This document shows, in pieces, positions 1-50,864 of a stretch of 50,864 nt of DNA (its first letter is position 1; every line of letters starts with the position of its first letter). The DNA is from a virus: the IMG/VR virus record IMGVR_UViG_3300001593_000006, positions 1-50,864 of that record; one strand, 5' to 3'. The position numbers were made by a program, and so were the translations under genes. The notes under the pieces were generated by a model. It saw only the letters and a program-made list of their open reading frames with translations. It had not been told where the DNA came from and searched no databases.

Positions 1-1
1 C

Positions 2-106
2 GGGGCCGACCTGTACGGGGCCAACCTGTCCAGGGCCAACCTGTCCGGGGCCGACCTGTCCGGGGCCAACCTGTCCGGGGCCAACCTGTCCGGGGCCACT
101 TACAGC
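2..106 (+). repeat. Tandem 15-bp repeats encoding pentapeptides
   Basis: Seven near-identical 15-bp units built on ggggccaacctgtcc, differing mainly at aac/gac and tac/tcc. Codon choice is almost identical between units, which suggests recent amplification or gene conversion rather than old divergence. The array probably continues to the left of the window. Confidence 0.8.
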
Positions 107-166
107 CAGGGCACTCTCTGGCCCGCGAACTTCGATTTCTCAAGCAAAGGGGCGGTGAAGATATGA
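2..166 (+). CDS. Pentapeptide-repeat protein, 5' end cut off by the window
   Basis: The frame is open from the first base and ends at TGA 164-166. It reads repeated A(N/D)LSG/A(N/D)LYG units, the pentapeptide-repeat signature, followed by a non-repetitive tail ending SSKGAVKI. Such repeats fold into a right-handed quadrilateral beta helix. Known members range from DNA-mimicking gyrase protectors to structural adhesins. Only about 54 residues are visible, so the function and the N-terminus are unknown. The stop overlaps the next start as ATGA, which puts it in the same operon as the genes to the right. Confidence 0.75.
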
Positions 167-318
167 CCGCCGCCGAACTCACCCTCCACCTGCCAATCTG
201 GCTCCCCTTCGCCTTCCTGACCCCCGCAGCCTTCTGGGCCGGCTACCCCCTCTATATCCGCCCCCACGTCGTCCACTGGCGCAAGAGGCGCAGGAACGCG
301 CGGAGGTTGGGGATATGA
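163..318 (+). CDS. Small single-helix membrane protein (51 aa)
   Basis: ATG 163 overlaps the preceding stop and the ORF ends at TGA 316-318, overlapping the next ATG. The product starts [19 protein letters not shown]. It has one hydrophobic stretch around residues 10-32 and then a very basic tail ([10 protein letters not shown]), so an N-out/C-in inner-membrane peptide is likely by the positive-inside rule. I know no family for it. Tight coupling on both sides supports that it is translated. Confidence 0.6.
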
Positions 319-647
319 GCGACGTCATGCTTGCCCTCGTTATGACGAGCTGCCAGCCCGTCGTTAGGGCCGAAGACAGCCTGGAAGATCGGTTCCGGGC
401 CGCCATGAAGGAAGCCTCCAACCACTGGATGGTGCTGGACCGGGACGTGCAGTTCCGAGGTGCCATCGGTGCCGTGTACTCTGCGGCATCCGAACCCGAG
501 AAGGCGCGGATCGACGTGGAACTAAAAGCGATGAAGGCCTTGAACGCCCTGCTAAGCGGCGTCCCCATCAACTTTGACGCGCTAGAACTCCCCCCTGATG
601 AGGAGCGGCTCGGCCTAATCAGGATGTGGCAGGAGGTGATCGCATGA
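315..647 (+). CDS. Hypothetical protein (110 aa)
   Basis: ATG 315 overlaps the upstream TGA and the stop overlaps the next ATG at 644. The product is mostly helical and charged (EDSLEDRFRAAMKEA, EKARIDVELKAMKALNALL) with no motif I recognise. The first residues ([21 protein letters not shown]) are mildly hydrophobic and contain a Cys in a loosely lipobox-like context, but the segment is short and lacks basic residues, so secretion is not claimed. Confidence 0.6.
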   Translation: MSDVMLALVMTSCQPVVRAEDSLEDRFRAAMKEASNHWMVLDRDVQFRGAIGAVYSAASEPEKARIDVELKAMKALNALLSGVPINFDALELPPDEERLGLIRMWQEVIA

Positions 648-1564
648 TCCGTCGCCCGTCTCGCGGTGTCACCTCCATCGAGGTTCTGACCCTGCTAGCC
701 CTGATCGCGGTCGTGGTGGTCATCATCGTTATCGCCTTCGGCGGCACCTCCTGGGCCGGTGGCCTGTCGCACCAGCCATGCCCAACGACCGTCCCGACCA
801 CCCTGGTCCTGACCACTACGACGGAGGTATCAACATCAACCTCGACTACAACTCCAAGTACAACACTTGGCGTGTCCCCTACGACGGTTGCTATGACGAG
901 TACGACTTCGCCCCCAGTCGCGCCACCACCCACGAACTTCCCTCTGTATCCGCCTCCTGTGACGACGACGCTCGGCCCGACGGTTACGATCCCTCGACTG
1001 GTGACCACGACCTCACAGAGCCCCACAAGCACCTCTCAGACAACGTTAGGGACGACCACGACGCTGGCCCTCACTACGACCGTGGCCCCGACGACAACGA
1101 TCACCGAGAGAGGGGTGCCCACAACGCAACCACGCAGCCAGACGTCGCTGTCCCCTCTCTCGGCCTCCACCACAACGACTGTGGGAAAGCAGGGTATGAA
1201 ATACCCCCCGATCCCACACCCCACCACAACCGCGGCTCCGTCGCCTACCACGACGACGGCTCCCAAGCCGGTAGGGAGTGCAACGACCCAGGGGCCTCCG
1301 GCTACCCGGCCCCTGGTAACCACCACCACTCGGCCGGAAGTCACGACTCTCGGACCAAAGCCGCAGGTCACGACCACAACGGTGCCCGTAATTCCAAATA
1401 CGCATTACGCATCGACCACCACCACGACGGTCCCTGTGGCCGCGGTACTCGCGTACACCGGCAGTGACTCAACCGAGATCGCAAGCTGGGGCGTGGCCCT
1501 CGTCCTTGTCGGCATGTTCTTGGTGGTGCTCAGCGCTGGACGTAGGGGGAGGCACGCGCGGTGA
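644..1564 (+). CDS. Thr-rich surface protein with prepilin-like N-terminus and LAXTG sorting signal
   Basis: The start at ATG 644 is chosen because AGGAGG lies at 631-636 and the ATG overlaps the previous TGA; a GTG at 626 has no such support. Residues 3-13 read RRPSRGVTSIE followed by about 20 hydrophobic residues. This matches the type IV prepilin pattern (cut after Gly8, Glu at +5). Residues of about 50-260 form a Thr/Pro/Ser-rich stalk with many TTTT runs. The C-terminus has LAYTG (residues 269-273), a hydrophobic helix and RRGRHAR, the layout of an actinobacterial class E sortase substrate (LAXTG). Inference: a protein displayed on the host surface. The N-terminus could also be an ordinary signal anchor. 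No sortase or prepilin peptidase gene is in the window, so host enzymes would be needed. Confidence 0.7.
   Translation: MIRRPSRGVTSIEVLTLLALIAVVVVIIVIAFGGTSWAGGLSHQPCPTTVPTTLVLTTTTEVSTSTSTTTPSTTLGVSPTTVAMTSTTSPPVAPPPTNFPLYPPPVTTTLGPTVTIPRLVTTTSQSPTSTSQTTLGTTTTLALTTTVAPTTTITERGVPTTQPRSQTSLSPLSASTTTTVGKQGMKYPPIPHPTTTAAPSPTTTTAPKPVGSATTQGPPATRPLVTTTTRPEVTTLGPKPQVTTTTVPVIPNTHYASTTTTTVPVAAVLAYTGSDSTEIASWGVALVLVGMFLVVLSAGRRGRHAR
1541..1564 (+). repeat. 24-bp coupling repeat, copy 1
   Basis: Identical over 24 bases to 2127-2150. It encodes the protein tail GRRGRHAR, supplies a GGGGGAGG ribosome-binding site and ends in the GTGA overlap that starts the next gene. A shorter related copy ending gcacgcgcg-ATGA lies at 1861-1881. 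Confidence 0.85.
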
Positions 1565-1881
1565 TCTGCGACGCGAAGATCCGTCCGTTCACGGACGACA
1601 CCGAACTCACCTGCGAGTGCCCCCACGTTGACGAGTTGGACGGGTCGTCTGAGCACCACTCAACCCTGCGGGACTACGCGTTCCCCGGTTCAGCGACGAC
1701 GATCTACGCGTTCCCCGGTTCAGCGACGACGATCTACTGGGCCGAGGACGACCGCCGTAATTTTCGCGGCGAGTACCCAGGCCGATGCGACGCAGCTACG
1801 CCCACTTGGCCTGACGGTTTGCCGGGGGAGACTCGCCCCTGTGTGCTGCCGGCTGGTCATCGAGGGGGGCACGCGCGATGA
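1561..1881 (+). CDS. Small Cys/His protein with a duplicated 10-residue segment (106 aa)
   Basis: GTG 1561 overlaps the upstream TGA and follows a strong GGGGGAGG site. The protein carries scattered Cys (CDAK, CECPH) and a C-terminal CVLPAGHRGGH motif. Similar C-LP-GH-G-H motifs occur in many small actinobacterial and actinophage proteins and are thought to bind zinc. The segment YAFPGSATTI is duplicated in tandem. No function can be assigned. The stop overlaps ATG 1878. Confidence 0.65.
   Translation: MICDAKIRPFTDDTELTCECPHVDELDGSSEHHSTLRDYAFPGSATTIYAFPGSATTIYWAEDDRRNFRGEYPGRCDAATPTWPDGLPGETRPCVLPAGHRGGHAR
1675..1734 (+). repeat. Perfect 30-bp tandem duplication
   Basis: Two exact copies, 1675-1704 and 1705-1734, each starting tacgcgttccccgg. 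They are in frame and add ten residues. Zero divergence implies a very recent duplication, or an assembly artefact. Confidence 0.9.
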
Positions 1882-2150
1882 GCAATCTCGGGAAAGTTCG
1901 GGTGGTTGACTTCCTGGGTCGTGCTCGCTACGTTGATCCGTTCGTAAAGATCGAGGACATTGGGAAGCAGCCCGACGCTATTGAGCTAGCGGCTCAGGCC
2001 TTGGAGTGGACGGCGGTCATGGAGGCCCTGGTAGTGATCCACGGCAAGCACCGCGCTGCCAAGAGGCTGGCCGAGATGGGATGCCCGATCCGGTTCCACG
2101 GGGAGGACACGGTTATCGTCCGGGGGCGTAGGGGGAGGCACGCGCGGTGA
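1878..2150 (+). CDS. Hypothetical protein (90 aa)
   Basis: ATG 1878 overlaps the previous stop. The product begins MSNLGKVRVVDFLGRARYVDPF, is soluble and of mixed charge, and ends in the same GRRGRHAR tail as the surface protein at 644-1564 because it carries the second copy of the 24-bp coupling repeat. No family recognised. Confidence 0.6.
   Translation: MSNLGKVRVVDFLGRARYVDPFVKIEDIGKQPDAIELAAQALEWTAVMEALVVIHGKHRAAKRLAEMGCPIRFHGEDTVIVRGRRGRHAR
2127..2150 (+). repeat. 24-bp coupling repeat, copy 2
   Basis: Exact copy of 1541-1564. As there, it encodes a protein tail, provides the ribosome-binding site and carries the GTGA start of the next gene. Confidence 0.85.
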
Positions 2151-2593
2151 GCGCCGATCCGATTGGTATGTGGGTGGGTACCACGGACGCCTACGACACG
2201 GTGGACTGCTGTCACCTCCCACGCGTCCCTGAACCTGGCGAGGGGATCACCTACATCTGCCCCCGAGGTCACCGCTGGGAGTTCCGTCCGAACCCAGCCC
2301 CGAGGAGCTTCATGGCCGAACTTACGACCGTTCGGTACGCGCACGGTCAACCGGTCGGGCGTTGGGCCACCCTTGACCGCTGGCGGCGTTCCCTGCCCTT
2401 GTGTTGGTGGTTGCTCTACGACGCCTTGGTCGGGGTCGCCCTCCTCTTGGCTTGGTGGCACCCTTGGGCCGCCCTCATTGTTGGAATCCCGTGGCTGGGC
2501 ATAGCGGCGTTCATCGACCTGATTGAGTACATGGTGAAGTCGGGTCGGGCTAGCGAGCGAGGAAGCGACCACGAGAGGAGGGAACGAGGATGA
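2147..2593 (+). CDS. Membrane protein with N-terminal Cys/His segment (148 aa)
   Basis: GTG 2147 overlaps the previous stop and follows GGGGGAGG. Residues of about 20-47 contain CC and ICPRGHRWEF, resembling half of a zinc ribbon. Two hydrophobic helices follow at about residues 84-104 and 106-128 (LPLCWWLLYDALVGVALLLAWW; HPWAALIVGIPWLGIAAFI), then a basic/acidic tail. It is a predicted two-pass membrane protein with a small cytoplasmic domain. Role unknown. Confidence 0.6.
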   Translation: MSADPIGMWVGTTDAYDTVDCCHLPRVPEPGEGITYICPRGHRWEFRPNPAPRSFMAELTTVRYAHGQPVGRWATLDRWRRSLPLCWWLLYDALVGVALLLAWWHPWAALIVGIPWLGIAAFIDLIEYMVKSGRASERGSDHERRERG

Positions 2594-2709
2594 ACCGTCA
2601 GTCCGTGCTCACGGTACGCAATGACCTGGAACTGCCGAGGCTCTGCGGGATGATCGCCGCAACCCTGGGGGCTCTGAGCACTCGTTCCTTCCTTTGGTGG
2701 CCGTCGTGA
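2590..2709 (+). CDS. Short hypothetical protein (39 aa)
   Basis: ATG 2590 overlaps the stop of the previous gene (ATGA) and the TGA at 2707-2709 overlaps GTG 2706, the likely WhiB start. The product starts MNRQSVLTVRNDLELPRLCG and has a weakly hydrophobic second half. Only the coupling on both sides supports it. It may act mainly as a translational bridge. Confidence 0.4.
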   Translation: MNRQSVLTVRNDLELPRLCGMIAATLGALSTRSFLWWPS

Positions 2710-3041
2710 CCTGGACGACTGGTGTCCCCCAGCTCGGCCGCCTTGCCTTTGAACTAGCGCCCGAGGTTTGGATGGCCTCGGCTCCTTGCCGTGGACGTAC
2801 CGAGCCCTTTTTTGAACACGACGGGATCGACTTCCCGCGTGCAGCGTCCCAACACCGCGTCACGTACCCCGAGGCGCGTCGCATCTGTTCCACCTGTCCC
2901 TTCACGGGCCTCGACGGCCCCTGTCTCGCGTACGCTCTTGAGTCCCACGCTGATTGGGGTGTATGGGGGGGTCTAGATCCGGTTGAACGTCGCCAGCTTG
3001 TGCGAGAGCGCGAGCGCCGAGGGAACCGGGTGAGCGCATGA
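2706..3041 (+). CDS. WhiB-family Fe-S transcriptional regulator
   Basis: WhiB proteins are actinobacterial 4Fe-4S proteins that bind the principal sigma factor and redirect transcription. Visible here are the four ligands Cys28 (APCRG), Cys61 and Cys64 (CSTC) and Cys73 (GPCLAYAL), followed by the diagnostic turn GVWGGL (about residues 85-90) and a basic tail (RERERRGNRVSA) suited to DNA contact. The 111-residue length fits the family. GTG 2706 (GTGA overlap) is preferred; GTG 2697 and TTG 2694 are alternatives. Phage WhiB proteins such as WhiBTM4 can inhibit host WhiB2 and block septation, so host takeover or phage gene control are both reasonable roles. Confidence 0.9.
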   Translation: MTWTTGVPQLGRLAFELAPEVWMASAPCRGRTEPFFEHDGIDFPRAASQHRVTYPEARRICSTCPFTGLDGPCLAYALESHADWGVWGGLDPVERRQLVRERERRGNRVSA

Positions 3042-3754
3042 CTTGGATGGCTGGCCGCCTTTTGGGTTTCGATACGGAAACGAGCGGAGTCTCTGTCACG
3101 ACCGATGTGCCTGTGGCCTTTGCCCTGGTCGCCGTGGACAACGAGAAGGTCGTCAAGGTCCGCCATGGGCTCATTGACGCTGGCCGGGAGATCCCCGTTG
3201 AGGCAACCGCGGTCCACGGTATTACCACCGATGACATACGTGCCCGCGGCGGTTCATTAGAAGCGTCCCTCAAGGGGATCACCGACACCATCAACCAGTC
3301 CGTGACCATGGGCATCCCGATTGTCGGTAGCAACTGTGTCTTTGACCTCAGCCTAGTCAATGAGTGCTATCGGCGCGTGTTCGGCTACCCGTGGATCGGC
3401 GACGGCTGGGCAGGCAGAGTCATTGACGTGCTGGTCCTTGACCGGCACTGCGACAAGTTCAGGAAGGGCTCGAGAAAACTCACCGCCCTGGCCGAGCACT
3501 ACAGCGTGAAGCTGGAGAACGCCCACACCGCGCGCTCCGACGCCGAAGCTGCCGTCCGTATTGCCATCGCCATTGGCAGAATCTTTCCCGAAGTAGGCAA
3601 CGCCGACCCCGAACTGCTTACGCTGCTTTCCCAGAAGTGGCACCAGGAGTGGTTCGACAATTACGCGGACTACCTCCGCAAACAGGGCAAGGACGCCCTG
3701 GACCCCGCCGACCGCGACTGGCCAGTCCGAGGGCTGACCAAGGTCGCACTATGA
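3038..3754 (+). CDS. DnaQ-like 3'-5' exonuclease (DEDDh)
   Basis: Exonuclease motif I is LLGFDTETSG (Asp12, Glu14). Motif II is VGSNCVFDLSLVN. Motif III is HTARSDAEAA, which carries the His and Asp of the DEDDh class. The domain fills most of the 238 residues, as in stand-alone epsilon-type exonucleases, and the VHGIT segment is typical of that group. ATG 3038 overlaps the WhiB stop. It may trim ends or proofread during phage replication; no polymerase gene is in the window to pair it with. Confidence 0.88.
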   Translation: MTWMAGRLLGFDTETSGVSVTTDVPVAFALVAVDNEKVVKVRHGLIDAGREIPVEATAVHGITTDDIRARGGSLEASLKGITDTINQSVTMGIPIVGSNCVFDLSLVNECYRRVFGYPWIGDGWAGRVIDVLVLDRHCDKFRKGSRKLTALAEHYSVKLENAHTARSDAEAAVRIAIAIGRIFPEVGNADPELLTLLSQKWHQEWFDNYADYLRKQGKDALDPADRDWPVRGLTKVAL

Positions 3755-3861
3755 AGCGAAAGAGAGATGACCATGACCCCCACTACCGCGACACACCTGA
3801 ACGCCCCAAGAGGGGGTCGCGCCATCTTCAATGGGTGCTGGCAAATGGGAGGCGGGAGTGA
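3751..3861 (+). CDS. Short basic protein (36 aa)
   Basis: ATG 3751 overlaps the exonuclease stop (ATGA) and TGA 3859-3861 overlaps GTG 3858. The product, starting MKRKRDDHDPHYRDTPERPK, is very basic and has no motif. It is in the same frame as the Rpf-like ORF downstream and is separated from it only by this TGA, so stop readthrough would fuse the two. That is noted as a possibility only. Confidence 0.4.
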   Translation: MKRKRDDHDPHYRDTPERPKRGSRHLQWVLANGRRE

Positions 3862-4211
3862 GCACTGAGGCGTTGGGGGGCGCTGACGCTAGCAGCTCTA
3901 GCGGTGACGCCCTCGGCAACATTGACATCTGTGAACGCTGTGGCCAAGAGAACGATTGTGCTTGTGGAGTTTGTTGGGCCTGCCACTCCAAGGCTGGGGC
4001 CGATCGAGCTGCCGCCACCCCTGAGCCATCACCCCCTGATGGTTGGATCGACTACGACCCGGACGCGTACCACTACAAAGCCCCCGACACCTCCCACCCC
4101 TACTACCACGTCGACAACCACCTCTTTAGTGACGACGCGGAGCGTGCAGAGCGCGAGTACCGCAAGCGTCGGAGAGCAAGCCTCCGACGCGACCTCGACC
4201 AACACGCCTGA
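3858..4211 (+). CDS. Possible Cys-cluster protein overlapping the Rpf-like gene (117 aa)
   Basis: GTG 3858 overlaps the previous stop and has GGGAGG at 3847-3852. Residues of about 25-42 hold CERCGQENDCACGVCWACH, a plausible zinc cluster, and the C-terminus is a charged helix (DDAERAEREYRKRRRASL). Third codon positions in this frame are strongly G/C, as expected for coding DNA here. It overlaps the Rpf-like ORF in another frame for about 300 bases. The Tyr/Asp/His-rich middle is what a Thr-rich frame produces when read one base off, so part of this protein could be a shadow. Confidence 0.45.
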   Translation: MSTEALGGADASSSSGDALGNIDICERCGQENDCACGVCWACHSKAGADRAAATPEPSPPDGWIDYDPDAYHYKAPDTSHPYYHVDNHLFSDDAERAEREYRKRRRASLRRDLDQHA

Positions 4212-4452
4212 CTGGAGCTGCATCCGAAATGCCGAAAGCCACGACGACTACAGCTCAGGGGGGGACGAACCATATGGGGGCGCGTACCAGTTCAGCGTCT
4301 CGACCTGGCAGTCTCTCGGCTTCGCTGGCGTCCCTAACGAGGCGGCTCCGGTGACCCAGGACCAAGCCGCTCTGGCTCTGTACGCCTACGACCTGAGGGC
4401 GTTCGGCAATCCATGGGAGGCGTGGCAGACAGCCCCGCTGTGTGGGCTATGA
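3904..4452 (+). CDS. Secreted Rpf/transglycosylase-like protein
   Basis: The last 80 residues (DWSCIRNAESHDDYSSGG to APLCGL) have the resuscitation-promoting-factor/transglycosylase-like fold: W-C-I-x-x-x-E with the catalytic Glu, GGAYQFSVSTWQSLG, and a closing Cys. A Thr/Pro-rich linker of about 50 residues precedes it. The first standard start is GTG 3904. However, the frame is open from 3862 and reads RRWGALTLAALAVTPSA just upstream, an excellent signal peptide, if CTG 3865 (with GGGAG 6 bases before) is the true start. The domain cleaves peptidoglycan glycan strands. A role in entry, exit or wall remodelling is inferred. The stop overlaps the RusA start. Confidence 0.8.
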   Translation: MTPSATLTSVNAVAKRTIVLVEFVGPATPRLGPIELPPPLSHHPLMVGSTTTRTRTTTKPPTPPTPTTTSTTTSLVTTRSVQSASTASVGEQASDATSTNTPDWSCIRNAESHDDYSSGGDEPYGGAYQFSVSTWQSLGFAGVPNEAAPVTQDQAALALYAYDLRAFGNPWEAWQTAPLCGL

Positions 4453-4940
4453 GCGGTTGGGGCTTCTCGGTCATAGGCGACCCCGCGACTCAAGGTTCCA
4501 AACGCGCATGGGTGAACCCAGCTAGTGGCCGCGCCCAGATGATCGAGCAGACCGCCCCGAAGATCAAGACGTGGCGCGGCGACATCAAAGACGCTGCCCC
4601 CTCAGGGCCCTGCTTAGACGGCCCTGTGGCCATGCACGTCGTGTTCACCCTTCGCCGGCCTAAGAGCGCCCGTAAGACCGATCTGGCGCCCTGTAAGACG
4701 CCCGATTGCGACAAGCTCCTCAGAGGCCTGTTAGACCCGATCGTCCAGTGCGGGCTCTTGGCCGACGATGCTCGGGTGGTGGAGTTCACGCGGCTCGCGA
4801 AGGTGTGGAGTGGCTACGACCGCGACGCCCTCAACACTCCCGGCGTCTTGGTCGCCGCCGTCGAAATGGAGGGCAACTGGGGCATAGAGCTGTACGAGTT
4901 CGTGCTCGCTCTACGCCCATCGCAGCAACAAGTAAGCTAG
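4449..4940 (+). CDS. rusA: RusA-like Holliday junction resolvase
   Basis: RusA dimers cut four-way DNA junctions using conserved Asp residues. Here PDCDKLLRGLLDPI and GLLADDARVVEF carry the expected Asp pattern (D-x-D-N/K-L...L-D-x-L...D-D-x-x-V). The N-terminal part (GDPATQGSKRAWV) matches the RusA beta strand with a G-x-x-x-x-K motif. The length of 163 aa is a little above the usual 120-140. ATG 4449 (ATGA) is chosen over the upstream GTG 4413. With the RuvB-like motor on the other strand it may form a phage branch-migration/resolution set. Confidence 0.88.
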   Translation: MSGWGFSVIGDPATQGSKRAWVNPASGRAQMIEQTAPKIKTWRGDIKDAAPSGPCLDGPVAMHVVFTLRRPKSARKTDLAPCKTPDCDKLLRGLLDPIVQCGLLADDARVVEFTRLAKVWSGYDRDALNTPGVLVAAVEMEGNWGIELYEFVLALRPSQQQVS

Positions 4941-4964
4941 CTAAACCAACGAAAGGGAACGAAC

Positions 4965-5168
4965 ATGAAATTGTTTGAGTACGCAGTGTTCAAGGACGAG
5001 AAGAAGGACAAGGAAGGCAACGTCATCGACGGCGCGACGGTCCTGGTACCGCCCACGACCGTCCTGGCCAACGACGACAAGCAAGTAGGCATCCGCGCCG
5101 CGAAGGCGATCCCCGAAAAAGACATGGATGACTTGGATCGTATCCAGGTCGTGGTGCGCCCTTTCTGA
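4965..5168 (+). CDS. Hypothetical protein (67 aa)
   Basis: ATG 4965 follows aaagggaacgaac, the same 13 bases that precede ATG 34771, so this is a recurrent ribosome-binding leader (GAAAGG core). The product, starting MKLFEYAVFKDEKKDKEG, is small and soluble with a strand-rich pattern. No family recognised. Confidence 0.65.
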   Translation: MKLFEYAVFKDEKKDKEGNVIDGATVLVPPTTVLANDDKQVGIRAAKAIPEKDMDDLDRIQVVVRPF

Positions 5169-5191
5169 GAGGGCTTCCCCCGCTGGCCAGC

Positions 5192-5389
5192 GTGGAGGAA
5201 GTGCAAGCGGCCCTCGGCGCGCCGTCACTCCAAGGAGTGAGACGTCAGTTCACCAGCGGACCCGTGCCTGACGCGGTCTACTCCGAAACCCTCTACGGGG
5301 CTATTCAGTCGCCCGCTTTTTACACCAACAGCGTTGCAACCACGTCGAACAGTTACAACCTCTCGGAGTTCGTCAACACCTCAAACTGA
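5192..5389 (+). CDS. Hypothetical protein (65 aa), start uncertain
   Basis: Open frame from GTG 5192 with a product containing EEVQAALGAPSLQGVRRQF. The frame is also open upstream and reads RGLPPLAS just before, so the protein may begin earlier from a non-standard codon. No clear ribosome-binding site is seen and the second half is Ser/Thr/Asn-rich. Kept because it fills the only gap between two supported genes. Confidence 0.4.
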   Translation: MEEVQAALGAPSLQGVRRQFTSGPVPDAVYSETLYGAIQSPAFYTNSVATTSNSYNLSEFVNTSN

Positions 5390-5402
5390 AGGGAACACAC
5401 CA

Positions 5403-5858
5403 TTGGCACGCACCAAGAAGAACGTGGACGCCCCTCTCGGCCTCCACAACGGCCTACCCATCCAGCGCAAGCGCGTGAAGATAACGAACACTGGCGACGG
5501 CCTGTCCCAAGCAATGACCATCACCCCGGTCGACGTGAAGGATGGCTCGGAGCACTACATCTCCATGCGGATCAAGCACACGAGGACGTACTTCGACAAC
5601 GTGTTCAGCCAGGACGACCCGGACAACCTGATCGGCTTTGAGGAGATCCTTCAGTTCTCGGCCCAAGCCGCTGTCTTCGACGACCGCCCCGACGCGGCTG
5701 AGCAGGTCACCGCGATGGAGGAACGGCTCGAGGCCAAGGCCGCGAAGGAAGCCGCCGAGGCTGAGCGCAAGAAGCGCGAGGCAAAGGGTGAGTTCCAACT
5801 GATAAGGGGCGAGGGCGACGATGAGCCCGACGGCGAAGGTGGAGAGGACGACATCTAG
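5403..5858 (+). CDS. Hypothetical protein with acidic, coiled-coil C-terminus (151 aa)
   Basis: TTG 5403 is chosen because gaagggaacacacca precedes it, matching the recurrent AAGGGAAC leader; the longer upstream frame lacks support. Residues 1-100 look like a compact domain (LPIQRKRVKITNTGDG, SEHYISMRIKHTRTYF). Residues of about 105-130 are Glu/Ala/Lys-rich helix (RLEAKAAKEAAEAERKK), and the end is very acidic. It may bind nucleic acid or a protein partner. Function unknown. Confidence 0.65.
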   Translation: MARTKKNVDAPLGLHNGLPIQRKRVKITNTGDGLSQAMTITPVDVKDGSEHYISMRIKHTRTYFDNVFSQDDPDNLIGFEEILQFSAQAAVFDDRPDAAEQVTAMEERLEAKAAKEAAEAERKKREAKGEFQLIRGEGDDEPDGEGGEDDI

Positions 5859-5860
5859 CC

Positions 5861-6181
5861 GTGGAGCGCCTCCTAGTCAAGCCTGACCACCTGCGGCTGC
5901 TTAGCTCGGCCTACGTCGGGTGGGATGACTGCGAGTTCGGTGCGCCGGCGATCAACTGCAAGCGCCCTTACGGTAACTCCAACGTCGTGGAGGACATGGC
6001 CAGGATCTTGGGGTTCCCCATTGACGAGGAAGGCGACGTCTCTCCCGATGACACGGCCGAGCTGATCGAGCTTCACCGCCAGACGGAGGAAGTGCTCCAG
6101 ATCATCCTCACGGCTCAGTCCTTTGACGTGCTGGGCGAGTACACAAGAGAGGCGGCGTGGCACCCGTGGCACAAGAGCTAG
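5861..6181 (+). CDS. Hypothetical protein (106 aa)
   Basis: GTG 5861 starts two bases after the previous stop. The product, starting MERLLVKPDHLRLLSSAYVGW, is soluble with mixed helices and a KRPYGNSNVVEDMARILGF segment of a type common in phage small proteins. No function is assigned. Its 3' end overlaps the next ORF by 25 bases. Confidence 0.65.
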   Translation: MERLLVKPDHLRLLSSAYVGWDDCEFGAPAINCKRPYGNSNVVEDMARILGFPIDEEGDVSPDDTAELIELHRQTEEVLQIILTAQSFDVLGEYTREAAWHPWHKS

Positions 6182-6417
6182 GGTTGCCACGCGGCGCGGC
6201 TACCGCGCTTCGTCAAGCAAAACGCTCTCACACGGCCATGAGACGCCACTCAGTCCGCGGCAACATCGAACCCGGCCCTGAGTACCTAGAGCACCGCAAG
6301 AGGTTCCTAGAGAGCCTGAGAGCCCTTAGCGGCCTCGGTGTGAAGCAGCAGGTGGTCGCCGACGAGTTAGGTGTGTCGCGGTCAGCGGTGAGCCAGTGGC
6401 TGGGGCAGGCATCGTGA
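6157..6417 (+). CDS. Small helix-turn-helix protein
   Basis: The C-terminal 30 residues (GVKQQVVADELGVSRSAVSQWLGQA) form a clear helix-turn-helix of the Cro/sigma-region-4 type. GTG 6157 has AAGAGAGG at 6145-6152 and is used here. TTG 6184 and ATG 6238 are alternatives that would shorten the N-terminus but keep the domain. The small size suggests a local repressor or an accessory factor. The stop overlaps GTG 6414. Confidence 0.65.
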   Translation: MAPVAQELGLPRGAATALRQAKRSHTAMRRHSVRGNIEPGPEYLEHRKRFLESLRALSGLGVKQQVVADELGVSRSAVSQWLGQAS

Positions 6418-6704
6418 AGCGGGTCCAACTCAGCCGAGCAAAGAACTGGCGCAAGCCCGAGGGCTGCATCGTGGTCGCCCGCCCGAGCCGGTGGGGCAAC
6501 CCCTTCGTCCTCGGCCTAGCGGCGGTCATCCCTGGTGAGGTAGTTGACGTAGACCGACGCTTGGCTGTGGAGATGTACCGGTCCTGGCTTCGCCACAACA
6601 GACACCTTGACGTTACGCCGCTACGGGGTCACGACCTTGCTTGCTGGTGCCCCCTTGACCAGCCATGTCACGCCGACGTCCTCCTTGAATTGGCCAACTC
6701 GTGA
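6414..6704 (+). CDS. DUF4326 protein
   Basis: The sequence KRVQLSRAKNWRKPEGCIVVARPSRWGNPF, a central MYRSWLRHN helix and LACWCPLDQPCHADVLLELAN match the DUF4326 family found in many phages, with the conserved WGNPF and CWC-x7-CHAD motifs. The Cys/His residues could bind metal. The biochemical role of the family is not known to me. GTG 6414 overlaps the previous stop and the last bases overlap GTG 6701. Confidence 0.85.
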   Translation: MKRVQLSRAKNWRKPEGCIVVARPSRWGNPFVLGLAAVIPGEVVDVDRRLAVEMYRSWLRHNRHLDVTPLRGHDLACWCPLDQPCHADVLLELANS

Positions 6705-7144
6705 GCCTGTTCAACCCGCTCGCCTACGACACGCGACCGATGGCCCCCGAGCCGGGACCACCTCGCAAGGACCGCGGTGAGCGCCTGTTCAGCACGGGCA
6801 CCGAGGCAGCCGACTGGGAACGGTTCTGGTGTGGCCAGTGCGCGCGTGACCACGAGATGCACGCCGAGCGTGGCCCAGGCTGCCTCATCTACGCCGACGA
6901 GATGTTCGACAACGCCGAGCGCTTTGAGATAGTCGATGGGAGCGCAGAGCGGGGCTACACGATCCCGAGCCAAGTGGTCTGCAACGCGTTCGTGCAGTGC
7001 AATGAGTGCGAGGACGACCCCGCGCTACGTGCGACCAGGGACGACCCCACGCGCCTGATTACTTGGCGACAGTTCGCCGCCGAGGCTCGCGCGTCGTGTG
7101 GCCCCTTCTCGGCCGTCATTCCTTTTGAGGAGCAGGCGTCGTGA
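6701..7144 (+). CDS. Hypothetical Cys-containing protein (147 aa)
   Basis: Starts at GTG 6701 (GTGA overlap). The protein has CGQCARDHEMHAERGPGC and CNAFVQCNEC, which could bind zinc at two sites, within an acidic soluble protein. It sits between DUF4326 and ASCH genes in a coupled operon. No family recognised. Confidence 0.65.
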   Translation: MSLFNPLAYDTRPMAPEPGPPRKDRGERLFSTGTEAADWERFWCGQCARDHEMHAERGPGCLIYADEMFDNAERFEIVDGSAERGYTIPSQVVCNAFVQCNECEDDPALRATRDDPTRLITWRQFAAEARASCGPFSAVIPFEEQAS

Positions 7145-7638
7145 AGGCTCTCTCATTGTGGCAGCCGTGGGCCAGCCTCGTAGCCCTCAGTGTCAAGACG
7201 ATTGAGACGCGGCACTGGGAGACGAAGTACCGCGGCCCCCTAGCCATCCATGCTGCCAAGCGTCGGGCGCAGTTCGCCGACATGAAACAGGTGGTCGGTG
7301 ACCAGGTAGACGCTTGGGAGGCCTGGTACAAGGCTGGTTACGTGTCGGAGGACGGTGAGACGGACGACATGCCCTACGGCGCCGTCGTGGCTACCTGCGA
7401 GCTCCTGTACTGCGCCCCCGTCCTCATGCACTGCTCGTCCTCAGTGTGTGTCGTCCCAGAGAGTGACGGCCTGTGGCTCTACAACCCCGGCACTGGACGA
7501 GGGGCTGACATTGACAAGCAACGTCCCTTCGGAGACTTCACCCTTGGTCGGTACGCGTGGGTGCTGGGGAACATCAAGTTGGTTGACCCACCCGTGCCAG
7601 CGACCGGCCACCAAGGCCTATGGGAATGGGCCGCGTGA
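7141..7638 (+). CDS. ASCH-domain protein
   Basis: The N-terminus MKALSLWQPWASLVALS, then KTIETRHWETKYRGPLAIHAAKR, is the ASCH (ASC-1 homology) core, a beta barrel related to PUA that binds RNA or modified nucleosides. Some bacterial ASCH proteins are nucleoside amidohydrolases or ribonucleases. The C-terminal YAWVLGNIKLVDPPVPATGHQGLWEW completes the barrel as in phage members. GTG 7141 overlaps the upstream stop. An RNA-level role is inferred from the fold only. Confidence 0.85.
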   Translation: MKALSLWQPWASLVALSVKTIETRHWETKYRGPLAIHAAKRRAQFADMKQVVGDQVDAWEAWYKAGYVSEDGETDDMPYGAVVATCELLYCAPVLMHCSSSVCVVPESDGLWLYNPGTGRGADIDKQRPFGDFTLGRYAWVLGNIKLVDPPVPATGHQGLWEWAA

Positions 7639-7829
7639 CCAAGCCAACCACCCTCTCGTTCACCGAAGCCGAGCAGGCCCGTATCTTCGAGGCCGCCCGT
7701 ATCCTGAACACCACCCAGGTCGAACTAATCAAGTGGGGCGCGCTCCAAGCCGCGGACGAGGTGATCGGCGTGAACAACGAGCTCGCCCAGGGTCGGTTGG
7801 GGGACGGGGTTAGGATCGCGGGGCAGTGA
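7635..7829 (+). CDS. Small putative ribbon-helix-helix protein (64 aa)
   Basis: GTG 7635 overlaps the ASCH stop. The order is a short strand (TTLSF) and two helices (EAEQARIFEAARIL, TQVELIKWGALQAADEVI), as in CopG/DUF1778-type RHH DNA-binding proteins. No toxin partner is evident next to it, so a regulator is more likely than an antitoxin. The RHH call rests on pattern only. Confidence 0.55.
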   Translation: MTKPTTLSFTEAEQARIFEAARILNTTQVELIKWGALQAADEVIGVNNELAQGRLGDGVRIAGQ

Positions 7830-8086
7830 GCGCGCTGACCGATCGCGTACGTGCCCAGCAAGCGGGCGTACAGAGGCTGACCCCTGAGCAGATCAGAGAG
7901 GCCCTTGAGCGGCCGTTCAAGGAGCATGGCGACCACCCCTGGCACCAAATAGGGCGGTGCGTCTACTGCGGCCCCTGCGGCGTCAGGCTGTACCAAGGGA
8001 CGATGCCGCCCGACCATGAGGTCTACAAGCGGCCATACCAACCAACGGCCGCCGATGAGATGCTCAAGCGCTGGGGGAAGCTGTGA
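7826..8086 (+). CDS. Hypothetical zinc-binding protein (86 aa)
   Basis: GTG 7826 overlaps the preceding stop. A helical N-terminus (LTPEQIREALERPFKEHG) is followed by CVYCGPCGVRLY, one knuckle of a treble-clef or ribbon, with nearby His residues. Length and motif resemble several other small proteins in this window. Function unknown. Confidence 0.6.
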   Translation: MSALTDRVRAQQAGVQRLTPEQIREALERPFKEHGDHPWHQIGRCVYCGPCGVRLYQGTMPPDHEVYKRPYQPTAADEMLKRWGKL

Positions 8087-8187
8087 GGGCACTCAAGGAT
8101 CTGTGGGCCGACTCGCCCCCCCATGTGTTTATCATGGCCTTTGGTGTCGCCCTCGGGCTGGCCTTCGTGGTCAAGTGGTGCCTGTGA
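8083..8187 (+). CDS. Tiny single-helix membrane peptide (34 aa)
   Basis: GTG 8083 (GTGA overlap) to TGA 8185-8187, itself overlapping GTG 8184. The product has a short polar N-terminus and one hydrophobic helix (VFIMAFGVALGLAFVVKW). Coupling on both sides supports translation. Confidence 0.5.
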   Translation: MRALKDLWADSPPHVFIMAFGVALGLAFVVKWCL

Positions 8188-8930
8188 GCAAGCGCACCGA
8201 CGACCTCGAGCGCCGCGTCAAGCGAGCCTGCGAGACGGCTGAACACCTCTTGGCACCCTGGGCCGGCAAAGGCACCCCTAGTGTCCTGTTCGAGTTCATG
8301 CGCCGCGGTGAGCAGCCCTTCGGAGCGGATGGGTATGCGTCGCGCTCAGCCCTGGACCCGAGCGGAGTGGGTGGCGGGAGCTCGGACATGACGAGCGTGG
8401 AGTCGGCCGCGAACAGTCGTATGCAGGATGTTTGCAAGCGCTGCGAGGGTTCGGGCAAGTTCCAAGGTCGCGCCAAGTGCAAGGCATGTGGAGGGAGTGG
8501 CAAGCGGTTCGCCGACCCGATAGGTGACGGGGTGACCGATGGGCTGCGCGAGCTGGGAGTAGCACTACGAGCCTTAGAAGTGGTGGGCGCAAAGATTGAC
8601 CTCGTGATGGGTTCAGCGGCCCGGTTCGCCGGCCGGCAGAGCACCCTTACAAACTGCGAAGTGCCGTCGTGCTCGGCCGCCATCTCAGGTGTGGGCAATG
8701 ACCGGAAGCGCTCGGGGTGCTGCCCTCGTTGCTTTTTACATCTGTCCACCTGGCGCTTGGTCCACCCGACCACCGGAGATCCCGGTGCCGACCGCCAAGC
8801 GTTCTACGCGTTCATGGCCGACTTCTTCCAACAGAAGGAGCTCAAGGCTCAGGCGCGCGCCGAGAAGGAGTCCCGCGAGATTGAGAGACTGCGCCGCAGA
8901 GGCGAGTTGCCGACAGCGAGGGCGCGATGA
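8184..8930 (+). CDS. Protein with DnaJ-type zinc motif (248 aa)
   Basis: GTG 8184 follows by GTGA overlap. At about residues 84-107 is CKRCEGSGKFQGRAKCKACGGSGK, two CxxCxGxG units as in the DnaJ cysteine-rich region and in RNA/DNA-binding phage proteins. A second cluster, CCPRCF, lies near residue 180. The C-terminal 45 residues are a highly charged helix (FFQQKELKAQARAEKESREIE). There is no J domain, so it is not a chaperone cofactor by itself. A nucleic-acid or protein-binding adaptor is inferred. Confidence 0.65.
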   Translation: MSKRTDDLERRVKRACETAEHLLAPWAGKGTPSVLFEFMRRGEQPFGADGYASRSALDPSGVGGGSSDMTSVESAANSRMQDVCKRCEGSGKFQGRAKCKACGGSGKRFADPIGDGVTDGLRELGVALRALEVVGAKIDLVMGSAARFAGRQSTLTNCEVPSCSAAISGVGNDRKRSGCCPRCFLHLSTWRLVHPTTGDPGADRQAFYAFMADFFQQKELKAQARAEKESREIERLRRRGELPTARAR

Positions 8931-9235
8931 AAGAGCAGTATGACAACTTGATGGCATACTTCGATGGGGTACGGCCTGACCTCGCTGCCGACCCCATCGA
9001 GCGGGAAAGGGTGAGTCAAGCCCTGCGCCGCAATTTGAAGGCGTTTGACGATTTGGTGGAGGCGATCGACCAGGCCAAAGCCGATCCTCGTTGCTCGCGC
9101 ACTCTTGGTAGTCGCCCCGAGTGGATGAGCCCTGACCAGTACAGCCCTTGTCGGTGTCGGCGCCGTAAGGACCACGATGGGCCGCACGCTTGTGAGCATG
9201 AGTACTCAGAGCTAGTGGAGCTTTCTACCGCCTAG
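8927..9235 (+). CDS. Hypothetical protein (102 aa), last gene of the left operon
   Basis: ATG 8927 overlaps the previous stop. The N-terminal 60 residues are helical and charged (VSQALRRNLKAFDDLVEAIDQAKAD). The C-terminal part holds CRCRRRKDHDGPHACEH, a Cys/His cluster similar to other short zinc-like motifs here. It is followed by a non-coding region with a large hairpin, so transcription probably ends here. Confidence 0.6.
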   Translation: MKEQYDNLMAYFDGVRPDLAADPIERERVSQALRRNLKAFDDLVEAIDQAKADPRCSRTLGSRPEWMSPDQYSPCRCRRRKDHDGPHACEHEYSELVELSTA

Positions 9236-9254
9236 CCCTCGTAACCGGGGTGAG

Positions 9255-9297
9255 GGGCCACCTGCTCAACCGTTCAACGTTTCGGGGAAGGTGGCCC
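9255..9297 (+). terminator. Hairpin after the left operon
   Basis: GGGCCACCT (9255-9263) pairs perfectly with AGGTGGCCC (9289-9297) around a 25-base loop. It lies 20 bases past the last plus-strand stop. There is no T-run, as is common for actinobacterial terminators. Confidence 0.5.
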
Positions 9298-9621
9298 GGC
9301 GGGAGTCCCCTTGCTTTTGGTGGAGACTTAGAGGCAGAGTCCTCCCCTACTTCTAGGAGAGAGCTTGCTTTTGGAGCCAGACTCCTCAGCTTCGCCCAAC
9401 ACGGTCGGGATATTGGCAGGTGGGCACCATGACTGGGCTCCCACCCGGACGCGCCTTGACTGGGAGGCCCCCTTACCATCGGGGTCAGGACCTGTGCGGC
9501 CTACTCGCCAGCGACTTTGAAGGGCTTCGCTGTTCCCTTGCGAACCCGTCTCGTGGGCTAGTGACGACTGTCTGCTACAGTGGCTCTCGGTTGTCGTGGT
9601 GACTACCATTGTGGCAGGTGC

Positions 9622-9646
9622 GGGCTGGTCACACGCGGACCAGCCC
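9622..9646 (-). terminator. Hairpin directly after the RuvB-like gene
   Basis: GGGCTGGTC (9622-9630), loop ACACGCG, GACCAGCCC (9638-9646): a perfect 9-bp stem starting five bases past the minus-strand stop. It can act in both directions and lacks a T-run. Confidence 0.6.
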
Positions 9647-9650
9647 CCTG

Positions 9651-10706
9651 CTACTCCCAAGACCTCACAAGGTCATAGCTAGGGCTGAGAGCCATACGGC
9701 CACGCGCCGTCCGGGTAATCAAGCCAGCGGCCACCATCGGCCCTTCCCTGCTCTCTAGAGCGCTTTGGTCGAGTCCCACGGCCTGACTGAGCGCTGAGAT
9801 GCCAATCGCCCGTCCTGCGAACACGGTGACCAGTGCGAGGATGATCCTTCGGTCTACCGCGTCCCACCCCGAGGGGTCGATGTCGAACGATTCCAAGGCC
9901 GCCGCGCAGTCTCCCGGTAGCACTGTCGATCGACCTTGGCAGGCCACCCAATCAAGGCACCGCTCCGACAGGTGGAGCGCGAGGCGCGGCGTGCCCTTGC
10001 ACCTCTCGGCGATGGTCGTTGGCTCAGTTGAGGCGAACACCACGCCCTTGCGTGTCCACGCGTTGGCTACAACCTGGGCCAGCTCGGCCACGCTGTAGCT
10101 CTCCATTGACAACTTGACGCCAAAGCGGGCCCTGAAGGGCTCTGGGAGCTGTCCAGGGGCCGTTGTAGCGGCCACACAGACGAAAAAGGGGAGATGTGCT
10201 ACGTGAGCCCTGGAATCGGCTCCTGAGCCCAACAGGAGGCTTACAGAGCGGTCCTCAAGGGCACCGTACAAAGTCTCCAAGACTGGCTTGGACGCGGCGT
10301 GTACTTCATCGATCAGCAGCACGTCGCCCACGGTGAGACGCAAGAGCACACCAATGAGGTCCTGGGGCCGGCGCAAGAGGGGGCCTTGGAGAACGTGCAG
10401 CTCCCCGCCGAACTCCTTCGCGATGACGTTGGCTATGGAGGTCTTGCCAAACCCGGGAGGCCCGTCGACCAATACGTGGGCCATGGGCACCCCACGCAAT
10501 ATTGACCCACGCATAACGGTTTTTAGTTGGGCCAGTAAGCTAGTTTGCCCGACCATTTCGCCCATAGTTTGAGGGCGGTTGAGGTTGGGCGGAGGTGGCA
10601 ATGGGAGGGCGGTAATATTATTCGGCGCCCCCGGAGCCTTCCTAGGTTCGGGCCTTTGGGCTCCGGTGTGCGCGTGGTGGGTAGCGCGTAGAGCCGCGCC
10701 GATCAT
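9651..10706 (-). CDS. ruvB: RuvB-like Holliday junction branch-migration ATPase
   Basis: RuvB is the AAA+ ring motor that drives branch migration. Visible are RPQTMGEMVGQ (the RuvB N-terminal box), Walker A DGPPGFGKTS (about residues 81-90), Walker B VLLIDEVHAA, sensor-1 ATT, the arginine-finger region PEPFRARFG, and a C-terminal winged helix ending MVAAGLITRTARGRMA, as in bacterial RuvB. ATG 10706 gives 351 aa and overlaps the upstream TGA. The first 40 residues are Pro-rich and unlike RuvB, so a later start is possible. No RuvA or RuvC is present; the RusA-like resolvase at 4449 may be its partner. Confidence 0.85.
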   Translation of the reverse strand: MIGAALRATHHAHTGAQRPEPRKAPGAPNNITALPLPPPPNLNRPQTMGEMVGQTSLLAQLKTVMRGSILRGVPMAHVLVDGPPGFGKTSIANVIAKEFGGELHVLQGPLLRRPQDLIGVLLRLTVGDVLLIDEVHAASKPVLETLYGALEDRSVSLLLGSGADSRAHVAHLPFFVCVAATTAPGQLPEPFRARFGVKLSMESYSVAELAQVVANAWTRKGVVFASTEPTTIAERCKGTPRLALHLSERCLDWVACQGRSTVLPGDCAAALESFDIDPSGWDAVDRRIILALVTVFAGRAIGISALSQAVGLDQSALESREGPMVAAGLITRTARGRMALSPSYDLVRSWE

Positions 10707-10780
10707 CGCGAGACCTTGCGCGGACGAAAGACGATGGCCCCGACGAGGACCGCGAACAGGATTAGGGCGCCGCCGGTCAT
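10703..10780 (-). CDS. 25-residue membrane peptide
   Basis: ATG 10780 overlaps the upstream TGA and its own TGA (10705-10703) overlaps the RuvB-like ATG. The product is one hydrophobic helix followed by a basic end (VFRPRKVSR). The double ATGA coupling is the main evidence. It may bring ribosomes to the RuvB-like start or be a functional micropeptide. Confidence 0.5.
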   Translation of the reverse strand: MTGGALILFAVLVGAIVFRPRKVSR

Positions 10781-11001
10781 AGCCCATAGCCCCAAGCGCT
10801 AAGCGGTTTGACCGGGCAGTCAGGCAGGGCCATGAACTCCTGCCAGTGGGTCTCGCAGTAGTGACCCGAGACGGTCTGCCGGCGAGTGCAGTCGGCGAAC
10901 TCACAACGGAGCTGCCAGTCAGAAGTCCAGCGTAGGGGCTTAGGCTCGGCGGGTATCGCGCCGCCATCGTCGGCCCAGGTGTGCTCTTGTAGTTCAGTCA
11001 T
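10777..11001 (-). CDS. Small zinc-finger-like protein (74 aa)
   Basis: ATG 11001 follows acgaggaccg. The protein contains CEFADCTRRQTVSGHYCETH, a C-x4-C-x8-H-x-C-x2-H arrangement likely to hold zinc. It is the third gene of the minus operon and is coupled to the 25-residue peptide. Its role is unknown; nucleic-acid binding is plausible from the motif. Confidence 0.6.
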   Translation of the reverse strand: MTELQEHTWADDGGAIPAEPKPLRWTSDWQLRCEFADCTRRQTVSGHYCETHWQEFMALPDCPVKPLSAWGYGL

Positions 11002-11027
11002 CGGTCCTCGTTTCGTAGGGGTTTGGG

Positions 11028-11075
11028 GTACAGCGCGCCTAGGCGCCGATCTGCGAGCGCACGCCTAGGCCGTAC
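11028..11075 (-). terminator. Palindromic hairpin inside the minus operon
   Basis: Two copies of the palindrome GCCTAGGC (11037-11044 and 11063-11070) are flanked by GTAC at 11028 and 11072, so the region can fold on itself. It lies between the stop at 11078 and the start at 11001. It could attenuate transcription, be a processing site, or be a protein-binding site. Confidence 0.45.
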
Positions 11076-11077
11076 AG

Positions 11078-11407
11078 CTAGCCGAAGTTCGTAAAGTCAC
11101 CCTCCCCGCGGTAGCTGTGAGCGCGTGGCGCTGGTGCGACGGTTCCCTCTTCGGTCACTACTACGTCGGGCTCGCCGATGTAACTCTGAATGATGACCGC
11201 GTGTTCGCTAGTCCACCCGTCGACGATCTCGCTGATGTTCTCGCTGCTCTCGCTCAGCTCGAGTTCTGCCTCATCCTTTGGGTGGATGGGCTTGTCAAGT
11301 ACGGCGGCCGCTTCGTAACAAAAGCGCGCCGAGGTGGGCGCGTTGGCTAGGTCCATGTTGAAACATACGGGTACGGTTTCTAGGTCAAAGGTGCTGGTCT
11401 CGGCCAT
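11078..11407 (-). CDS. Hypothetical acidic protein (109 aa)
   Basis: ATG 11407 follows cgaacgaaaggcacacc, a good ribosome-binding site; longer upstream frames run over the neighbouring gene and are not used. The protein is acidic (EAELELSESSENISEIVDGW) and ends RGEGDFTNFG. No motif is recognised. Acidic small phage proteins often inhibit host DNA-binding proteins, but nothing specific shows that here. Confidence 0.6.
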   Translation of the reverse strand: MAETSTFDLETVPVCFNMDLANAPTSARFCYEAAAVLDKPIHPKDEAELELSESSENISEIVDGWTSEHAVIIQSYIGEPDVVVTEEGTVAPAPRAHSYRGEGDFTNFG

Positions 11408-11436
11408 GGTGTGCCTTTCGTTCGTAGGGGTAAGGC

Positions 11437-11598
11437 TTAGTAACGGTCGGCGGCCGGCAACTTGGCCAGCTCGGCCCACCAGGGTAGGCAAACGTGGCCG
11501 AATAGGTGGTTCTGAAGTGCGCTAACAACCCGGCCGCAATGCTCGCACGTAAAGGCTTGGATTGCTAGGACTTGTCCGTGGTAGGTCTCGTTTGCCAT
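11437..11598 (-). CDS. First gene of the minus operon, C2H2-like small protein (53 aa)
   Basis: ATG 11598 sits six bases after the -10 box of a consensus promoter, so the message is expected to start at or next to the ATG, with no ribosome-binding site. The protein carries FTCEHCGRVVSALQNHLFGH, a C-x2-C-x10-H-x3-H zinc-finger pattern, then CLPWWAEL. As the first gene of an early-looking operon it may be a regulator. No family recognised. Confidence 0.65.
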   Translation of the reverse strand: MANETYHGQVLAIQAFTCEHCGRVVSALQNHLFGHVCLPWWAELAKLPAADRY

Positions 11599-11604
11599 AT
11601 CTCT

Positions 11605-11633
11605 ATTGTACGCTCGCTAGACGGAGATGTCAA
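11605..11633 (-). promoter_or_regulatory. Consensus promoter of the minus operon, leaderless
   Basis: Read on the minus strand: TTGACA (11633-11628), a 17-base spacer and TACAAT (11610-11605). The predicted +1 lies at about 11598, the A of the first ATG. This is close to a perfect primary-sigma promoter. Confidence 0.85.
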
Positions 11634-12108
11634 TAGATTGTGTGTACAGATAGGAAAGAGACATACGACGCCAGATACCGGGTACTTGATCAGCGACGAT
11701 GCGCACGCTAACCTCTCGGCCCTAGTAGTGACTGGTGCGCCTAGAAGGTCTTCGCGATCTCGGCCGCCATGGTTCTTTGCCTTGTATGCGCCTTACAGCA
11801 GCCACAGCGCTTGAAGGGGTTCACAGACGTGCAGCGCACCGGCTAGGCGAAGCGAAACAAAGCAAGACACCAGAACGAAGACGGCAAGCACCGAGAACAG
11901 GCAAAACAGACGGCGCGCTGGGCCGACGGGCCTGTGACGTGCAGGAACGCATCACAACGTGCTCGTCTCTCCGGTAGTTAGCACTCTCGGCCCATAAACA
12001 GGCCGTGACCAGCGCAAACGCCGATCGGTCGAGCCAGATTCCCTCCTCGGCGAGCAAAAAGGGCCCGTGCTAAGGCACCGACATCCCGTGACGTGTGCGG
12101 GGGCCTTT
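11634..12108. other. Non-coding control region
   Basis: No credible gene. Short frames lack ribosome-binding sites and protein-like content. It includes an A/G-rich stretch (about 11848-11912), where cytosines are spaced in a simple pattern, and GTGC-TAAG-GCAC plus G/C-rich inverted segments just before the repeats at 12109. It may hold an untranslated RNA, an origin or repressor sites. Confidence 0.5.
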
Positions 12109-12153
12109 CGGTAATACCTTGACACGGTAATACCAACCCTGTACGGTAATACC
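12109..12153 (+). promoter_or_regulatory. Three CGGTAATACC repeats over a consensus leaderless promoter
   Basis: CGGTAATACC occurs at 12109-12118, 12125-12134 and 12144-12153. The core GGTAATACC is an inverted repeat (GGTA-A-TACC). TTGACA (12119-12124), a 17-base spacer and TACGGT (12142-12147) form a promoter lying between and across the repeats. ATG 12155 begins at the expected +1. A protein bound here would block RNA polymerase, so a repressor operator is the simplest reading. Confidence 0.85.
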
Positions 12154-12154
12154 C

Positions 12155-12373
12155 ATGCCTGACCCCTGCGCCATCTGGGACTGCCCCGCCCCCGGCGAGT
12201 ACACCATCCAGTTCCGGGACGGCTACTGCCCGACGGTCTGCTCCGAGCATGAGGATGTCATCTGCGAAGTGGTCGGCCGGCACATCCAGCACGCCGCTCA
12301 GGACGACCCGATCCGAGACCACTGGCGACTGGAGGACGTTCGCCACATCCCGATCACTCGGGTCCAGGTATGA
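12155..12373 (+). CDS. First gene of the second plus operon (72 aa)
   Basis: ATG 12155 lies at the predicted transcription start, with no ribosome-binding site, so translation is expected to be leaderless. The protein has several Cys and His residues (CAIWDCPAP, CPTVCSEHED) that fit a small zinc-binding fold. It is coupled to the RHH gene that follows (ATGA). Position suggests early expression. Function unknown. Confidence 0.7.
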   Translation: MPDPCAIWDCPAPGEYTIQFRDGYCPTVCSEHEDVICEVVGRHIQHAAQDDPIRDHWRLEDVRHIPITRVQV

Positions 12374-12723
12374 GGCAACCCGTCGTGACCCTGCGGATCG
12401 ACCCCGAGGTTTGGGACAAGGTGAAGGCGGCAGCGGCTGAGGTCGACAAGTCCACCAGTGAGTGGGTTCGTGACGCCTGTGTCTCCAGCCTGAGCCGGCG
12501 CACCCTGAACGCCTCCCCTCCGGTCCAGTCGGCTCCTGTGCGACCACAGCGGCCTCAGACGAGCCCTGGGAGGGCCAAGCCCTCCGTCCGACAGTCCGCC
12601 CCCGTCAAGGACGCAGAGGCCCGTCTAGCTGAGGTCCGCCGTGAGCCGTGCCGGCATCCGTCCAACCGTCGGATCGGCGACGGGTGTGGAATGTGCGGAG
12701 AGATCGTGAAGGGGGCCAAGTGA
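12370..12723 (+). CDS. Ribbon-helix-helix protein, candidate regulator of the repeat operator
   Basis: Residues 3-40 (QPVVTLRIDPEVWDKVKAAAAEVDKSTSEWVRDACVSSL; strand, helix, turn, helix) match the Arc/MetJ/CopG RHH fold, whose dimers bind short palindromic sites, often in tandem. A Pro/Ser-rich linker follows, then CRHPSNRRIGDGCGMCGE, a zinc-type motif. It is the second gene after the promoter that carries three such sites, so autoregulation is a natural hypothesis. Sequence alone cannot show which site it binds. Confidence 0.75.
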   Translation: MRQPVVTLRIDPEVWDKVKAAAAEVDKSTSEWVRDACVSSLSRRTLNASPPVQSAPVRPQRPQTSPGRAKPSVRQSAPVKDAEARLAEVRREPCRHPSNRRIGDGCGMCGEIVKGAK

Positions 12724-12902
12724 TGGCCTCCCCTCGCAGGGCTAAGGCCCGCAGAGATTTGTCCATGCCCGACCTGTCCCCCGCTGACCGGGAGGCCGTG
12801 GACCGCAGCATCGCTAGGTCCAAACCGACTGTGGCAGTCCCATCTCGAGTGGCTGGGGACAGGATGCCCGAAGTCACCCCTCGGTTCAAGGGGGCCAAGT
12901 GA
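12723..12902 (+). CDS. Short basic protein (59 aa)
   Basis: TGATG overlap with the previous gene. The product, starting MASPRRAKARRDLSMPDLSP, is basic and probably disordered. Its 3' end repeats the ggggccaagtgatggcc junction seen at its own start, so adjacent junctions share sequence. No function. Confidence 0.5.
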   Translation: MASPRRAKARRDLSMPDLSPADREAVDRSIARSKPTVAVPSRVAGDRMPEVTPRFKGAK

Positions 12903-13165
12903 TGGCCAAGCTCCGCATCGTTGGTGCCGGTACGGTCGGCTACGGGTACAAGGTCGAGATCGATGGCGTGGAGCGCCCCGATGTCTTGAGGTGCGTCGTC
13001 TCTTGGGATGCCCAGGACTTCTGTAGGGCCGACGTGAGCCTGGCCATAGACGACCTTGACGTTGTGGCGGAACTGCAAGAGGCCGAGGCTGCGGAGATGG
13101 CCAAGCGTGCCGACCTCGTGTTCCGACCGTTTGGCCGGCCTAAGCCCGAGGCCAACGATGCCTGA
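12902..13165 (+). CDS. Hypothetical protein (87 aa)
   Basis: ATG 12902 follows the same ggggccaag-TGATGG junction as the previous gene. The N-terminal half is strand-rich (KLRIVGAGTVGYGYKVEIDG) and the second half helical and acidic. No family recognised. Confidence 0.6.
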   Translation: MAKLRIVGAGTVGYGYKVEIDGVERPDVLRCVVSWDAQDFCRADVSLAIDDLDVVAELQEAEAAEMAKRADLVFRPFGRPKPEANDA

Positions 13166-13307
13166 AATCCTGAAGGCCCCCGTCTGGCTCGCTAAGCAGG
13201 GGTGGAGTGACGAGGAGTTCACGGAGATGAACGCGGCGTGGGTGAAGCACCAGGCGGAGCACCCCGACGAAGTTTTTGTTTGGCCCCCTATGCCCGAGGC
13301 GCAGTGA
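13158..13307 (+). CDS. Short hypothetical protein (49 aa)
   Basis: ATG 13158 overlaps the previous gene by eight bases. The product, starting MPEILKAPVWLAKQGWSDEE, is Trp-rich and helical. Supported by tight coupling on both sides (next ATG overlaps its TGA). Confidence 0.5.
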   Translation: MPEILKAPVWLAKQGWSDEEFTEMNAAWVKHQAEHPDEVFVWPPMPEAQ

Positions 13308-13603
13308 TGGCCGAGGCCTTCGTCAATCACAACCCTGACCCCCTCCTGCATCTCTGGGGCCGCACTGGTCCGCGAGGGCGGGAGATCGGTGGCTCAGTAG
13401 CTCTCTGCGGTGTCGTCGTGCGAGAGCGTCGGGGCGGGTTCGACCGAGAGCACCCCAAAGCCTGCCCGAACTGCCTCGAGGCCCTGGACGCTGGGTACAG
13501 CTATGAGGAGTACTCAGCCATCCGGGGACAGCGCACCAAGCAGCGCATGGAGTCGGGCGACTTCCGAGGGTTCGTTTGCCGGGAGGAGGACATCCGTGGT
13601 TAG
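13307..13603 (+). CDS. Hypothetical Cys-containing protein (98 aa)
   Basis: ATG 13307 in a TGATG overlap. Contains HLWGRTG and CPNCLEALDAGYSYEEY. The Cys pattern (LCG, CPNC, VCRE) fits a small zinc-binding fold found in many actinophage proteins. Function unknown. Confidence 0.6.
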   Translation: MAEAFVNHNPDPLLHLWGRTGPRGREIGGSVALCGVVVRERRGGFDREHPKACPNCLEALDAGYSYEEYSAIRGQRTKQRMESGDFRGFVCREEDIRG

Positions 13604-13838
13604 CCGCATCTCCCACCTCACCTGTACCTCCTGCGGCACGGACCAACGCGTCAAGATCGAACAAACCGAGGGCGGCGAGCTCTGCTCCCCCTGTAACGCG
13701 TGCGGGGGCCGGGGCTTCGCTGCTTGGCCGAGGCTCGAGATGCCCACCGCGCCGGTCTTCGACTTCGCCGAGGTCCCCACCGAACGCCTCAACGAGTTCC
13801 TGCGGGCGGTCTTTGGGGAGTACAAGGACGACGAATGA
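13596..13838 (+). CDS. Zinc-ribbon protein (80 aa)
   Basis: GTG 13596 follows GGGAGGAGG and overlaps the previous gene by eight bases. The first 45 residues hold CTSCGTDQ and CSPCNACGGRGF, two CxxC knuckles as in a zinc ribbon, followed by an acidic C-terminus. Could contact nucleic acid or RNA polymerase. No specific family. Confidence 0.6.
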   Translation: MVSRISHLTCTSCGTDQRVKIEQTEGGELCSPCNACGGRGFAAWPRLEMPTAPVFDFAEVPTERLNEFLRAVFGEYKDDE

Positions 13839-14122
13839 GCCAGGGCATCTATACTCCGTGCCTCCACGGCTTTGAGCCCAAGGTCTGCCCGACGTGCCAA
13901 GAGCCGATCCTCCGCTACCAGTCAGTAGCCGACGCCCGACGTTTGGCCAAGGCGCTTGAAGTAGTAGAGGCGGCGCGAGGCTTCAAGCAGGCCTGCGAGG
14001 ATTTCTGGCGCGGTATTGAACCGGGTGTCCGTGCCCACGCGGACGACCTCGCTGATATCGTCACCCGACGCCGAGATGCGATCTTCGCCGCTCTGGCTGC
14101 CTTCGATGAGGCCACCAAGTGA
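13835..14122 (+). CDS. Hypothetical protein with CxxC motif (95 aa)
   Basis: ATG 13835 overlaps the upstream stop. CLHGFEPKVCPTCQEPI is a short zinc-like motif. The rest is a long charged helix (RRLAKALEVVEAARGFKQACEDFW). No function recognised. Confidence 0.6.
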   Translation: MSQGIYTPCLHGFEPKVCPTCQEPILRYQSVADARRLAKALEVVEAARGFKQACEDFWRGIEPGVRAHADDLADIVTRRRDAIFAALAAFDEATK

Positions 14123-14226
14123 CTGTCACCGTTGCCTTGATCCGCCTCGGCTGGGCGCTCCTGCTCGGCTACGGCGTCCTTTGGATGGTCCGCGACGAGT
14201 GGCGGATGGATAGGCGGGACCGGTGA
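14119..14226 (+). CDS. Tiny membrane peptide (35 aa)
   Basis: GTG 14119 (GTGA overlap) to TGA 14224-14226, overlapping GTG 14223. One hydrophobic helix (VALIRLGWALLLGYGVLWMV), then RDEWRMDRRDR. Same design as the peptides at 163, 8083 and 10703. Confidence 0.5.
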   Translation: MTVTVALIRLGWALLLGYGVLWMVRDEWRMDRRDR

Positions 14227-14450
14227 ACCCCGAGTCCGTGGAGGGCCTCCAAGCCAATCTCCAGCGCATTGAGATCGCCGCCATCCAGGGCGATGACGTG
14301 GTCATCCTTCACTTCCCTGACACCGTGACCCCCTTAGAGGCCGTTGAGTGGCGTGAGGTGTTCTCCCAGTTGACGGGGATCACCAACCGGGTCGTGGCCT
14401 TCGTCGGAGATGTCCGGGTCGAAGTCAAGCGCCCTGAGCCGGGGCAGTGA
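14223..14450 (+). CDS. Hypothetical protein (75 aa)
   Basis: GTG 14223 by GTGA overlap. The product, starting MNPESVEGLQANLQRIEIAA, looks like a compact alpha/beta domain with a strand-rich C-terminus (NRVVAFVGDVRVEVKRP). No family recognised. Confidence 0.55.
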   Translation: MNPESVEGLQANLQRIEIAAIQGDDVVILHFPDTVTPLEAVEWREVFSQLTGITNRVVAFVGDVRVEVKRPEPGQ

Positions 14451-14527
14451 GGGTTTCTGCTGCTTCTCCTCGCGACCGCTACTGGAGCCGAGCAGCGTCA
14501 GGTAGCAGTCTCGGCTCGGGGTACTGA
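14447..14527 (+). CDS. Possible 26-residue peptide
   Basis: GTG 14447 overlaps the previous TGA and the ORF ends directly before GTG 14528. Composition is Ser/Arg-rich with no motif. Only the coupling argues for translation. Confidence 0.3.
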   Translation: MRVSAASPRDRYWSRAASGSSLGSGY

Positions 14528-14713
14528 GTGGCCCCTCACAAGCGCCGTCCCCGCTGTGCCATCTGCGGCGAGGACGACCCCGACCTCAAGCTCCACCGCC
14601 TCGTAGTCGTCGCTGACGGCAAGCTCAAGGTCCGCAGAAGGCTCTGTACCGGCTGCTTGGCGATCATCCTGGTTTCGATCGACAACACGGTTGGCCGCAA
14701 ACGACAAGGGTAG
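14528..14713 (+). CDS. Small zinc-ribbon-like protein (61 aa)
   Basis: GTG 14528 starts right after the upstream stop. CAICGEDD and CTGCLAI are two CxxC pairs about 24 residues apart, a zinc-ribbon spacing, in a basic protein. A nucleic-acid-binding role is plausible but not shown. Confidence 0.55.
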   Translation: MAPHKRRPRCAICGEDDPDLKLHRLVVVADGKLKVRRRLCTGCLAIILVSIDNTVGRKRQG

Positions 14714-14722
14714 GTACTCACC

Positions 14723-14914
14723 ATGATCCTCGCCACGCTCACCGCCGCCAACTTGAGCCTCGCTCAGGTCTGCTTCCTCCTGGCTGCCTTCACCTGCGTC
14801 ATCGCCGCCATCCTCGGCCTCAGTACCTACGGTCGTGCCAACTTCTGGGCGACCGGGGTCCTCCTAGTGCTGGTCTTGTTCCTGGTCAGCGTCGGCCTAC
14901 TGTTCGCGTTCTGA
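14723..14914 (+). CDS. Two-helix membrane protein (63 aa)
   Basis: ATG 14723. Hydrophobic segments at about residues 12-32 and 41-63 (LAQVCFLLAAFTCVIAAILG; ATGVLLVLVLFLVSVGLLFAF) with almost no loop charge. Size and topology would fit a holin, but no endolysin is adjacent and the operon looks regulatory, so function is left open. Confidence 0.6.
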   Translation: MILATLTAANLSLAQVCFLLAAFTCVIAAILGLSTYGRANFWATGVLLVLVLFLVSVGLLFAF

Positions 14915-14921
14915 GGCTGAC

Positions 14922-15053
14922 GTGCTTCTTCTTTTCGTGCTCATCCTGCTCTTGGTCCTGTTCGGTGTCGGCTCCGTCGCCATCAGCCCCCTGCTGTGGA
15001 TCTTGGTCGTGATAGTCGCCGCTGTCATCATCTACAACCTGGTCCGAAGATAG
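14922..15053 (+). CDS. Two-helix membrane peptide (43 aa)
   Basis: GTG 14922 follows ctgaggctgac. Almost entirely hydrophobic, with two helices around a short SPL turn and a basic end (NLVRR). It follows another small membrane gene, so the two may act as a pair. Confidence 0.55.
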   Translation: MLLLFVLILLLVLFGVGSVAISPLLWILVVIVAAVIIYNLVRR

Positions 15054-15063
15054 AAAGGTCGCC

Positions 15064-15282
15064 ATGATCCTGCCCGCCGTCCCCCAGTTCAACTCCCCCG
15101 ACGTCCCGGCCCCCCTCGACGCCAACCAGACTCAGTTCGTCGTGACCGAGGACGATGAGCACGAGCGCCAAGAAGCCGCCGCGAGCGCCATCGCCGCTTA
15201 TGTCGCGGGCGACCCTCCTGCCGGCATCTGGGCCGTCCAAGGCGACGGTGTCCTGAACTGGATACCCGCCAACCAAGTCTGA
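15064..15282 (+). CDS. Hypothetical acidic protein (72 aa)
   Basis: ATG 15064 after gaaaggtcgcc. The product, starting MILPAVPQFNSPDVPAPLDA, has a Pro-rich N-terminus, an acidic/helical centre and a strand-rich end (GIWAVQGDGVLNWIP). Last protein gene before the tRNA. No family recognised. Confidence 0.55.
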   Translation: MILPAVPQFNSPDVPAPLDANQTQFVVTEDDEHERQEAAASAIAAYVAGDPPAGIWAVQGDGVLNWIPANQV

Positions 15283-15287
15283 GATGC

Positions 15288-15317
15288 TTGACAGCCCGGC
15301 TGAGGCCGTGGCAAGAT
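15288..15317 (+). promoter_or_regulatory. Promoter of the tRNA gene
   Basis: TTGACA (15288-15293), an 18-base spacer and CAAGAT (15312-15317), placing +1 close to 15324, four bases before the tRNA. The -35 box is perfect and the -10 box is weaker. Confidence 0.6.
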
Positions 15318-15327
15318 CACAGGTGAT

Positions 15328-15402
15328 AGCGGTGTGGAGTAGTGGCAACTCGTTGGGCTCATAACCCTGAGTCTCAGGTTCGATTCCTGGCCCCCGCCAC
15401 CA
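15328..15402 (+). tRNA. Initiator-like tRNA-Met (anticodon CAT)
   Basis: Anticodon CAT at 15360-15362 sits in loop CTCATAA between GGG and CCC. The D arm is GAGT/ACTC with A11-U24, the T arm is TCAGG-TTCGATT-CCTGG, and the 3' ACCA (15399-15402) is encoded. Three G-C pairs next to the anticodon loop, A11-U24 and a mismatched 1-72 pair (A-C) are hallmarks of initiator tRNA. Oddities: one extra C at 15391, a T-C mismatch in the acceptor stem and non-pairing bases at 28-42. It could be a working tRNA-fMet, a decayed copy, or an attachment-site relic. Confidence 0.8.
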
Positions 15403-15578
15403 CAACAGAACCCCAATGAAGGCCCGTAGTACCCGTTGATGTTCCGAACCGTGGGAGTCCCGCCGAGGCCTCGTAGAGCCAATATGCGGGCCGGTTGCCT
15501 GAACCGTAAAGACGGCCGGTGAAGGATGGAGGGTGGGCCACCTGCTAAATGGGCTCGGCTTTGCCGGGTCGGCGGTGT
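15403..15578. other. Non-coding stretch after the tRNA
   Basis: No gene seen. It contains GGGCCACCTGCT (15535-15546), also present at 9255-9266, and leads into the terminator hairpin. Confidence 0.5.
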
Positions 15579-15605
15579 CGGGGGGAAGCCCTACCCTTCC
15601 CCCCG
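15579..15605. terminator. Perfect 10-bp hairpin between converging units
   Basis: CGGGGGGAAG (15579-15588), loop CCCTACC, CTTCCCCCCG (15596-15605). It lies between the tRNA unit and the minus-strand stop at 15613, so it can end transcription from both sides. Confidence 0.8.
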
Positions 15606-15612
15606 CACAGCC

Positions 15613-15852
15613 TTACTTCGCCAGGCTCACCAGCGCCGTCACGAACAGCGCGCACCCCTGTAGCCCCAGCACCCACCCCACCACGCTCTTGTAGGCCGGG
15701 TTGCGCCACCAGGGCAGGAACAGAGCGGTGAGGCCCCAATATATAAAGGCCAACCAGTAGTGCCCAGCGGCGGCGGCCATGAAGCTGGCGAGGAACACCC
15801 CGAGCAGGAACAACGGGTAGAGCAGCACGAGAAGGCCGGCGTAGAGGATCAT
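15613..15852 (-). CDS. Multi-pass membrane protein (79 aa)
   Basis: ATG 15852 overlaps the upstream TGA (ATGA). Hydrophobic segments cover nearly the whole protein (about residues 2-27, 30-47 and 57-76), giving three predicted helices with a WWRNPAYK loop. It is the last gene of the minus operon, before a strong terminator. Function unknown; a superinfection or membrane-effect protein is possible. Confidence 0.65.
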   Translation of the reverse strand: MILYAGLLVLLYPLFLLGVFLASFMAAAAGHYWLAFIYWGLTALFLPWWRNPAYKSVVGWVLGLQGCALFVTALVSLAK

Positions 15853-16202
15853 GGCTCACCCAGCGAGTTAGCGAGGATGGCTTGGCCGATCATGTCGGGT
15901 AGCCTCCCGCCTTCTGGCTCGCACCCCCAAGGGCACGGCATCCCTTCCACAGCCCCCCATAGCCGACAGACCGTGGGGCGCACGTCGTAGACGGTGCAAC
16001 GCCCATCCTTCAAGGCTGGGCAGTCAAAGTCCCCACCCAGGAGAATGGTGGTGACCGCCTCAGCGATAGGAGCTAGCTGTATACCCCTCGCGGCGAGCAG
16101 GGCTTTCTCTTGAGGACTGGCGTCGATGGGGCCGCAGGACTCAGCGCAGAGGCCCTTGCAGACCATTGGCGGGATCTTGGACCAAGCGACAGGCCCGCTC
16201 AT
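15849..16202 (-). CDS. YkgJ-type Cys-cluster protein (117 aa)
   Basis: ATG 16202 (coupled to the upstream gene) gives MSGPVAWSKIPPMVCKGLC. Cys residues occur as CKGLCAESC, CPALKDGRC, VC and CPWGC, and the phrase CTVYDVRPTVCRLWG is characteristic of the YkgJ/UPF0153 family, described as a putative zinc- or iron-chelating domain. Longer frames upstream overlap the next gene and are not used. Biological role unclear. Confidence 0.8.
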   Translation of the reverse strand: MSGPVAWSKIPPMVCKGLCAESCGPIDASPQEKALLAARGIQLAPIAEAVTTILLGGDFDCPALKDGRCTVYDVRPTVCRLWGAVEGMPCPWGCEPEGGRLPDMIGQAILANSLGEP

Positions 16203-16720
16203 TTCGCCACCTTCTTCGGCAGCTTCCACCCAGTCTCGCTCTTGATGGCCCCGCAGGTACACAGGGTCGCGAACTGCATCTTGCGCTGGCGGAACTCCTC
16301 GTGCTTGCACTTCTCAGGGTCCACCGGAGCCCCCGCTGCCTTCCTGAGCCGCTTTGCAACGGGCTCGCGCACAGGTCGGGGGATGTTCACCTCGGGCACT
16401 ATGGCTCGCGCGGTCTTAGCCACGGCCCTCCGGGGGAGCGGGTTGCTCATGTGCGACAGGGCGCTCCGCACGGCCATATGAACTTCGTGGGTGATCGCCT
16501 TGGTTGCCGCGGCGCGGACTGCATCCCAGGTCTCTTTGTCCATCGTGGCCGCGTAGCCCTCGCGCTGGGCATGGCTCAGAGGTTCGATGGTCCCCGAGGT
16601 AAGCGCGGTCAGGTAGTCGATGATGAGGCCTGACACCGTGGTCTCGGTCTTGCGTGCTATCTCGTCGGCCGCTTTCCACAGGTCGTCGGAGCAGCGGAAG
16701 TGGCGGTAGGGGGTGGGCAT
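16199..16720 (-). CDS. Putative RHH-like protein with C-terminal zinc motif (173 aa)
   Basis: ATG 16720. The N-terminal 40 residues (YRHFRCSDDLWKAADEIARKTETTVSGLIIDYL) have a strand-helix-helix pattern as in RHH DNA-binding proteins. The C-terminal 35 residues hold CKHEEFRQRKMQFATLCTCG, a likely zinc site. This design, RHH plus zinc motif, is the same as in the protein at 12370. A regulator of this operon is inferred. Confidence 0.55.
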   Translation of the reverse strand: MPTPYRHFRCSDDLWKAADEIARKTETTVSGLIIDYLTALTSGTIEPLSHAQREGYAATMDKETWDAVRAAATKAITHEVHMAVRSALSHMSNPLPRRAVAKTARAIVPEVNIPRPVREPVAKRLRKAAGAPVDPEKCKHEEFRQRKMQFATLCTCGAIKSETGWKLPKKVAK

Positions 16721-17043
16721 CAGTCGGCCGCTTCCAGGGCCTCAAGGGCGACCTCAAATGGGGTGTAGGCCACGCTCGCTAGGCCCGCGAGCACCTTGGC
16801 GGCATCAACGACTGCCAGCAGCAGCGCTAGGTCAGTAGGGGCGTGGGCGATCAGGTCCGCGTCGGGGCCTGGCGACTCCTCGTTTACCTGAGCAACCCAG
16901 ATTTCCTCGGAGTGGGAACCCAGACGTGCCATGATCTCGGTTCCGAATGGGCCTTCCGAACCCACCGGCTTTGTGGTCTCCCCCTGCCACCACGGACCTT
17001 GGGTGGCGTCGCTTATCCTCTGTTTGATGCTCTCAATGCTCAT
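16720..17043 (-). CDS. Ead/Ea22-like phage protein (107 aa)
   Basis: ATG 17043 follows cgaaagggaaccc. The C-terminal half (DADLIAHAPTDLALLLAVVDAAKVL) is the signature of a widespread family of small phage proteins of the Ead/Ea22 type, and the N-terminal helix MSIESIKQRISDATQGPW also fits. The molecular function of the family is not established. First gene behind the minus-strand promoter at 17070-17098. Confidence 0.75.
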   Translation of the reverse strand: MSIESIKQRISDATQGPWWQGETTKPVGSEGPFGTEIMARLGSHSEEIWVAQVNEESPGPDADLIAHAPTDLALLLAVVDAAKVLAGLASVAYTPFEVALEALEAAD

Positions 17044-17060
17044 GGGTTCCCTTTCGTAGT

Positions 17061-17098
17061 CGTGTTTACACGGTACGTCCGCTCGCAGCTTTTGTCAA
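17061..17098 (-). promoter_or_regulatory. Consensus minus-strand promoter with palindrome at +1
   Basis: Minus strand: TTGACA (17098-17093), 17-base spacer, TACCGT (17075-17070). Directly downstream and overlapping is CGTGT-TT-ACACG (17061-17072), a 5-bp inverted repeat at the expected start of transcription, suited to be an operator. Confidence 0.8.
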
Positions 17099-17114
17099 CA
17101 CACCGGAGGACCGG

Positions 17115-17648
17115 ATGGGAACTGTGATGGTAGAGACGGTCGATGGACGCCGCATGAGGATCGAGAACGGCGTGGTGAAGTCGTGGGGCGACGGTGGGCC
17201 ACCGCGTTCGTTCGGGGTCGGCAACAAGTCCGCGGCCATCAGGCACGGTGCGTACTCCGACGCCATAGTCGCTGAGCACGCAACGCAGGTCATGGAGGAA
17301 CTCGTAGGTCTTTACCCCCAGGTCGCCTTCATGCCGGCGCGCGCGATCGAGCGGTACTGCTTGGCCGAGGCTCGGCTGGACATGATGTACGAGGCTATGT
17401 CGCAGAGCTTTGAACAGGTCGGCGTCTTGGAGACCATGAAGGAGACCCCTACCTTGATGGCCGAGATCGCCAAGTCGGAGCAGATCTCGCTCAACTACGC
17501 CAAGGAACTCGGCCTGACCGTTGCAGCCTGGGCCTCCATCGCCAAGAACATGGGCTTTGCCAGGCACTTCGGCAACGAGAACCTGGACAAGCTCACCAGT
17601 GACGGCCGGCGCATCCGCGAGGCCCAAGGTCGTCCGGTAGGTGAGTAG
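17115..17648 (+). CDS. Small terminase subunit candidate
   Basis: ATG 17115 follows GGAGGA. Located directly before the large terminase (GTGA-type junction), as expected for TerS. A typical segment is AAIRHGAYSDAIVAEHATQVMEELVGLYP, and the rest is helical with coiled-coil character suited to oligomerisation. No clear N-terminal helix-turn-helix is seen, so the assignment leans on position and the RHGAYS phrase common in terminase-associated proteins. TerS binds the packaging site and loads TerL. Confidence 0.65.
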   Translation: MGTVMVETVDGRRMRIENGVVKSWGDGGPPRSFGVGNKSAAIRHGAYSDAIVAEHATQVMEELVGLYPQVAFMPARAIERYCLAEARLDMMYEAMSQSFEQVGVLETMKETPTLMAEIAKSEQISLNYAKELGLTVAAWASIAKNMGFARHFGNENLDKLTSDGRRIREAQGRPVGE

Positions 17649-19203
17649 CAAGGCGCTCGACAGGATGTGGGCCCTTCGTCTTGAGGACGGACGGTGCTGG
17701 GGCGAGGCTGCTGCCCCGTTCCAAGTCGAGGACGCCGAGGCGATCTTCTCGGACCAACGACCGAACTGGCACTTCCTCACGAGACCCCGTGGTGGCTCCA
17801 AGTCGACGGACATGGCGGCGATCGCCCTGTCCTGGTTGACCACCGACGCCCCCCCAATGTCCAACGGGCACGTCGTCGCTGCCTCGACCGATCAGGCCGC
17901 GATCGTCATCGACGCGGCTGCTGGGTTCGTAGCGCGCACCCCTGAGCTTGACGGCGCCGTCATCGTCGAGTCACAGAAGCTCCGCGCTCCCAACGGCGCG
18001 TGGGTAGAGGTCTTGGCCCAGTCCGACTCAGGGGCCTGGGGCCTCCGTGACGCCCACTTGTTAGTCGCTGACGAGTTCTGCCAGTGGCCCGAGACGCGGG
18101 GCGCTAAGCGAGTCTGGACGGCCCTCTACACAGCCGCTCCGAAGGTGCAGGGCTGCAAGCTGGTCATCCTGACCTCCGCGGGTGAGCCGTCGCACTGGTC
18201 CCACGAGATCTACGAGAAGTGCAAGGGCGACCCCCTCTGGCGCGTCTCCGAGGCTCCCGGCCCCGTCCCTTGGCTGGCCCCCGAGGAACTCGCCTCGCTC
18301 AAGTGGCAGCTCCGTCCCTCCGAGTACGAACGTCTAGTTCTCAACCTGTGGTCGGAGGACGAAGACAGGGCAGTCTCCGAAGAGGACTGGGACTTCGCCG
18401 CGCAGGAGTACAAGAGCCTCCTGCCTCGGCACGGCACGAACTACATAATGACCGTCGACCTCGGCATCCTGAACGACGCCACGGTTATGGTTGTGGCCCA
18501 CAAAGAACCCATTGACCCTCTTCACAGGCTCGGGCCGCAAAGGGTCGTGATCGACCACCTCGAGCGCTGGAAGGGCTCCAAGAAGGCCCCGATCCGAGTC
18601 TCTGCTGTAGAGGATTGGCTCGTGGAGCACTCGCCCGATTGGTTCCGCTGCCCTGTCTACGCCGACCCCTCTCAGTTCCGAGGCTCCATCCAGAACCTCA
18701 ACCTCCGCGGGGTGCGCGCCAAGGAGTGGAACTTCACCGCCACCTCTGTCGGCGAGGTCGCGACTGCTTTGGTCCAGACGTTCCGCAACCGCCAGATCTA
18801 CGTCCCGAACGACCCGCAACTGAAGGACGAGCTCCTGAAAGTCAGGCTGCGGGAAAGCTCCCCCGGTGTCACCCGCTTGGACCACGACCGCGGCGCGCAC
18901 GACGACCAAGCTGTAGCTATAGGGATGGCCTGCCGCATCCTCTTAGGTGACGGGACTGGGCTCGGACATAGCTGGCTGGACTACATGAAGACCAAACAGG
19001 CCGCCCAGGAGGCCAACCCGCAACCGCCCGCCCAGCGCCCATTGCCCTCTTTGATCGGCCAGGGGGCCTCGGTTATCCCAGCTCGCGCTTGCAAGCACCG
19101 TTACTGGCCTGATGGCCGCTGCGTCAACTGTGGGACCACTCACGAAGAGGTCATTGCCATGGAACACGAGAGGACCCTCAAACTGGCAGCGGCGGGACGG
19201 TAG
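17641..19203 (+). CDS. terL: Large terminase subunit
   Basis: The packaging motor and nuclease. Walker A is RPRGGSKST (about residues 48-56), Walker B LLVADEF (140-146), and the coupling motif is LVILTSAG. The RNase H-like nuclease carries acidic residues in IMTVDLGILND (Asp273), VYADPSQF and HDRGAHDDQAVAIGMA. The length of 520 aa is normal. A C-terminal tail has HRYWPDGRCVNCGTTHE, a small zinc-like extra. GTG 17641 overlaps the TerS gene by eight bases. Confidence 0.95.
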   Translation: MSSKALDRMWALRLEDGRCWGEAAAPFQVEDAEAIFSDQRPNWHFLTRPRGGSKSTDMAAIALSWLTTDAPPMSNGHVVAASTDQAAIVIDAAAGFVARTPELDGAVIVESQKLRAPNGAWVEVLAQSDSGAWGLRDAHLLVADEFCQWPETRGAKRVWTALYTAAPKVQGCKLVILTSAGEPSHWSHEIYEKCKGDPLWRVSEAPGPVPWLAPEELASLKWQLRPSEYERLVLNLWSEDEDRAVSEEDWDFAAQEYKSLLPRHGTNYIMTVDLGILNDATVMVVAHKEPIDPLHRLGPQRVVIDHLERWKGSKKAPIRVSAVEDWLVEHSPDWFRCPVYADPSQFRGSIQNLNLRGVRAKEWNFTATSVGEVATALVQTFRNRQIYVPNDPQLKDELLKVRLRESSPGVTRLDHDRGAHDDQAVAIGMACRILLGDGTGLGHSWLDYMKTKQAAQEANPQPPAQRPLPSLIGQGASVIPARACKHRYWPDGRCVNCGTTHEEVIAMEHERTLKLAAAGR

Positions 19204-21446
19204 TGGCGCTCAGTTTGCGCCGTCGGCGCGCGCTCAAGCCCGAGCCCATGGCCGACGACCTCGTTGTCCGTAAGGCCACTGAGGCGGTCGCTAAGGCCTT
19301 CCTGACCGGTAACGCGGCCAAGATGCCAGGGACCTCGTGGAGCAATCAAGGCACGATCAACAACGCCCTGTTGGCTCGGGTCACGCAGAACCTCGCATCC
19401 TCTTTCGGCCGCGCGCCCGAAGAGCTAGAGGCATCTCTAGCCGAGCACGGCCTGTCCTGGGGTCCCCCCTTCCCTCCTGGCAGGCCGCTCGACCCCTTCT
19501 GGGGCTACCGCCGTCCTCCGCGGACTTGGGACTACTCCGTCGGGGAGAACGTCCAGCTCACCCCGCGCTGGAACCGCATCTCCTTCGGCACGCTCAAGGC
19601 GATCATCGACTCGTACTATGCGGCGCAGATCGCGGTACGCCACCTCATCAACGACGTTCGCTCGCTGGACTACCAGTTCATCCCGCCGCAGAACGTCCTT
19701 GAGGACGCCACCGAGGACATCGCCAAGGCCGAGGAGTTCATGGCCTCCCCGGACAAGCGCCAGCCCTTCAGGACTTGGCTCGCGGAATGGCTACAGGATG
19801 TCCTCCGTTACGACGCCGGCTCGCTCTATATCCGCCGCAACGAGGCTGGGGACCCGATAGCCCTTGAAGTGATCTCGGGCGCGACCCTGATCCCCTTGGT
19901 GGACTTCTTCGGTCGGCCCCCCGCCGACGAGGACGACACCAACGCGACTCCCGAGGGTATCTGGGAAGGCGATACGGTCCCCGCCTTCGTGCAGATCATC
20001 GAAGGCCTGCCTTGGGTCTGGCTCACCGCCGACGACATCATCTACCAGCGGTTGAACCCTCTCCCCGAGAGCCAGTACGGCCTCGCCCCGATGGAAGCCG
20101 TGCTGATCCAGGCCAACACGGACATCCGCTTCCAGTGGCACTTCCTCCAGTACTTCACCGAAGGCACGATCCCCGCGGGCTTCATGGAGGCCCCGCCCGA
20201 CCTGTCCGACCCGATCCAGGTACAGGAGTGGCAGGAGACTTGGGACGCGGTGATGCTGGGCGACCAGTCCAAGCTCAACCAGATCCGCTGGGTCCCCGGT
20301 GGGGCGAAGTTCACCGAGATCAAGCCGACCGTCTTTGACAAGGAGTTCCCGCTCTACCTCATGCGCTGCACTGCGGCGGCCTTCGGAGTCACCGCCAACG
20401 ACTTGGGCTTCACCGAAGATGTCAACCGCGCCACTGGTGAGGTGCAGGTCGACGTGCAGTTCCGAGTCGGCACGCTCCCCGTGGTCCGCTTCGTCGAGGA
20501 CGTCATCAACCAGTTCCTCTTGGAGAACCTCAAGCTCCGGGCGCGCATCCAGTTCGACACTGGGCAAGGCACGCAGCACCGCCTCGAGGTGGCCCAGGCG
20601 AACGACCTCTACATCAAGAACGGGACCCTCTCCAACGACGAGGTGCGTATGACCCTCGGCAAGCGGATCAGCCGTGAAATCCCCTCCCCGCGCTTCGTAG
20701 ACAACACCCGCGGCGGCCCCATCCCCCTCTTGGCGATCCACTCCCTCGCTGGCAAGGTCGACCCCACAACTTATGGTCCTGCCCAAGAGCAGCAGTTCAT
20801 CGACCACCCATTCCTGTCTGCGCCTGGCACTTTGCCGGTCGTCGGCAGTCAGGACTACAAGGACGCGCAGAACTCGACGGCGCAGATGCAGACGAACATG
20901 GCGATCGAGAACGCCGACCCGCGCTCTGCCCAGCAGTTCCGCCCAGCGATGCAACCCCCGCCGATCACCAAGCCCGCGACAGGCGACGGCCCGACCCAGC
21001 CGAAGAACGCCCAGAAGGACGCCCTCGGCGAGGCCTACGAACTGATCGACGCCCTCTTGGACCGCATGGGCGTCTCCAAGGACGGGACCTCGATCGACAA
21101 CACCGGGGGACCGGGTGTCACGCGTGGGTTCTCCAACCCCACGACGGTCACTGGTGGCCTCATGGTGGACACCGGCATCCAAGGGGTCGACCTCCAAGGG
21201 CCGAAGCTCAAGAAGGACCCCGAGGACGACGACGAGGAAGTCGAGAAGTCCCTCGTGCTGCGCAAGTGGCGCGAGAACTCCCTGAACCGCGTCAAGAAGG
21301 GCCTCCCGCCCCGGCCCTTCCCTGACATGCCTTTTGAGTGGGCCAACCCCGTTTGGGAGCGCCTACAGAGCGCTAAGACGCGAGAGGAAGTGATCGCGGC
21401 CTTCTCGCACAGTGCGGGAAAAGTAGCGGCCCCGACGGGGGCCTGA
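19203..21446 (+). CDS. Portal protein
   Basis: Forms the dodecameric ring at the head vertex. It follows TerL by a one-base overlap (TAGTG). The region YYAAQIAVRHLINDVRSLDYQFIPP and later TANDLGFTEDVNRATGEVQ resemble SPP1/HK97-type portals. At 747 aa it is long: residues after about 480 are Gln/Pro/Asn-rich and acidic (KKDPEDDDEEVEKS), and a final domain ends SHSAGKVAAPTGA. The stop TGA is overlapped by a CTG in the next frame. Confidence 0.9.
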   Translation: MALSLRRRRALKPEPMADDLVVRKATEAVAKAFLTGNAAKMPGTSWSNQGTINNALLARVTQNLASSFGRAPEELEASLAEHGLSWGPPFPPGRPLDPFWGYRRPPRTWDYSVGENVQLTPRWNRISFGTLKAIIDSYYAAQIAVRHLINDVRSLDYQFIPPQNVLEDATEDIAKAEEFMASPDKRQPFRTWLAEWLQDVLRYDAGSLYIRRNEAGDPIALEVISGATLIPLVDFFGRPPADEDDTNATPEGIWEGDTVPAFVQIIEGLPWVWLTADDIIYQRLNPLPESQYGLAPMEAVLIQANTDIRFQWHFLQYFTEGTIPAGFMEAPPDLSDPIQVQEWQETWDAVMLGDQSKLNQIRWVPGGAKFTEIKPTVFDKEFPLYLMRCTAAAFGVTANDLGFTEDVNRATGEVQVDVQFRVGTLPVVRFVEDVINQFLLENLKLRARIQFDTGQGTQHRLEVAQANDLYIKNGTLSNDEVRMTLGKRISREIPSPRFVDNTRGGPIPLLAIHSLAGKVDPTTYGPAQEQQFIDHPFLSAPGTLPVVGSQDYKDAQNSTAQMQTNMAIENADPRSAQQFRPAMQPPPITKPATGDGPTQPKNAQKDALGEAYELIDALLDRMGVSKDGTSIDNTGGPGVTRGFSNPTTVTGGLMVDTGIQGVDLQGPKLKKDPEDDDEEVEKSLVLRKWRENSLNRVKKGLPPRPFPDMPFEWANPVWERLQSAKTREEVIAAFSHSAGKVAAPTGA

Positions 21447-21469
21447 ACCGAGAGGCCGCAGGCATCCTC

Positions 21470-23230
21470 GTGCAAGCCGAGGACACTGGCCGTGTACTGT
21501 TGGTCCAGCGGTTGCCCGACAAGCACGACGAGGACGAAGCGTATGCCAGGTGGGAGTTCCCAGGAGGCCGGCTTGACGACTCCGACGCTTCCGTCTGGGC
21601 TGGCGCTGTCCGAGAGTTTGAGGAAGAAACTGGATGCCCTCTCCCTGCCAGCGTGGAGCCTTCCGGTGGATGGACCAGTGACGATGGAGTCTACGAGGGC
21701 TTTGTTCTTCAAGTGGCCCGAGAGTCAATGCTTGTACCGCACCCTCAACCCGACGAAATCTCCCGCGTCCAGTGGTGGGACCCCGCCGACCTAGACGACC
21801 CCCGCATCCGCGAGAAGGTTACTGAGCAGCTGGGCGACATCAAGCCCCTCCTGAAGTCGTTCCACCGCCACACCGACGCGATCCTGGCCCACTACACCCC
21901 CCTGATCCAAGACTCGATGGCCCAGATCATCGAAGGCGACACCGTCCGTCATGCGATCCGCGCCGCGTACACCTCGGTCCACAAGGCCACAGCGGGCACG
22001 CACAGCAAGCGATCGGGGATGGTGTCTCTTGATGTGCCCGCTGGCCTTATCCCCGTCATGGCGGGGGGAGTGCCAGATCAGCACATAACGGTCGTGTTCC
22101 TCGGGAGCGACGTGGGGGACGCCACGTTCGCCGCCGTGTGCGCCCTAGCGGAGACGGTCGCTGCGTCGGTCTCTGGTCCGGTGAGCGGCACTATCGGTGG
22201 TCTCGGGACCTTCCCTCCCTCGGAGAGCAGTGATTGGCTGGTGCCTGTCTGGGCTAAGCCTGAGATCGTTGGTATCGCCCAGTTGCGGGCCCCGTTTGAG
22301 CCGTGGAACGCCAGCCAGCACAAGGACTTCCACCCGCACATGACATTGGCGTACCTTGACCCTGACGAACCGCTCCCCGCTCCCGTGCCGCCTACTCCCG
22401 TGACGTTCACTCATCTTTCGGTTCACAGGGGCGACGAGGTAGTTCGGTTCCCGTTCGGCGGCGCTGTTAAGGCGATGACCCCGACCGCGCCGGGCTCGCA
22501 GAACACCCCGAAGTACCAGCGCCAGTTGCAAGCCCTGATCAGTTCTCCCCAAACCGTCATAGGCGCAGCAGGGGTAGGTGCCGGCGCTGCCCTGGCGGGA
22601 CCGGCCTTAGCAACCGCTGGCGGGGTGGGTAGCGCCGTCCTCGCCCTCTTGAACGCACAGTTAAAGCTAGGGGCGCTCACGGCCGTTCTGACGGCTCTGT
22701 ACGGCGATGCACTCCTTCAAGGCGCTTACGAGGCCTCACAGGCCTCTGGGAAGCCCCTACCGCCATTGGGGCTTCCCGAGGGCTACTGGGACCAGTGGGT
22801 GCCGGGGCACAACGACCTCGCCGCCCAGCTCCCCGGTGGCACGCTCCAAGAACTGCTCGCGGCCCAAGGCGTCACGATCCGAGGGATCTCTGAGACGCAG
22901 TTGAACCGTATCGCCGACGCCATTGCCGAGGCAGTGCGCGATGGAGTCCCAATGAAAACCACGGTCGTAAAGATCGAAGCCATCATTGGAGACGCCGCTC
23001 GAGCCCAACTGATTGCGTCCACCGAGTACGCGAGGGCTGTGACGGCGGCTAGGCGGGCGTTCTACCGTGCCAACCACATAGGCATGGTGGCCTGGATCGC
23101 CCACCCGGACGCGTGTGAACTGTGCAAAGAAAACGAGGCCGTGTCGCCTAGGGCACTTAGGGACTCGTGGCCGAACGGAGAGCCACCGGTCCACCCTGCT
23201 TGCCGGTGTGTTCTGGCGCCTGCTCCGTAG
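21470..23230 (+). CDS. MuF head protein fused to NUDIX and 2H-phosphoesterase domains
   Basis: Three parts in order. Residues of about 1-125: a NUDIX hydrolase with VLLVQRL, WEFPGGRL and REFEEETG (Nudix box about 32-55). Residues of about 185-335: a 2H phosphoesterase (LigT-like) with HITV (205-208) and HMTL (290-293), the paired H-x-T-x residues. Residues of about 490-586: a MuF/SPP1 gp7 minor head domain, STEYARAV, DACELCKENE, HPACRCVLAP. MuF proteins sit inside heads near the portal and may be ejected. GTG 21470 is the first standard start, but the frame opens earlier and reads LNREAAGILVQAEDTGRV from CTG 21443, overlapping the portal stop as CTGA, which would restore the first NUDIX strand. 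Confidence 0.88.
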   Translation: MQAEDTGRVLLVQRLPDKHDEDEAYARWEFPGGRLDDSDASVWAGAVREFEEETGCPLPASVEPSGGWTSDDGVYEGFVLQVARESMLVPHPQPDEISRVQWWDPADLDDPRIREKVTEQLGDIKPLLKSFHRHTDAILAHYTPLIQDSMAQIIEGDTVRHAIRAAYTSVHKATAGTHSKRSGMVSLDVPAGLIPVMAGGVPDQHITVVFLGSDVGDATFAAVCALAETVAASVSGPVSGTIGGLGTFPPSESSDWLVPVWAKPEIVGIAQLRAPFEPWNASQHKDFHPHMTLAYLDPDEPLPAPVPPTPVTFTHLSVHRGDEVVRFPFGGAVKAMTPTAPGSQNTPKYQRQLQALISSPQTVIGAAGVGAGAALAGPALATAGGVGSAVLALLNAQLKLGALTAVLTALYGDALLQGAYEASQASGKPLPPLGLPEGYWDQWVPGHNDLAAQLPGGTLQELLAAQGVTIRGISETQLNRIADAIAEAVRDGVPMKTTVVKIEAIIGDAARAQLIASTEYARAVTAARRAFYRANHIGMVAWIAHPDACELCKENEAVSPRALRDSWPNGEPPVHPACRCVLAPAP

Positions 23231-23378
23231 CCTTCCTGAGCAACCTCAGGACGTACTCGGCGTCGTTGTAAGAGCCGAAGTGCCCGATGGTGGTCCAAGC
23301 GTCCTCAGGTTGCCACCGCATCAAGAGGTCGCGGCCGGTTCCGGCGACCGCTTCTAGGTCAAACTGGGGCTGGGTCAT
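23157..23378 (-). CDS. Small minus-strand protein overlapping the MuF 3' end (73 aa)
   Basis: ATG 23378 shares a TGATG junction with the upstream minus gene. Product: MTQPQFDLEAVAGTGRDLLM, then WTTIGHFGSYNDAEYVLRLLRKATEQAP, a compact helical protein. Its last 74 bases are antisense to the MuF domain, so the final residues are probably constrained by that gene. Function unknown. Confidence 0.6.
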   Translation of the reverse strand: MTQPQFDLEAVAGTGRDLLMRWQPEDAWTTIGHFGSYNDAEYVLRLLRKATEQAPEHTGKQGGPVALRSATSP

Positions 23379-23740
23379 CAGTCGTCGTCCCGAGGACCGC
23401 GCACGCGCTCGATGGTCACCCGGTACTCCCGGCCCTCTTGGACGTAGTTCATGGCCGCGGGGTTCTCGACGGTCAGGGTGAACTCGCCGGAAGGGCTCGC
23501 TTGGGCAAACTGTCGGTTCTCGTGCTCAGGGTCCGTCGAATAGACCGGGCTCATCTTCCAAACGGCCTGCGATGCCTTGGTCGTCTCCACCCGAGTATGG
23601 GTGGCTCCTTTGAGCCAGAAGGGAAGGTCCGCTGGATTGGCGATTGCCTGGGCCCCTTCCTCGTCAGGCTCGCAGGCGACGCGCATCCCATAGCTGCGCC
23701 TGGTCACTTCGTAGCATCTCATCTTGGCGACTACTGCCAT
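23378..23740 (-). CDS. Minus-strand hypothetical protein (120 aa)
   Basis: ATG 23740 follows AGGAGGTTGGA, a very strong ribosome-binding site. The protein is strand-rich (MAVVAKMRCYEVTRRSY, SGEFTLTVENPAAMNYV, EYRVTIERV) like a small beta-barrel phage protein. It forms a two-gene minus unit inside the plus-strand late region. No family assigned. Confidence 0.65.
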   Translation of the reverse strand: MAVVAKMRCYEVTRRSYGMRVACEPDEEGAQAIANPADLPFWLKGATHTRVETTKASQAVWKMSPVYSTDPEHENRQFAQASPSGEFTLTVENPAAMNYVQEGREYRVTIERVRGPRDDD

Positions 23741-23803
23741 TCCAACCTCCTAATGGTGGGTTTTGATACTTGCGGGCGGTAGTCTATACCTTAGGAGGTC
23801 CCA
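23741..23803. promoter_or_regulatory. Divergent intergenic region with mirrored ribosome-binding sites
   Basis: ACCTCCTAA (23745-23753) and TTAGGAGGT (23791-23799) form a perfect 9-bp inverted repeat that supplies strong ribosome-binding sites in both directions. TTGATA (23763-23768), 16 bases and TATACC could be a weak plus-strand promoter, but its +1 would fall inside the ribosome-binding site, so that call is weak. Confidence 0.5.
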
Positions 23804-24160
23804 TTGCTGATCTGCCTCGATTTGGATGGGACGATCGGTGCGGCCCCTGAGTTTTACAAAGCGCTCATGGAGGGTCTACAGGCAGCTGGCTGCGAGGTCC
23901 ACATCCTCACCGGCTCCCCCGGTGTCGCCTCCCAAGAAGAACTCGACGCCAAGAAGGCCCAGCTGGACGCTCTTGGGGTTGGGGACTGCTACGACAAACT
24001 CGTGGTCGTCTCGGGCCCTGAGAAGGACGTGGCAACTGGGAAGGTCGCCTACATGGGCCACGTCGGGGCCACGGCCTTGGTGGACAACGAGAAGCGAAAT
24101 GTGAAGGCGGCGCGCAAGGGCGGCTTTCTGGCCTTACGACACCTAGAGCCGAAGCACTAA
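23804..24160 (+). CDS. HAD-like phosphatase-fold protein (118 aa)
   Basis: TTG 23804 follows TTAGGAGGTCCCA. Motif I is LICLDLDGTIG (D-x-D), motif II is ILTGSPG, and motif IV is ALVDNEKRN, all as in small HAD hydrolases that dephosphorylate sugars or nucleotides. There is no large cap. It stands first before the sugar cassette, so a sugar-phosphate substrate is an inference from context. Confidence 0.75.
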   Translation: MLICLDLDGTIGAAPEFYKALMEGLQAAGCEVHILTGSPGVASQEELDAKKAQLDALGVGDCYDKLVVVSGPEKDVATGKVAYMGHVGATALVDNEKRNVKAARKGGFLALRHLEPKH

Positions 24161-24163
24161 GGT

Positions 24164-24184
24164 CGTGTCAAGCTAGCTTACACG
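24164..24184. promoter_or_regulatory. Interrupted palindrome before the sugar cassette
   Basis: CGTGT-C-AAGCT joined to AGCTT-ACACG: a near-perfect inverted repeat with one extra base, just ahead of the ribosome-binding site of the first glycosyltransferase. Its CGTGT/ACACG arms match those of 17061-17072. Possible operator. Confidence 0.4.
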
Positions 24185-24192
24185 GAGGCCCC

Positions 24193-24846
24193 ATGCCCGA
24201 CATCGCCCTAGTGGTCATCACCGACGGTCGGCGGGAGTTCCTCCGTGAGACGATCGCCAGCCTCCGAGAAAACGCGGGGCCCTTTGAGGAAGGGTTCATC
24301 GTGGACGACTCGGGTGATGAGGAGTACGGCGAGTGGCTTGACAACGAGTACTTCCCTCGATTCAGGGTCCTGCATCACACGGAGCGCCGAGGTTGCAGTG
24401 CGGCGGTTCGCACTGGCTGGGAGCACGCCTCAGAGCATGAGTACATCTGGCACGCCGAGGACGACTTCATTTACAGACGGGTCGTTCCCTTGGGCCGCAT
24501 GGTGGCGATTCTGGATGACCATCCCTACCTCGCCCAGCTAGCCCTCAAGCGCGGTCCCCACGGCCCCGTCGAACTCGCCGTAGGCGACCTCATGGCGGTC
24601 GAACTGGACCGCTGGGAGGACCACGAGGGCTTCTGCGACACCGACCTGATCTTCACCTTCAACCCCTGCCTGATCCCCAGAGATGTCATAGCGGTAGCCC
24701 TGGCCGATCCGTCGCCCCGGACTGAGCCCAACGTCACGACCTCCCTCTTGGCGAAGGGCTACCGCTTTGGCTACCTCGGCCAAACGACCGATCCTCCGCG
24801 CGTCCACCACATCGGGGAGCGGCGTATGGAAGGCTGGCTGCCGTGA
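24193..24846 (+). CDS. Family-2-like glycosyltransferase
   Basis: ATG 24193 after cacggaggcccc. GT-A pattern: ALVVITDGRREFLRETIASL, then FIVDDSGD (nucleotide-binding strand), RGCSAAVRTGW and WHAEDDF (the D-x-D-like metal site), near the usual spacing. 217 aa is a minimal catalytic domain without membrane helices, so it is soluble. Donor and acceptor cannot be read from sequence. Confidence 0.85.
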   Translation: MPDIALVVITDGRREFLRETIASLRENAGPFEEGFIVDDSGDEEYGEWLDNEYFPRFRVLHHTERRGCSAAVRTGWEHASEHEYIWHAEDDFIYRRVVPLGRMVAILDDHPYLAQLALKRGPHGPVELAVGDLMAVELDRWEDHEGFCDTDLIFTFNPCLIPRDVIAVALADPSPRTEPNVTTSLLAKGYRFGYLGQTTDPPRVHHIGERRMEGWLP

Positions 24847-25007
24847 TCAACCTTATGGCCCCCTTCTTCAGCAAGAGCCGCGGCGAGTGGGGGCAGATTG
24901 ACTGGACCTCTAGCGGCATTGCCGGGATGAACCTTTTGCTCGATCTCAACGCTGGGGTTGATCCTGGCGTGGCTATCAAGCGTTTTGAGGAACGGCGACC
25001 AGCGTGA
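24843..25007 (+). CDS. Short hypothetical protein in the sugar cassette (54 aa)
   Basis: GTG 24843 and TGA 25005-25007 overlap both neighbours. Product: MINLMAPFFSKSRGEWGQID and VDPGVAIKRFEERRPA. No motif. It might be a small partner of a neighbouring transferase. Confidence 0.5.
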   Translation: MINLMAPFFSKSRGEWGQIDWTSSGIAGMNLLLDLNAGVDPGVAIKRFEERRPA

Positions 25008-25708
25008 TCGCCGGCATCTGCCACGTCAAGAACGAGATCGACATCGTAGAGCTCGTGATCCGCCACACCCTCGCGGAAGGGGTGGACCACCTGTGGGTGC
25101 AGGATCACATGAGCACCGATGGGACCTGGGACCTGCTTCAGGAATACGCGAAGGAATATCCCATCACCCTTTTGCGCGATGAGATTCCAGTGTTCTACCA
25201 ACCGGAGAGGATGAACGCACTCGCTCGGATGGCCTATGTGAGTGGCGCAGAGTGGGTGCTGCCCTTTGATGCTGACGAGTTCTTCTACGCCCCCAGCGGG
25301 CGCACAGTGGCCGCAGAACTGGCTCTGGAGGACCTCTCGACGTTGAAGTTGTTCTGCCGGTCGTGGAGGTACCTCGACTTCAGTCGACGGGACGTGACTC
25401 CTCAGCGCTCCAAGGTTGTGTTCCGGGCAGCACCCGGGGCGCGACTCGTCGCTGGTAACCATGACGTGACCCTCCCCGATGGGACTGAGCATGTCTTGGA
25501 GGTCGCCCACTACCAGTACCGCTCCCTAGAGCAGTTCATCCGCAAGGTCCGCGGGCTTGAGGCCTACCAGTCCTTGTTCCCCACCCAGGGCCGCCCTCCC
25601 TGGCTCGACCTCACCGACGAGGAACTAGCCGTCGAGTGGGACAAACTGTGCGCCGTTGAAACCGTCGTAGACCCCATACCCCTCCGAGTCCCCGAGGATG
25701 CCCGTTGA
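25004..25708 (+). CDS. Glycosyltransferase (family-2/GT92-like)
   Basis: GTG 25004 (GTGA). IAGICHVKNEIDIVELVIRHTLAEGVDHLWVQDHMSTDGT, then LPFDADEFF (DxD) and later HYQYRSLEQFIRKVRG, is the pattern of the family of small transferases acting on protein or lipid sugars. 234 aa, soluble. Part of a coupled set of sugar genes. Confidence 0.82.
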   Translation: MIAGICHVKNEIDIVELVIRHTLAEGVDHLWVQDHMSTDGTWDLLQEYAKEYPITLLRDEIPVFYQPERMNALARMAYVSGAEWVLPFDADEFFYAPSGRTVAAELALEDLSTLKLFCRSWRYLDFSRRDVTPQRSKVVFRAAPGARLVAGNHDVTLPDGTEHVLEVAHYQYRSLEQFIRKVRGLEAYQSLFPTQGRPPWLDLTDEELAVEWDKLCAVETVVDPIPLRVPEDAR

Positions 25709-26376
25709 ACGCAGTCGTCTACACCGCCATCACGGCGAACTACGACTCCCTGAAGCCTCACCCCGAGGTCCCTGGCGTCGACTTCGTGGCCTTCATGGAC
25801 GAGCCTGTAAGCGGCACCAACTGGGACGTGCGACAGATCGGGGAGTTCCCCGACGAGCACCCGCGCCTCACGGCGAAGGCGTACAAGCTGCTCCCCCACA
25901 TCTACCTCCCCGAGTACGAGTACAACGTCTGGCTGGACGCGGACTTCCAGATCACCTCCCCCACGTTCCCTGAGGAGGCCCTAGCTTGCGTTCAGGGGGC
26001 CGGTATCGCGATGTGGCCCCATACCCGCCACGACGACATCCGGGGCGAGCATGACGAGTCCGCGTGGCAGGCGAAGTACGTGGGCACGCAGATCTCCGAG
26101 CAGGTCGCCCACTACATTGCCGAGGGCATCCCTAAGCCCTCTGGGGTTTGGTGTACCGGCGTCCAGGCCCGCAAGACCCACGACCCCCAAGTTGTGAGGC
26201 TGCTCGAGATATGGATGTCGGAGAACCACCGCTGGAGCTATCAGGACCAGATCAGCTTCCCCTACGCGGTGTGGAAGACCGGAGTGGTCCCCGACCCTCT
26301 GCCTCCGCAGTGGACGGCGACCGACTGCCCGTGGTTTGACCTCCTGCCTCACAACCCGCACGCCCTAGTGCCGTGA
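25705..26376 (+). CDS. DUF616/TOD1-like glycosyltransferase
   Basis: TTG 25705 overlaps the previous TGA (TTGA). VYTAITANYDSLKPHP and KLLPHIYLPEYEYNVWLDADFQI are characteristic of DUF616 (TOD1/MUCI70-like) proteins, with the DxD metal motif in LDADF. SYQDQISFPYAVW near the end is also typical. Substrate unknown. Confidence 0.82.
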   Translation: MNAVVYTAITANYDSLKPHPEVPGVDFVAFMDEPVSGTNWDVRQIGEFPDEHPRLTAKAYKLLPHIYLPEYEYNVWLDADFQITSPTFPEEALACVQGAGIAMWPHTRHDDIRGEHDESAWQAKYVGTQISEQVAHYIAEGIPKPSGVWCTGVQARKTHDPQVVRLLEIWMSENHRWSYQDQISFPYAVWKTGVVPDPLPPQWTATDCPWFDLLPHNPHALVP

Positions 26377-27185
26377 TCGTCTTAGTCACAGGCGGCGGAG
26401 GGTTCATAGGGGCCTATGTGGAGGCAGCGCTCAAAGCCGAGGGCCATGAGCCAATCATCTTTGACCGGCCCAGCGATGTGCGCGAGACGCTTGACTTGGC
26501 TGCTGTGGGACCGGTTGACGCGGTGATCCACCTTGCAGGGAGGCTCGGGACCGCGGAACTGTTCGGCGGCTTCGACGAGGCTGTAGACGTGAACGTGAAG
26601 GGCACCCAGCGCGTCCTTGAGTACTGCCGCCAGGTGGGGGCCTCCTACGTCGGGATCACGATGCCAGAAGTTTGGGCGAACGTGTATCAGGCGACCAAGC
26701 GCTGCGCTCGTATTCTTGCAACGGCTTGGCACGAGTCCTACGGAGTGCCCGTAAGTCATGTCTGTGCCTTCAACGCCTTCGGGATCGGACAGAAGTACGG
26801 CCCCGGACATCCTCAGAAGATCATCCCCACCTTCGCCTCAAGAGCTTGGGCTGGGGAGCCGATAACGATCTGGGGGGATGGCACGCAAACGGTGGACCTC
26901 ATCTCGGCGACCGAGGTCGCCAAGGTCCTGGTGGCCGCTCTCGACTACGGAGGGGATCAGGTCTTCGACGCCGGCACTGGTGGAGAGTGGACCGTCAACG
27001 AGGTCGCCAAGTACGTCTTGGAAGTGACCGGCTCACCCTCCGAGATCGTCCACTACCCGATGCGTGAGGGGGAGCGCCCCCACACTCGTCTCAAGGCCTC
27101 GGGGGGAGGCTGGGACCTGCTCGGCTGGCACCCTGTCTTTGACCTCACCGAACTGGATGACACGATCCTGAGCTACCGGAGATAA
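26373..27185 (+). CDS. NAD-dependent sugar-nucleotide epimerase/dehydratase
   Basis: GTG 26373 (GTGA). Rossmann motif VTGGGGFIGAYV at the N-terminus, VIHLAGRLG, the catalytic tyrosine and lysine in VYQATKR, and GDGTQTVDLI as in extended SDRs. 270 aa is slightly short. It probably makes or modifies a nucleotide sugar used by the neighbouring transferases. The SSS/T position of the triad is not obvious (GITMPEVW), which may alter activity. Confidence 0.87.
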   Translation: MIVLVTGGGGFIGAYVEAALKAEGHEPIIFDRPSDVRETLDLAAVGPVDAVIHLAGRLGTAELFGGFDEAVDVNVKGTQRVLEYCRQVGASYVGITMPEVWANVYQATKRCARILATAWHESYGVPVSHVCAFNAFGIGQKYGPGHPQKIIPTFASRAWAGEPITIWGDGTQTVDLISATEVAKVLVAALDYGGDQVFDAGTGGEWTVNEVAKYVLEVTGSPSEIVHYPMREGERPHTRLKASGGGWDLLGWHPVFDLTELDDTILSYRR

Positions 27186-27187
27186 GC

Positions 27188-27811
27188 GTGGACCGCGCCC
27201 CTATCACGGTAATCACCGCATCCATCCCCGGCCGTGAGGAGTTGCTTGGTGCGACCCTCGCCAGCGTCTACAACCAGCGAACTCCGGTCGAAAGCCACTT
27301 GGTAATGGCCCAGACCATCACGCCGGGGATGCCTGGCCCCCAGCACTGCGCGATCCAGCAGGGCTACCTCCTGCCCGCGGTCCGCAGCGAGTTCACAATG
27401 AGGCTCGCGGACGACGACCAGTTGCTCCCTAACTACGTCGAGACGATGCTCCCGTACCTGGACCAGGCCGATGTGCTCTACGCGTGGGACGCCAACGGCA
27501 GTAGGCCCCGCGTGAACTGCAACGACTGGGGTCACTCGCGCGTACTCTCAACTCTTGAGAGTTCCAACTGGATAGACGGCTCGGCAGTCCTGATGCGTAC
27601 AGAGATCCTCCGGTCCTTCGGAGGCTGGCCCACTGAATGGGAGGGAGCTGGGTTGTTCCAGGGCGGCCACTTCGCTGGGTATCAGAGTGGGTACGACGAC
27701 CAGACCGTGTTCTACTGCATGGCTAAGGCCGGCGCTCGGTTCCTCTGCGTGGAGCAAGAACTCTGGGCCTACGGGACTGGCCCCTGGAGCCGGCTCAGCA
27801 CTGGAGGTTGA
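27188..27811 (+). CDS. Family-2 glycosyltransferase
   Basis: GTG 27188. ITVITASIPGREELLGATLASVYNQ, a canonical GT2 start, then FTMRLADDDQLLPNYV with the DDD metal site. 207 aa, soluble. The C-terminal AYGTGPWSRLSTGG ends just before the next transferase gene. Confidence 0.85.
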   Translation: MDRAPITVITASIPGREELLGATLASVYNQRTPVESHLVMAQTITPGMPGPQHCAIQQGYLLPAVRSEFTMRLADDDQLLPNYVETMLPYLDQADVLYAWDANGSRPRVNCNDWGHSRVLSTLESSNWIDGSAVLMRTEILRSFGGWPTEWEGAGLFQGGHFAGYQSGYDDQTVFYCMAKAGARFLCVEQELWAYGTGPWSRLSTGG

Positions 27812-27812
27812 C

Positions 27813-28448
27813 GTGCCCGCCGTCGGCATCCTCATCCCTGCGATGCGCGCCCACAAGATCCCCGCGCTGATCGACAATATCGAAGCTGTCACCCCCGCCA
27901 AGCACAAGGTCTACTGGGCCGCCGCCCTAGACAGTGAGTGCGCTGGGGTCCTCAAAGCCCTCAAGCAGGAGGTCTTGCTTGACAAGGGAGGGTCCTGGCC
28001 GGTCAGGATCAATGCCCTCTACAAAATGAGCAAAGAGCCCTACGTCTTCCTCGGCGCCGACGACCTCCTGTACCACCCCGAGTGGTACGAGCGGGCCCTT
28101 GAGTGCATGGAGAGGGTCGAGAACTGCGGTGTCGTATCGGTCAACGACCTGAACAACCCCTACGGCACCTCATCGCTCATCTCACGGGAGTACATCAAGA
28201 CCTTCGGCGGGACGATGGACGGCAGCGGCCCGATCATCCACCCCGGCTACCACCACAACTGGTGCGACACCGAACTGCGTCAAACAGGTGAACACCGCGG
28301 GCGGTGGGTCTACTGCGAGCACTCCATCGTGGAACACATACACCACGACAATAAGAAGGCCCCTTACGACGAGGTGTACGCCCTCGGGGACAAGCACCTC
28401 GCGGAAGACGTTGAGTTGTTCTTCTCCCGCCACCCGCTGTGGGCGTGA
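27813..28448 (+). CDS. Glycosyltransferase (GT-A type)
   Basis: GTG 27813 with GGAGG at 27803-27807 is used; longer upstream frames overlap the previous gene. VGILIPAMRAHKIPALIDNI, KEPYVFLGADDLLYHPEWYERAL (DD metal site) and WCDTELRQTG follow the GT2 layout. 211 aa. Confidence 0.82.
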   Translation: MPAVGILIPAMRAHKIPALIDNIEAVTPAKHKVYWAAALDSECAGVLKALKQEVLLDKGGSWPVRINALYKMSKEPYVFLGADDLLYHPEWYERALECMERVENCGVVSVNDLNNPYGTSSLISREYIKTFGGTMDGSGPIIHPGYHHNWCDTELRQTGEHRGRWVYCEHSIVEHIHHDNKKAPYDEVYALGDKHLAEDVELFFSRHPLWA

Positions 28449-29062
28449 GTGTCCCCGCGTTCGTCATTGTCAGAGACAGGCTCACCGACCTCAAGGCCCT
28501 CGTTGAGTGGCTAGAGCGCGCAGGGCACGACCGGATCACCTTTTTAGACAACGACTCGACCTGGCCTCCGCTGCTCGAGTACCTCGAAAAGACCCCGCAC
28601 AAGGTCATCTACTTCGGGCAGAACATGGGCCCTCACGTCCTGTGGGACTGGGACGTGCCCGACGAGTACTTCATCTACACCGACCCTGACGTGGTACCCC
28701 ACGAGGACTGCCCCCTCGACGCGGTGGACCACCTCCGCTGGCTCTTGGACAACCATGACGTGCCCAAGGCTGGGCTGGGGCTGCACATCGACGACGTAGT
28801 GCCGACCCCGCAACTGCGATGGGAGTGGGAGCTCCACCATGAACACCGCTGGCGCGGGGATTGCTACGACTCACCCGTAGACACGACGTTCGCCCTGTAC
28901 CGCCCCAGCTCTCCGCGCTCGCTCATCGCAGTCCGTTCCGCCTTCCCGTATGAGGTGCGCCACATGCCCTGGTACCGCCGCAACGACCTGACGGAGGAAG
29001 ATGTCCACTACTTCTCTCGGGCGTCTGGTGCGTCAACCTGGAAGCCGCAGATAGGACGATGA
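28445..29062 (+). CDS. Glycosyltransferase-like protein
   Basis: GTG 28445 (GTGA). FVIVRDRLTDLKALVEWLER, ITFLDNDSTWPPLLEYLE and FIYTDPDVVPHEDCP (DxD) form a GT-A pattern. 205 aa. Differs enough from the other cassette members that it is not a recent duplicate. Confidence 0.78.
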   Translation: MSVPAFVIVRDRLTDLKALVEWLERAGHDRITFLDNDSTWPPLLEYLEKTPHKVIYFGQNMGPHVLWDWDVPDEYFIYTDPDVVPHEDCPLDAVDHLRWLLDNHDVPKAGLGLHIDDVVPTPQLRWEWELHHEHRWRGDCYDSPVDTTFALYRPSSPRSLIAVRSAFPYEVRHMPWYRRNDLTEEDVHYFSRASGASTWKPQIGR

Positions 29063-29913
29063 GGGCCCTAGTCACTGGGCACGCGGGGTTTGTGGGGAGG
29101 AACTTCGCCAAGAGGCTCATCTCCGATGGTTGGGAGGTCACAGGGGTTGACCTGCGACCAAGCGACACTGGGAGATCGGTGCAAGCCGACTGCCGGGACT
29201 TCTTCACCGTCAGCGACGGGTATGACCTCCTAGTTCACTGCGCCGCCGTCATAGGCAGCCGGCAGGAGCGCGACGAGAACCCGCTGCTCGTGTACGAAGA
29301 CCTCTCGATCGACCAGCAAGCCATCGCTTGGTGCCACGAGACGGGGACACCGCTGTTCTACTTCTCTTCCTCGGCTGCTTACCCGACAGATCTAACGGGC
29401 CCTTTCAAGGAGTGGGTCCTTGCGCCCGAGCACATCTGGGCACCGGACGCTGCCTATGGGTTCATCAAGCTCGTTGGGGAGCGCCAGTGCCGGGAGCTAC
29501 GGAAGCTTGGAGGGACCGTCTACATCGTTCGCCCCTTCTCTGGCTACGGTGCAGACCAGTCCTTGGACTACCCCTTCCCCTCGATCCTGAAGCGGGCCGT
29601 GGCTAAGGAAGATCCTCTGACCGTGTGGAGCGACGTCGAGCGCGATTTCATCCACATCGACGACGTAGTGAGCGCGTGCCTGACGATGGTCGACAAGGCC
29701 ATCTTCGGGCCGGTGAACATCGGCTCAGGTATCCCGACCAAGATGACCGAGCTCGCGCGGTTGGCGGCGCAAACGGTGGGTTACGACCCAGAGATCAGAG
29801 TGCTGGGCAAGTCGGTCGGCCCCGACCACCGCTTTGCCGACACGGCCAAGATGCAGGAGTTCTACGAACCAACGATCTCGCTCACTGAGGGCGTCCGAAT
29901 GAGTGTGGGATAA
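29059..29913 (+). CDS. NAD-dependent sugar-nucleotide epimerase
   Basis: ATG 29059 (ATGA). VTGHAGFVGRNFAKRL (Rossmann), LVHCAAVIGS, YFSSSAAY (catalytic Ser), YGFIKLVGE (catalytic Tyr and Lys) and RDFIHIDDVV are all present, a complete extended-SDR active site. 284 aa. Likely supplies the activated sugar for the cassette. It ends 10 bases before the XkdF-like gene. Confidence 0.9.
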   Translation: MRALVTGHAGFVGRNFAKRLISDGWEVTGVDLRPSDTGRSVQADCRDFFTVSDGYDLLVHCAAVIGSRQERDENPLLVYEDLSIDQQAIAWCHETGTPLFYFSSSAAYPTDLTGPFKEWVLAPEHIWAPDAAYGFIKLVGERQCRELRKLGGTVYIVRPFSGYGADQSLDYPFPSILKRAVAKEDPLTVWSDVERDFIHIDDVVSACLTMVDKAIFGPVNIGSGIPTKMTELARLAAQTVGYDPEIRVLGKSVGPDHRFADTAKMQEFYEPTISLTEGVRMSVG

Positions 29914-29923
29914 GGAGGGACCT

Positions 29924-30538
29924 ATGTGCGTCACTTGCGGTTGTGGGTCCCCCTTTGACGGGAACGGGGACGGGCGGAACATCACCATGGGCCGGCTCTT
30001 GTCGGCTGCCGACGCGGCTGGGATACCCATCGAACAGGCGGCTAAGAACGTCATGGCCACGGTCCTGATGCGCGTCAACAAGGAAGCTGGCACTGACCTC
30101 GCTGCCTGTCGCGTTGTCAAGGCGTCCGAGGAACGCCGCTACACCTTGGGTGTGGCTTATCCCGCCATGAAGGCCGACGTTTCCCGTGCCGCGGACGGCA
30201 AGAGGGACTTCGTTTCCCCCGAGGTGCTTGAAAAGACCGCTTGGAGTTGGATGGCCAAGCATCGCGACATCAACCTGTTCCACCGCAGTGACGAAGCCTC
30301 GACCGGTCATGGGACTGTCGTTGAGAGCTACATCTACCGTGGGCCGGACTGGGTACAAGACAGTCCCGTTGACGGCAAGCCCTACGTTGTCAAGGCGGGG
30401 GACTGGTGTCTGGCGTGTGTTTGGGATGAGTTCGGCTGGGCGCTTGTGAAAGCTGGCCTAGTCAATGGCTGGTCCCCTGAGGGCACTGCCCGTCGCTCCA
30501 TTCCAAGTCCCGAGCGGCTAGCGCTTCTAAGGAGCTGA
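29924..30538 (+). CDS. XkdF-like capsid maturation protease
   Basis: ATG 29924 has AGGAGG at 29913-29918. The core (RYTLGVAYPAMKAD, AADGKRDFVSPEVLEKTAWSWM, INLFHR, VVESYIYRGPDW, AGDWCLACVWDEFGWALVKAGLVNGWSPEG) matches the putative phage serine protease family XkdF. The N-terminus MCVTCGCGSPF is Cys-rich and may bind metal. Position before scaffold and capsid genes fits a prohead protease. Confidence 0.85.
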   Translation: MCVTCGCGSPFDGNGDGRNITMGRLLSAADAAGIPIEQAAKNVMATVLMRVNKEAGTDLAACRVVKASEERRYTLGVAYPAMKADVSRAADGKRDFVSPEVLEKTAWSWMAKHRDINLFHRSDEASTGHGTVVESYIYRGPDWVQDSPVDGKPYVVKAGDWCLACVWDEFGWALVKAGLVNGWSPEGTARRSIPSPERLALLRS

Positions 30539-30539
30539 T

Positions 30540-32318
30540 ATGGAAACTGCAATCACCGAACTGGAAGAGCTAGGGGCCGAGAAGGTCAGTGGAGTGGGGA
30601 GCCCTGCCAATGGCACGCCCTGGCTCCTGCTCAAGTCCACCGACGTCGAGGCCGACCCGAACTCGCCGCACACGTCATCCCCTGAGGCTGATGCTCAGGA
30701 AGCGGAGATGACCAAAGCGGAGGCCGATGAGATCGAGGCTCTGCTCACCAAGGCCGAGAGCGCTGGCTTCTGCTACGTGGACGACTGCGAAGTATGCAAG
30801 GACCACTTCGGCCCACTCCACGACGAACTGCTCAAGCGCAAGCTGAGGATGAAGGACCGTCGAGCGCTACCCAAGGGCGACTTCGCCGTGCCCGCCAAGG
30901 CACCTGCGAGCGGCAGCTACCCGATCAACGACGAGAGCCATGCTCGCAACGCCCTGTCTCGAGCCTCTGGTAAGCCCGTAGAGGCTCAGGTGCGCGCCGC
31001 GGTCCACCGGAAGTACCCGAACATCGGTGCCGAGAAGGAGCGCCTTGAGAAGTCCCCTGGCGTGCCTGACGAGTCGGTCCAGGCGCCCAAGGAGAAGGGC
31101 CACCTCGCCACAGGGCAGTCCGGTCTCGCTGGCCCTGTCACTGCGGGCCATGTCCGACCCGACAACAGCCCGTCTTATGAGGTCGGTGGCAAGACCCCCT
31201 ACATCATCCCCGACGAGGCCAAGGTGACGAACAACCCTCCCTTTGAGCGCCGCCCCCGTCAGGAAGCAATGCCTCAGGGTTCCGAGGACATGGGCAAGGA
31301 GTCTTGGGAGATCGAGGTCGTGGACAAGCAGAACTGGGTCAGTCTCGACAACAACCCCGCTATGGCCTCTGAGATGCCCCAGGAGCCTTCGGTCCAGTCT
31401 GCTAACGCAACAGTGCTCGACCGGATCGTCTGCGCCTACGTGGCCCTCAAAGAGGCAATGGCGGCACAGAAGGCTGACCCCGACGGGATGACCGATCCCC
31501 TCGATGCTCAGGTGTGGGCGCACCTCGAAGACGTGTGCGCCACTCTGAAGAACGCTCTCATTGACCAAGCCCTGGACAGCGTTGGCATAGACGCCGCTCT
31601 GCTCAAGGCCGAGAACCTCCTCACCAAACTTGGTGGGGCCGACACAACCGCCGGCAACGGCGCCCGAACCTCCGAGGAGGAGAACATTATGACCACCGTC
31701 ACCAAGGAGGATCTCACCGCACTTGTAAGTGAGACCGCTGGTGCTGCTGCTGTCGCGGCTGTCAAAGAAGCGCTGAAGGCTGAGCGCAAGGCCGAAAAGG
31801 CCAAGATGAAGGGCAAGATGAAGGGCAAGAAGCCGCCTTTCATGCCAGCCGAGAAGAATGCCAACAACGGCGGGGATATTACCCGTGAGCAGGAAGAGGC
31901 TGGCGTCAAGGGCGAGAACAAGGCCAACGATGTGAACTCAGTTGGTGGCCCAGTCGACAGCCAATATGTCAACAAGGAAAAGACAGGTAAGAAAGACAAG
32001 GCGATCAAGCAGCTCGTGGAGGCCCAGGCCGCAGAACTCGGCGAGGTCAAAGGGTTGCTTGAGAAGATGTCGAAGCGTCCCCGTTCTGGGGGCCCGTTCC
32101 TCGGAGTAGCCGCTAGCGGGGCCTTCCCGGCCGCCGAAGGGCGACACAGCGAGAGCGTGGCCAAGAGTGCAGAGGATGCCGAACTCGAGCCTCTCCTGAA
32201 GGAGATCGAGCAGATGGGAGGCAAGCCGGGGTGGGACAACGCCCAGCGGTACGCCGACCTTCAACAGCAAGCCACCCTTATTCGGCTTCGCAACGCTCGT
32301 CTCAACAGCCTGCTCTGA
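30540..32318 (+). CDS. Capsid scaffold-type protein (592 aa)
   Basis: ATG 30540 after AAGGAGCTGAT. Residues of about 120-165 hold INDESHARNALSRASG and VRAAVHRKYPNIG, a segment common in phage prohead/scaffold proteins. Residues after about 380 are Lys/Ala/Glu-rich coiled coil (KEALKAERKAEKAKMKGKMKGKK), and the last 70 residues are helical. It sits directly before the capsid gene. A strong internal ribosome-binding site and ATG at 31689 suggest a shorter form, as in lambda C/Nu3. Confidence 0.75.
   Translation: METAITELEELGAEKVSGVGSPANGTPWLLLKSTDVEADPNSPHTSSPEADAQEAEMTKAEADEIEALLTKAESAGFCYVDDCEVCKDHFGPLHDELLKRKLRMKDRRALPKGDFAVPAKAPASGSYPINDESHARNALSRASGKPVEAQVRAAVHRKYPNIGAEKERLEKSPGVPDESVQAPKEKGHLATGQSGLAGPVTAGHVRPDNSPSYEVGGKTPYIIPDEAKVTNNPPFERRPRQEAMPQGSEDMGKESWEIEVVDKQNWVSLDNNPAMASEMPQEPSVQSANATVLDRIVCAYVALKEAMAAQKADPDGMTDPLDAQVWAHLEDVCATLKNALIDQALDSVGIDAALLKAENLLTKLGGADTTAGNGARTSEEENIMTTVTKEDLTALVSETAGAAAVAAVKEALKAERKAEKAKMKGKMKGKKPPFMPAEKNANNGGDITREQEEAGVKGENKANDVNSVGGPVDSQYVNKEKTGKKDKAIKQLVEAQAAELGEVKGLLEKMSKRPRSGGPFLGVAASGAFPAAEGRHSESVAKSAEDAELEPLLKEIEQMGGKPGWDNAQRYADLQQQATLIRLRNARLNSLL
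31689..32318 (+). CDS. Nested in-frame scaffold product (209 aa)
   Basis: ATG 31689 is in frame with the long ORF and follows GAGGAGGAGAACATT, one of the best ribosome-binding sites in the window. The product would be the coiled-coil half alone, starting MTTVTKEDLTALVSETAGAA. This is inferred from sequence and the lambda Nu3 precedent. Confidence 0.6.
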   Translation: MTTVTKEDLTALVSETAGAAAVAAVKEALKAERKAEKAKMKGKMKGKKPPFMPAEKNANNGGDITREQEEAGVKGENKANDVNSVGGPVDSQYVNKEKTGKKDKAIKQLVEAQAAELGEVKGLLEKMSKRPRSGGPFLGVAASGAFPAAEGRHSESVAKSAEDAELEPLLKEIEQMGGKPGWDNAQRYADLQQQATLIRLRNARLNSLL

Positions 32319-32385
32319 TCCGTCCCATAAATCAGCACCAACGCGACCGGCTTAGGTCGTCGCGCCCCAGAACGAAGGAGAACCA

Positions 32386-33885
32386 ATGCCTCCCGGTGCA
32401 ACTGCCGACATCGAACTCCTAACTAAGGAGACGATGGAAATCTTCAAGAAGGCCCAGACCACGGGCCTTTACGCCTCTACGGGTATCCAGGGCGTAGACC
32501 TCTCAGGGCTTGTCAGCCTTGTCCCGGTCAACGTGCCGGCCCGTAATAACACGAGCGCCTTCCCTCGCGTCATTGCTGGCGAAGGCTCCCAGACTGCCAC
32601 TTGGCGGTCGCTGCTCAACGTCAACAGCTCGCAGACCGACGCCGCGGTAGGCATCGACTACGCAGGCTCGCTGACGATCCTCGACGAGCAGGACTGCTTC
32701 GCGACCTACAAGGTCCTCGCGAAGGCCAACCGCGTCACCCTTGACGCTGTGGCGTTCGCCCGGAACTACGCCGATGCTCTTGCCGTTGCCGAGCTCCAGA
32801 CGCTGAACCAACTGTTCATCGCCCAGGATCTCTACATCATCAACGGGCAGAACTGGGCGCTCGGTACCCCGGCTGGCCCTCTCACTCTGACCCCGGCAGC
32901 CACAGGCGGTTCGATCGCCTCGGGCACCGTCGTTTACGTGTCGGTCGCAGCGAAGTCCGGTGCCAACTACTTCGTCAACAACGGCAACTCGCCGGCTCTG
33001 ACGGGGCACACCACGGTTGGTACGACGAGTTCCACCAATACCCTCACGGCCTCCATCCCGGCAGTCAAGGGCGCGGTGGCCTACGACTGGTATGTCGGGA
33101 CTTCCGCGGCGCAGTACTACTACACGACCACGACCGTCGCCCAGGCGACCTTCACGAGCGTGTATACCGCTGCCCAAGCCCCCCCGACGACCCTGCCGTT
33201 GTTCACCACTCTGGCGAACCCTCCGTCGACGGCCCCCACGGCCGACACGAGCTACAACGCGGCCAACTGGTACAACGGGATCATCGCCTCCACCTTGGGC
33301 GACTACGGCTCACTCGGGCCCGTAACGCCTGGGACTGGAACGGCCACAGGGGCCATCTTCATCGACAATGGTGGCAATGCCCCGAACCTCTCGGGCGGCG
33401 GCATCGACATCTTGGACACCATCAACGACAAGATCTGGGCGAGCGTCCAGCTCTCGCCGACGGCCTACATGATGAACTCGCTCCAGGGCGACGAAATCTC
33501 CAAGGCCATCTTGGCGTCGAGCTCCGCGACCACGTTCCTGCCTCCCACGGATGCCGACGCTAGGACGAACCTGGCGGGCGGCGGCTACATCGGGCGGTAC
33601 ATCAACCGTGCTGCGGGAGGTGTTCCCGTCGCGATCGAGATCCACCCGAGGATGGCACCGGGGACGATCTTCGCAAGGTGCGACCGGGTGCCGTTCCCGG
33701 GGAGCAATATCGGGAGCGTGTTTGAGGTCAGGGCGCAATACGACACAATGCGCTTTGACTACTCTGCCAACATGACCCAGAACAGCCTCGGCGGCGGCCC
33801 CAGGTACGATTTTGAGATCAGAAGCAACGAAGTGCTGGTCAACCGTGCCCCGGTGGCCCAGGCCGTCGCCTGCAACATCGCCTAA
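32386..33885 (+). CDS. Major capsid protein, HK97 fold with an Ig-like insert
   Basis: ATG 32386 after gaaggagaacca. The flanks have HK97-type character: FPRVIAGEGSQTATWRSLLN, SAYMM-like VQLSPTAYMMNSLQG, and the C-terminal VFEVRAQYDTMRFDYSANM. Residues of about 160-265 look like an inserted beta-sandwich (GTVVYVSVAAKSG, AVAYDWYVGTSAAQYYYT) as in Ig/Fn3-decorated capsids. 499 aa. Placement after the scaffold gene and abundant-protein codon use support it. Confidence 0.88.
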   Translation: MPPGATADIELLTKETMEIFKKAQTTGLYASTGIQGVDLSGLVSLVPVNVPARNNTSAFPRVIAGEGSQTATWRSLLNVNSSQTDAAVGIDYAGSLTILDEQDCFATYKVLAKANRVTLDAVAFARNYADALAVAELQTLNQLFIAQDLYIINGQNWALGTPAGPLTLTPAATGGSIASGTVVYVSVAAKSGANYFVNNGNSPALTGHTTVGTTSSTNTLTASIPAVKGAVAYDWYVGTSAAQYYYTTTTVAQATFTSVYTAAQAPPTTLPLFTTLANPPSTAPTADTSYNAANWYNGIIASTLGDYGSLGPVTPGTGTATGAIFIDNGGNAPNLSGGGIDILDTINDKIWASVQLSPTAYMMNSLQGDEISKAILASSSATTFLPPTDADARTNLAGGGYIGRYINRAAGGVPVAIEIHPRMAPGTIFARCDRVPFPGSNIGSVFEVRAQYDTMRFDYSANMTQNSLGGGPRYDFEIRSNEVLVNRAPVAQAVACNIA

Positions 33886-33891
33886 TCGCAC

Positions 33892-33918
33892 TTGCGAAGT
33901 CGGTGATACTGTTATAAA
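33892..33918 (+). promoter_or_regulatory. Promoter of the HNH gene
   Basis: TTGCGA (33892-33897), 15 bases, TATAAA (33913-33918) with a TG one base before it (extended -10). The ATG at 33928 is nine bases on, so the leader would be almost absent. This is a local A/T-rich patch. Confidence 0.5.
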
Positions 33919-33927
33919 CTCTGGTAC

Positions 33928-34734
33928 ATGAAGACATGTGCCGAGTGCCACACTCCCAAACCGCTTGATGATTTCAAGCGTCACGCAGCCTCACCCGACG
34001 GCCACACCTACATCTGCAAGGACTGTTTGCGTGGCCGTCGGGAGTCGCTGTCCCACCTCACCCCAGAAGAACGCCGACAGCGGCGCAGCGAGACCTTCAA
34101 GAAGCGTTATGCGTCCGACCCGGAGTTTCGGGACAGGCTTAGGGGCCATCGGCGTAAGTCCAACTATGGTGTGCCGCCCGAGGTCTACCAGGCCCTCCTA
34201 GACCGGCAGGGCGGGGACTGTGCCATTTGCCACCAGCCAACTGAGAACGGATTCGGCCAGCGTGGTTTTCATCTTGACCACGACCATGAGACCGGGCAGA
34301 TCCGAGGTCTTCTGTGTCTCGGTTGCAACACGGGGCTAGGAGGGTTCGCCGACGATCCCGTCCGACTCCGCTCAGCCATCCGCTATCTGGCAGCCGTCCG
34401 TGAGCCGTTGGTGGTTAAACGAGCGTCTCCTAAAGTCCGTGCCCAATGCGGCACTGTTAGCGGCTACATGCGTCATCGTCGGCTGAACGAAGAGAAGTGT
34501 GACGCGTGCCGAGAAGCCTGGTCTAAGTACAACTCCAGCAAGGCATGGGAACGTCGCAAAGCCCCTGAGGACCTAAAGCGCCGTAAGGTAGCCGTGTGCG
34601 GGACGAGCAGCGGCTATACGGCCCATTTCAACCGAGGCGAGCCGGTGTGTGACGCTTGCCGCGCAGCCCGTGCCGTCTATCAGAAAGATCGCAAGGCAAA
34701 GAAGCAGCCTCTCCCCAGCCCCTCCGTTCCCTAG
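33928..34734 (+). CDS. HNH endonuclease VII-like protein with C-terminal zinc repeats
   Basis: Residues 1-40: CAECHTPKPLDDFKRH and YICKDCLRGRR, a zinc domain usual for such proteins. Residues of about 90-140: YQALLDRQGGDCAICHQPT, HLDHDHETGQIRGLLCLGCNTGLGGFADDP, the endonuclease VII/HNH core with the catalytic H-D-H. Residues of about 170-260 hold two copies of a CGT-SGY...C-DAC-A module. It lies between capsid and head-completion genes, and such free-standing HNH genes are often mobile. Confidence 0.9.
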   Translation: MKTCAECHTPKPLDDFKRHAASPDGHTYICKDCLRGRRESLSHLTPEERRQRRSETFKKRYASDPEFRDRLRGHRRKSNYGVPPEVYQALLDRQGGDCAICHQPTENGFGQRGFHLDHDHETGQIRGLLCLGCNTGLGGFADDPVRLRSAIRYLAAVREPLVVKRASPKVRAQCGTVSGYMRHRRLNEEKCDACREAWSKYNSSKAWERRKAPEDLKRRKVAVCGTSSGYTAHFNRGEPVCDACRAARAVYQKDRKAKKQPLPSPSVP

Positions 34735-34770
34735 GTGCGCTGGGGGGAGGCCCAAACAAAGGGAACGAAC

Positions 34771-35067
34771 ATGCAGATTTACCACGTCGAAGAAAAACCC
34801 CACAACCGCTTCGTCCTAGACCCTGACCTCGGCCAGGTCATGCGCCGAGAGATGGTGATGAAAGCCTCCTCCGTCGAAAAGATCGACCGCGGCGGCAAGG
34901 TCTTCGAGCTTCTGCCCGACGGCACCTTTGACGTCGATCAGGAGACCGCCCGCTACCTGCTCTCCCGCCCCGGTTGGCACGAGGGCGACAACCCCTTCTA
35001 CGCCGACGTTGAGATCGAGCCCGCGCGCCCCCCCAAGCTGTCAAAGGCCGGCGCACGCGCGTCGTAA
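34771..35067 (+). CDS. Hypothetical head-region protein (98 aa)
   Basis: ATG 34771 with the aaagggaacgaac leader, identical to that at 4952-4964. The product (starting MQIYHVEEKPHNRFVLDPDL, with the segment ETARYLLSRPGWHEGDNPF) resembles small proteins found after capsid genes in actinophages. Role unknown; capsid decoration or connector assembly is possible. Confidence 0.65.
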   Translation: MQIYHVEEKPHNRFVLDPDLGQVMRREMVMKASSVEKIDRGGKVFELLPDGTFDVDQETARYLLSRPGWHEGDNPFYADVEIEPARPPKLSKAGARAS

Positions 35068-35075
35068 CCTGAGCC

Positions 35076-35525
35076 ATGTCCCTCGAAAAACGATTGGAGA
35101 AAGTAATGACCGCTCTTGACGACCTCAACCAGGCAGTGGCCGCCGTCAGCACGACCACCTCGTCCCTCAGCACCGCCGTAGCTGGGCTCATCGCCGAACT
35201 GCTTCAAAGCGGCGGCACCTCAGCCGAGATCGAAGCAGCCACGGCCCAGGTCCAAGGGGTCAACACGACCCTGACCAACCTGCTCGGCACCATCCCCCCT
35301 CCTCCCTCAAGCCCTCAAGCCTTCGACCCGGCGAGCAACCTGGCTCTCTACAGCTACCTCGGGGCCCCTCCCGTCCCATCGGACTGGACGGCCGTCACCG
35401 ATGTCACCGGTACAGGCGGCGAGACCCTCTACACCTTCTCGGGCGACACCGCAGGCGCGGCTCCGACTGGAGCACAAGCTGGCGTGTGGGTGCCCTACAC
35501 GGGCGCTCTCACCACCGTCGCCTAG
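35076..35525 (+). CDS. Hypothetical virion-region protein with coiled coil (149 aa)
   Basis: ATG 35076 gives MSLEKRLEKVMTALDDLNQAV, a typical heptad start. ATG 35106 has the better ribosome-binding site (ggagaaagta), so a version ten residues shorter is possible. An N-terminal coiled coil, a Pro-rich hinge (TIPPPPSSPQAF) and a small C-terminal beta domain suggest a trimeric fibre-like or head-decoration protein. Confidence 0.6.
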   Translation: MSLEKRLEKVMTALDDLNQAVAAVSTTTSSLSTAVAGLIAELLQSGGTSAEIEAATAQVQGVNTTLTNLLGTIPPPPSSPQAFDPASNLALYSYLGAPPVPSDWTAVTDVTGTGGETLYTFSGDTAGAAPTGAQAGVWVPYTGALTTVA

Positions 35526-36059
35526 TTGAGGGTTGTCGTACCGTTCGTCGACCTTCACCCCAAGACTCGGGAGTCGGTAGCCCTCTACGCCCCCACCGCC
35601 GAGCTCATAGAACTCTCTCGGGCCGACGACGCCTACTACAAGGTGCTCGCCGGCCTGTGGGAGGGGGGCGACACTTTCTTGGTGATCGAACAGGACAATG
35701 AGGTCCATGCGACCGTAGTACCCGAGTCCGAGGCCTGTCCTGAACCCTGGTGTGTATGGCCATACCCCGGCCCCGCTGGTGCCACTGGAGACTGTCTCAC
35801 CTACTACTCCCTCGGCTGTACGAAGTTCTCCGCTGACCTGTTAGCCAAGGCCCCTACGTTGATGGCCGACCTTCCCTCCCACGACTGGCGAAGGCTGGAC
35901 GCCCTAATGCTCCCCCTGCTCCGCGAAGCCGTCGGAGAACCCCACTGGCACATCCCCCCGGTCAACCATCACCATGTGCGACCATGGGTGCTGCAACGCC
36001 GCTGCGACTGCGGTGGCATCCTTGAAGAAGGGACGACATCATGCCTTTCCCCCTGTTGA
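35526..36059 (+). CDS. Putative glycosyltransferase, copy A (177 aa)
   Basis: TTG 35526 starts directly after the previous stop. FLVIEQDNEVHATVVP, ACPEPWCVWPYPG, SLGCTKFSADLLA and DWRRLDALMLP align one-to-one with the protein at 37035-37526, so they are paralogues. The E-D/Q-D metal-like site and length suggest a small GT-A enzyme like those near structural genes of some mycobacteriophages. The C-terminus ends in a Cys-rich RRCDCGG tail. Confidence 0.6.
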   Translation: MRVVVPFVDLHPKTRESVALYAPTAELIELSRADDAYYKVLAGLWEGGDTFLVIEQDNEVHATVVPESEACPEPWCVWPYPGPAGATGDCLTYYSLGCTKFSADLLAKAPTLMADLPSHDWRRLDALMLPLLREAVGEPHWHIPPVNHHHVRPWVLQRRCDCGGILEEGTTSCLSPC

Positions 36060-36241
36060 AAATCGATGGGTCCTCTCCGGACGCCTTCATTTACCTTGAC
36101 GGAGTTCCACAGACCCATTTCACGTCCCTTCACCTTGAGCTTCTGCCTTCGATAGCTGGCGAGCCCCGCGGAAAGGTGACGGCTACCTTCCTGGCACGAG
36201 TTGACGTGACCGACCTACCAGTTGTCGTACAGGAGGCCTAG
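36041..36241 (+). CDS. Hypothetical protein (66 aa)
   Basis: ATG 36041 with gaagaagggacgacatc before it; overlaps the previous gene by 19 bases. The product, starting MPFPLLKIDGSSPDAFIYLD, has a small beta-rich pattern. No family recognised. Confidence 0.55.
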   Translation: MPFPLLKIDGSSPDAFIYLDGVPQTHFTSLHLELLPSIAGEPRGKVTATFLARVDVTDLPVVVQEA

Positions 36242-36265
36242 CCGCGCGCCACAGAGGCGCTGTGA

Positions 36266-36293
36266 TTGCGGGGAGTGTTGCCCTAGCTATAGT
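36266..36293 (+). promoter_or_regulatory. Possible internal promoter
   Basis: TTGCGG (36266-36271), 16 bases, TATAGT (36288-36293) in the 163-base gap before 36405. Plausible but only one box is strong. Confidence 0.4.
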
Positions 36294-36404
36294 GGGGGTC
36301 GTCGGTTAGATCCCGCCGAGGGTGCCATGGTGCGCAGGGAGATCCTGCGACAGGGTTTGATAATGTCCCGTCATGAAACAGCACCCCTCGACTTAGGAGG
36401 CTTG

Positions 36405-36587
36405 ATGACCACTACAGATACCCAGCCATTGACCGAGCAACCCCGACGCTGGCGTTGTGGGTGGTGCGGCACGGAAGGGGTAGCCCCGTCTCAGTACGAA
36501 GCGCAGATGGCGTCGATCAAGCATGTTGAGGACGCGCGCCACATCGAGCTAGGGCACCCCACGCTGCCCGTGGACTATGTGCGCTGA
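36405..36587 (+). CDS. Small zinc-finger-like protein (60 aa)
   Basis: ATG 36405 follows TTAGGAGGCTTG. CGWCGTEG and the later His residues (KHVEDARHIELGH) give a C-x2-C...H...H pattern. Longer upstream frames lack a ribosome-binding site. Function unknown. Confidence 0.55.
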   Translation: MTTTDTQPLTEQPRRWRCGWCGTEGVAPSQYEAQMASIKHVEDARHIELGHPTLPVDYVR

Positions 36588-37035
36588 CCCGAATTGCGGA
36601 TTTGACTACCGCCCCGAGGACATGATCGGCGAGGACGACCTCACCCCTGAGGAGCGTGCTGCGTTTGACGAGCGCGTCCTGTTTTACCGCAACCTGGAAT
36701 ATGTAGGCGGGAAGCACGCACCCTGGGAGTTCATCCCCTTTGCCTGCATCAGGACCCAGATGGCTCGCCACCTCCGAGGCCTCTACGACTGGTGGTACCT
36801 CATAGGGCGTCGCTCGAATTTAGGTATCACCATCATCACCGAAGTTCGCGACGTGGCCTACGGGCCCGAGGAGGTCCCGACACGGGAGCCGGGGTATGTC
36901 CTCCTGGCTTCCTGCCACGGCCATGCCCCCAAGTCTGGTGGCAAGCCCAGGTTCCCGTTCCCGGGTACCAACTGGTCGGACTCCGACATCGTGACGTACC
37001 CTGCGCTTCAGGAGTTCATTCTCGCTCCCGCCTGA
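36577..37035 (+). CDS. Hypothetical protein (152 aa)
   Basis: ATG 36577 overlaps the previous gene by 11 bases. The N-terminus MCADPNCGFDYRPEDMIGED continues with the Cys theme. The middle (RGLYDWWYLIGRRSNLGITIITEV) may be a small alpha/beta domain. Lies between the two paralogous transferase-like genes. No family recognised. Confidence 0.55.
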   Translation: MCADPNCGFDYRPEDMIGEDDLTPEERAAFDERVLFYRNLEYVGGKHAPWEFIPFACIRTQMARHLRGLYDWWYLIGRRSNLGITIITEVRDVAYGPEEVPTREPGYVLLASCHGHAPKSGGKPRFPFPGTNWSDSDIVTYPALQEFILAPA

Positions 37036-37526
37036 TGAGGGTCGTCTGCTGCTACGTCGAGGGCAAACTCCACCCCCTTACCTTGGCGGCGCTCAAAGAA
37101 CATGCCCCCGACGCCGACCTTGTAGACCTCGGCAAAGCGTGGGACGCTTACTACCTCTTCTTGGCTCAGCTTTGGGAAGAGGGCGAGGGCTTTCTGGTAA
37201 TCGAAGAGGACATTGAGGTCCACGCTGAGGTTCTCCCTCAGCTTGAGGCGTGCCCTGAACCGTGGTGCCTCTTCGCGTTCCCTGGTGCCGGTGGCGCTCT
37301 GCTCTCTGGCTCCCTCGGCTGCACCCGCTTCTCCACCGAACTCCTTGCTGCCCACCCCGACCTCATGGCCAAGCTCCCCGTGCGCGACTGGAAGCGCCTC
37401 GACTCCGAGATCCTTCCTGCTCTTACGAAGCTCGGCTACACCCAACACGTCCACGAACCCCCCGTCCCCCATCACCACTACCGTCCCGAGAGGCGGCTGT
37501 GTGACTGCGGAGCGACAGAGCACTAG
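37035..37526 (+). CDS. Putative glycosyltransferase, copy B (163 aa)
   Basis: ATG 37035 in a TGATG junction. FLVIEEDIEVHAEVLP (E-D-x-E metal-like site), ACPEPWCLFAFPG, SLGCTRFSTELLA and a His-rich PVPHHHYRPERRLCDCG tail match copy A at 35526-36059. The paralogues differ enough to suggest separate acceptors. Confidence 0.6.
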   Translation: MRVVCCYVEGKLHPLTLAALKEHAPDADLVDLGKAWDAYYLFLAQLWEEGEGFLVIEEDIEVHAEVLPQLEACPEPWCLFAFPGAGGALLSGSLGCTRFSTELLAAHPDLMAKLPVRDWKRLDSEILPALTKLGYTQHVHEPPVPHHHYRPERRLCDCGATEH

Positions 37527-37534
37527 GAGCGGCC

Positions 37535-37852
37535 ATGGCCTTCCCCACGCAGTTCACCCTTCTGTCCTCCACGACGGCAGCCTCTACTACAGGGTCTGCC
37601 AACTTTGCTGCGATCGCTACCAAGTGGGCTGTGGGCATCATCCTGACCGCGACGAACCCTCAGACGCCGAACCCTCCGGTTCCCTCCCTCACCTTTACCT
37701 GTTCATCCGACAACACGAACTTCGCCGCAGTTACCCCAGCCGCCCAGCGTGGTGGGTGGTACACCTTTGACGTGCCGGCCCAGTACATCACTGTCCAGGT
37801 AGCCAACAACACAGGCACCCTTGTTCTCGTCGCCGTGGCAGAGAGCACCTAA
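37535..37852 (+). CDS. Hypothetical virion protein (105 aa)
   Basis: ATG 37535 after taggagcggcc. Beta-rich, Thr/Ala-rich sequence (LTFTCSSDNTNFAAVTPAAQ, YITVQVANNTGTLVLVAVAEST) with no charges in long stretches, as in small decoration or tail proteins. Family not recognised. Confidence 0.6.
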   Translation: MAFPTQFTLLSSTTAASTTGSANFAAIATKWAVGIILTATNPQTPNPPVPSLTFTCSSDNTNFAAVTPAAQRGGWYTFDVPAQYITVQVANNTGTLVLVAVAEST

Positions 37853-37999
37853 GTGACCCGAGCCGAGAGGCGTCGCCTCCTGCGCGAACTGGGGGTCCCC
37901 AGCAAGAAGATGAAGCGCCGCCGGCCCGTGAACCCCGCGGTCCAAGAGGCTTTCCGCCAAGCAGTGCGCGACCGCGCCGCTACCTTGGAGAAGGCGTGA
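37853..37999 (+). CDS. Short basic protein (48 aa)
   Basis: GTG 37853 directly follows the previous TAA and the TGA overlaps GTG 37996. The product, starting MTRAERRRLLRELGVPSKKM, is very basic and helical. Position in the head-completion block suggests a virion or assembly role. Confidence 0.5.
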   Translation: MTRAERRRLLRELGVPSKKMKRRRPVNPAVQEAFRQAVRDRAATLEKA

Positions 38000-38991
38000 C
38001 CTTCGTCCCCACCCCTTTCGCGACTCCGGTCATCGCACCACGTACCGCGACCCAAGCTCGCGCCTATTCGTACATCTCCGTCTCGCAGTACCGCTTCGCC
38101 CCGACCTCAGTAGGGACTCAGGGTCTTGTCCCGAAGTCCACACAGCCCCAGGTGGACTCCGCAGGCTCTCTGGCTATGGTTATTGCTGAAGCTTCGCAGT
38201 GGATGGACACGCACTGCTTCCACCGCAACGACGGGAACTTCGCGGCGACGATCACCAACGAACAGATGTGGGTCAAGGTCAAGCCCAACCAGTCCGCGGT
38301 CCTGATCTGCAACTTCAAGCCGATCCTTGAGGTCGTAGGACTTGCCCTGGGCCCTGCCCCCGGCCAGCTCCAGAACATCAGCGCGAACACCGCTGCCCTC
38401 TTGGTGATCGGTGAGAACACCATCACCCTTCCCGGCGTCTTCGTCTCGGGGACCACGACCATTGGCAACACCGTCCTGTTCAATGGCTTCCCCTCGTACA
38501 ACGGTGGGATGCTCGCGGTGTACGACTACATCTCGGGGTACGCGCACACGACCTTGGCTGCCAGTTGCACCGCAGGGCAGACCTCGATCACGCTGAACCC
38601 CCCTACTCCCGGTGGAACGGCTCTCTACGGTATCTACGCCGGCACAGCGCTCAAGATCAAGGACGAGGCCAGTACTGAGACTGTCGTGGCCTCTGCGGCC
38701 CCCACAGGGCTCACAGTGAGCCTCTCAAGCCCTCTGGTGAACAACCACACGGTCCCGAACTACCCCGACTACATCCCGGTGACGGCTCTGCCTGGTGACC
38801 TTGAGCGCGCGTGCATCCACCTGACCAACGTTCTCTTGAAGGCGCAGGGAATGAGGGCGCAGATGCCCGCGAGCATCGGGTCAGCTACTCCCGCCACGCG
38901 GCAGGGCTTGGCTCGAGCCGGTGCCCTTGCAGACTATGACGTCGCCTGCCGGCTCTTGCACCCATACGTCACCAGTTTCCTGCACTCTTGA
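37996..38991 (+). CDS. Head-tail connector-like protein (331 aa)
   Basis: GTG 37996 (GTGA). Location after the capsid genes and before the tail-completion gene fits an adaptor. The C-terminus (LPGDLERACIHLTNVLLKAQGMRAQ) is the type of helical end found in connector proteins, and the central region is beta-rich. No exact family is claimed. Confidence 0.6.
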   Translation: MTFVPTPFATPVIAPRTATQARAYSYISVSQYRFAPTSVGTQGLVPKSTQPQVDSAGSLAMVIAEASQWMDTHCFHRNDGNFAATITNEQMWVKVKPNQSAVLICNFKPILEVVGLALGPAPGQLQNISANTAALLVIGENTITLPGVFVSGTTTIGNTVLFNGFPSYNGGMLAVYDYISGYAHTTLAASCTAGQTSITLNPPTPGGTALYGIYAGTALKIKDEASTETVVASAAPTGLTVSLSSPLVNNHTVPNYPDYIPVTALPGDLERACIHLTNVLLKAQGMRAQMPASIGSATPATRQGLARAGALADYDVACRLLHPYVTSFLHS

Positions 38992-39512
38992 CCAGAGCAG
39001 CGGTACGTTCTGCGGCGCAGAGCTTCTTCCAAGGCCTCAACCTCCCCACGGTCGGCACGGTCTTCTCGGCCCGGGCTTATGTCCACGGCGAGGACTACGA
39101 ACAGAACGCCGCCCTTCAGTACACCCAGTCCCTTGACGGCTCTGGTGCTGTTCTCGTAGTCAACATCCCCTCGGAGAAGCGCCAGCGTCGCGCCATGACC
39201 GGACGGGGAGGAGTCAACGACTCGTGCATCTACCGCATCGCCCTTGAGGTCTACCTCGCCAACCTTGAGGGTGCCCCGGTCGATGCCCAGAACGACTACG
39301 ACGCCATCATCGACGAGATCATCCTCCAGATCAGGGGTAACCCGAACCTCGGCAACGCTATAGCTGTCTGGTCGGCGGGCGAGTTCAACTACGGCGTCGA
39401 GCACGAGCAGTCCGAGCCTTGGACGGAGGAAGATGGCACGACGGTCTTCATCACTGGTGTCGTGCGCTTTGAAGCGTGGGACTGGCAGGCGGGACCTGCC
39501 GGCTCAGTCTGA
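38988..39512 (+). CDS. Tail completion/terminator-like protein (174 aa)
   Basis: TTG 38988 overlaps the previous TGA. The regular strand-helix pattern (YRIALEVYLANLEG, DYDAIIDEIILQIRGNPNLG, FITGVVRFEAWDWQAG) and position before the major tail protein fit the tail-terminator group. Confidence 0.6.
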   Translation: MTRAAVRSAAQSFFQGLNLPTVGTVFSARAYVHGEDYEQNAALQYTQSLDGSGAVLVVNIPSEKRQRRAMTGRGGVNDSCIYRIALEVYLANLEGAPVDAQNDYDAIIDEIILQIRGNPNLGNAIAVWSAGEFNYGVEHEQSEPWTEEDGTTVFITGVVRFEAWDWQAGPAGSV

Positions 39513-39523
39513 AAGGAACCAAC

Positions 39524-39778
39524 GTGCCTAAAAAGAACTTCTACAACTCCGACAGCCGCACCCTGACCTGGCCCTATCTCGTCCACCCCGAGACCCTCAC
39601 CACGCTTCGACTGGAGCCAGGCGAGGTCGTGGAGAACCTGTTCGTCCCGGCGTACTTCAAGGACCCGTTCCTGCTCGTGGTCGGTGCCGTTGAGAAGCAG
39701 GCCCCCGACGAAGTGCCGACCTTCGTTCCCAACCCCCCCGCCGAGGATTCCCCGGCCGAACCCTCAAAGGAGGGCTGA
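39524..39778 (+). CDS. Hypothetical protein before the major tail gene (84 aa)
   Basis: GTG 39524 follows gaaaggaaccaac. The product, starting MPKKNFYNSDSRTLTWPYLV, has an acidic Pro-rich end. It lies between the tail terminator and the tail tube gene. Function unknown. Confidence 0.6.
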   Translation: MPKKNFYNSDSRTLTWPYLVHPETLTTLRLEPGEVVENLFVPAYFKDPFLLVVGAVEKQAPDEVPTFVPNPPAEDSPAEPSKEG

Positions 39779-39781
39779 GTT

Positions 39782-40981
39782 ATGCCGAACCCTTATGGAC
39801 AGGCTTATGCCGTCGCGCAATCCCAGATGGGCCTCGCTATCGAGGCCACCAAGGGAACCGCCCAGGCCCCTGTGTACTGGATACCTTACCGCGCGCCCAA
39901 GTATGTCCCCACTCGTATGTTCTTGCCCGATGAAACCCTTCAGGGTTCGATGGTCTCGGTCTACGGCCTGACCCCTGGTATGCGCTACGACTCACATGGG
40001 TGGGACTCGTACCCGTACCTCGACACGTTCCCGATCCTGGTTGCCGCCGAGCTGGGTAGTTCGGACACGTTGACGGCGGCTCCTGGGAACACCACTCTGT
40101 CCTCGTCAGCCGCCGCGGGTGCTACCACCATCGTCACGGCGGCGTCGATTGCAGCGAACAGCTTCATCACCCTAGGCTCCGCATCCCTTGGGACTCTTGA
40201 GTCGCACTACACCACGGCCGTGGCGGGCTCCTACACCATCACCCTGGCGACTCCTCTGGCCTTCGCCCACACCAGCGGCGCAGCGGTCACGGGGCTGACC
40301 AAGCACTCCTTCTCTTTGCTCAACAACAGCGCCACCGTGGGCAACCAACCTCCCTCATTGACCCTCACAGACTTCGATGGTGAGGAGTGGCGGCAGCTCA
40401 CCGCTGGGCAGATGGACAAGCTCAGCATCACCGGCAACGCGACCGCTCTGGTGAACTACACGACGGACTTCTACTGCAACCCGTCGATCACCCCCTCCAC
40501 CCCTAGCCCGTCGTACTCCACCGTGACCCCGGTTCCCTCTTGGACGACAGGTCTTGTGATCTCGGGGACGGCCTACACGGACGTCGAGGAGTGGGCCGTG
40601 GACATGAGCCGTGGGACCAAGCCGATCCCCGCCGTCACCGGGACCCTGGAGTACTTTGAGTACTTCGCCGGCCCCTTGACCGTCGGTGGCAAGACGACAG
40701 TGGTCGAAACCTCGGGCGCTACCGAACTCACGCAGTACCAGAACGGCACGGACAACACCTTCGACTTCTACGTGAACGACGTGACGACTGGCGACATCAT
40801 GCGTATCCACTCGTCCTCGGTCATTTACAAAACTGGTGAACTGGTCAGGTCTAAGGAGTACGTTGAGGCCGAGCTGACCTTCGACTTCCTGCCCACTGCG
40901 ACCGACGCTCAGGCTGGGGGCGTGTCGCCCATTATCATCCAGTTCGGCAACAATGTGACTACGGCGTACTACACCGACTAA
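39782..40981 (+). CDS. Major tail (tube) protein
   Basis: ATG 39782. The N-terminus YGQAYAVAQSQMGLAIEATKGTAQAPVYWIPY and the C-terminus TGELVRSKEYVEAELTFDFLP have the pattern of siphophage tube proteins. A Thr/Ala/Ser-rich segment around residues 95-180 looks like an extra surface domain. 399 aa. It is directly followed by the chaperone pair and tape measure. Confidence 0.82.
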   Translation: MPNPYGQAYAVAQSQMGLAIEATKGTAQAPVYWIPYRAPKYVPTRMFLPDETLQGSMVSVYGLTPGMRYDSHGWDSYPYLDTFPILVAAELGSSDTLTAAPGNTTLSSSAAAGATTIVTAASIAANSFITLGSASLGTLESHYTTAVAGSYTITLATPLAFAHTSGAAVTGLTKHSFSLLNNSATVGNQPPSLTLTDFDGEEWRQLTAGQMDKLSITGNATALVNYTTDFYCNPSITPSTPSPSYSTVTPVPSWTTGLVISGTAYTDVEEWAVDMSRGTKPIPAVTGTLEYFEYFAGPLTVGGKTTVVETSGATELTQYQNGTDNTFDFYVNDVTTGDIMRIHSSSVIYKTGELVRSKEYVEAELTFDFLPTATDAQAGGVSPIIIQFGNNVTTAYYTD

Positions 40982-41008
40982 TACAACCCAAGGGAACAGG
41001 GGAACAAA

Positions 41009-41398
41009 TTGCAAATCGACATTCCGGGTGGCACTGCCACCCTGCGCGACACCCTCACCATCCGAGAGCGCCGCGCGATCCAACGCATCGCTCTCGACGC
41101 GATGGGCCTAGCCAACCAGCTCACGAGCGACTCGGTAGCCCTCCAGCCCAAGGACGCCGAGCTCCTGATGACCACGCAGGACAAGATGGCCGACGCCACC
41201 CTCGTCGCTTACCTTCAGGCGTGGTCCCTCGACAAGCCGCTCCCCACGCTTGACACCATCGACGAGATGGACGGCGACGTGTACGACGCGATCACCGCGG
41301 CGATCGAGAAGAAGGGGGGAGTGGCAGGCGTCGACACCTCGCCCAATAAGAACAAGGAGAGCCCTACCAGCGACTCGCCCGTTTCCGTTGGCACCTAG
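41009..41398 (+). CDS. Tail assembly chaperone, G-type reading frame (129 aa)
   Basis: TTG 41009 after aagggaacaggggaacaaa. LRDTLTIRERRAIQRIALDAMG and ADATLVAYLQAWSLDKPLP fit the helical tail-chaperone family that precedes the tape measure gene. It ends at TAG 41396-41398. A second frame overlaps its 3' end, as expected for the G/GT arrangement. Confidence 0.75.
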   Translation: MQIDIPGGTATLRDTLTIRERRAIQRIALDAMGLANQLTSDSVALQPKDAELLMTTQDKMADATLVAYLQAWSLDKPLPTLDTIDEMDGDVYDAITAAIEKKGGVAGVDTSPNKNKESPTSDSPVSVGT

Positions 41399-41601
41399 AA
41401 GGGCGAGCCCACCCCGACGCTCCGATTGATTACGACCTCGCAGATCGATACCGAGAGCACAGGTACCGAGTCTTGTACCCCGGCCTTACCCACGAGCAGT
41501 TCCTAGATGAGCCTTCTGACACGGTGGACTGGGCTCTGGCCTTTGCAGGCATGGAGGCGAAGATGGAAGCCGACGCGATTGAGAAGGCCAAGAAGAAGTG
41601 A
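41350..41601 (+). CDS. Tail assembly chaperone, T-type frameshifted extension
   Basis: Frame -1 relative to the G ORF, open from 41350 (after TAA at 41347) to TGA 41599-41601, with no standard start. It reads DYDLADRYREHRYRVLYPGL, then WALAFAGMEAKMEADAIEKAKKK, typical of the C-terminal part of chaperone fusions. The next gene overlaps its stop (GTGA), which supports real translation. The slip must occur between 41350 and 41398. Confidence 0.7.
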   Translation, partial: EQGEPYQRLARFRWHLEGRAHPDAPIDYDLADRYREHRYRVLYPGLTHEQFLDEPSDTVDWALAFAGMEAKMEADAIEKAKKK

Positions 41602-42062
41602 CCGCCGATGTCAAGGCTTGCGTAGCTGGTCTAGAGCGCCTCTCCAAGGACATGAACCACACCATGTTCCGCATCACAGGCAAGGCCCTTGACATCGTGC
41701 AGGCAGGGGGCCGCTCCTTCGCTCCCATCGGCACCCCAGGTAACACGACAGCCCCCCCAGGCACCCTGAAGGAGTCCATCCTTACTCAGGGCCCTCGGGG
41801 GGCTGATGGTTTGTTTACGGGCGAAGTGGGGCCGACGACGGTGTACGGTCGGCAAAGAGAGCTCGGTGGGCATATCTTTCCTAAGCGCGCCAAGGCCCTC
41901 CGGTTCGTGAAGTTCGGTGATGTCGTCTACACGATGCACGTCTACCAGAAGCCCGAGCCTTACATGAAGCCTGGACGAACGGCGTCCCTCAGGCCCATCA
42001 GGGACATGGCAGTGGAGCAGGTGTCAAAGACGATCGCTGGGAGTACCGAGAGTGAGGTCTAG
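41598..42062 (+). CDS. HK97 gp10-like protein (154 aa)
   Basis: GTG 41598 (GTGA). VYGRQRELGGHIFPKRAKALRF and EPYMKPGRTASLRPIRDMAVEQV match the HK97-gp10-like family of head-tail joining/tail completion proteins. These usually lie before the major tail gene; here the gene sits between chaperone and tape measure. Confidence 0.8.
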   Translation: MTADVKACVAGLERLSKDMNHTMFRITGKALDIVQAGGRSFAPIGTPGNTTAPPGTLKESILTQGPRGADGLFTGEVGPTTVYGRQRELGGHIFPKRAKALRFVKFGDVVYTMHVYQKPEPYMKPGRTASLRPIRDMAVEQVSKTIAGSTESEV

Positions 42063-42072
42063 GAGGTGAGCG

Positions 42073-45000
42073 ATGTCTGAGGCATATTTGGAACCCGTAA
42101 TAGTGCGGGTGGTCGGGGACATAAAGGACCTCCTTGCCAAAATCAAGGAGGCTCAGTCCCTTCTCGAGGACTTCTCCAAGACCGTCTCGACCGCTCACCT
42201 CTCGGCCGACTACAAACTTGTCACCAAGGCCGTAACTGAGGCTGACGCCGAGCTAAAGGGCTTTGCCAAGCAGGTCTTTGATGCCCACCTCGGGGCTACC
42301 TCAGGGCCTCTCCAGGGTGCTCTCACGGCTGCTGACACTGAGCTTGCCAAGTGGGGTTCCAAGGTCACCAAGACCCAACTCGGGGCAAACTCCGCGGTCC
42401 TCCAGAAGGACCTCCTGAAGATCAACGCGGAGCTTGCGAAGTGGGGCAGCAAGGTCACCAAGACCCAACTGAGCGCTGACCAGAAGCTTCTCCTAGCCCA
42501 GCTTGCCAAGACCCAGACAGAGCTATCCGCTCTCGCGAAGAAGGTAACGGCACTCCCAGTCACAGCGAATACAAAGGCTGCCCTAGCCTCCGCTACCGCT
42601 GCCCAGCAGGCGATCGACCGCATGAAGGCCGACATCAAAGTCGGTACCGATATCAACACTGCTGGGGCACTAGCCAAGATCGCAATTCTCGACACTGCCA
42701 TCAAGGGGTTGAACGACGCGCTTGGTGGCGGCGGGGGGGGCGGTGCCAAGTCCACGGCGAGCCTTCTAACCGCCTTAGGTCTCGGTGGCATGTTCGGTCT
42801 AGCTCATGCTGGTTCGGCGGCTGGGCTCGCCGGGTTTGGTCCCGAACGGCTCATCACTACCATCCTTGGCATCCTCGGCTTCACTGGGGCCGCGGCAGCG
42901 GGCGGGTCCCTCTTGGGGCTGGCCGCTCTCACGACTAGCGGTGTTGGGCTTGGCACCGACACTGCTGGGATCGGGCAGGCCGTTGGGGACATCACTCAGC
43001 TCTACCAAGCGACGAACAACCTCAATCAAATGGTTGCCGAGTACGGTCCCAACAGCAGCGAGGCGGCCGCAGCACAGAAGGAATACAACAACACGCTCGC
43101 AGGAATGCCTGCCGTGGCCCGCGGGGCCCTCAAAGCTGCGACCAGCGCGGTGGAGTCGTGGACCCCCGTCTTCGACAAGTACACCGGGCCTGCCGAGAAG
43201 ATCGCCGCAGAGATGATCGCCCAGTTTGTCCCCGTCGCCGAGAAGCTCTTGCCCGAGATTGGTTCGGCTGCCACCAAGAACATGCGCATCATCCAGAAGG
43301 CGCTCCAGCCCTTCCTCACATGGCTTGACAGCAGCAAGCCTGGGGGTGGCCTGACTGTTCTGACGGAGATCGAGAACACCTTCTCGCAGCATCTCCCGAA
43401 TGCGATGAAGGCATTGACCGGCGCTCTCCAGGCCTTGTTCGAGGTGACGGCGAAGCTCGATCCCCAAACTGGGAAGATAACTAATTGGCTTGCTAACTTC
43501 TTCACGTCGATCACCACCCCAACTCCTCCACCGAAACCCACATGGCATCCGGGCGAGTCGATGAAGGCTTATGCCAATGCCATGAAGGTGTGGGAAACCG
43601 AGGTCGCTAACGACCAGTACGGCTTGTCAAACAAGGCTTCCTCGCAAATCGACAAGTGGGTTGCCGATTGGCATGTTTTGGTGGACTTCTTCAAAGCACT
43701 TTTCAAGGCAGCCGCGGCGATTAGTGCCGCCTCGGCTGGTACCGGCGAGTCGATCTTCACCACCTTGACGTCGATGCTGAACAACTTCACGAAATGGGCT
43801 AGATCAAAGACGGGGTTCGCTGAACTGAACACGTTGATGACGGCCCACAAGAAGCAACTTGACGCGATCCTTGAGTTGCTCGGATCTCTCATCGGTGCCT
43901 TTGGCAAGTTGGAACTGACCATTTCCCCCACGATCGTCAACGGCGCGACGGCTGTAATCAAGGCCCTTGACGCATTGTTCCACTCCAAGCTCACGATAGC
44001 GACCGGCTTCACTGACTTCATCAAGACGCTGACCAATCTTGCGACTCACCCACCGAACCTCTCTGATGTAACGAAACTCTTTGGTTCCCTCGTTAGTTTC
44101 CTGACGGACATTCCTTCCAAGATCAAGGGCCTCACCGTGGGGGAGATGACGGCTTCGCTGGGAGGCATAGCTCTTCTCGCGTCGCGTATCCCTATCCTGA
44201 AGCACTCGATCCAGGCGATCCTCGGCATCTTCACTGGGAAGGTCACCTCCCTCAAGGACTTCTGGAATGCCTTGACCGGCAAGGGTTCGGGTCTTAGCGC
44301 GTCCGCTACCCAACTCAGCGCTTCCGCCAAAGCTCTCACAGAGGCCGCAGCGGCATTGAAGGAGTCGGCCGGCACGCACGTACCCAGTGGCCCTGGCGGC
44401 GGTGGTGATGCTACAACCACTGCGGAACAGGACGCCGAGAAAGGTTGGTTCGCAGCGTGGCTAGGTAAGACAACGCTCGGCAGGGTCGTCTTGACGGTCG
44501 CTCAGGCAGACATCACAGCGGCCGCCACTCGTATGGCTGTGTCAGCACTCTCGATAGCAGCGCCAGCCGCTTACTTCTATGGTCTGGTCAAACTCTCCGA
44601 GTACGTGGGATCAGGACCCCGGCCTTCCCTGACTGGCAAAGCGAACAAGGCCAGCGAGGCTCAACTCGTGGACTACCTCAACATGATCGCCGAGGGCATC
44701 TGGACGGGCGTCGCCGCCGACAAAGCGGGTTGGCAGGAACTGACAGCCGGCGAGAAGACCCTCGTCAACAAGGCTGTTGCTCTGGAAGGGGACATCAACA
44801 TCCTCCTGGCTTCCAGCAGGGCAATGCTCGCGGGCAAGGCGTCTCCCTATAGTTCCGCCCAGCGTGACAAGGCCGAGGCCGCTCTCGGGCTGACGGGGAT
44901 CAACCTCAAGGACATCTCCACGAAGCTGTTGGAGGCCCTGATAGCGGGCACGTTTGGAGATGTGGTCGGTGGCAAGGGCAGCGCGCAGGCCAAGAGCATT

Positions 45001-45489
45001 GGTGAGCAGATCATCGCTGGCCTAACCAAGGGGCTCCAGGGCAAGCCCGAGACGACGGCCTTCAAGAACCTGATAAAGGAGATCAACTCGATCTTCGGTA
45101 TCTCGTCCCCGTCCAAGGTCTTCATCGCTATGGGCATGGCGAACATGCAGGGCCTCGCCAAGGGCACCACCGACAGCGCCTCACTGGTCATGGCAGCATA
45201 CGCCTCGGTGGTCAACAAGACCCTCGCCTCCCTCACCGCTGACATCCCGCGTTTCAGAGCCACTGGCTCGGCTCTCACGCAGAGCCTCTTTGCCGGCGCA
45301 GGGTCCCTCCCTGCCTTCCACGGCGCAGGTGCCGGTGGTGGCAATATCGAGATCACGTCCCACATCACCTTCCAGATCACCGGTATGCCCGACATGACGC
45401 ATGGTTCCACCTTCAGCCGCCAGCTCAAGAGCGCTCTGGACGAGCACGACCGCAAGTTGATGCAAGCCATCCGCGCTGGTAGGTCGTAA
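42073..45489 (+). CDS. Tape measure protein
   Basis: ATG 42073 with GGAGGTGAGCG before it. 1138 aa, Ala/Lys/Leu-rich helices with a hydrophobic centre (about residues 230-300), and a final region AFKNLIKEINSIFGISSPSKVF, common near the end of tape measures. Early repeats: ELAKWGSKVTKTQL occurs twice 30 residues apart (DNA 42340 and 42430), within several degenerate 30-residue units. No peptidase or lysozyme domain seen. The length predicts a long flexible siphovirus tail. Confidence 0.93.
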   Translation: MSEAYLEPVIVRVVGDIKDLLAKIKEAQSLLEDFSKTVSTAHLSADYKLVTKAVTEADAELKGFAKQVFDAHLGATSGPLQGALTAADTELAKWGSKVTKTQLGANSAVLQKDLLKINAELAKWGSKVTKTQLSADQKLLLAQLAKTQTELSALAKKVTALPVTANTKAALASATAAQQAIDRMKADIKVGTDINTAGALAKIAILDTAIKGLNDALGGGGGGGAKSTASLLTALGLGGMFGLAHAGSAAGLAGFGPERLITTILGILGFTGAAAAGGSLLGLAALTTSGVGLGTDTAGIGQAVGDITQLYQATNNLNQMVAEYGPNSSEAAAAQKEYNNTLAGMPAVARGALKAATSAVESWTPVFDKYTGPAEKIAAEMIAQFVPVAEKLLPEIGSAATKNMRIIQKALQPFLTWLDSSKPGGGLTVLTEIENTFSQHLPNAMKALTGALQALFEVTAKLDPQTGKITNWLANFFTSITTPTPPPKPTWHPGESMKAYANAMKVWETEVANDQYGLSNKASSQIDKWVADWHVLVDFFKALFKAAAAISAASAGTGESIFTTLTSMLNNFTKWARSKTGFAELNTLMTAHKKQLDAILELLGSLIGAFGKLELTISPTIVNGATAVIKALDALFHSKLTIATGFTDFIKTLTNLATHPPNLSDVTKLFGSLVSFLTDIPSKIKGLTVGEMTASLGGIALLASRIPILKHSIQAILGIFTGKVTSLKDFWNALTGKGSGLSASATQLSASAKALTEAAAALKESAGTHVPSGPGGGGDATTTAEQDAEKGWFAAWLGKTTLGRVVLTVAQADITAAATRMAVSALSIAAPAAYFYGLVKLSEYVGSGPRPSLTGKANKASEAQLVDYLNMIAEGIWTGVAADKAGWQELTAGEKTLVNKAVALEGDINILLASSRAMLAGKASPYSSAQRDKAEAALGLTGINLKDISTKLLEALIAGTFGDVVGGKGSAQAKSIGEQIIAGLTKGLQGKPETTAFKNLIKEINSIFGISSPSKVFIAMGMANMQGLAKGTTDSASLVMAAYASVVNKTLASLTADIPRFRATGSALTQSLFAGAGSLPAFHGAGAGGGNIEITSHITFQITGMPDMTHGSTFSRQLKSALDEHDRKLMQAIRAGRS

Positions 45490-46889
45490 TGGCTACCGCC
45501 CCCTCGGTCCCTACCTTGACAGCTCCGGCTAACGGCGCCTACATCGACTTCTCTGAGACCCCCGCGTTCGCGGCGACTTACAACTCGACCGACGGCGCAG
45601 ACCAGAACGCTTTCGCCTTCCGTCTCAGGACACTCCCGATCGGCAACACCCCAGGCTCCGCGTACCAGTACTGGAACGGCAGCACCATGGTCGACACGAT
45701 CCAGTGGGTCTCGGTCACGACTGTGCCTGGAGGGTCCTTCGGCTCGACCGTCGCACCTGTCATGTACGCGGGTTACTCCTACGCGTGGTCCTTCGCCTCT
45801 CAGGAGGCCTCTGGAAGCCTCCAGGGGGCCTTTGCGACGGACTTCACGATGAACTGCTCGGTTGCCCCCATAGTGACGGTGAACACGCCTACAGGCACCA
45901 TTACGACGTCCCTCCCAGCGATCACTTGGACCGACTCGCTCGCTCTCTACGCCGTGCAGACGTACTACCAAGTCATCGTGGAGACGGGGAGCTTCTCGAC
46001 TACCCCCGGCTCGGGTACTCAGATTTGGAACTCGGGGGTCGTGGCTTCCTCCGCGTTGACCGCGACCATGGGTTCTCCCGTACCCGGTGGGGCGAGCACG
46101 CGAGCCTTCGTGCAGATCACTCAGACCGGTGGGCAAGTCTCAGCGTGGGCCTACACGTCCTTCACGGGCCCCTCTGGTGTCCCCTCCGCCCCGACAGTGA
46201 GCGCGGCGACAGGGACCGACGGGGTTACCGGGTGCCCCCTGATCGCCGTCACGATCACAGGCTCGAGCGCGGGCACCGCAGTGGTCACGCGCTCCGATGG
46301 GCTCTACGTCCGAGGCGCTTCCCCGACGAACCCCGCGACCTACGGGGGGTCATCTCTCGTCGTCAACGACTATGAGGCCGTCCCAACAGTTGCGTATACA
46401 TACTCCGTGCAGATCACCGCGTCGACCAAGACCTCCAACGCAGGCACCTCGGGTTCGGTGACCCTCACGACTACGAACTGGTGGGAGTTCAACCCTGTCG
46501 CAGTGGCCACCGCGATCAATGCCCAGTTCATAGATTGGTCGCCAACGCAGGTCGAACAGAGCACCGGGCATCCGGTCATGGGACAGAACGTGATGAACGT
46601 GGTCGCTAGCACGGTGCTCAACCAGGACTTCACGGGTACCGCCGAGCTCTTCACCGCAGCGGTCTACACGGGGTTCCAAGCTTTGCTCTCTTCGGGGGCC
46701 ATCGTGTTCATCTCAAGCCCCTGGGGCCCGACGGACACTGGGTACTTCCGCATCGGTATCCCCAGTGGTGGCCTGTCCACGGGTACTGGGTCCACAGTCA
46801 AAACGACGAAGCTCATGCCATCTACTGCCGCTGGCCCGCACAGGACCGTCGATGTCCTTGCGGTGGCCGCCCCCAGACCAACCGTCTGA
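45489..46889 (+). CDS. Minor tail protein with Fn3-like domains
   Basis: ATG 45489 overlaps the tape measure stop (TAATG). Three Fn3/Ig-like segments are visible (SVPTLTAPANGAYIDFSETP, PIVTVNTPTGTITTSLPAITW, PSAPTVSAATGTDGVTGCP). Position matches a distal tail protein. The final 150 residues may be the tail-tube-binding part. Confidence 0.75.
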   Translation: MATAPSVPTLTAPANGAYIDFSETPAFAATYNSTDGADQNAFAFRLRTLPIGNTPGSAYQYWNGSTMVDTIQWVSVTTVPGGSFGSTVAPVMYAGYSYAWSFASQEASGSLQGAFATDFTMNCSVAPIVTVNTPTGTITTSLPAITWTDSLALYAVQTYYQVIVETGSFSTTPGSGTQIWNSGVVASSALTATMGSPVPGGASTRAFVQITQTGGQVSAWAYTSFTGPSGVPSAPTVSAATGTDGVTGCPLIAVTITGSSAGTAVVTRSDGLYVRGASPTNPATYGGSSLVVNDYEAVPTVAYTYSVQITASTKTSNAGTSGSVTLTTTNWWEFNPVAVATAINAQFIDWSPTQVEQSTGHPVMGQNVMNVVASTVLNQDFTGTAELFTAAVYTGFQALLSSGAIVFISSPWGPTDTGYFRIGIPSGGLSTGTGSTVKTTKLMPSTAAGPHRTVDVLAVAAPRPTV

Positions 46890-49069
46890 TGCCCACCGTA
46901 AATCCTGCCGACGCGCTGATCGACAACCTCAGGTTCGGGGCCACGCTTGTCGTGACCCAACTGACTGTCTACCAGAACGGCATCCCGACGGAATATGTGG
47001 TCCCTGTTTCGACGATGGACATCACAGTCGATCGCAACGCGGCGCAAAGGCGTTCAGGCAGCATCACGGCCGAGATCACCCCGACAGCACCGCCCCCCGC
47101 CCTACTGCCTACGGGGCCGTCCTCTGCGCTGTCTCCGTTCGGCAACGAGGTCTTCATCCAGACCGGCATCGCCGCCCAGCAAGGGGCGCTCTACGCTGCG
47201 GCCCCCCTCGGGGCGACTTCGGTCGAAGTGTACAATCCCGAACAAATCGTGGTCGGCTCCATGATCTCGTTCCCCGGCGACGGCGCGCAGTACTCAGTCA
47301 CCGCGGTCACAGGGTCAAACACTCCCTTCACTCTCCAACTGGGAACACCGTTGCTAGTTGCCGAGGCCGCAGGGACCCCCGTGAACCACAACCCGCAGTG
47401 GGTACCCATTGGGCTGTTTGAGATCGCCACTACGACCGTGGACGACACCTCCTTGGACTTGGTGACGACCCTCCAGGTCTACGACCGCTCGTGGGTCATC
47501 TCCCAGCGTCAGTTCATTCAGGCGTACATCTTCCCGATGACTGCTTCTGGGAACTTCGTGGACGAGATGGTGTTCCTGCTCAACTTCGTGTGGGGTACCA
47601 ACCAGGCTACGGGCACTCCGATCCCCGAGTCCCCCCCCCTCAATTTCAACATCGTCCCGACCTCCTTGAGCGTGCCAGCCGCGACCTACGACCAAGGTTC
47701 TGATCCTTGGCAGGCGGCGATGGACATGGCCGAGTGCGTGGGGTATGAGCTGTACTTCGATGTCTATGGCAATGTCGTAGGCCACCCGATCCCGAACCCC
47801 TTCAACCGTCCTGTGACCTGGAACTTCACTGACCAACCGGACAATATCTACGGGACTGGGGGGTCAGGCTCAGGTGGAGGCTCATCGACCCTCCTCGGCT
47901 CGGTGTACTCGACTCCGACCGCAGTGCAGAACCAAATGACCCGCGACGGGATCTACAACGACGTCTACATCACCGGAGTAGGAACGTCCAACGCTCCATA
48001 CTCGACGACGGGTAGTGACGCTCCTGTCCTAGCCGAGGCTGCTGATGTCAGTCCTGCGACAACGAGCCCCACGTCGATCTACGGCCCGATGGGGGATATC
48101 CCTGAGTTCGTTTCGTCCAACCTCGTGAGTAGCGGTGGACAGGCCTTGCAGATGGCAAAGAGCGAGCTCCTGCTCACCCTGTCTGCCTCTTGGACCATCA
48201 CCCTCACGATCGCCCCGAACCCGATCTTCGATATCGACGACGTTGTTACTGTCACCCACGCGCGCGTCGGACTAGCCAACGTCCCGATGGTCATCGACAC
48301 GATCGACTATATGGTCAGCTATGGCGACCTCTGCACGATCACAGGCCGCGTCCTTCAGGCCGGCACGCAGACGGGGACGGTCGCGTGGAAGGCTTACCAA
48401 GACGGCAGCGCCAACAACCAAGGCCTGAGCCTCACCGGCATCGTGGACAGCGTTCAGTCCCCTGCCTATGGGACCAACTCTGCTTTCGCCCAAGCGGCCC
48501 AGAGCGTCTACACCGGCTCGTACTTACAAGGGCCCTACGGAGACACCAACGCTCAGGGCGCTGCTACTGGGTCTGCCTTCTCGGCTGAGGCAATCATTGA
48601 GTGGCCCTTCATCGAACCGACTCTTCCGATCACGGGCATTGCGCTCACTCGGATAGAGCCAGGCGGTAACCAGTGGTCGATAGGTCTGAGCGCGAACACG
48701 GCTTTCATCGAGTACAAGTGGACCGACTCAACAGGGACGGTCAATACCTTCACCGGGACCAACACGATCGCCCCCTTGACGGCTTACTGGGTGCAGCTTG
48801 CTTGGGACGGCTCAACGCTCTACGGCTTCGTGAACGGGGTTCTCGACCTGTCCACAGCGATGACCTCAGTGATGACCCCCTCCGCGAACGGTGCCCTCCG
48901 CATAATCGGCAGTTCGGCGATGGGGGACATTACGGTAGACGAGGTGAGGATCTCCGATGTAGCTAGGAACACCTCTGGGTATACCCCGGCGACCGCCCCC
49001 TTCACCTCGGATGCCAACACAGGCGCCCTGTACCACCTGGACGCCGGGTTCATCACGGAAACGATATGA
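46889..49069 (+). CDS. Tail-tip hub protein with C-terminal LamG-like domain
   Basis: ATG 46889 (TGATG). The first 500 residues have a hub/baseplate pattern (VPVSTMDITVDRNAAQRRSGSI, STLQVYDRSW-like TTLQVYDRSWVIS, QAAMDMAECVGYELYFD). The last 190 residues (FSAEAIIEWPF, LTAYWVQLAWDGSTLYGFVNG, ITVDEVRISDVAR) form a LamG/concanavalin-like sugar-binding domain. A role in cell-wall recognition is inferred. Confidence 0.75.
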   Translation: MPTVNPADALIDNLRFGATLVVTQLTVYQNGIPTEYVVPVSTMDITVDRNAAQRRSGSITAEITPTAPPPALLPTGPSSALSPFGNEVFIQTGIAAQQGALYAAAPLGATSVEVYNPEQIVVGSMISFPGDGAQYSVTAVTGSNTPFTLQLGTPLLVAEAAGTPVNHNPQWVPIGLFEIATTTVDDTSLDLVTTLQVYDRSWVISQRQFIQAYIFPMTASGNFVDEMVFLLNFVWGTNQATGTPIPESPPLNFNIVPTSLSVPAATYDQGSDPWQAAMDMAECVGYELYFDVYGNVVGHPIPNPFNRPVTWNFTDQPDNIYGTGGSGSGGGSSTLLGSVYSTPTAVQNQMTRDGIYNDVYITGVGTSNAPYSTTGSDAPVLAEAADVSPATTSPTSIYGPMGDIPEFVSSNLVSSGGQALQMAKSELLLTLSASWTITLTIAPNPIFDIDDVVTVTHARVGLANVPMVIDTIDYMVSYGDLCTITGRVLQAGTQTGTVAWKAYQDGSANNQGLSLTGIVDSVQSPAYGTNSAFAQAAQSVYTGSYLQGPYGDTNAQGAATGSAFSAEAIIEWPFIEPTLPITGIALTRIEPGGNQWSIGLSANTAFIEYKWTDSTGTVNTFTGTNTIAPLTAYWVQLAWDGSTLYGFVNGVLDLSTAMTSVMTPSANGALRIIGSSAMGDITVDEVRISDVARNTSGYTPATAPFTSDANTGALYHLDAGFITETI

Positions 49070-50864
49070 CCCGCCCCGCTGCCCCTGGAAGCCCTCACAG
49101 CCTCTCACAGGCCCTTCGTAGAGGGCTCTCCGCTAAGCCCTTCAACCAGGACACGATCCAGTGGGGCATCGTTGCCGCAGTTCACGGGTCCACAAGCACC
49201 ATGCTCAGTATGGCCGCTTCGGAAGGCGACACCACGATCTATACAGCGGGTCCGGCAGTCGTGAACGACCTCTTGGTGATCGGGAATGTCACCACCACTG
49301 TCCAACCTCGCGTTAAATCAGTCACGGGCACTGGGCCCTACACGGTCATGCTCTGGCAGCCCCTCACGATGGCCTACACGACTGGGACCTCGGTAACTGC
49401 TCTACCGACCATCGACGTGTACCTGAACGGCGCGCAGAACCCCACCCCTGCTTCATCTTTGACTTGGGGGATAGGGGTCGCTTATGGGACCACTCCCCCT
49501 GCGGTCGGAAGTGTGATCCCTCTGTTCCGAGGTATTGGAGGGCTCAAGTCGGATCGTTTCGCCCTCAGCCCCGGGGGGGATTGGATCATCACTGGTGATG
49601 GACCACCCACGAGCCCACCGCCAAACGGAACTGTTGGAGTTCTTTACCTCGACATCCTCAACGGTGGCATTTACCAATGGACCAACCCATTCCCCGCCTC
49701 CCCAGGCAGCGAGGCATGGGTACAGGTGGGTGGCTTCGACCCCCTGGCAACCTATTCGGGGATCTCAGTTCAACAGGGTGCGAACTCGTTGGTCTACGTG
49801 GAGGCCGTCGGGGCTGGCGGCGCCGTGTCCGCCTTTTGGGTGCAGGCCAACGGCACTCCTGGCGCCAACCTTGAGATCCTAAGCGGGGCCTTCAATGCCC
49901 TATGGGGCTGGGGACAGGACGGCGGGTACATCTTGCCAGCCGCCGATAATCTCCCGTCCTACGGTTCGACCGTCTATTCCTCGGCGAGCGCCCCCGTGTC
50001 TGGTGCCTTTGGTTCCGACGGTGATTGGTGTCTTTCCGAGGACGGGAACATCTACTACAACGACTCTGGGGTCTGGGTTCTCTACGGCGCGGGGTCTTCG
50101 GCTTGGGCGACTGGGACCGTAACGTCGGTCACCTACGGCAACCCGAGCACGATCAGCACCGCCTCCGACACCGATGTCCCGACGATCGCCTCCTACATCC
50201 CCTACGTCGATGACGTTGCGTTGATCGGAGTAGGGACGGGCTACGGGACCTCTGGGTTGGTCGGGGTGGGCGCGATCGTTTCAGCCGGGGGTGCCACGGT
50301 CGGGCCAGGGCAGTACAACCTCACGGCTCCTCCTGGGACCACCGCGATATCGGTCACGCTCATTGGGGGGGCGGGCGACACTACCTACGGAGGTTTCGGG
50401 AGCCTCATAGTCGGCACATACCCGATGACGGGTGGACAGGGGTGTCAGATCAACGTGGGAGCGCAGGGTGGTGGTAGCGGAACTGGGGGCGGCGGCGATG
50501 CTGGCGCGAATGGCTCGCCTGGAGGTGCCGCGACCGATCTCCGTGTGGGCGGGACGGGACTGTCTGACCGCGTTCTAGTCGCAGCAGGTGGTGGCGGGGA
50601 AGGGTACGGGGCTGGTGCGACATATGGTGGCGGTGGCACTGGCGGCGGTACGACAGGAGGCTCCGGTGCTGAGGGCAGCATCGGAGGGGCCGGTCCTGGC
50701 ACAGGGGGCACACCGAGCGGTGGAGGCACGGGCGGTGCCGGATTTGGTGGCAGCAGCAGTGGTACGGGTGGGACTTCAGGTGCCGGTGGTGACGGTGGCG
50801 GTGGTGCGGGCTTCAGTCAATGCGGCGGTGGCGGCGGTGGGGATGGCCTCTACGGCGGTGGCGG
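49066..50864 (+). CDS. Tail fibre protein with Gly-rich C-terminal region, 3' end cut off
   Basis: ATG 49066 overlaps the previous stop (ATGA) and the frame stays open to the window end (about 599 residues). The first 180 residues look like a virion-anchor domain. From about residue 405 the sequence becomes a glycine-rich module (TAPPGTTAISVTLIGGAG, then GGGG-rich repeats with YGGGG and GAGP), typical of receptor-binding fibre tips. The true stop is outside the window. Confidence 0.8.
   Translation, partial: MTRPAAPGSPHSLSQALRRGLSAKPFNQDTIQWGIVAAVHGSTSTMLSMAASEGDTTIYTAGPAVVNDLLVIGNVTTTVQPRVKSVTGTGPYTVMLWQPLTMAYTTGTSVTALPTIDVYLNGAQNPTPASSLTWGIGVAYGTTPPAVGSVIPLFRGIGGLKSDRFALSPGGDWIITGDGPPTSPPPNGTVGVLYLDILNGGIYQWTNPFPASPGSEAWVQVGGFDPLATYSGISVQQGANSLVYVEAVGAGGAVSAFWVQANGTPGANLEILSGAFNALWGWGQDGGYILPAADNLPSYGSTVYSSASAPVSGAFGSDGDWCLSEDGNIYYNDSGVWVLYGAGSSAWATGTVTSVTYGNPSTISTASDTDVPTIASYIPYVDDVALIGVGTGYGTSGLVGVGAIVSAGGATVGPGQYNLTAPPGTTAISVTLIGGAGDTTYGGFGSLIVGTYPMTGGQGCQINVGAQGGGSGTGGGGDAGANGSPGGAATDLRVGGTGLSDRVLVAAGGGGEGYGAGATYGGGGTGGGTTGGSGAEGSIGGAGPGTGGTPSGGGTGGAGFGGSSSGTGGTSGAGGDGGGGAGFSQCGGGGGGDGLYGGG

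Follow-up and report, generated by a model that had tools for sequence, protein, structure and literature searches.

Portal rings probably built from two protein versions in a soil phage family: a conserved candidate frameshift signal at the portal–MuF junction

The stretch of viral DNA analysed here (the window, 50,864 nucleotides; IMG/VR record IMGVR_UViG_3300001593_000006) carries, behind its portal gene, a reading frame that encodes NUDIX, 2H phosphoesterase and MuF domains. This segment very probably forms the portal gene's own 3′ portion, reached through programmed −1 ribosomal frameshifting. The candidate signal is found throughout a family of soil phages, whose portal rings are therefore probably assembled from two forms of the subunit: a short portal, and a long form that carries the MuF domain.

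The portal gene was identified with the Pfam family Phage_portal (PF04860; 2e-18, 67.1 bits against a cut-off of 39.1) and with phrog_2662, a portal family (1.8e-31). The frame that follows lies exactly −1 relative to this gene and encodes NUDIX, 2H and MuF in that order. A megablast search of phage genomes with 23 kb of the window gave no match, and a search of the genome collection returned nothing nearer than distant portals. The features discussed below are the following:

19203–21446, + strand: portal gene, 0-frame, encoding the 747-aa short isoform (82.9 kDa)
21416–21422, + strand: slippery heptamer G_GGA_AAA, within portal codons GCG GGA AAA GTA
21422–23230, + strand: −1 frame extension, 602 codons plus stop
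21423–21427, + strand: 5-nt spacer between heptamer and hairpin
21428–21443, + strand: 6-bp hairpin GGCCCC-gacg-GGGGCC, a putative stimulator, abutting the portal stop codon
21444–21446, + strand: TGA, stop of the unshifted short portal isoform, 7 codons past the heptamer
21449–21850, + strand: NUDIX domain (PF00293, 2.5e-16; 60.4 bits against a cut-off of 21.1)
21563–21634, + strand: Nudix box, GGRLDDSDASVWAGAVREFEEETG
21998–22471, + strand: 2H phosphoesterase cassette (PF13563, 2_5_RNA_ligase2, 8.5e-8; 32.8 bits against a cut-off of 27)
22907–23227, + strand: MuF (SPP1 gp7-like) domain with C-terminal HPACRC (PF04233, 1.4e-6)

The signal has the arrangement X_XXY_YYZ in the 0 frame, upstream of the 0-frame stop, and it is the only XXXAAAA heptamer on the + strand of the window within open frames of at least 60 codons. 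Ribosomes that do not shift would terminate at 21444 and release the portal alone, while those that slip on GGG_AAA_A, aided by the hairpin 5 nt downstream, would read on to 23230. The predicted slip product, portal-NUDIX-2H-MuF, comprises 1342 aa (146 kDa) versus the 747 aa of the portal. In the two nearest relatives (L011 and L013) the heptamer is kept, and the hairpin is retained although its sequence differs. In folds of 60-nt stretches, the window site was unexceptional when compared with shuffled sequences, and several other sites did not stand out either.

With two scans combined, 69 of 73 related loci have a heptamer where portal and MuF meet, whereas shuffling of synonymous codons, which ignores kinship among the loci, gave a mean of 1.7 and a maximum of 6 (200 shuffles). 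The loci are not independent, since most are metagenomic contigs from a single clade. The combined set divides into loci with MuF in the −1 frame, all 14 of which have the heptamer, and in-frame fusions, where 55 of 59 have it; the four in-frame members from which it is absent are L014, L042, L141 and L143. In the first survey, all 11 overlapping −1 loci and 21/23 in-frame fusions carried a slippery heptamer in frame; in the −1 loci this was GGGAAAA, CCCAAAA or AAAAAAA. The second scan, of further contigs, found it in 36 of 38 in-frame loci and three of four −1 loci, the fourth (L157) having an apparent frame break inside NUDIX and a CCCAAAA in frame with MuF. Codon choice follows the same pattern: PK or GK pairs are written as a heptamer at none of 91 sites in the portal core versus 69 of 197 at the junction.

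In the in-frame fusions the signal appears reversed, such that the unshifted product would be long and the slipped one truncated. A slip there leads to a −1 stop after a median of 6 and at most 22 codons (54 loci), against a median of 47 codons from nearby positions (p 6.5e-24). Downstream hairpins exceed local sequence, drawn from the same genes, in strength (KS p 1e-6 and 2e-27). Because the signal is reversed in these relatives, what is conserved appears to be the production of two isoforms: both predicted polarities yield a short and a long portal, and polarity has switched repeatedly, with parsimony counting 8 changes. Portal and MuF are separate ORFs in a few relatives, and in another (L027) the downstream frame is +1, with no recognised signal. 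In five distant portal groups MuF is a separate ORF that begins with ATG near the portal stop (L079, L080, L084 and L093) or with GTG (L073); none of the five carries the heptamer, and the signal is therefore not general to portals. The identical loci L074 and L091 have TTTTTTC in the overlap; they are too distant and were left out of the counts.

The preliminary description had read the segment as a self-standing gene starting at 21443 and had overlooked that it is shifted by −1 relative to the portal; that reading is unsupported, because the segment is most likely a −1 frameshift extension. The −1 frame is open from 21377, and its earliest ATG, GTG or TTG is GTG 21470. A start at 21443 was ruled out, since this position offers only a CTG overlapping the portal stop, which is not a recognised start; one at GTG 21470 was likewise rejected, as this codon falls within the first NUDIX strand, most of which would be lost, and is GTC in L011 and L013. 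Judged by its sequence, the segment has no usable start codon of its own. From the portal stop to GTG 21470, three pairwise comparisons gave 5, 6 and 2 synonymous changes in the −1 frame, and no nonsynonymous ones. A separate NUDIX-2H-MuF gene translated by coupled re-initiation at either codon could draw on the CTG AAC beside the stop, which is conserved in L011, L012 and L013, and on a GAGAGG stretch 14 nt upstream of GTG 21470. Such a gene is nevertheless quite improbable: CTG is rarely used as a start, five relatives (L018, L023, L043, L048 and L054) show homologous protein ahead of any start codon and have the stop elsewhere, with the heptamer in every one, and re-initiation leaves the heptamers and early −1 stops of the in-frame fusions unexplained.

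It is hardly credible that a sequencing or assembly indel at the short A run disguises a truly in-frame fusion. Homopolymer frame breaks are frequent artefacts, and L157 resembles one, though at another site, but heptamer, hairpin and stop are common to three diverged, separate contigs (L011, L012 and L013), the triplet preceding the A run is always identical and in phase, and an indel does not predict the heptamer and nearby −1 stop of the in-frame relatives. A genuine heptamer could alternatively serve transcriptional slippage or some other function of the DNA or RNA, and the longer A runs of L023 and L019 would be able to slip in transcription. GGGAAAA and CCCAAAA, however, contain only four A's, which is short where runs of eight or more are usual for bacterial transcriptional slippage (PMC3711429), and conservation is tied to reading phase, the downstream hairpin and the near −1 stop; we regard this account as very unlikely.

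The domains named in the preliminary description were borne out. The Nudix box retains REFEEETG with the metal-binding Glu residues; relative to the canonical GX5EX7REUXEEXGU it has one residue extra, and its first acidic position is Asp. The two H-x-T-x motifs of the 2H cassette, HIT at 22082 and HMT at 22337, are separated by 85 residues, and their His and Thr do not vary across 9 relatives. For MuF, the Phage_Mu_F score in the window is 29.5 bits, 0.1 below the cut-off of 29.6, which is exceeded in relatives L054, L019, L041 and L020; TIGR01641 (2.1e-5), phrog_19480 (7e-11) and further PHROG head-morphogenesis families, down to 1e-11, support the assignment. In an AlphaFold model of the segment (mean pLDDT 84.6), NUDIX and 2H both fold as such, with VIA-align Z scores of 16.3 (RenU, 6uuf) and 14.8, respectively. 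Modelled separately (pLDDT 91.9), the 2H domain, earlier linked to Acb1, best matches drCPDase (Z 14.4), ThpR-like proteins and LigT (Z 13–14.4); Acb1 (7t26), at Z 9.2, scores lower and was rejected as its nearest relative. Solved structures searched with the 2H sequence gave no relevant match. As to the claim that the fusion is novel, NUDIX and 2H had each been reported joined to MuF or portal. Both enzymes together occur, among 68 tallied loci, only in the window and in L056, with the order of the two enzymes opposite. The full NUDIX-2H-MuF set is thus rare; the 2H cassette is missing in L011 and L013, and the two enzymes are cargo modules that can replace one another.

Virion association of the segment is plausible, and more strongly so than was first proposed, given that segment and portal seem to be one physical unit. 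We tentatively consider, at less than even odds, that packaged NUDIX and 2H counter host defence by attacking nucleotide signals, as the preliminary description proposed, and are neither RNA end-repair enzymes nor inert; they may clear signals of the ADP-ribose type or cyclic nucleotides. Catalytic residues are retained in both, an ADP-ribosyltransferase shares the fused protein of relative L019, and the targets preferred in a published survey are soluble derivatives of ADP-ribose (PMC9503650). Against this role, 2H is nearest to RNA 2′,3′-CPDase/LigT and the NUDIX model to broad Nudix and Dcp2-type folds, and enzymes fused to the portal may remain in the particle unless cut free.

Portals are usually viewed as rings of twelve identical subunits. 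Should slippage occur in vivo, a mixed ring is likely, we infer, because both isoforms share the ring-forming portal domain; MuF and the enzymes would then be brought into the capsid by only some subunits. A more specific proposal, which we hold to be about evenly balanced, is that a large clade fixes the mix of short and MuF-bearing isoforms per ring, at a ratio set by efficient dnaX-like frameshifting near one half, with harmless polarity flips and with NUDIX, 2H and toxin-type modules swapped as cargo on the long or both forms. That slip efficiency lies near one half, making polarity switches neutral, is speculative. If true, a conserved two-isoform signal would account for the way the number of MuF copies is determined, provide a means of attaching enzymes to only some subunits, and re-annotate many genes recorded as plain fusions, those of cultured phages included. 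The repeated change of polarity constitutes a natural experiment, suggesting selection on the two products and not on gene layout.

In their accessible text, PMC9503650 and PMC5512222 already describe virion-embedded NUDIX, 2H and ART fusions with MuF or portal, which resemble the window in domain pairings and in the proposed role against nucleotide signals; unlike the window, no joining by frameshifting is reported there, and NUDIX and 2H together with MuF were not found in that text. Frameshifting extends virion or assembly proteins C-terminally, as proposed here, in lambda-type tail chaperones, the capsid proteins of T7/T3 and A2, and Listeria PSA, but none of these phage structural genes is a portal; the word "portal" is absent from the review PMC5009743, and the open-access literature, to which the search was confined, yielded no report of a portal frameshift. 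Portal-MuF fusions are known from Arthrobacter phages Sonali and Mufasa8 and from Microbacterium clusters EA/EB (PMC7302621). Those of Sonali and Mufasa8 are homologous to the window, with NUDIX also present, and are annotated as plain single ORFs with frameshifting unreported, unlike the reading given here; both GenBank phages, like further relatives, have portal-NUDIX-MuF in one ORF, and both carry the signal, and as they are isolates the frameshift idea is testable. The closest parallel in mechanism is E. coli dnaX (tau/gamma), in which a heptamer and downstream hairpin likewise give two isoforms of one protein, although dnaX uses A_AAA_AAG, and the phage portal genes GGGAAAA or CCCAAAA. 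There the full-length ORF is shortened by the slip, as in the window's in-frame relatives as read here from sequence, while in dnaX genes of reverse polarity (PMC3711429) the slip gives the longer product, as predicted for the window. The fusion pairings were previously known; what is new is how the segment is very probably made, by frameshifting.

In the window, the reading frame that follows the portal gene holds NUDIX, 2H and MuF domains, as read in the preliminary description; the gene start proposed there, 21443, is wrong, being the CTG within CTGA, i.e., the portal stop. In an AlphaFold model of 21428-23227 (mean pLDDT 84.6), the Nudix folds of RenU and Dcp2-type proteins are matched by the NUDIX segment (Z up to 16.3), and that of drCPDase by the 2H segment (Z 14.8). 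When the 2H domain was modelled separately (pLDDT 91.9), drCPDase, ThpR-like proteins and LigT (Z 13-14.4) ranked above Acb1 (9.2), and both of its HxT motifs are invariant across nine relatives.

The frame is open upstream to 21377, and its first ATG, GTG or TTG is GTG 21470. Counted from 21428, this codon is residue 15 and the first NUDIX strand of the model spans residues 10-17; initiation at GTG 21470 would therefore cut off most of that strand. The same codon is GTC in the nearest relatives, L011 and L013 (L011 and L002 being one locus under two handles). Comparison of these two with the window, from the portal stop to the first possible start, gives 5, 6 and 2 synonymous differences and no replacement in the -1 frame; the stretch thus behaves like translated sequence. 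Most simply, a ribosome reaching the NUDIX-2H-MuF frame would come from upstream.

Features of the portal/MuF junction in the window
21416-21422, + strand: slippery heptamer G_GGA_AAA, portal-frame codons GCG GGA AAA GTA
21428-21443, + strand: six-pair hairpin with no mismatches, five bases 3' of the heptamer and ending at the portal stop
21470-23230: ORF containing the NUDIX, 2H and MuF domains

This heptamer is the window's sole XXXAAAA site in + strand open frames of at least 60 codons. The predicted product is 747 aa without a slip and 1342 aa with a -1 slip (740 portal residues plus 602 more).

To place the site among related loci, IMG/VR was scanned with a five-portal alignment, yielding 80 loci. 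A slippery heptamer (GGGAAAA, CCCAAAA or AAAAAAA) lies within the overlap in 11/11 loci with MuF in the -1 frame, and at the junction in 21/23 in-frame portal-MuF fusions, where the -1 frame is soon closed; across 24,798 codon positions of the portal core there is none. A repeat scan based on another portal alignment, previously seen contigs being set aside for locus counts, gave 36/38 in-frame and 3/4 -1 loci, and 0 heptamers in 34,625 core positions (some previously seen contigs included). L157, a -1 locus lacking a portal-frame heptamer, has CCCAAAA in frame with MuF; here the frame seems to be broken within NUDIX. With duplicates removed, 69 of 73 loci carry the heptamer, versus a mean of 1.7, and never more than 6, in 200 synonymous-codon shuffles; it encodes 69/197 PK/GK pairs at the junction and 0/91 in the core. 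In in-frame loci the -1 stop follows at a median of 6 codons (maximum 22), versus 47 at nearby positions (p 6.5e-24, kinship ignored). Folding of the 32 nt 3' of the heptamer is stronger than that of local sequence in both classes (p-values ignore kinship), an effect that weakens when 60 nt are taken. The isolated Arthrobacter phages Sonali and Mufasa8 (GenBank) encode portal-NUDIX-MuF as one ORF, with CCCAAAA (Sonali 4354-4360), a CCCTCC/GGAGGG hairpin and a -1 stop at the hairpin foot.

Other arrangements were also observed. L027 (3400-3482) has NUDIX-MuF in frame +1 relative to the portal, with no start codon nearby and no recognised slip signal. In L067 (9150-9560), and likewise L069 and L072, NUDIX is apparently split by a ~320-nt insert with its own small ORF, leaving two halves in different frames. 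About 400 aa, probably inteins, interrupt the portal domain in L063, L064, L067 and L071, with a LAGLIDADG match in L064. Elsewhere in the window, an endonuclease VII-like part (phrog_2633, 7e-35) is fused within one ORF (33928-34731) to a C-terminal part resembling WhiB (phrog_12112, 2e-15), the latter pointing to an actinobacterial host; the region 24193-27185, between MuF and later structural genes, contains glycosyltransferase-like ORFs, recognised by eye, and a nucleotide-sugar epimerase/dehydratase-like ORF at 26373-27185.

NUDIX precedes the site in 42 of 68 tallied loci and 2H in 6, both doing so only in L056, so in most members NUDIX or 2H would be carried by both isoforms. In the window both lie 3' of the site, which would restrict them to the long isoform. 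The 2H cassettes of the window and L056 share 70% identity, their portals 39%, and L011 and L013 lack the cassette at an otherwise conserved position; the cassette therefore moves as a module. MuF proteins are believed to face the interior of the capsid, and the enzymes may do likewise. Proteins in which NUDIX or 2H is fused to MuF or portal have been described, together with an anti-signalling proposal (PMC9503650, PMC5512222). In L019 (5821-9831), an ADP-ribosyltransferase exoenzyme domain (PF03496, 1.7e-19) comes after the fused portal and MuF parts, and the junction has GGGAAAAAA. The Pseudanabaena cyanophage Pam4 (L009, 2894-5935) encodes a protein with MuF-like and NUDIX parts, under the annotation capsid maturation protease; here NUDIX has apparently been inserted into a head protein independently.

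At least 8 changes between in-frame and -1 layouts are needed on the portal tree (short search, no bootstrap), so the association of heptamer and junction has been renewed several times. From either layout two proteins would result, the portal in a short form and a longer one joined to MuF, and the simplest reading is that the signal is kept through selection for a mixed portal ring. Portal-MuF fusions are already described (PMC7302621), and tail chaperones and capsid proteins are known cases of frameshifting in phages (PMC5009743); a search of the open-access literature yielded none for a portal. The two layouts match the arrangement of dnaX, in which frameshifting makes two isoforms, as proposed here from sequence and structure-model evidence, and for which both polarities are also known (PMC3711429). 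Frameshift efficiency in dnaX is about 50%, as cited in PMC3711429; speculatively, an efficiency near one half would make repeated polarity switches easy.
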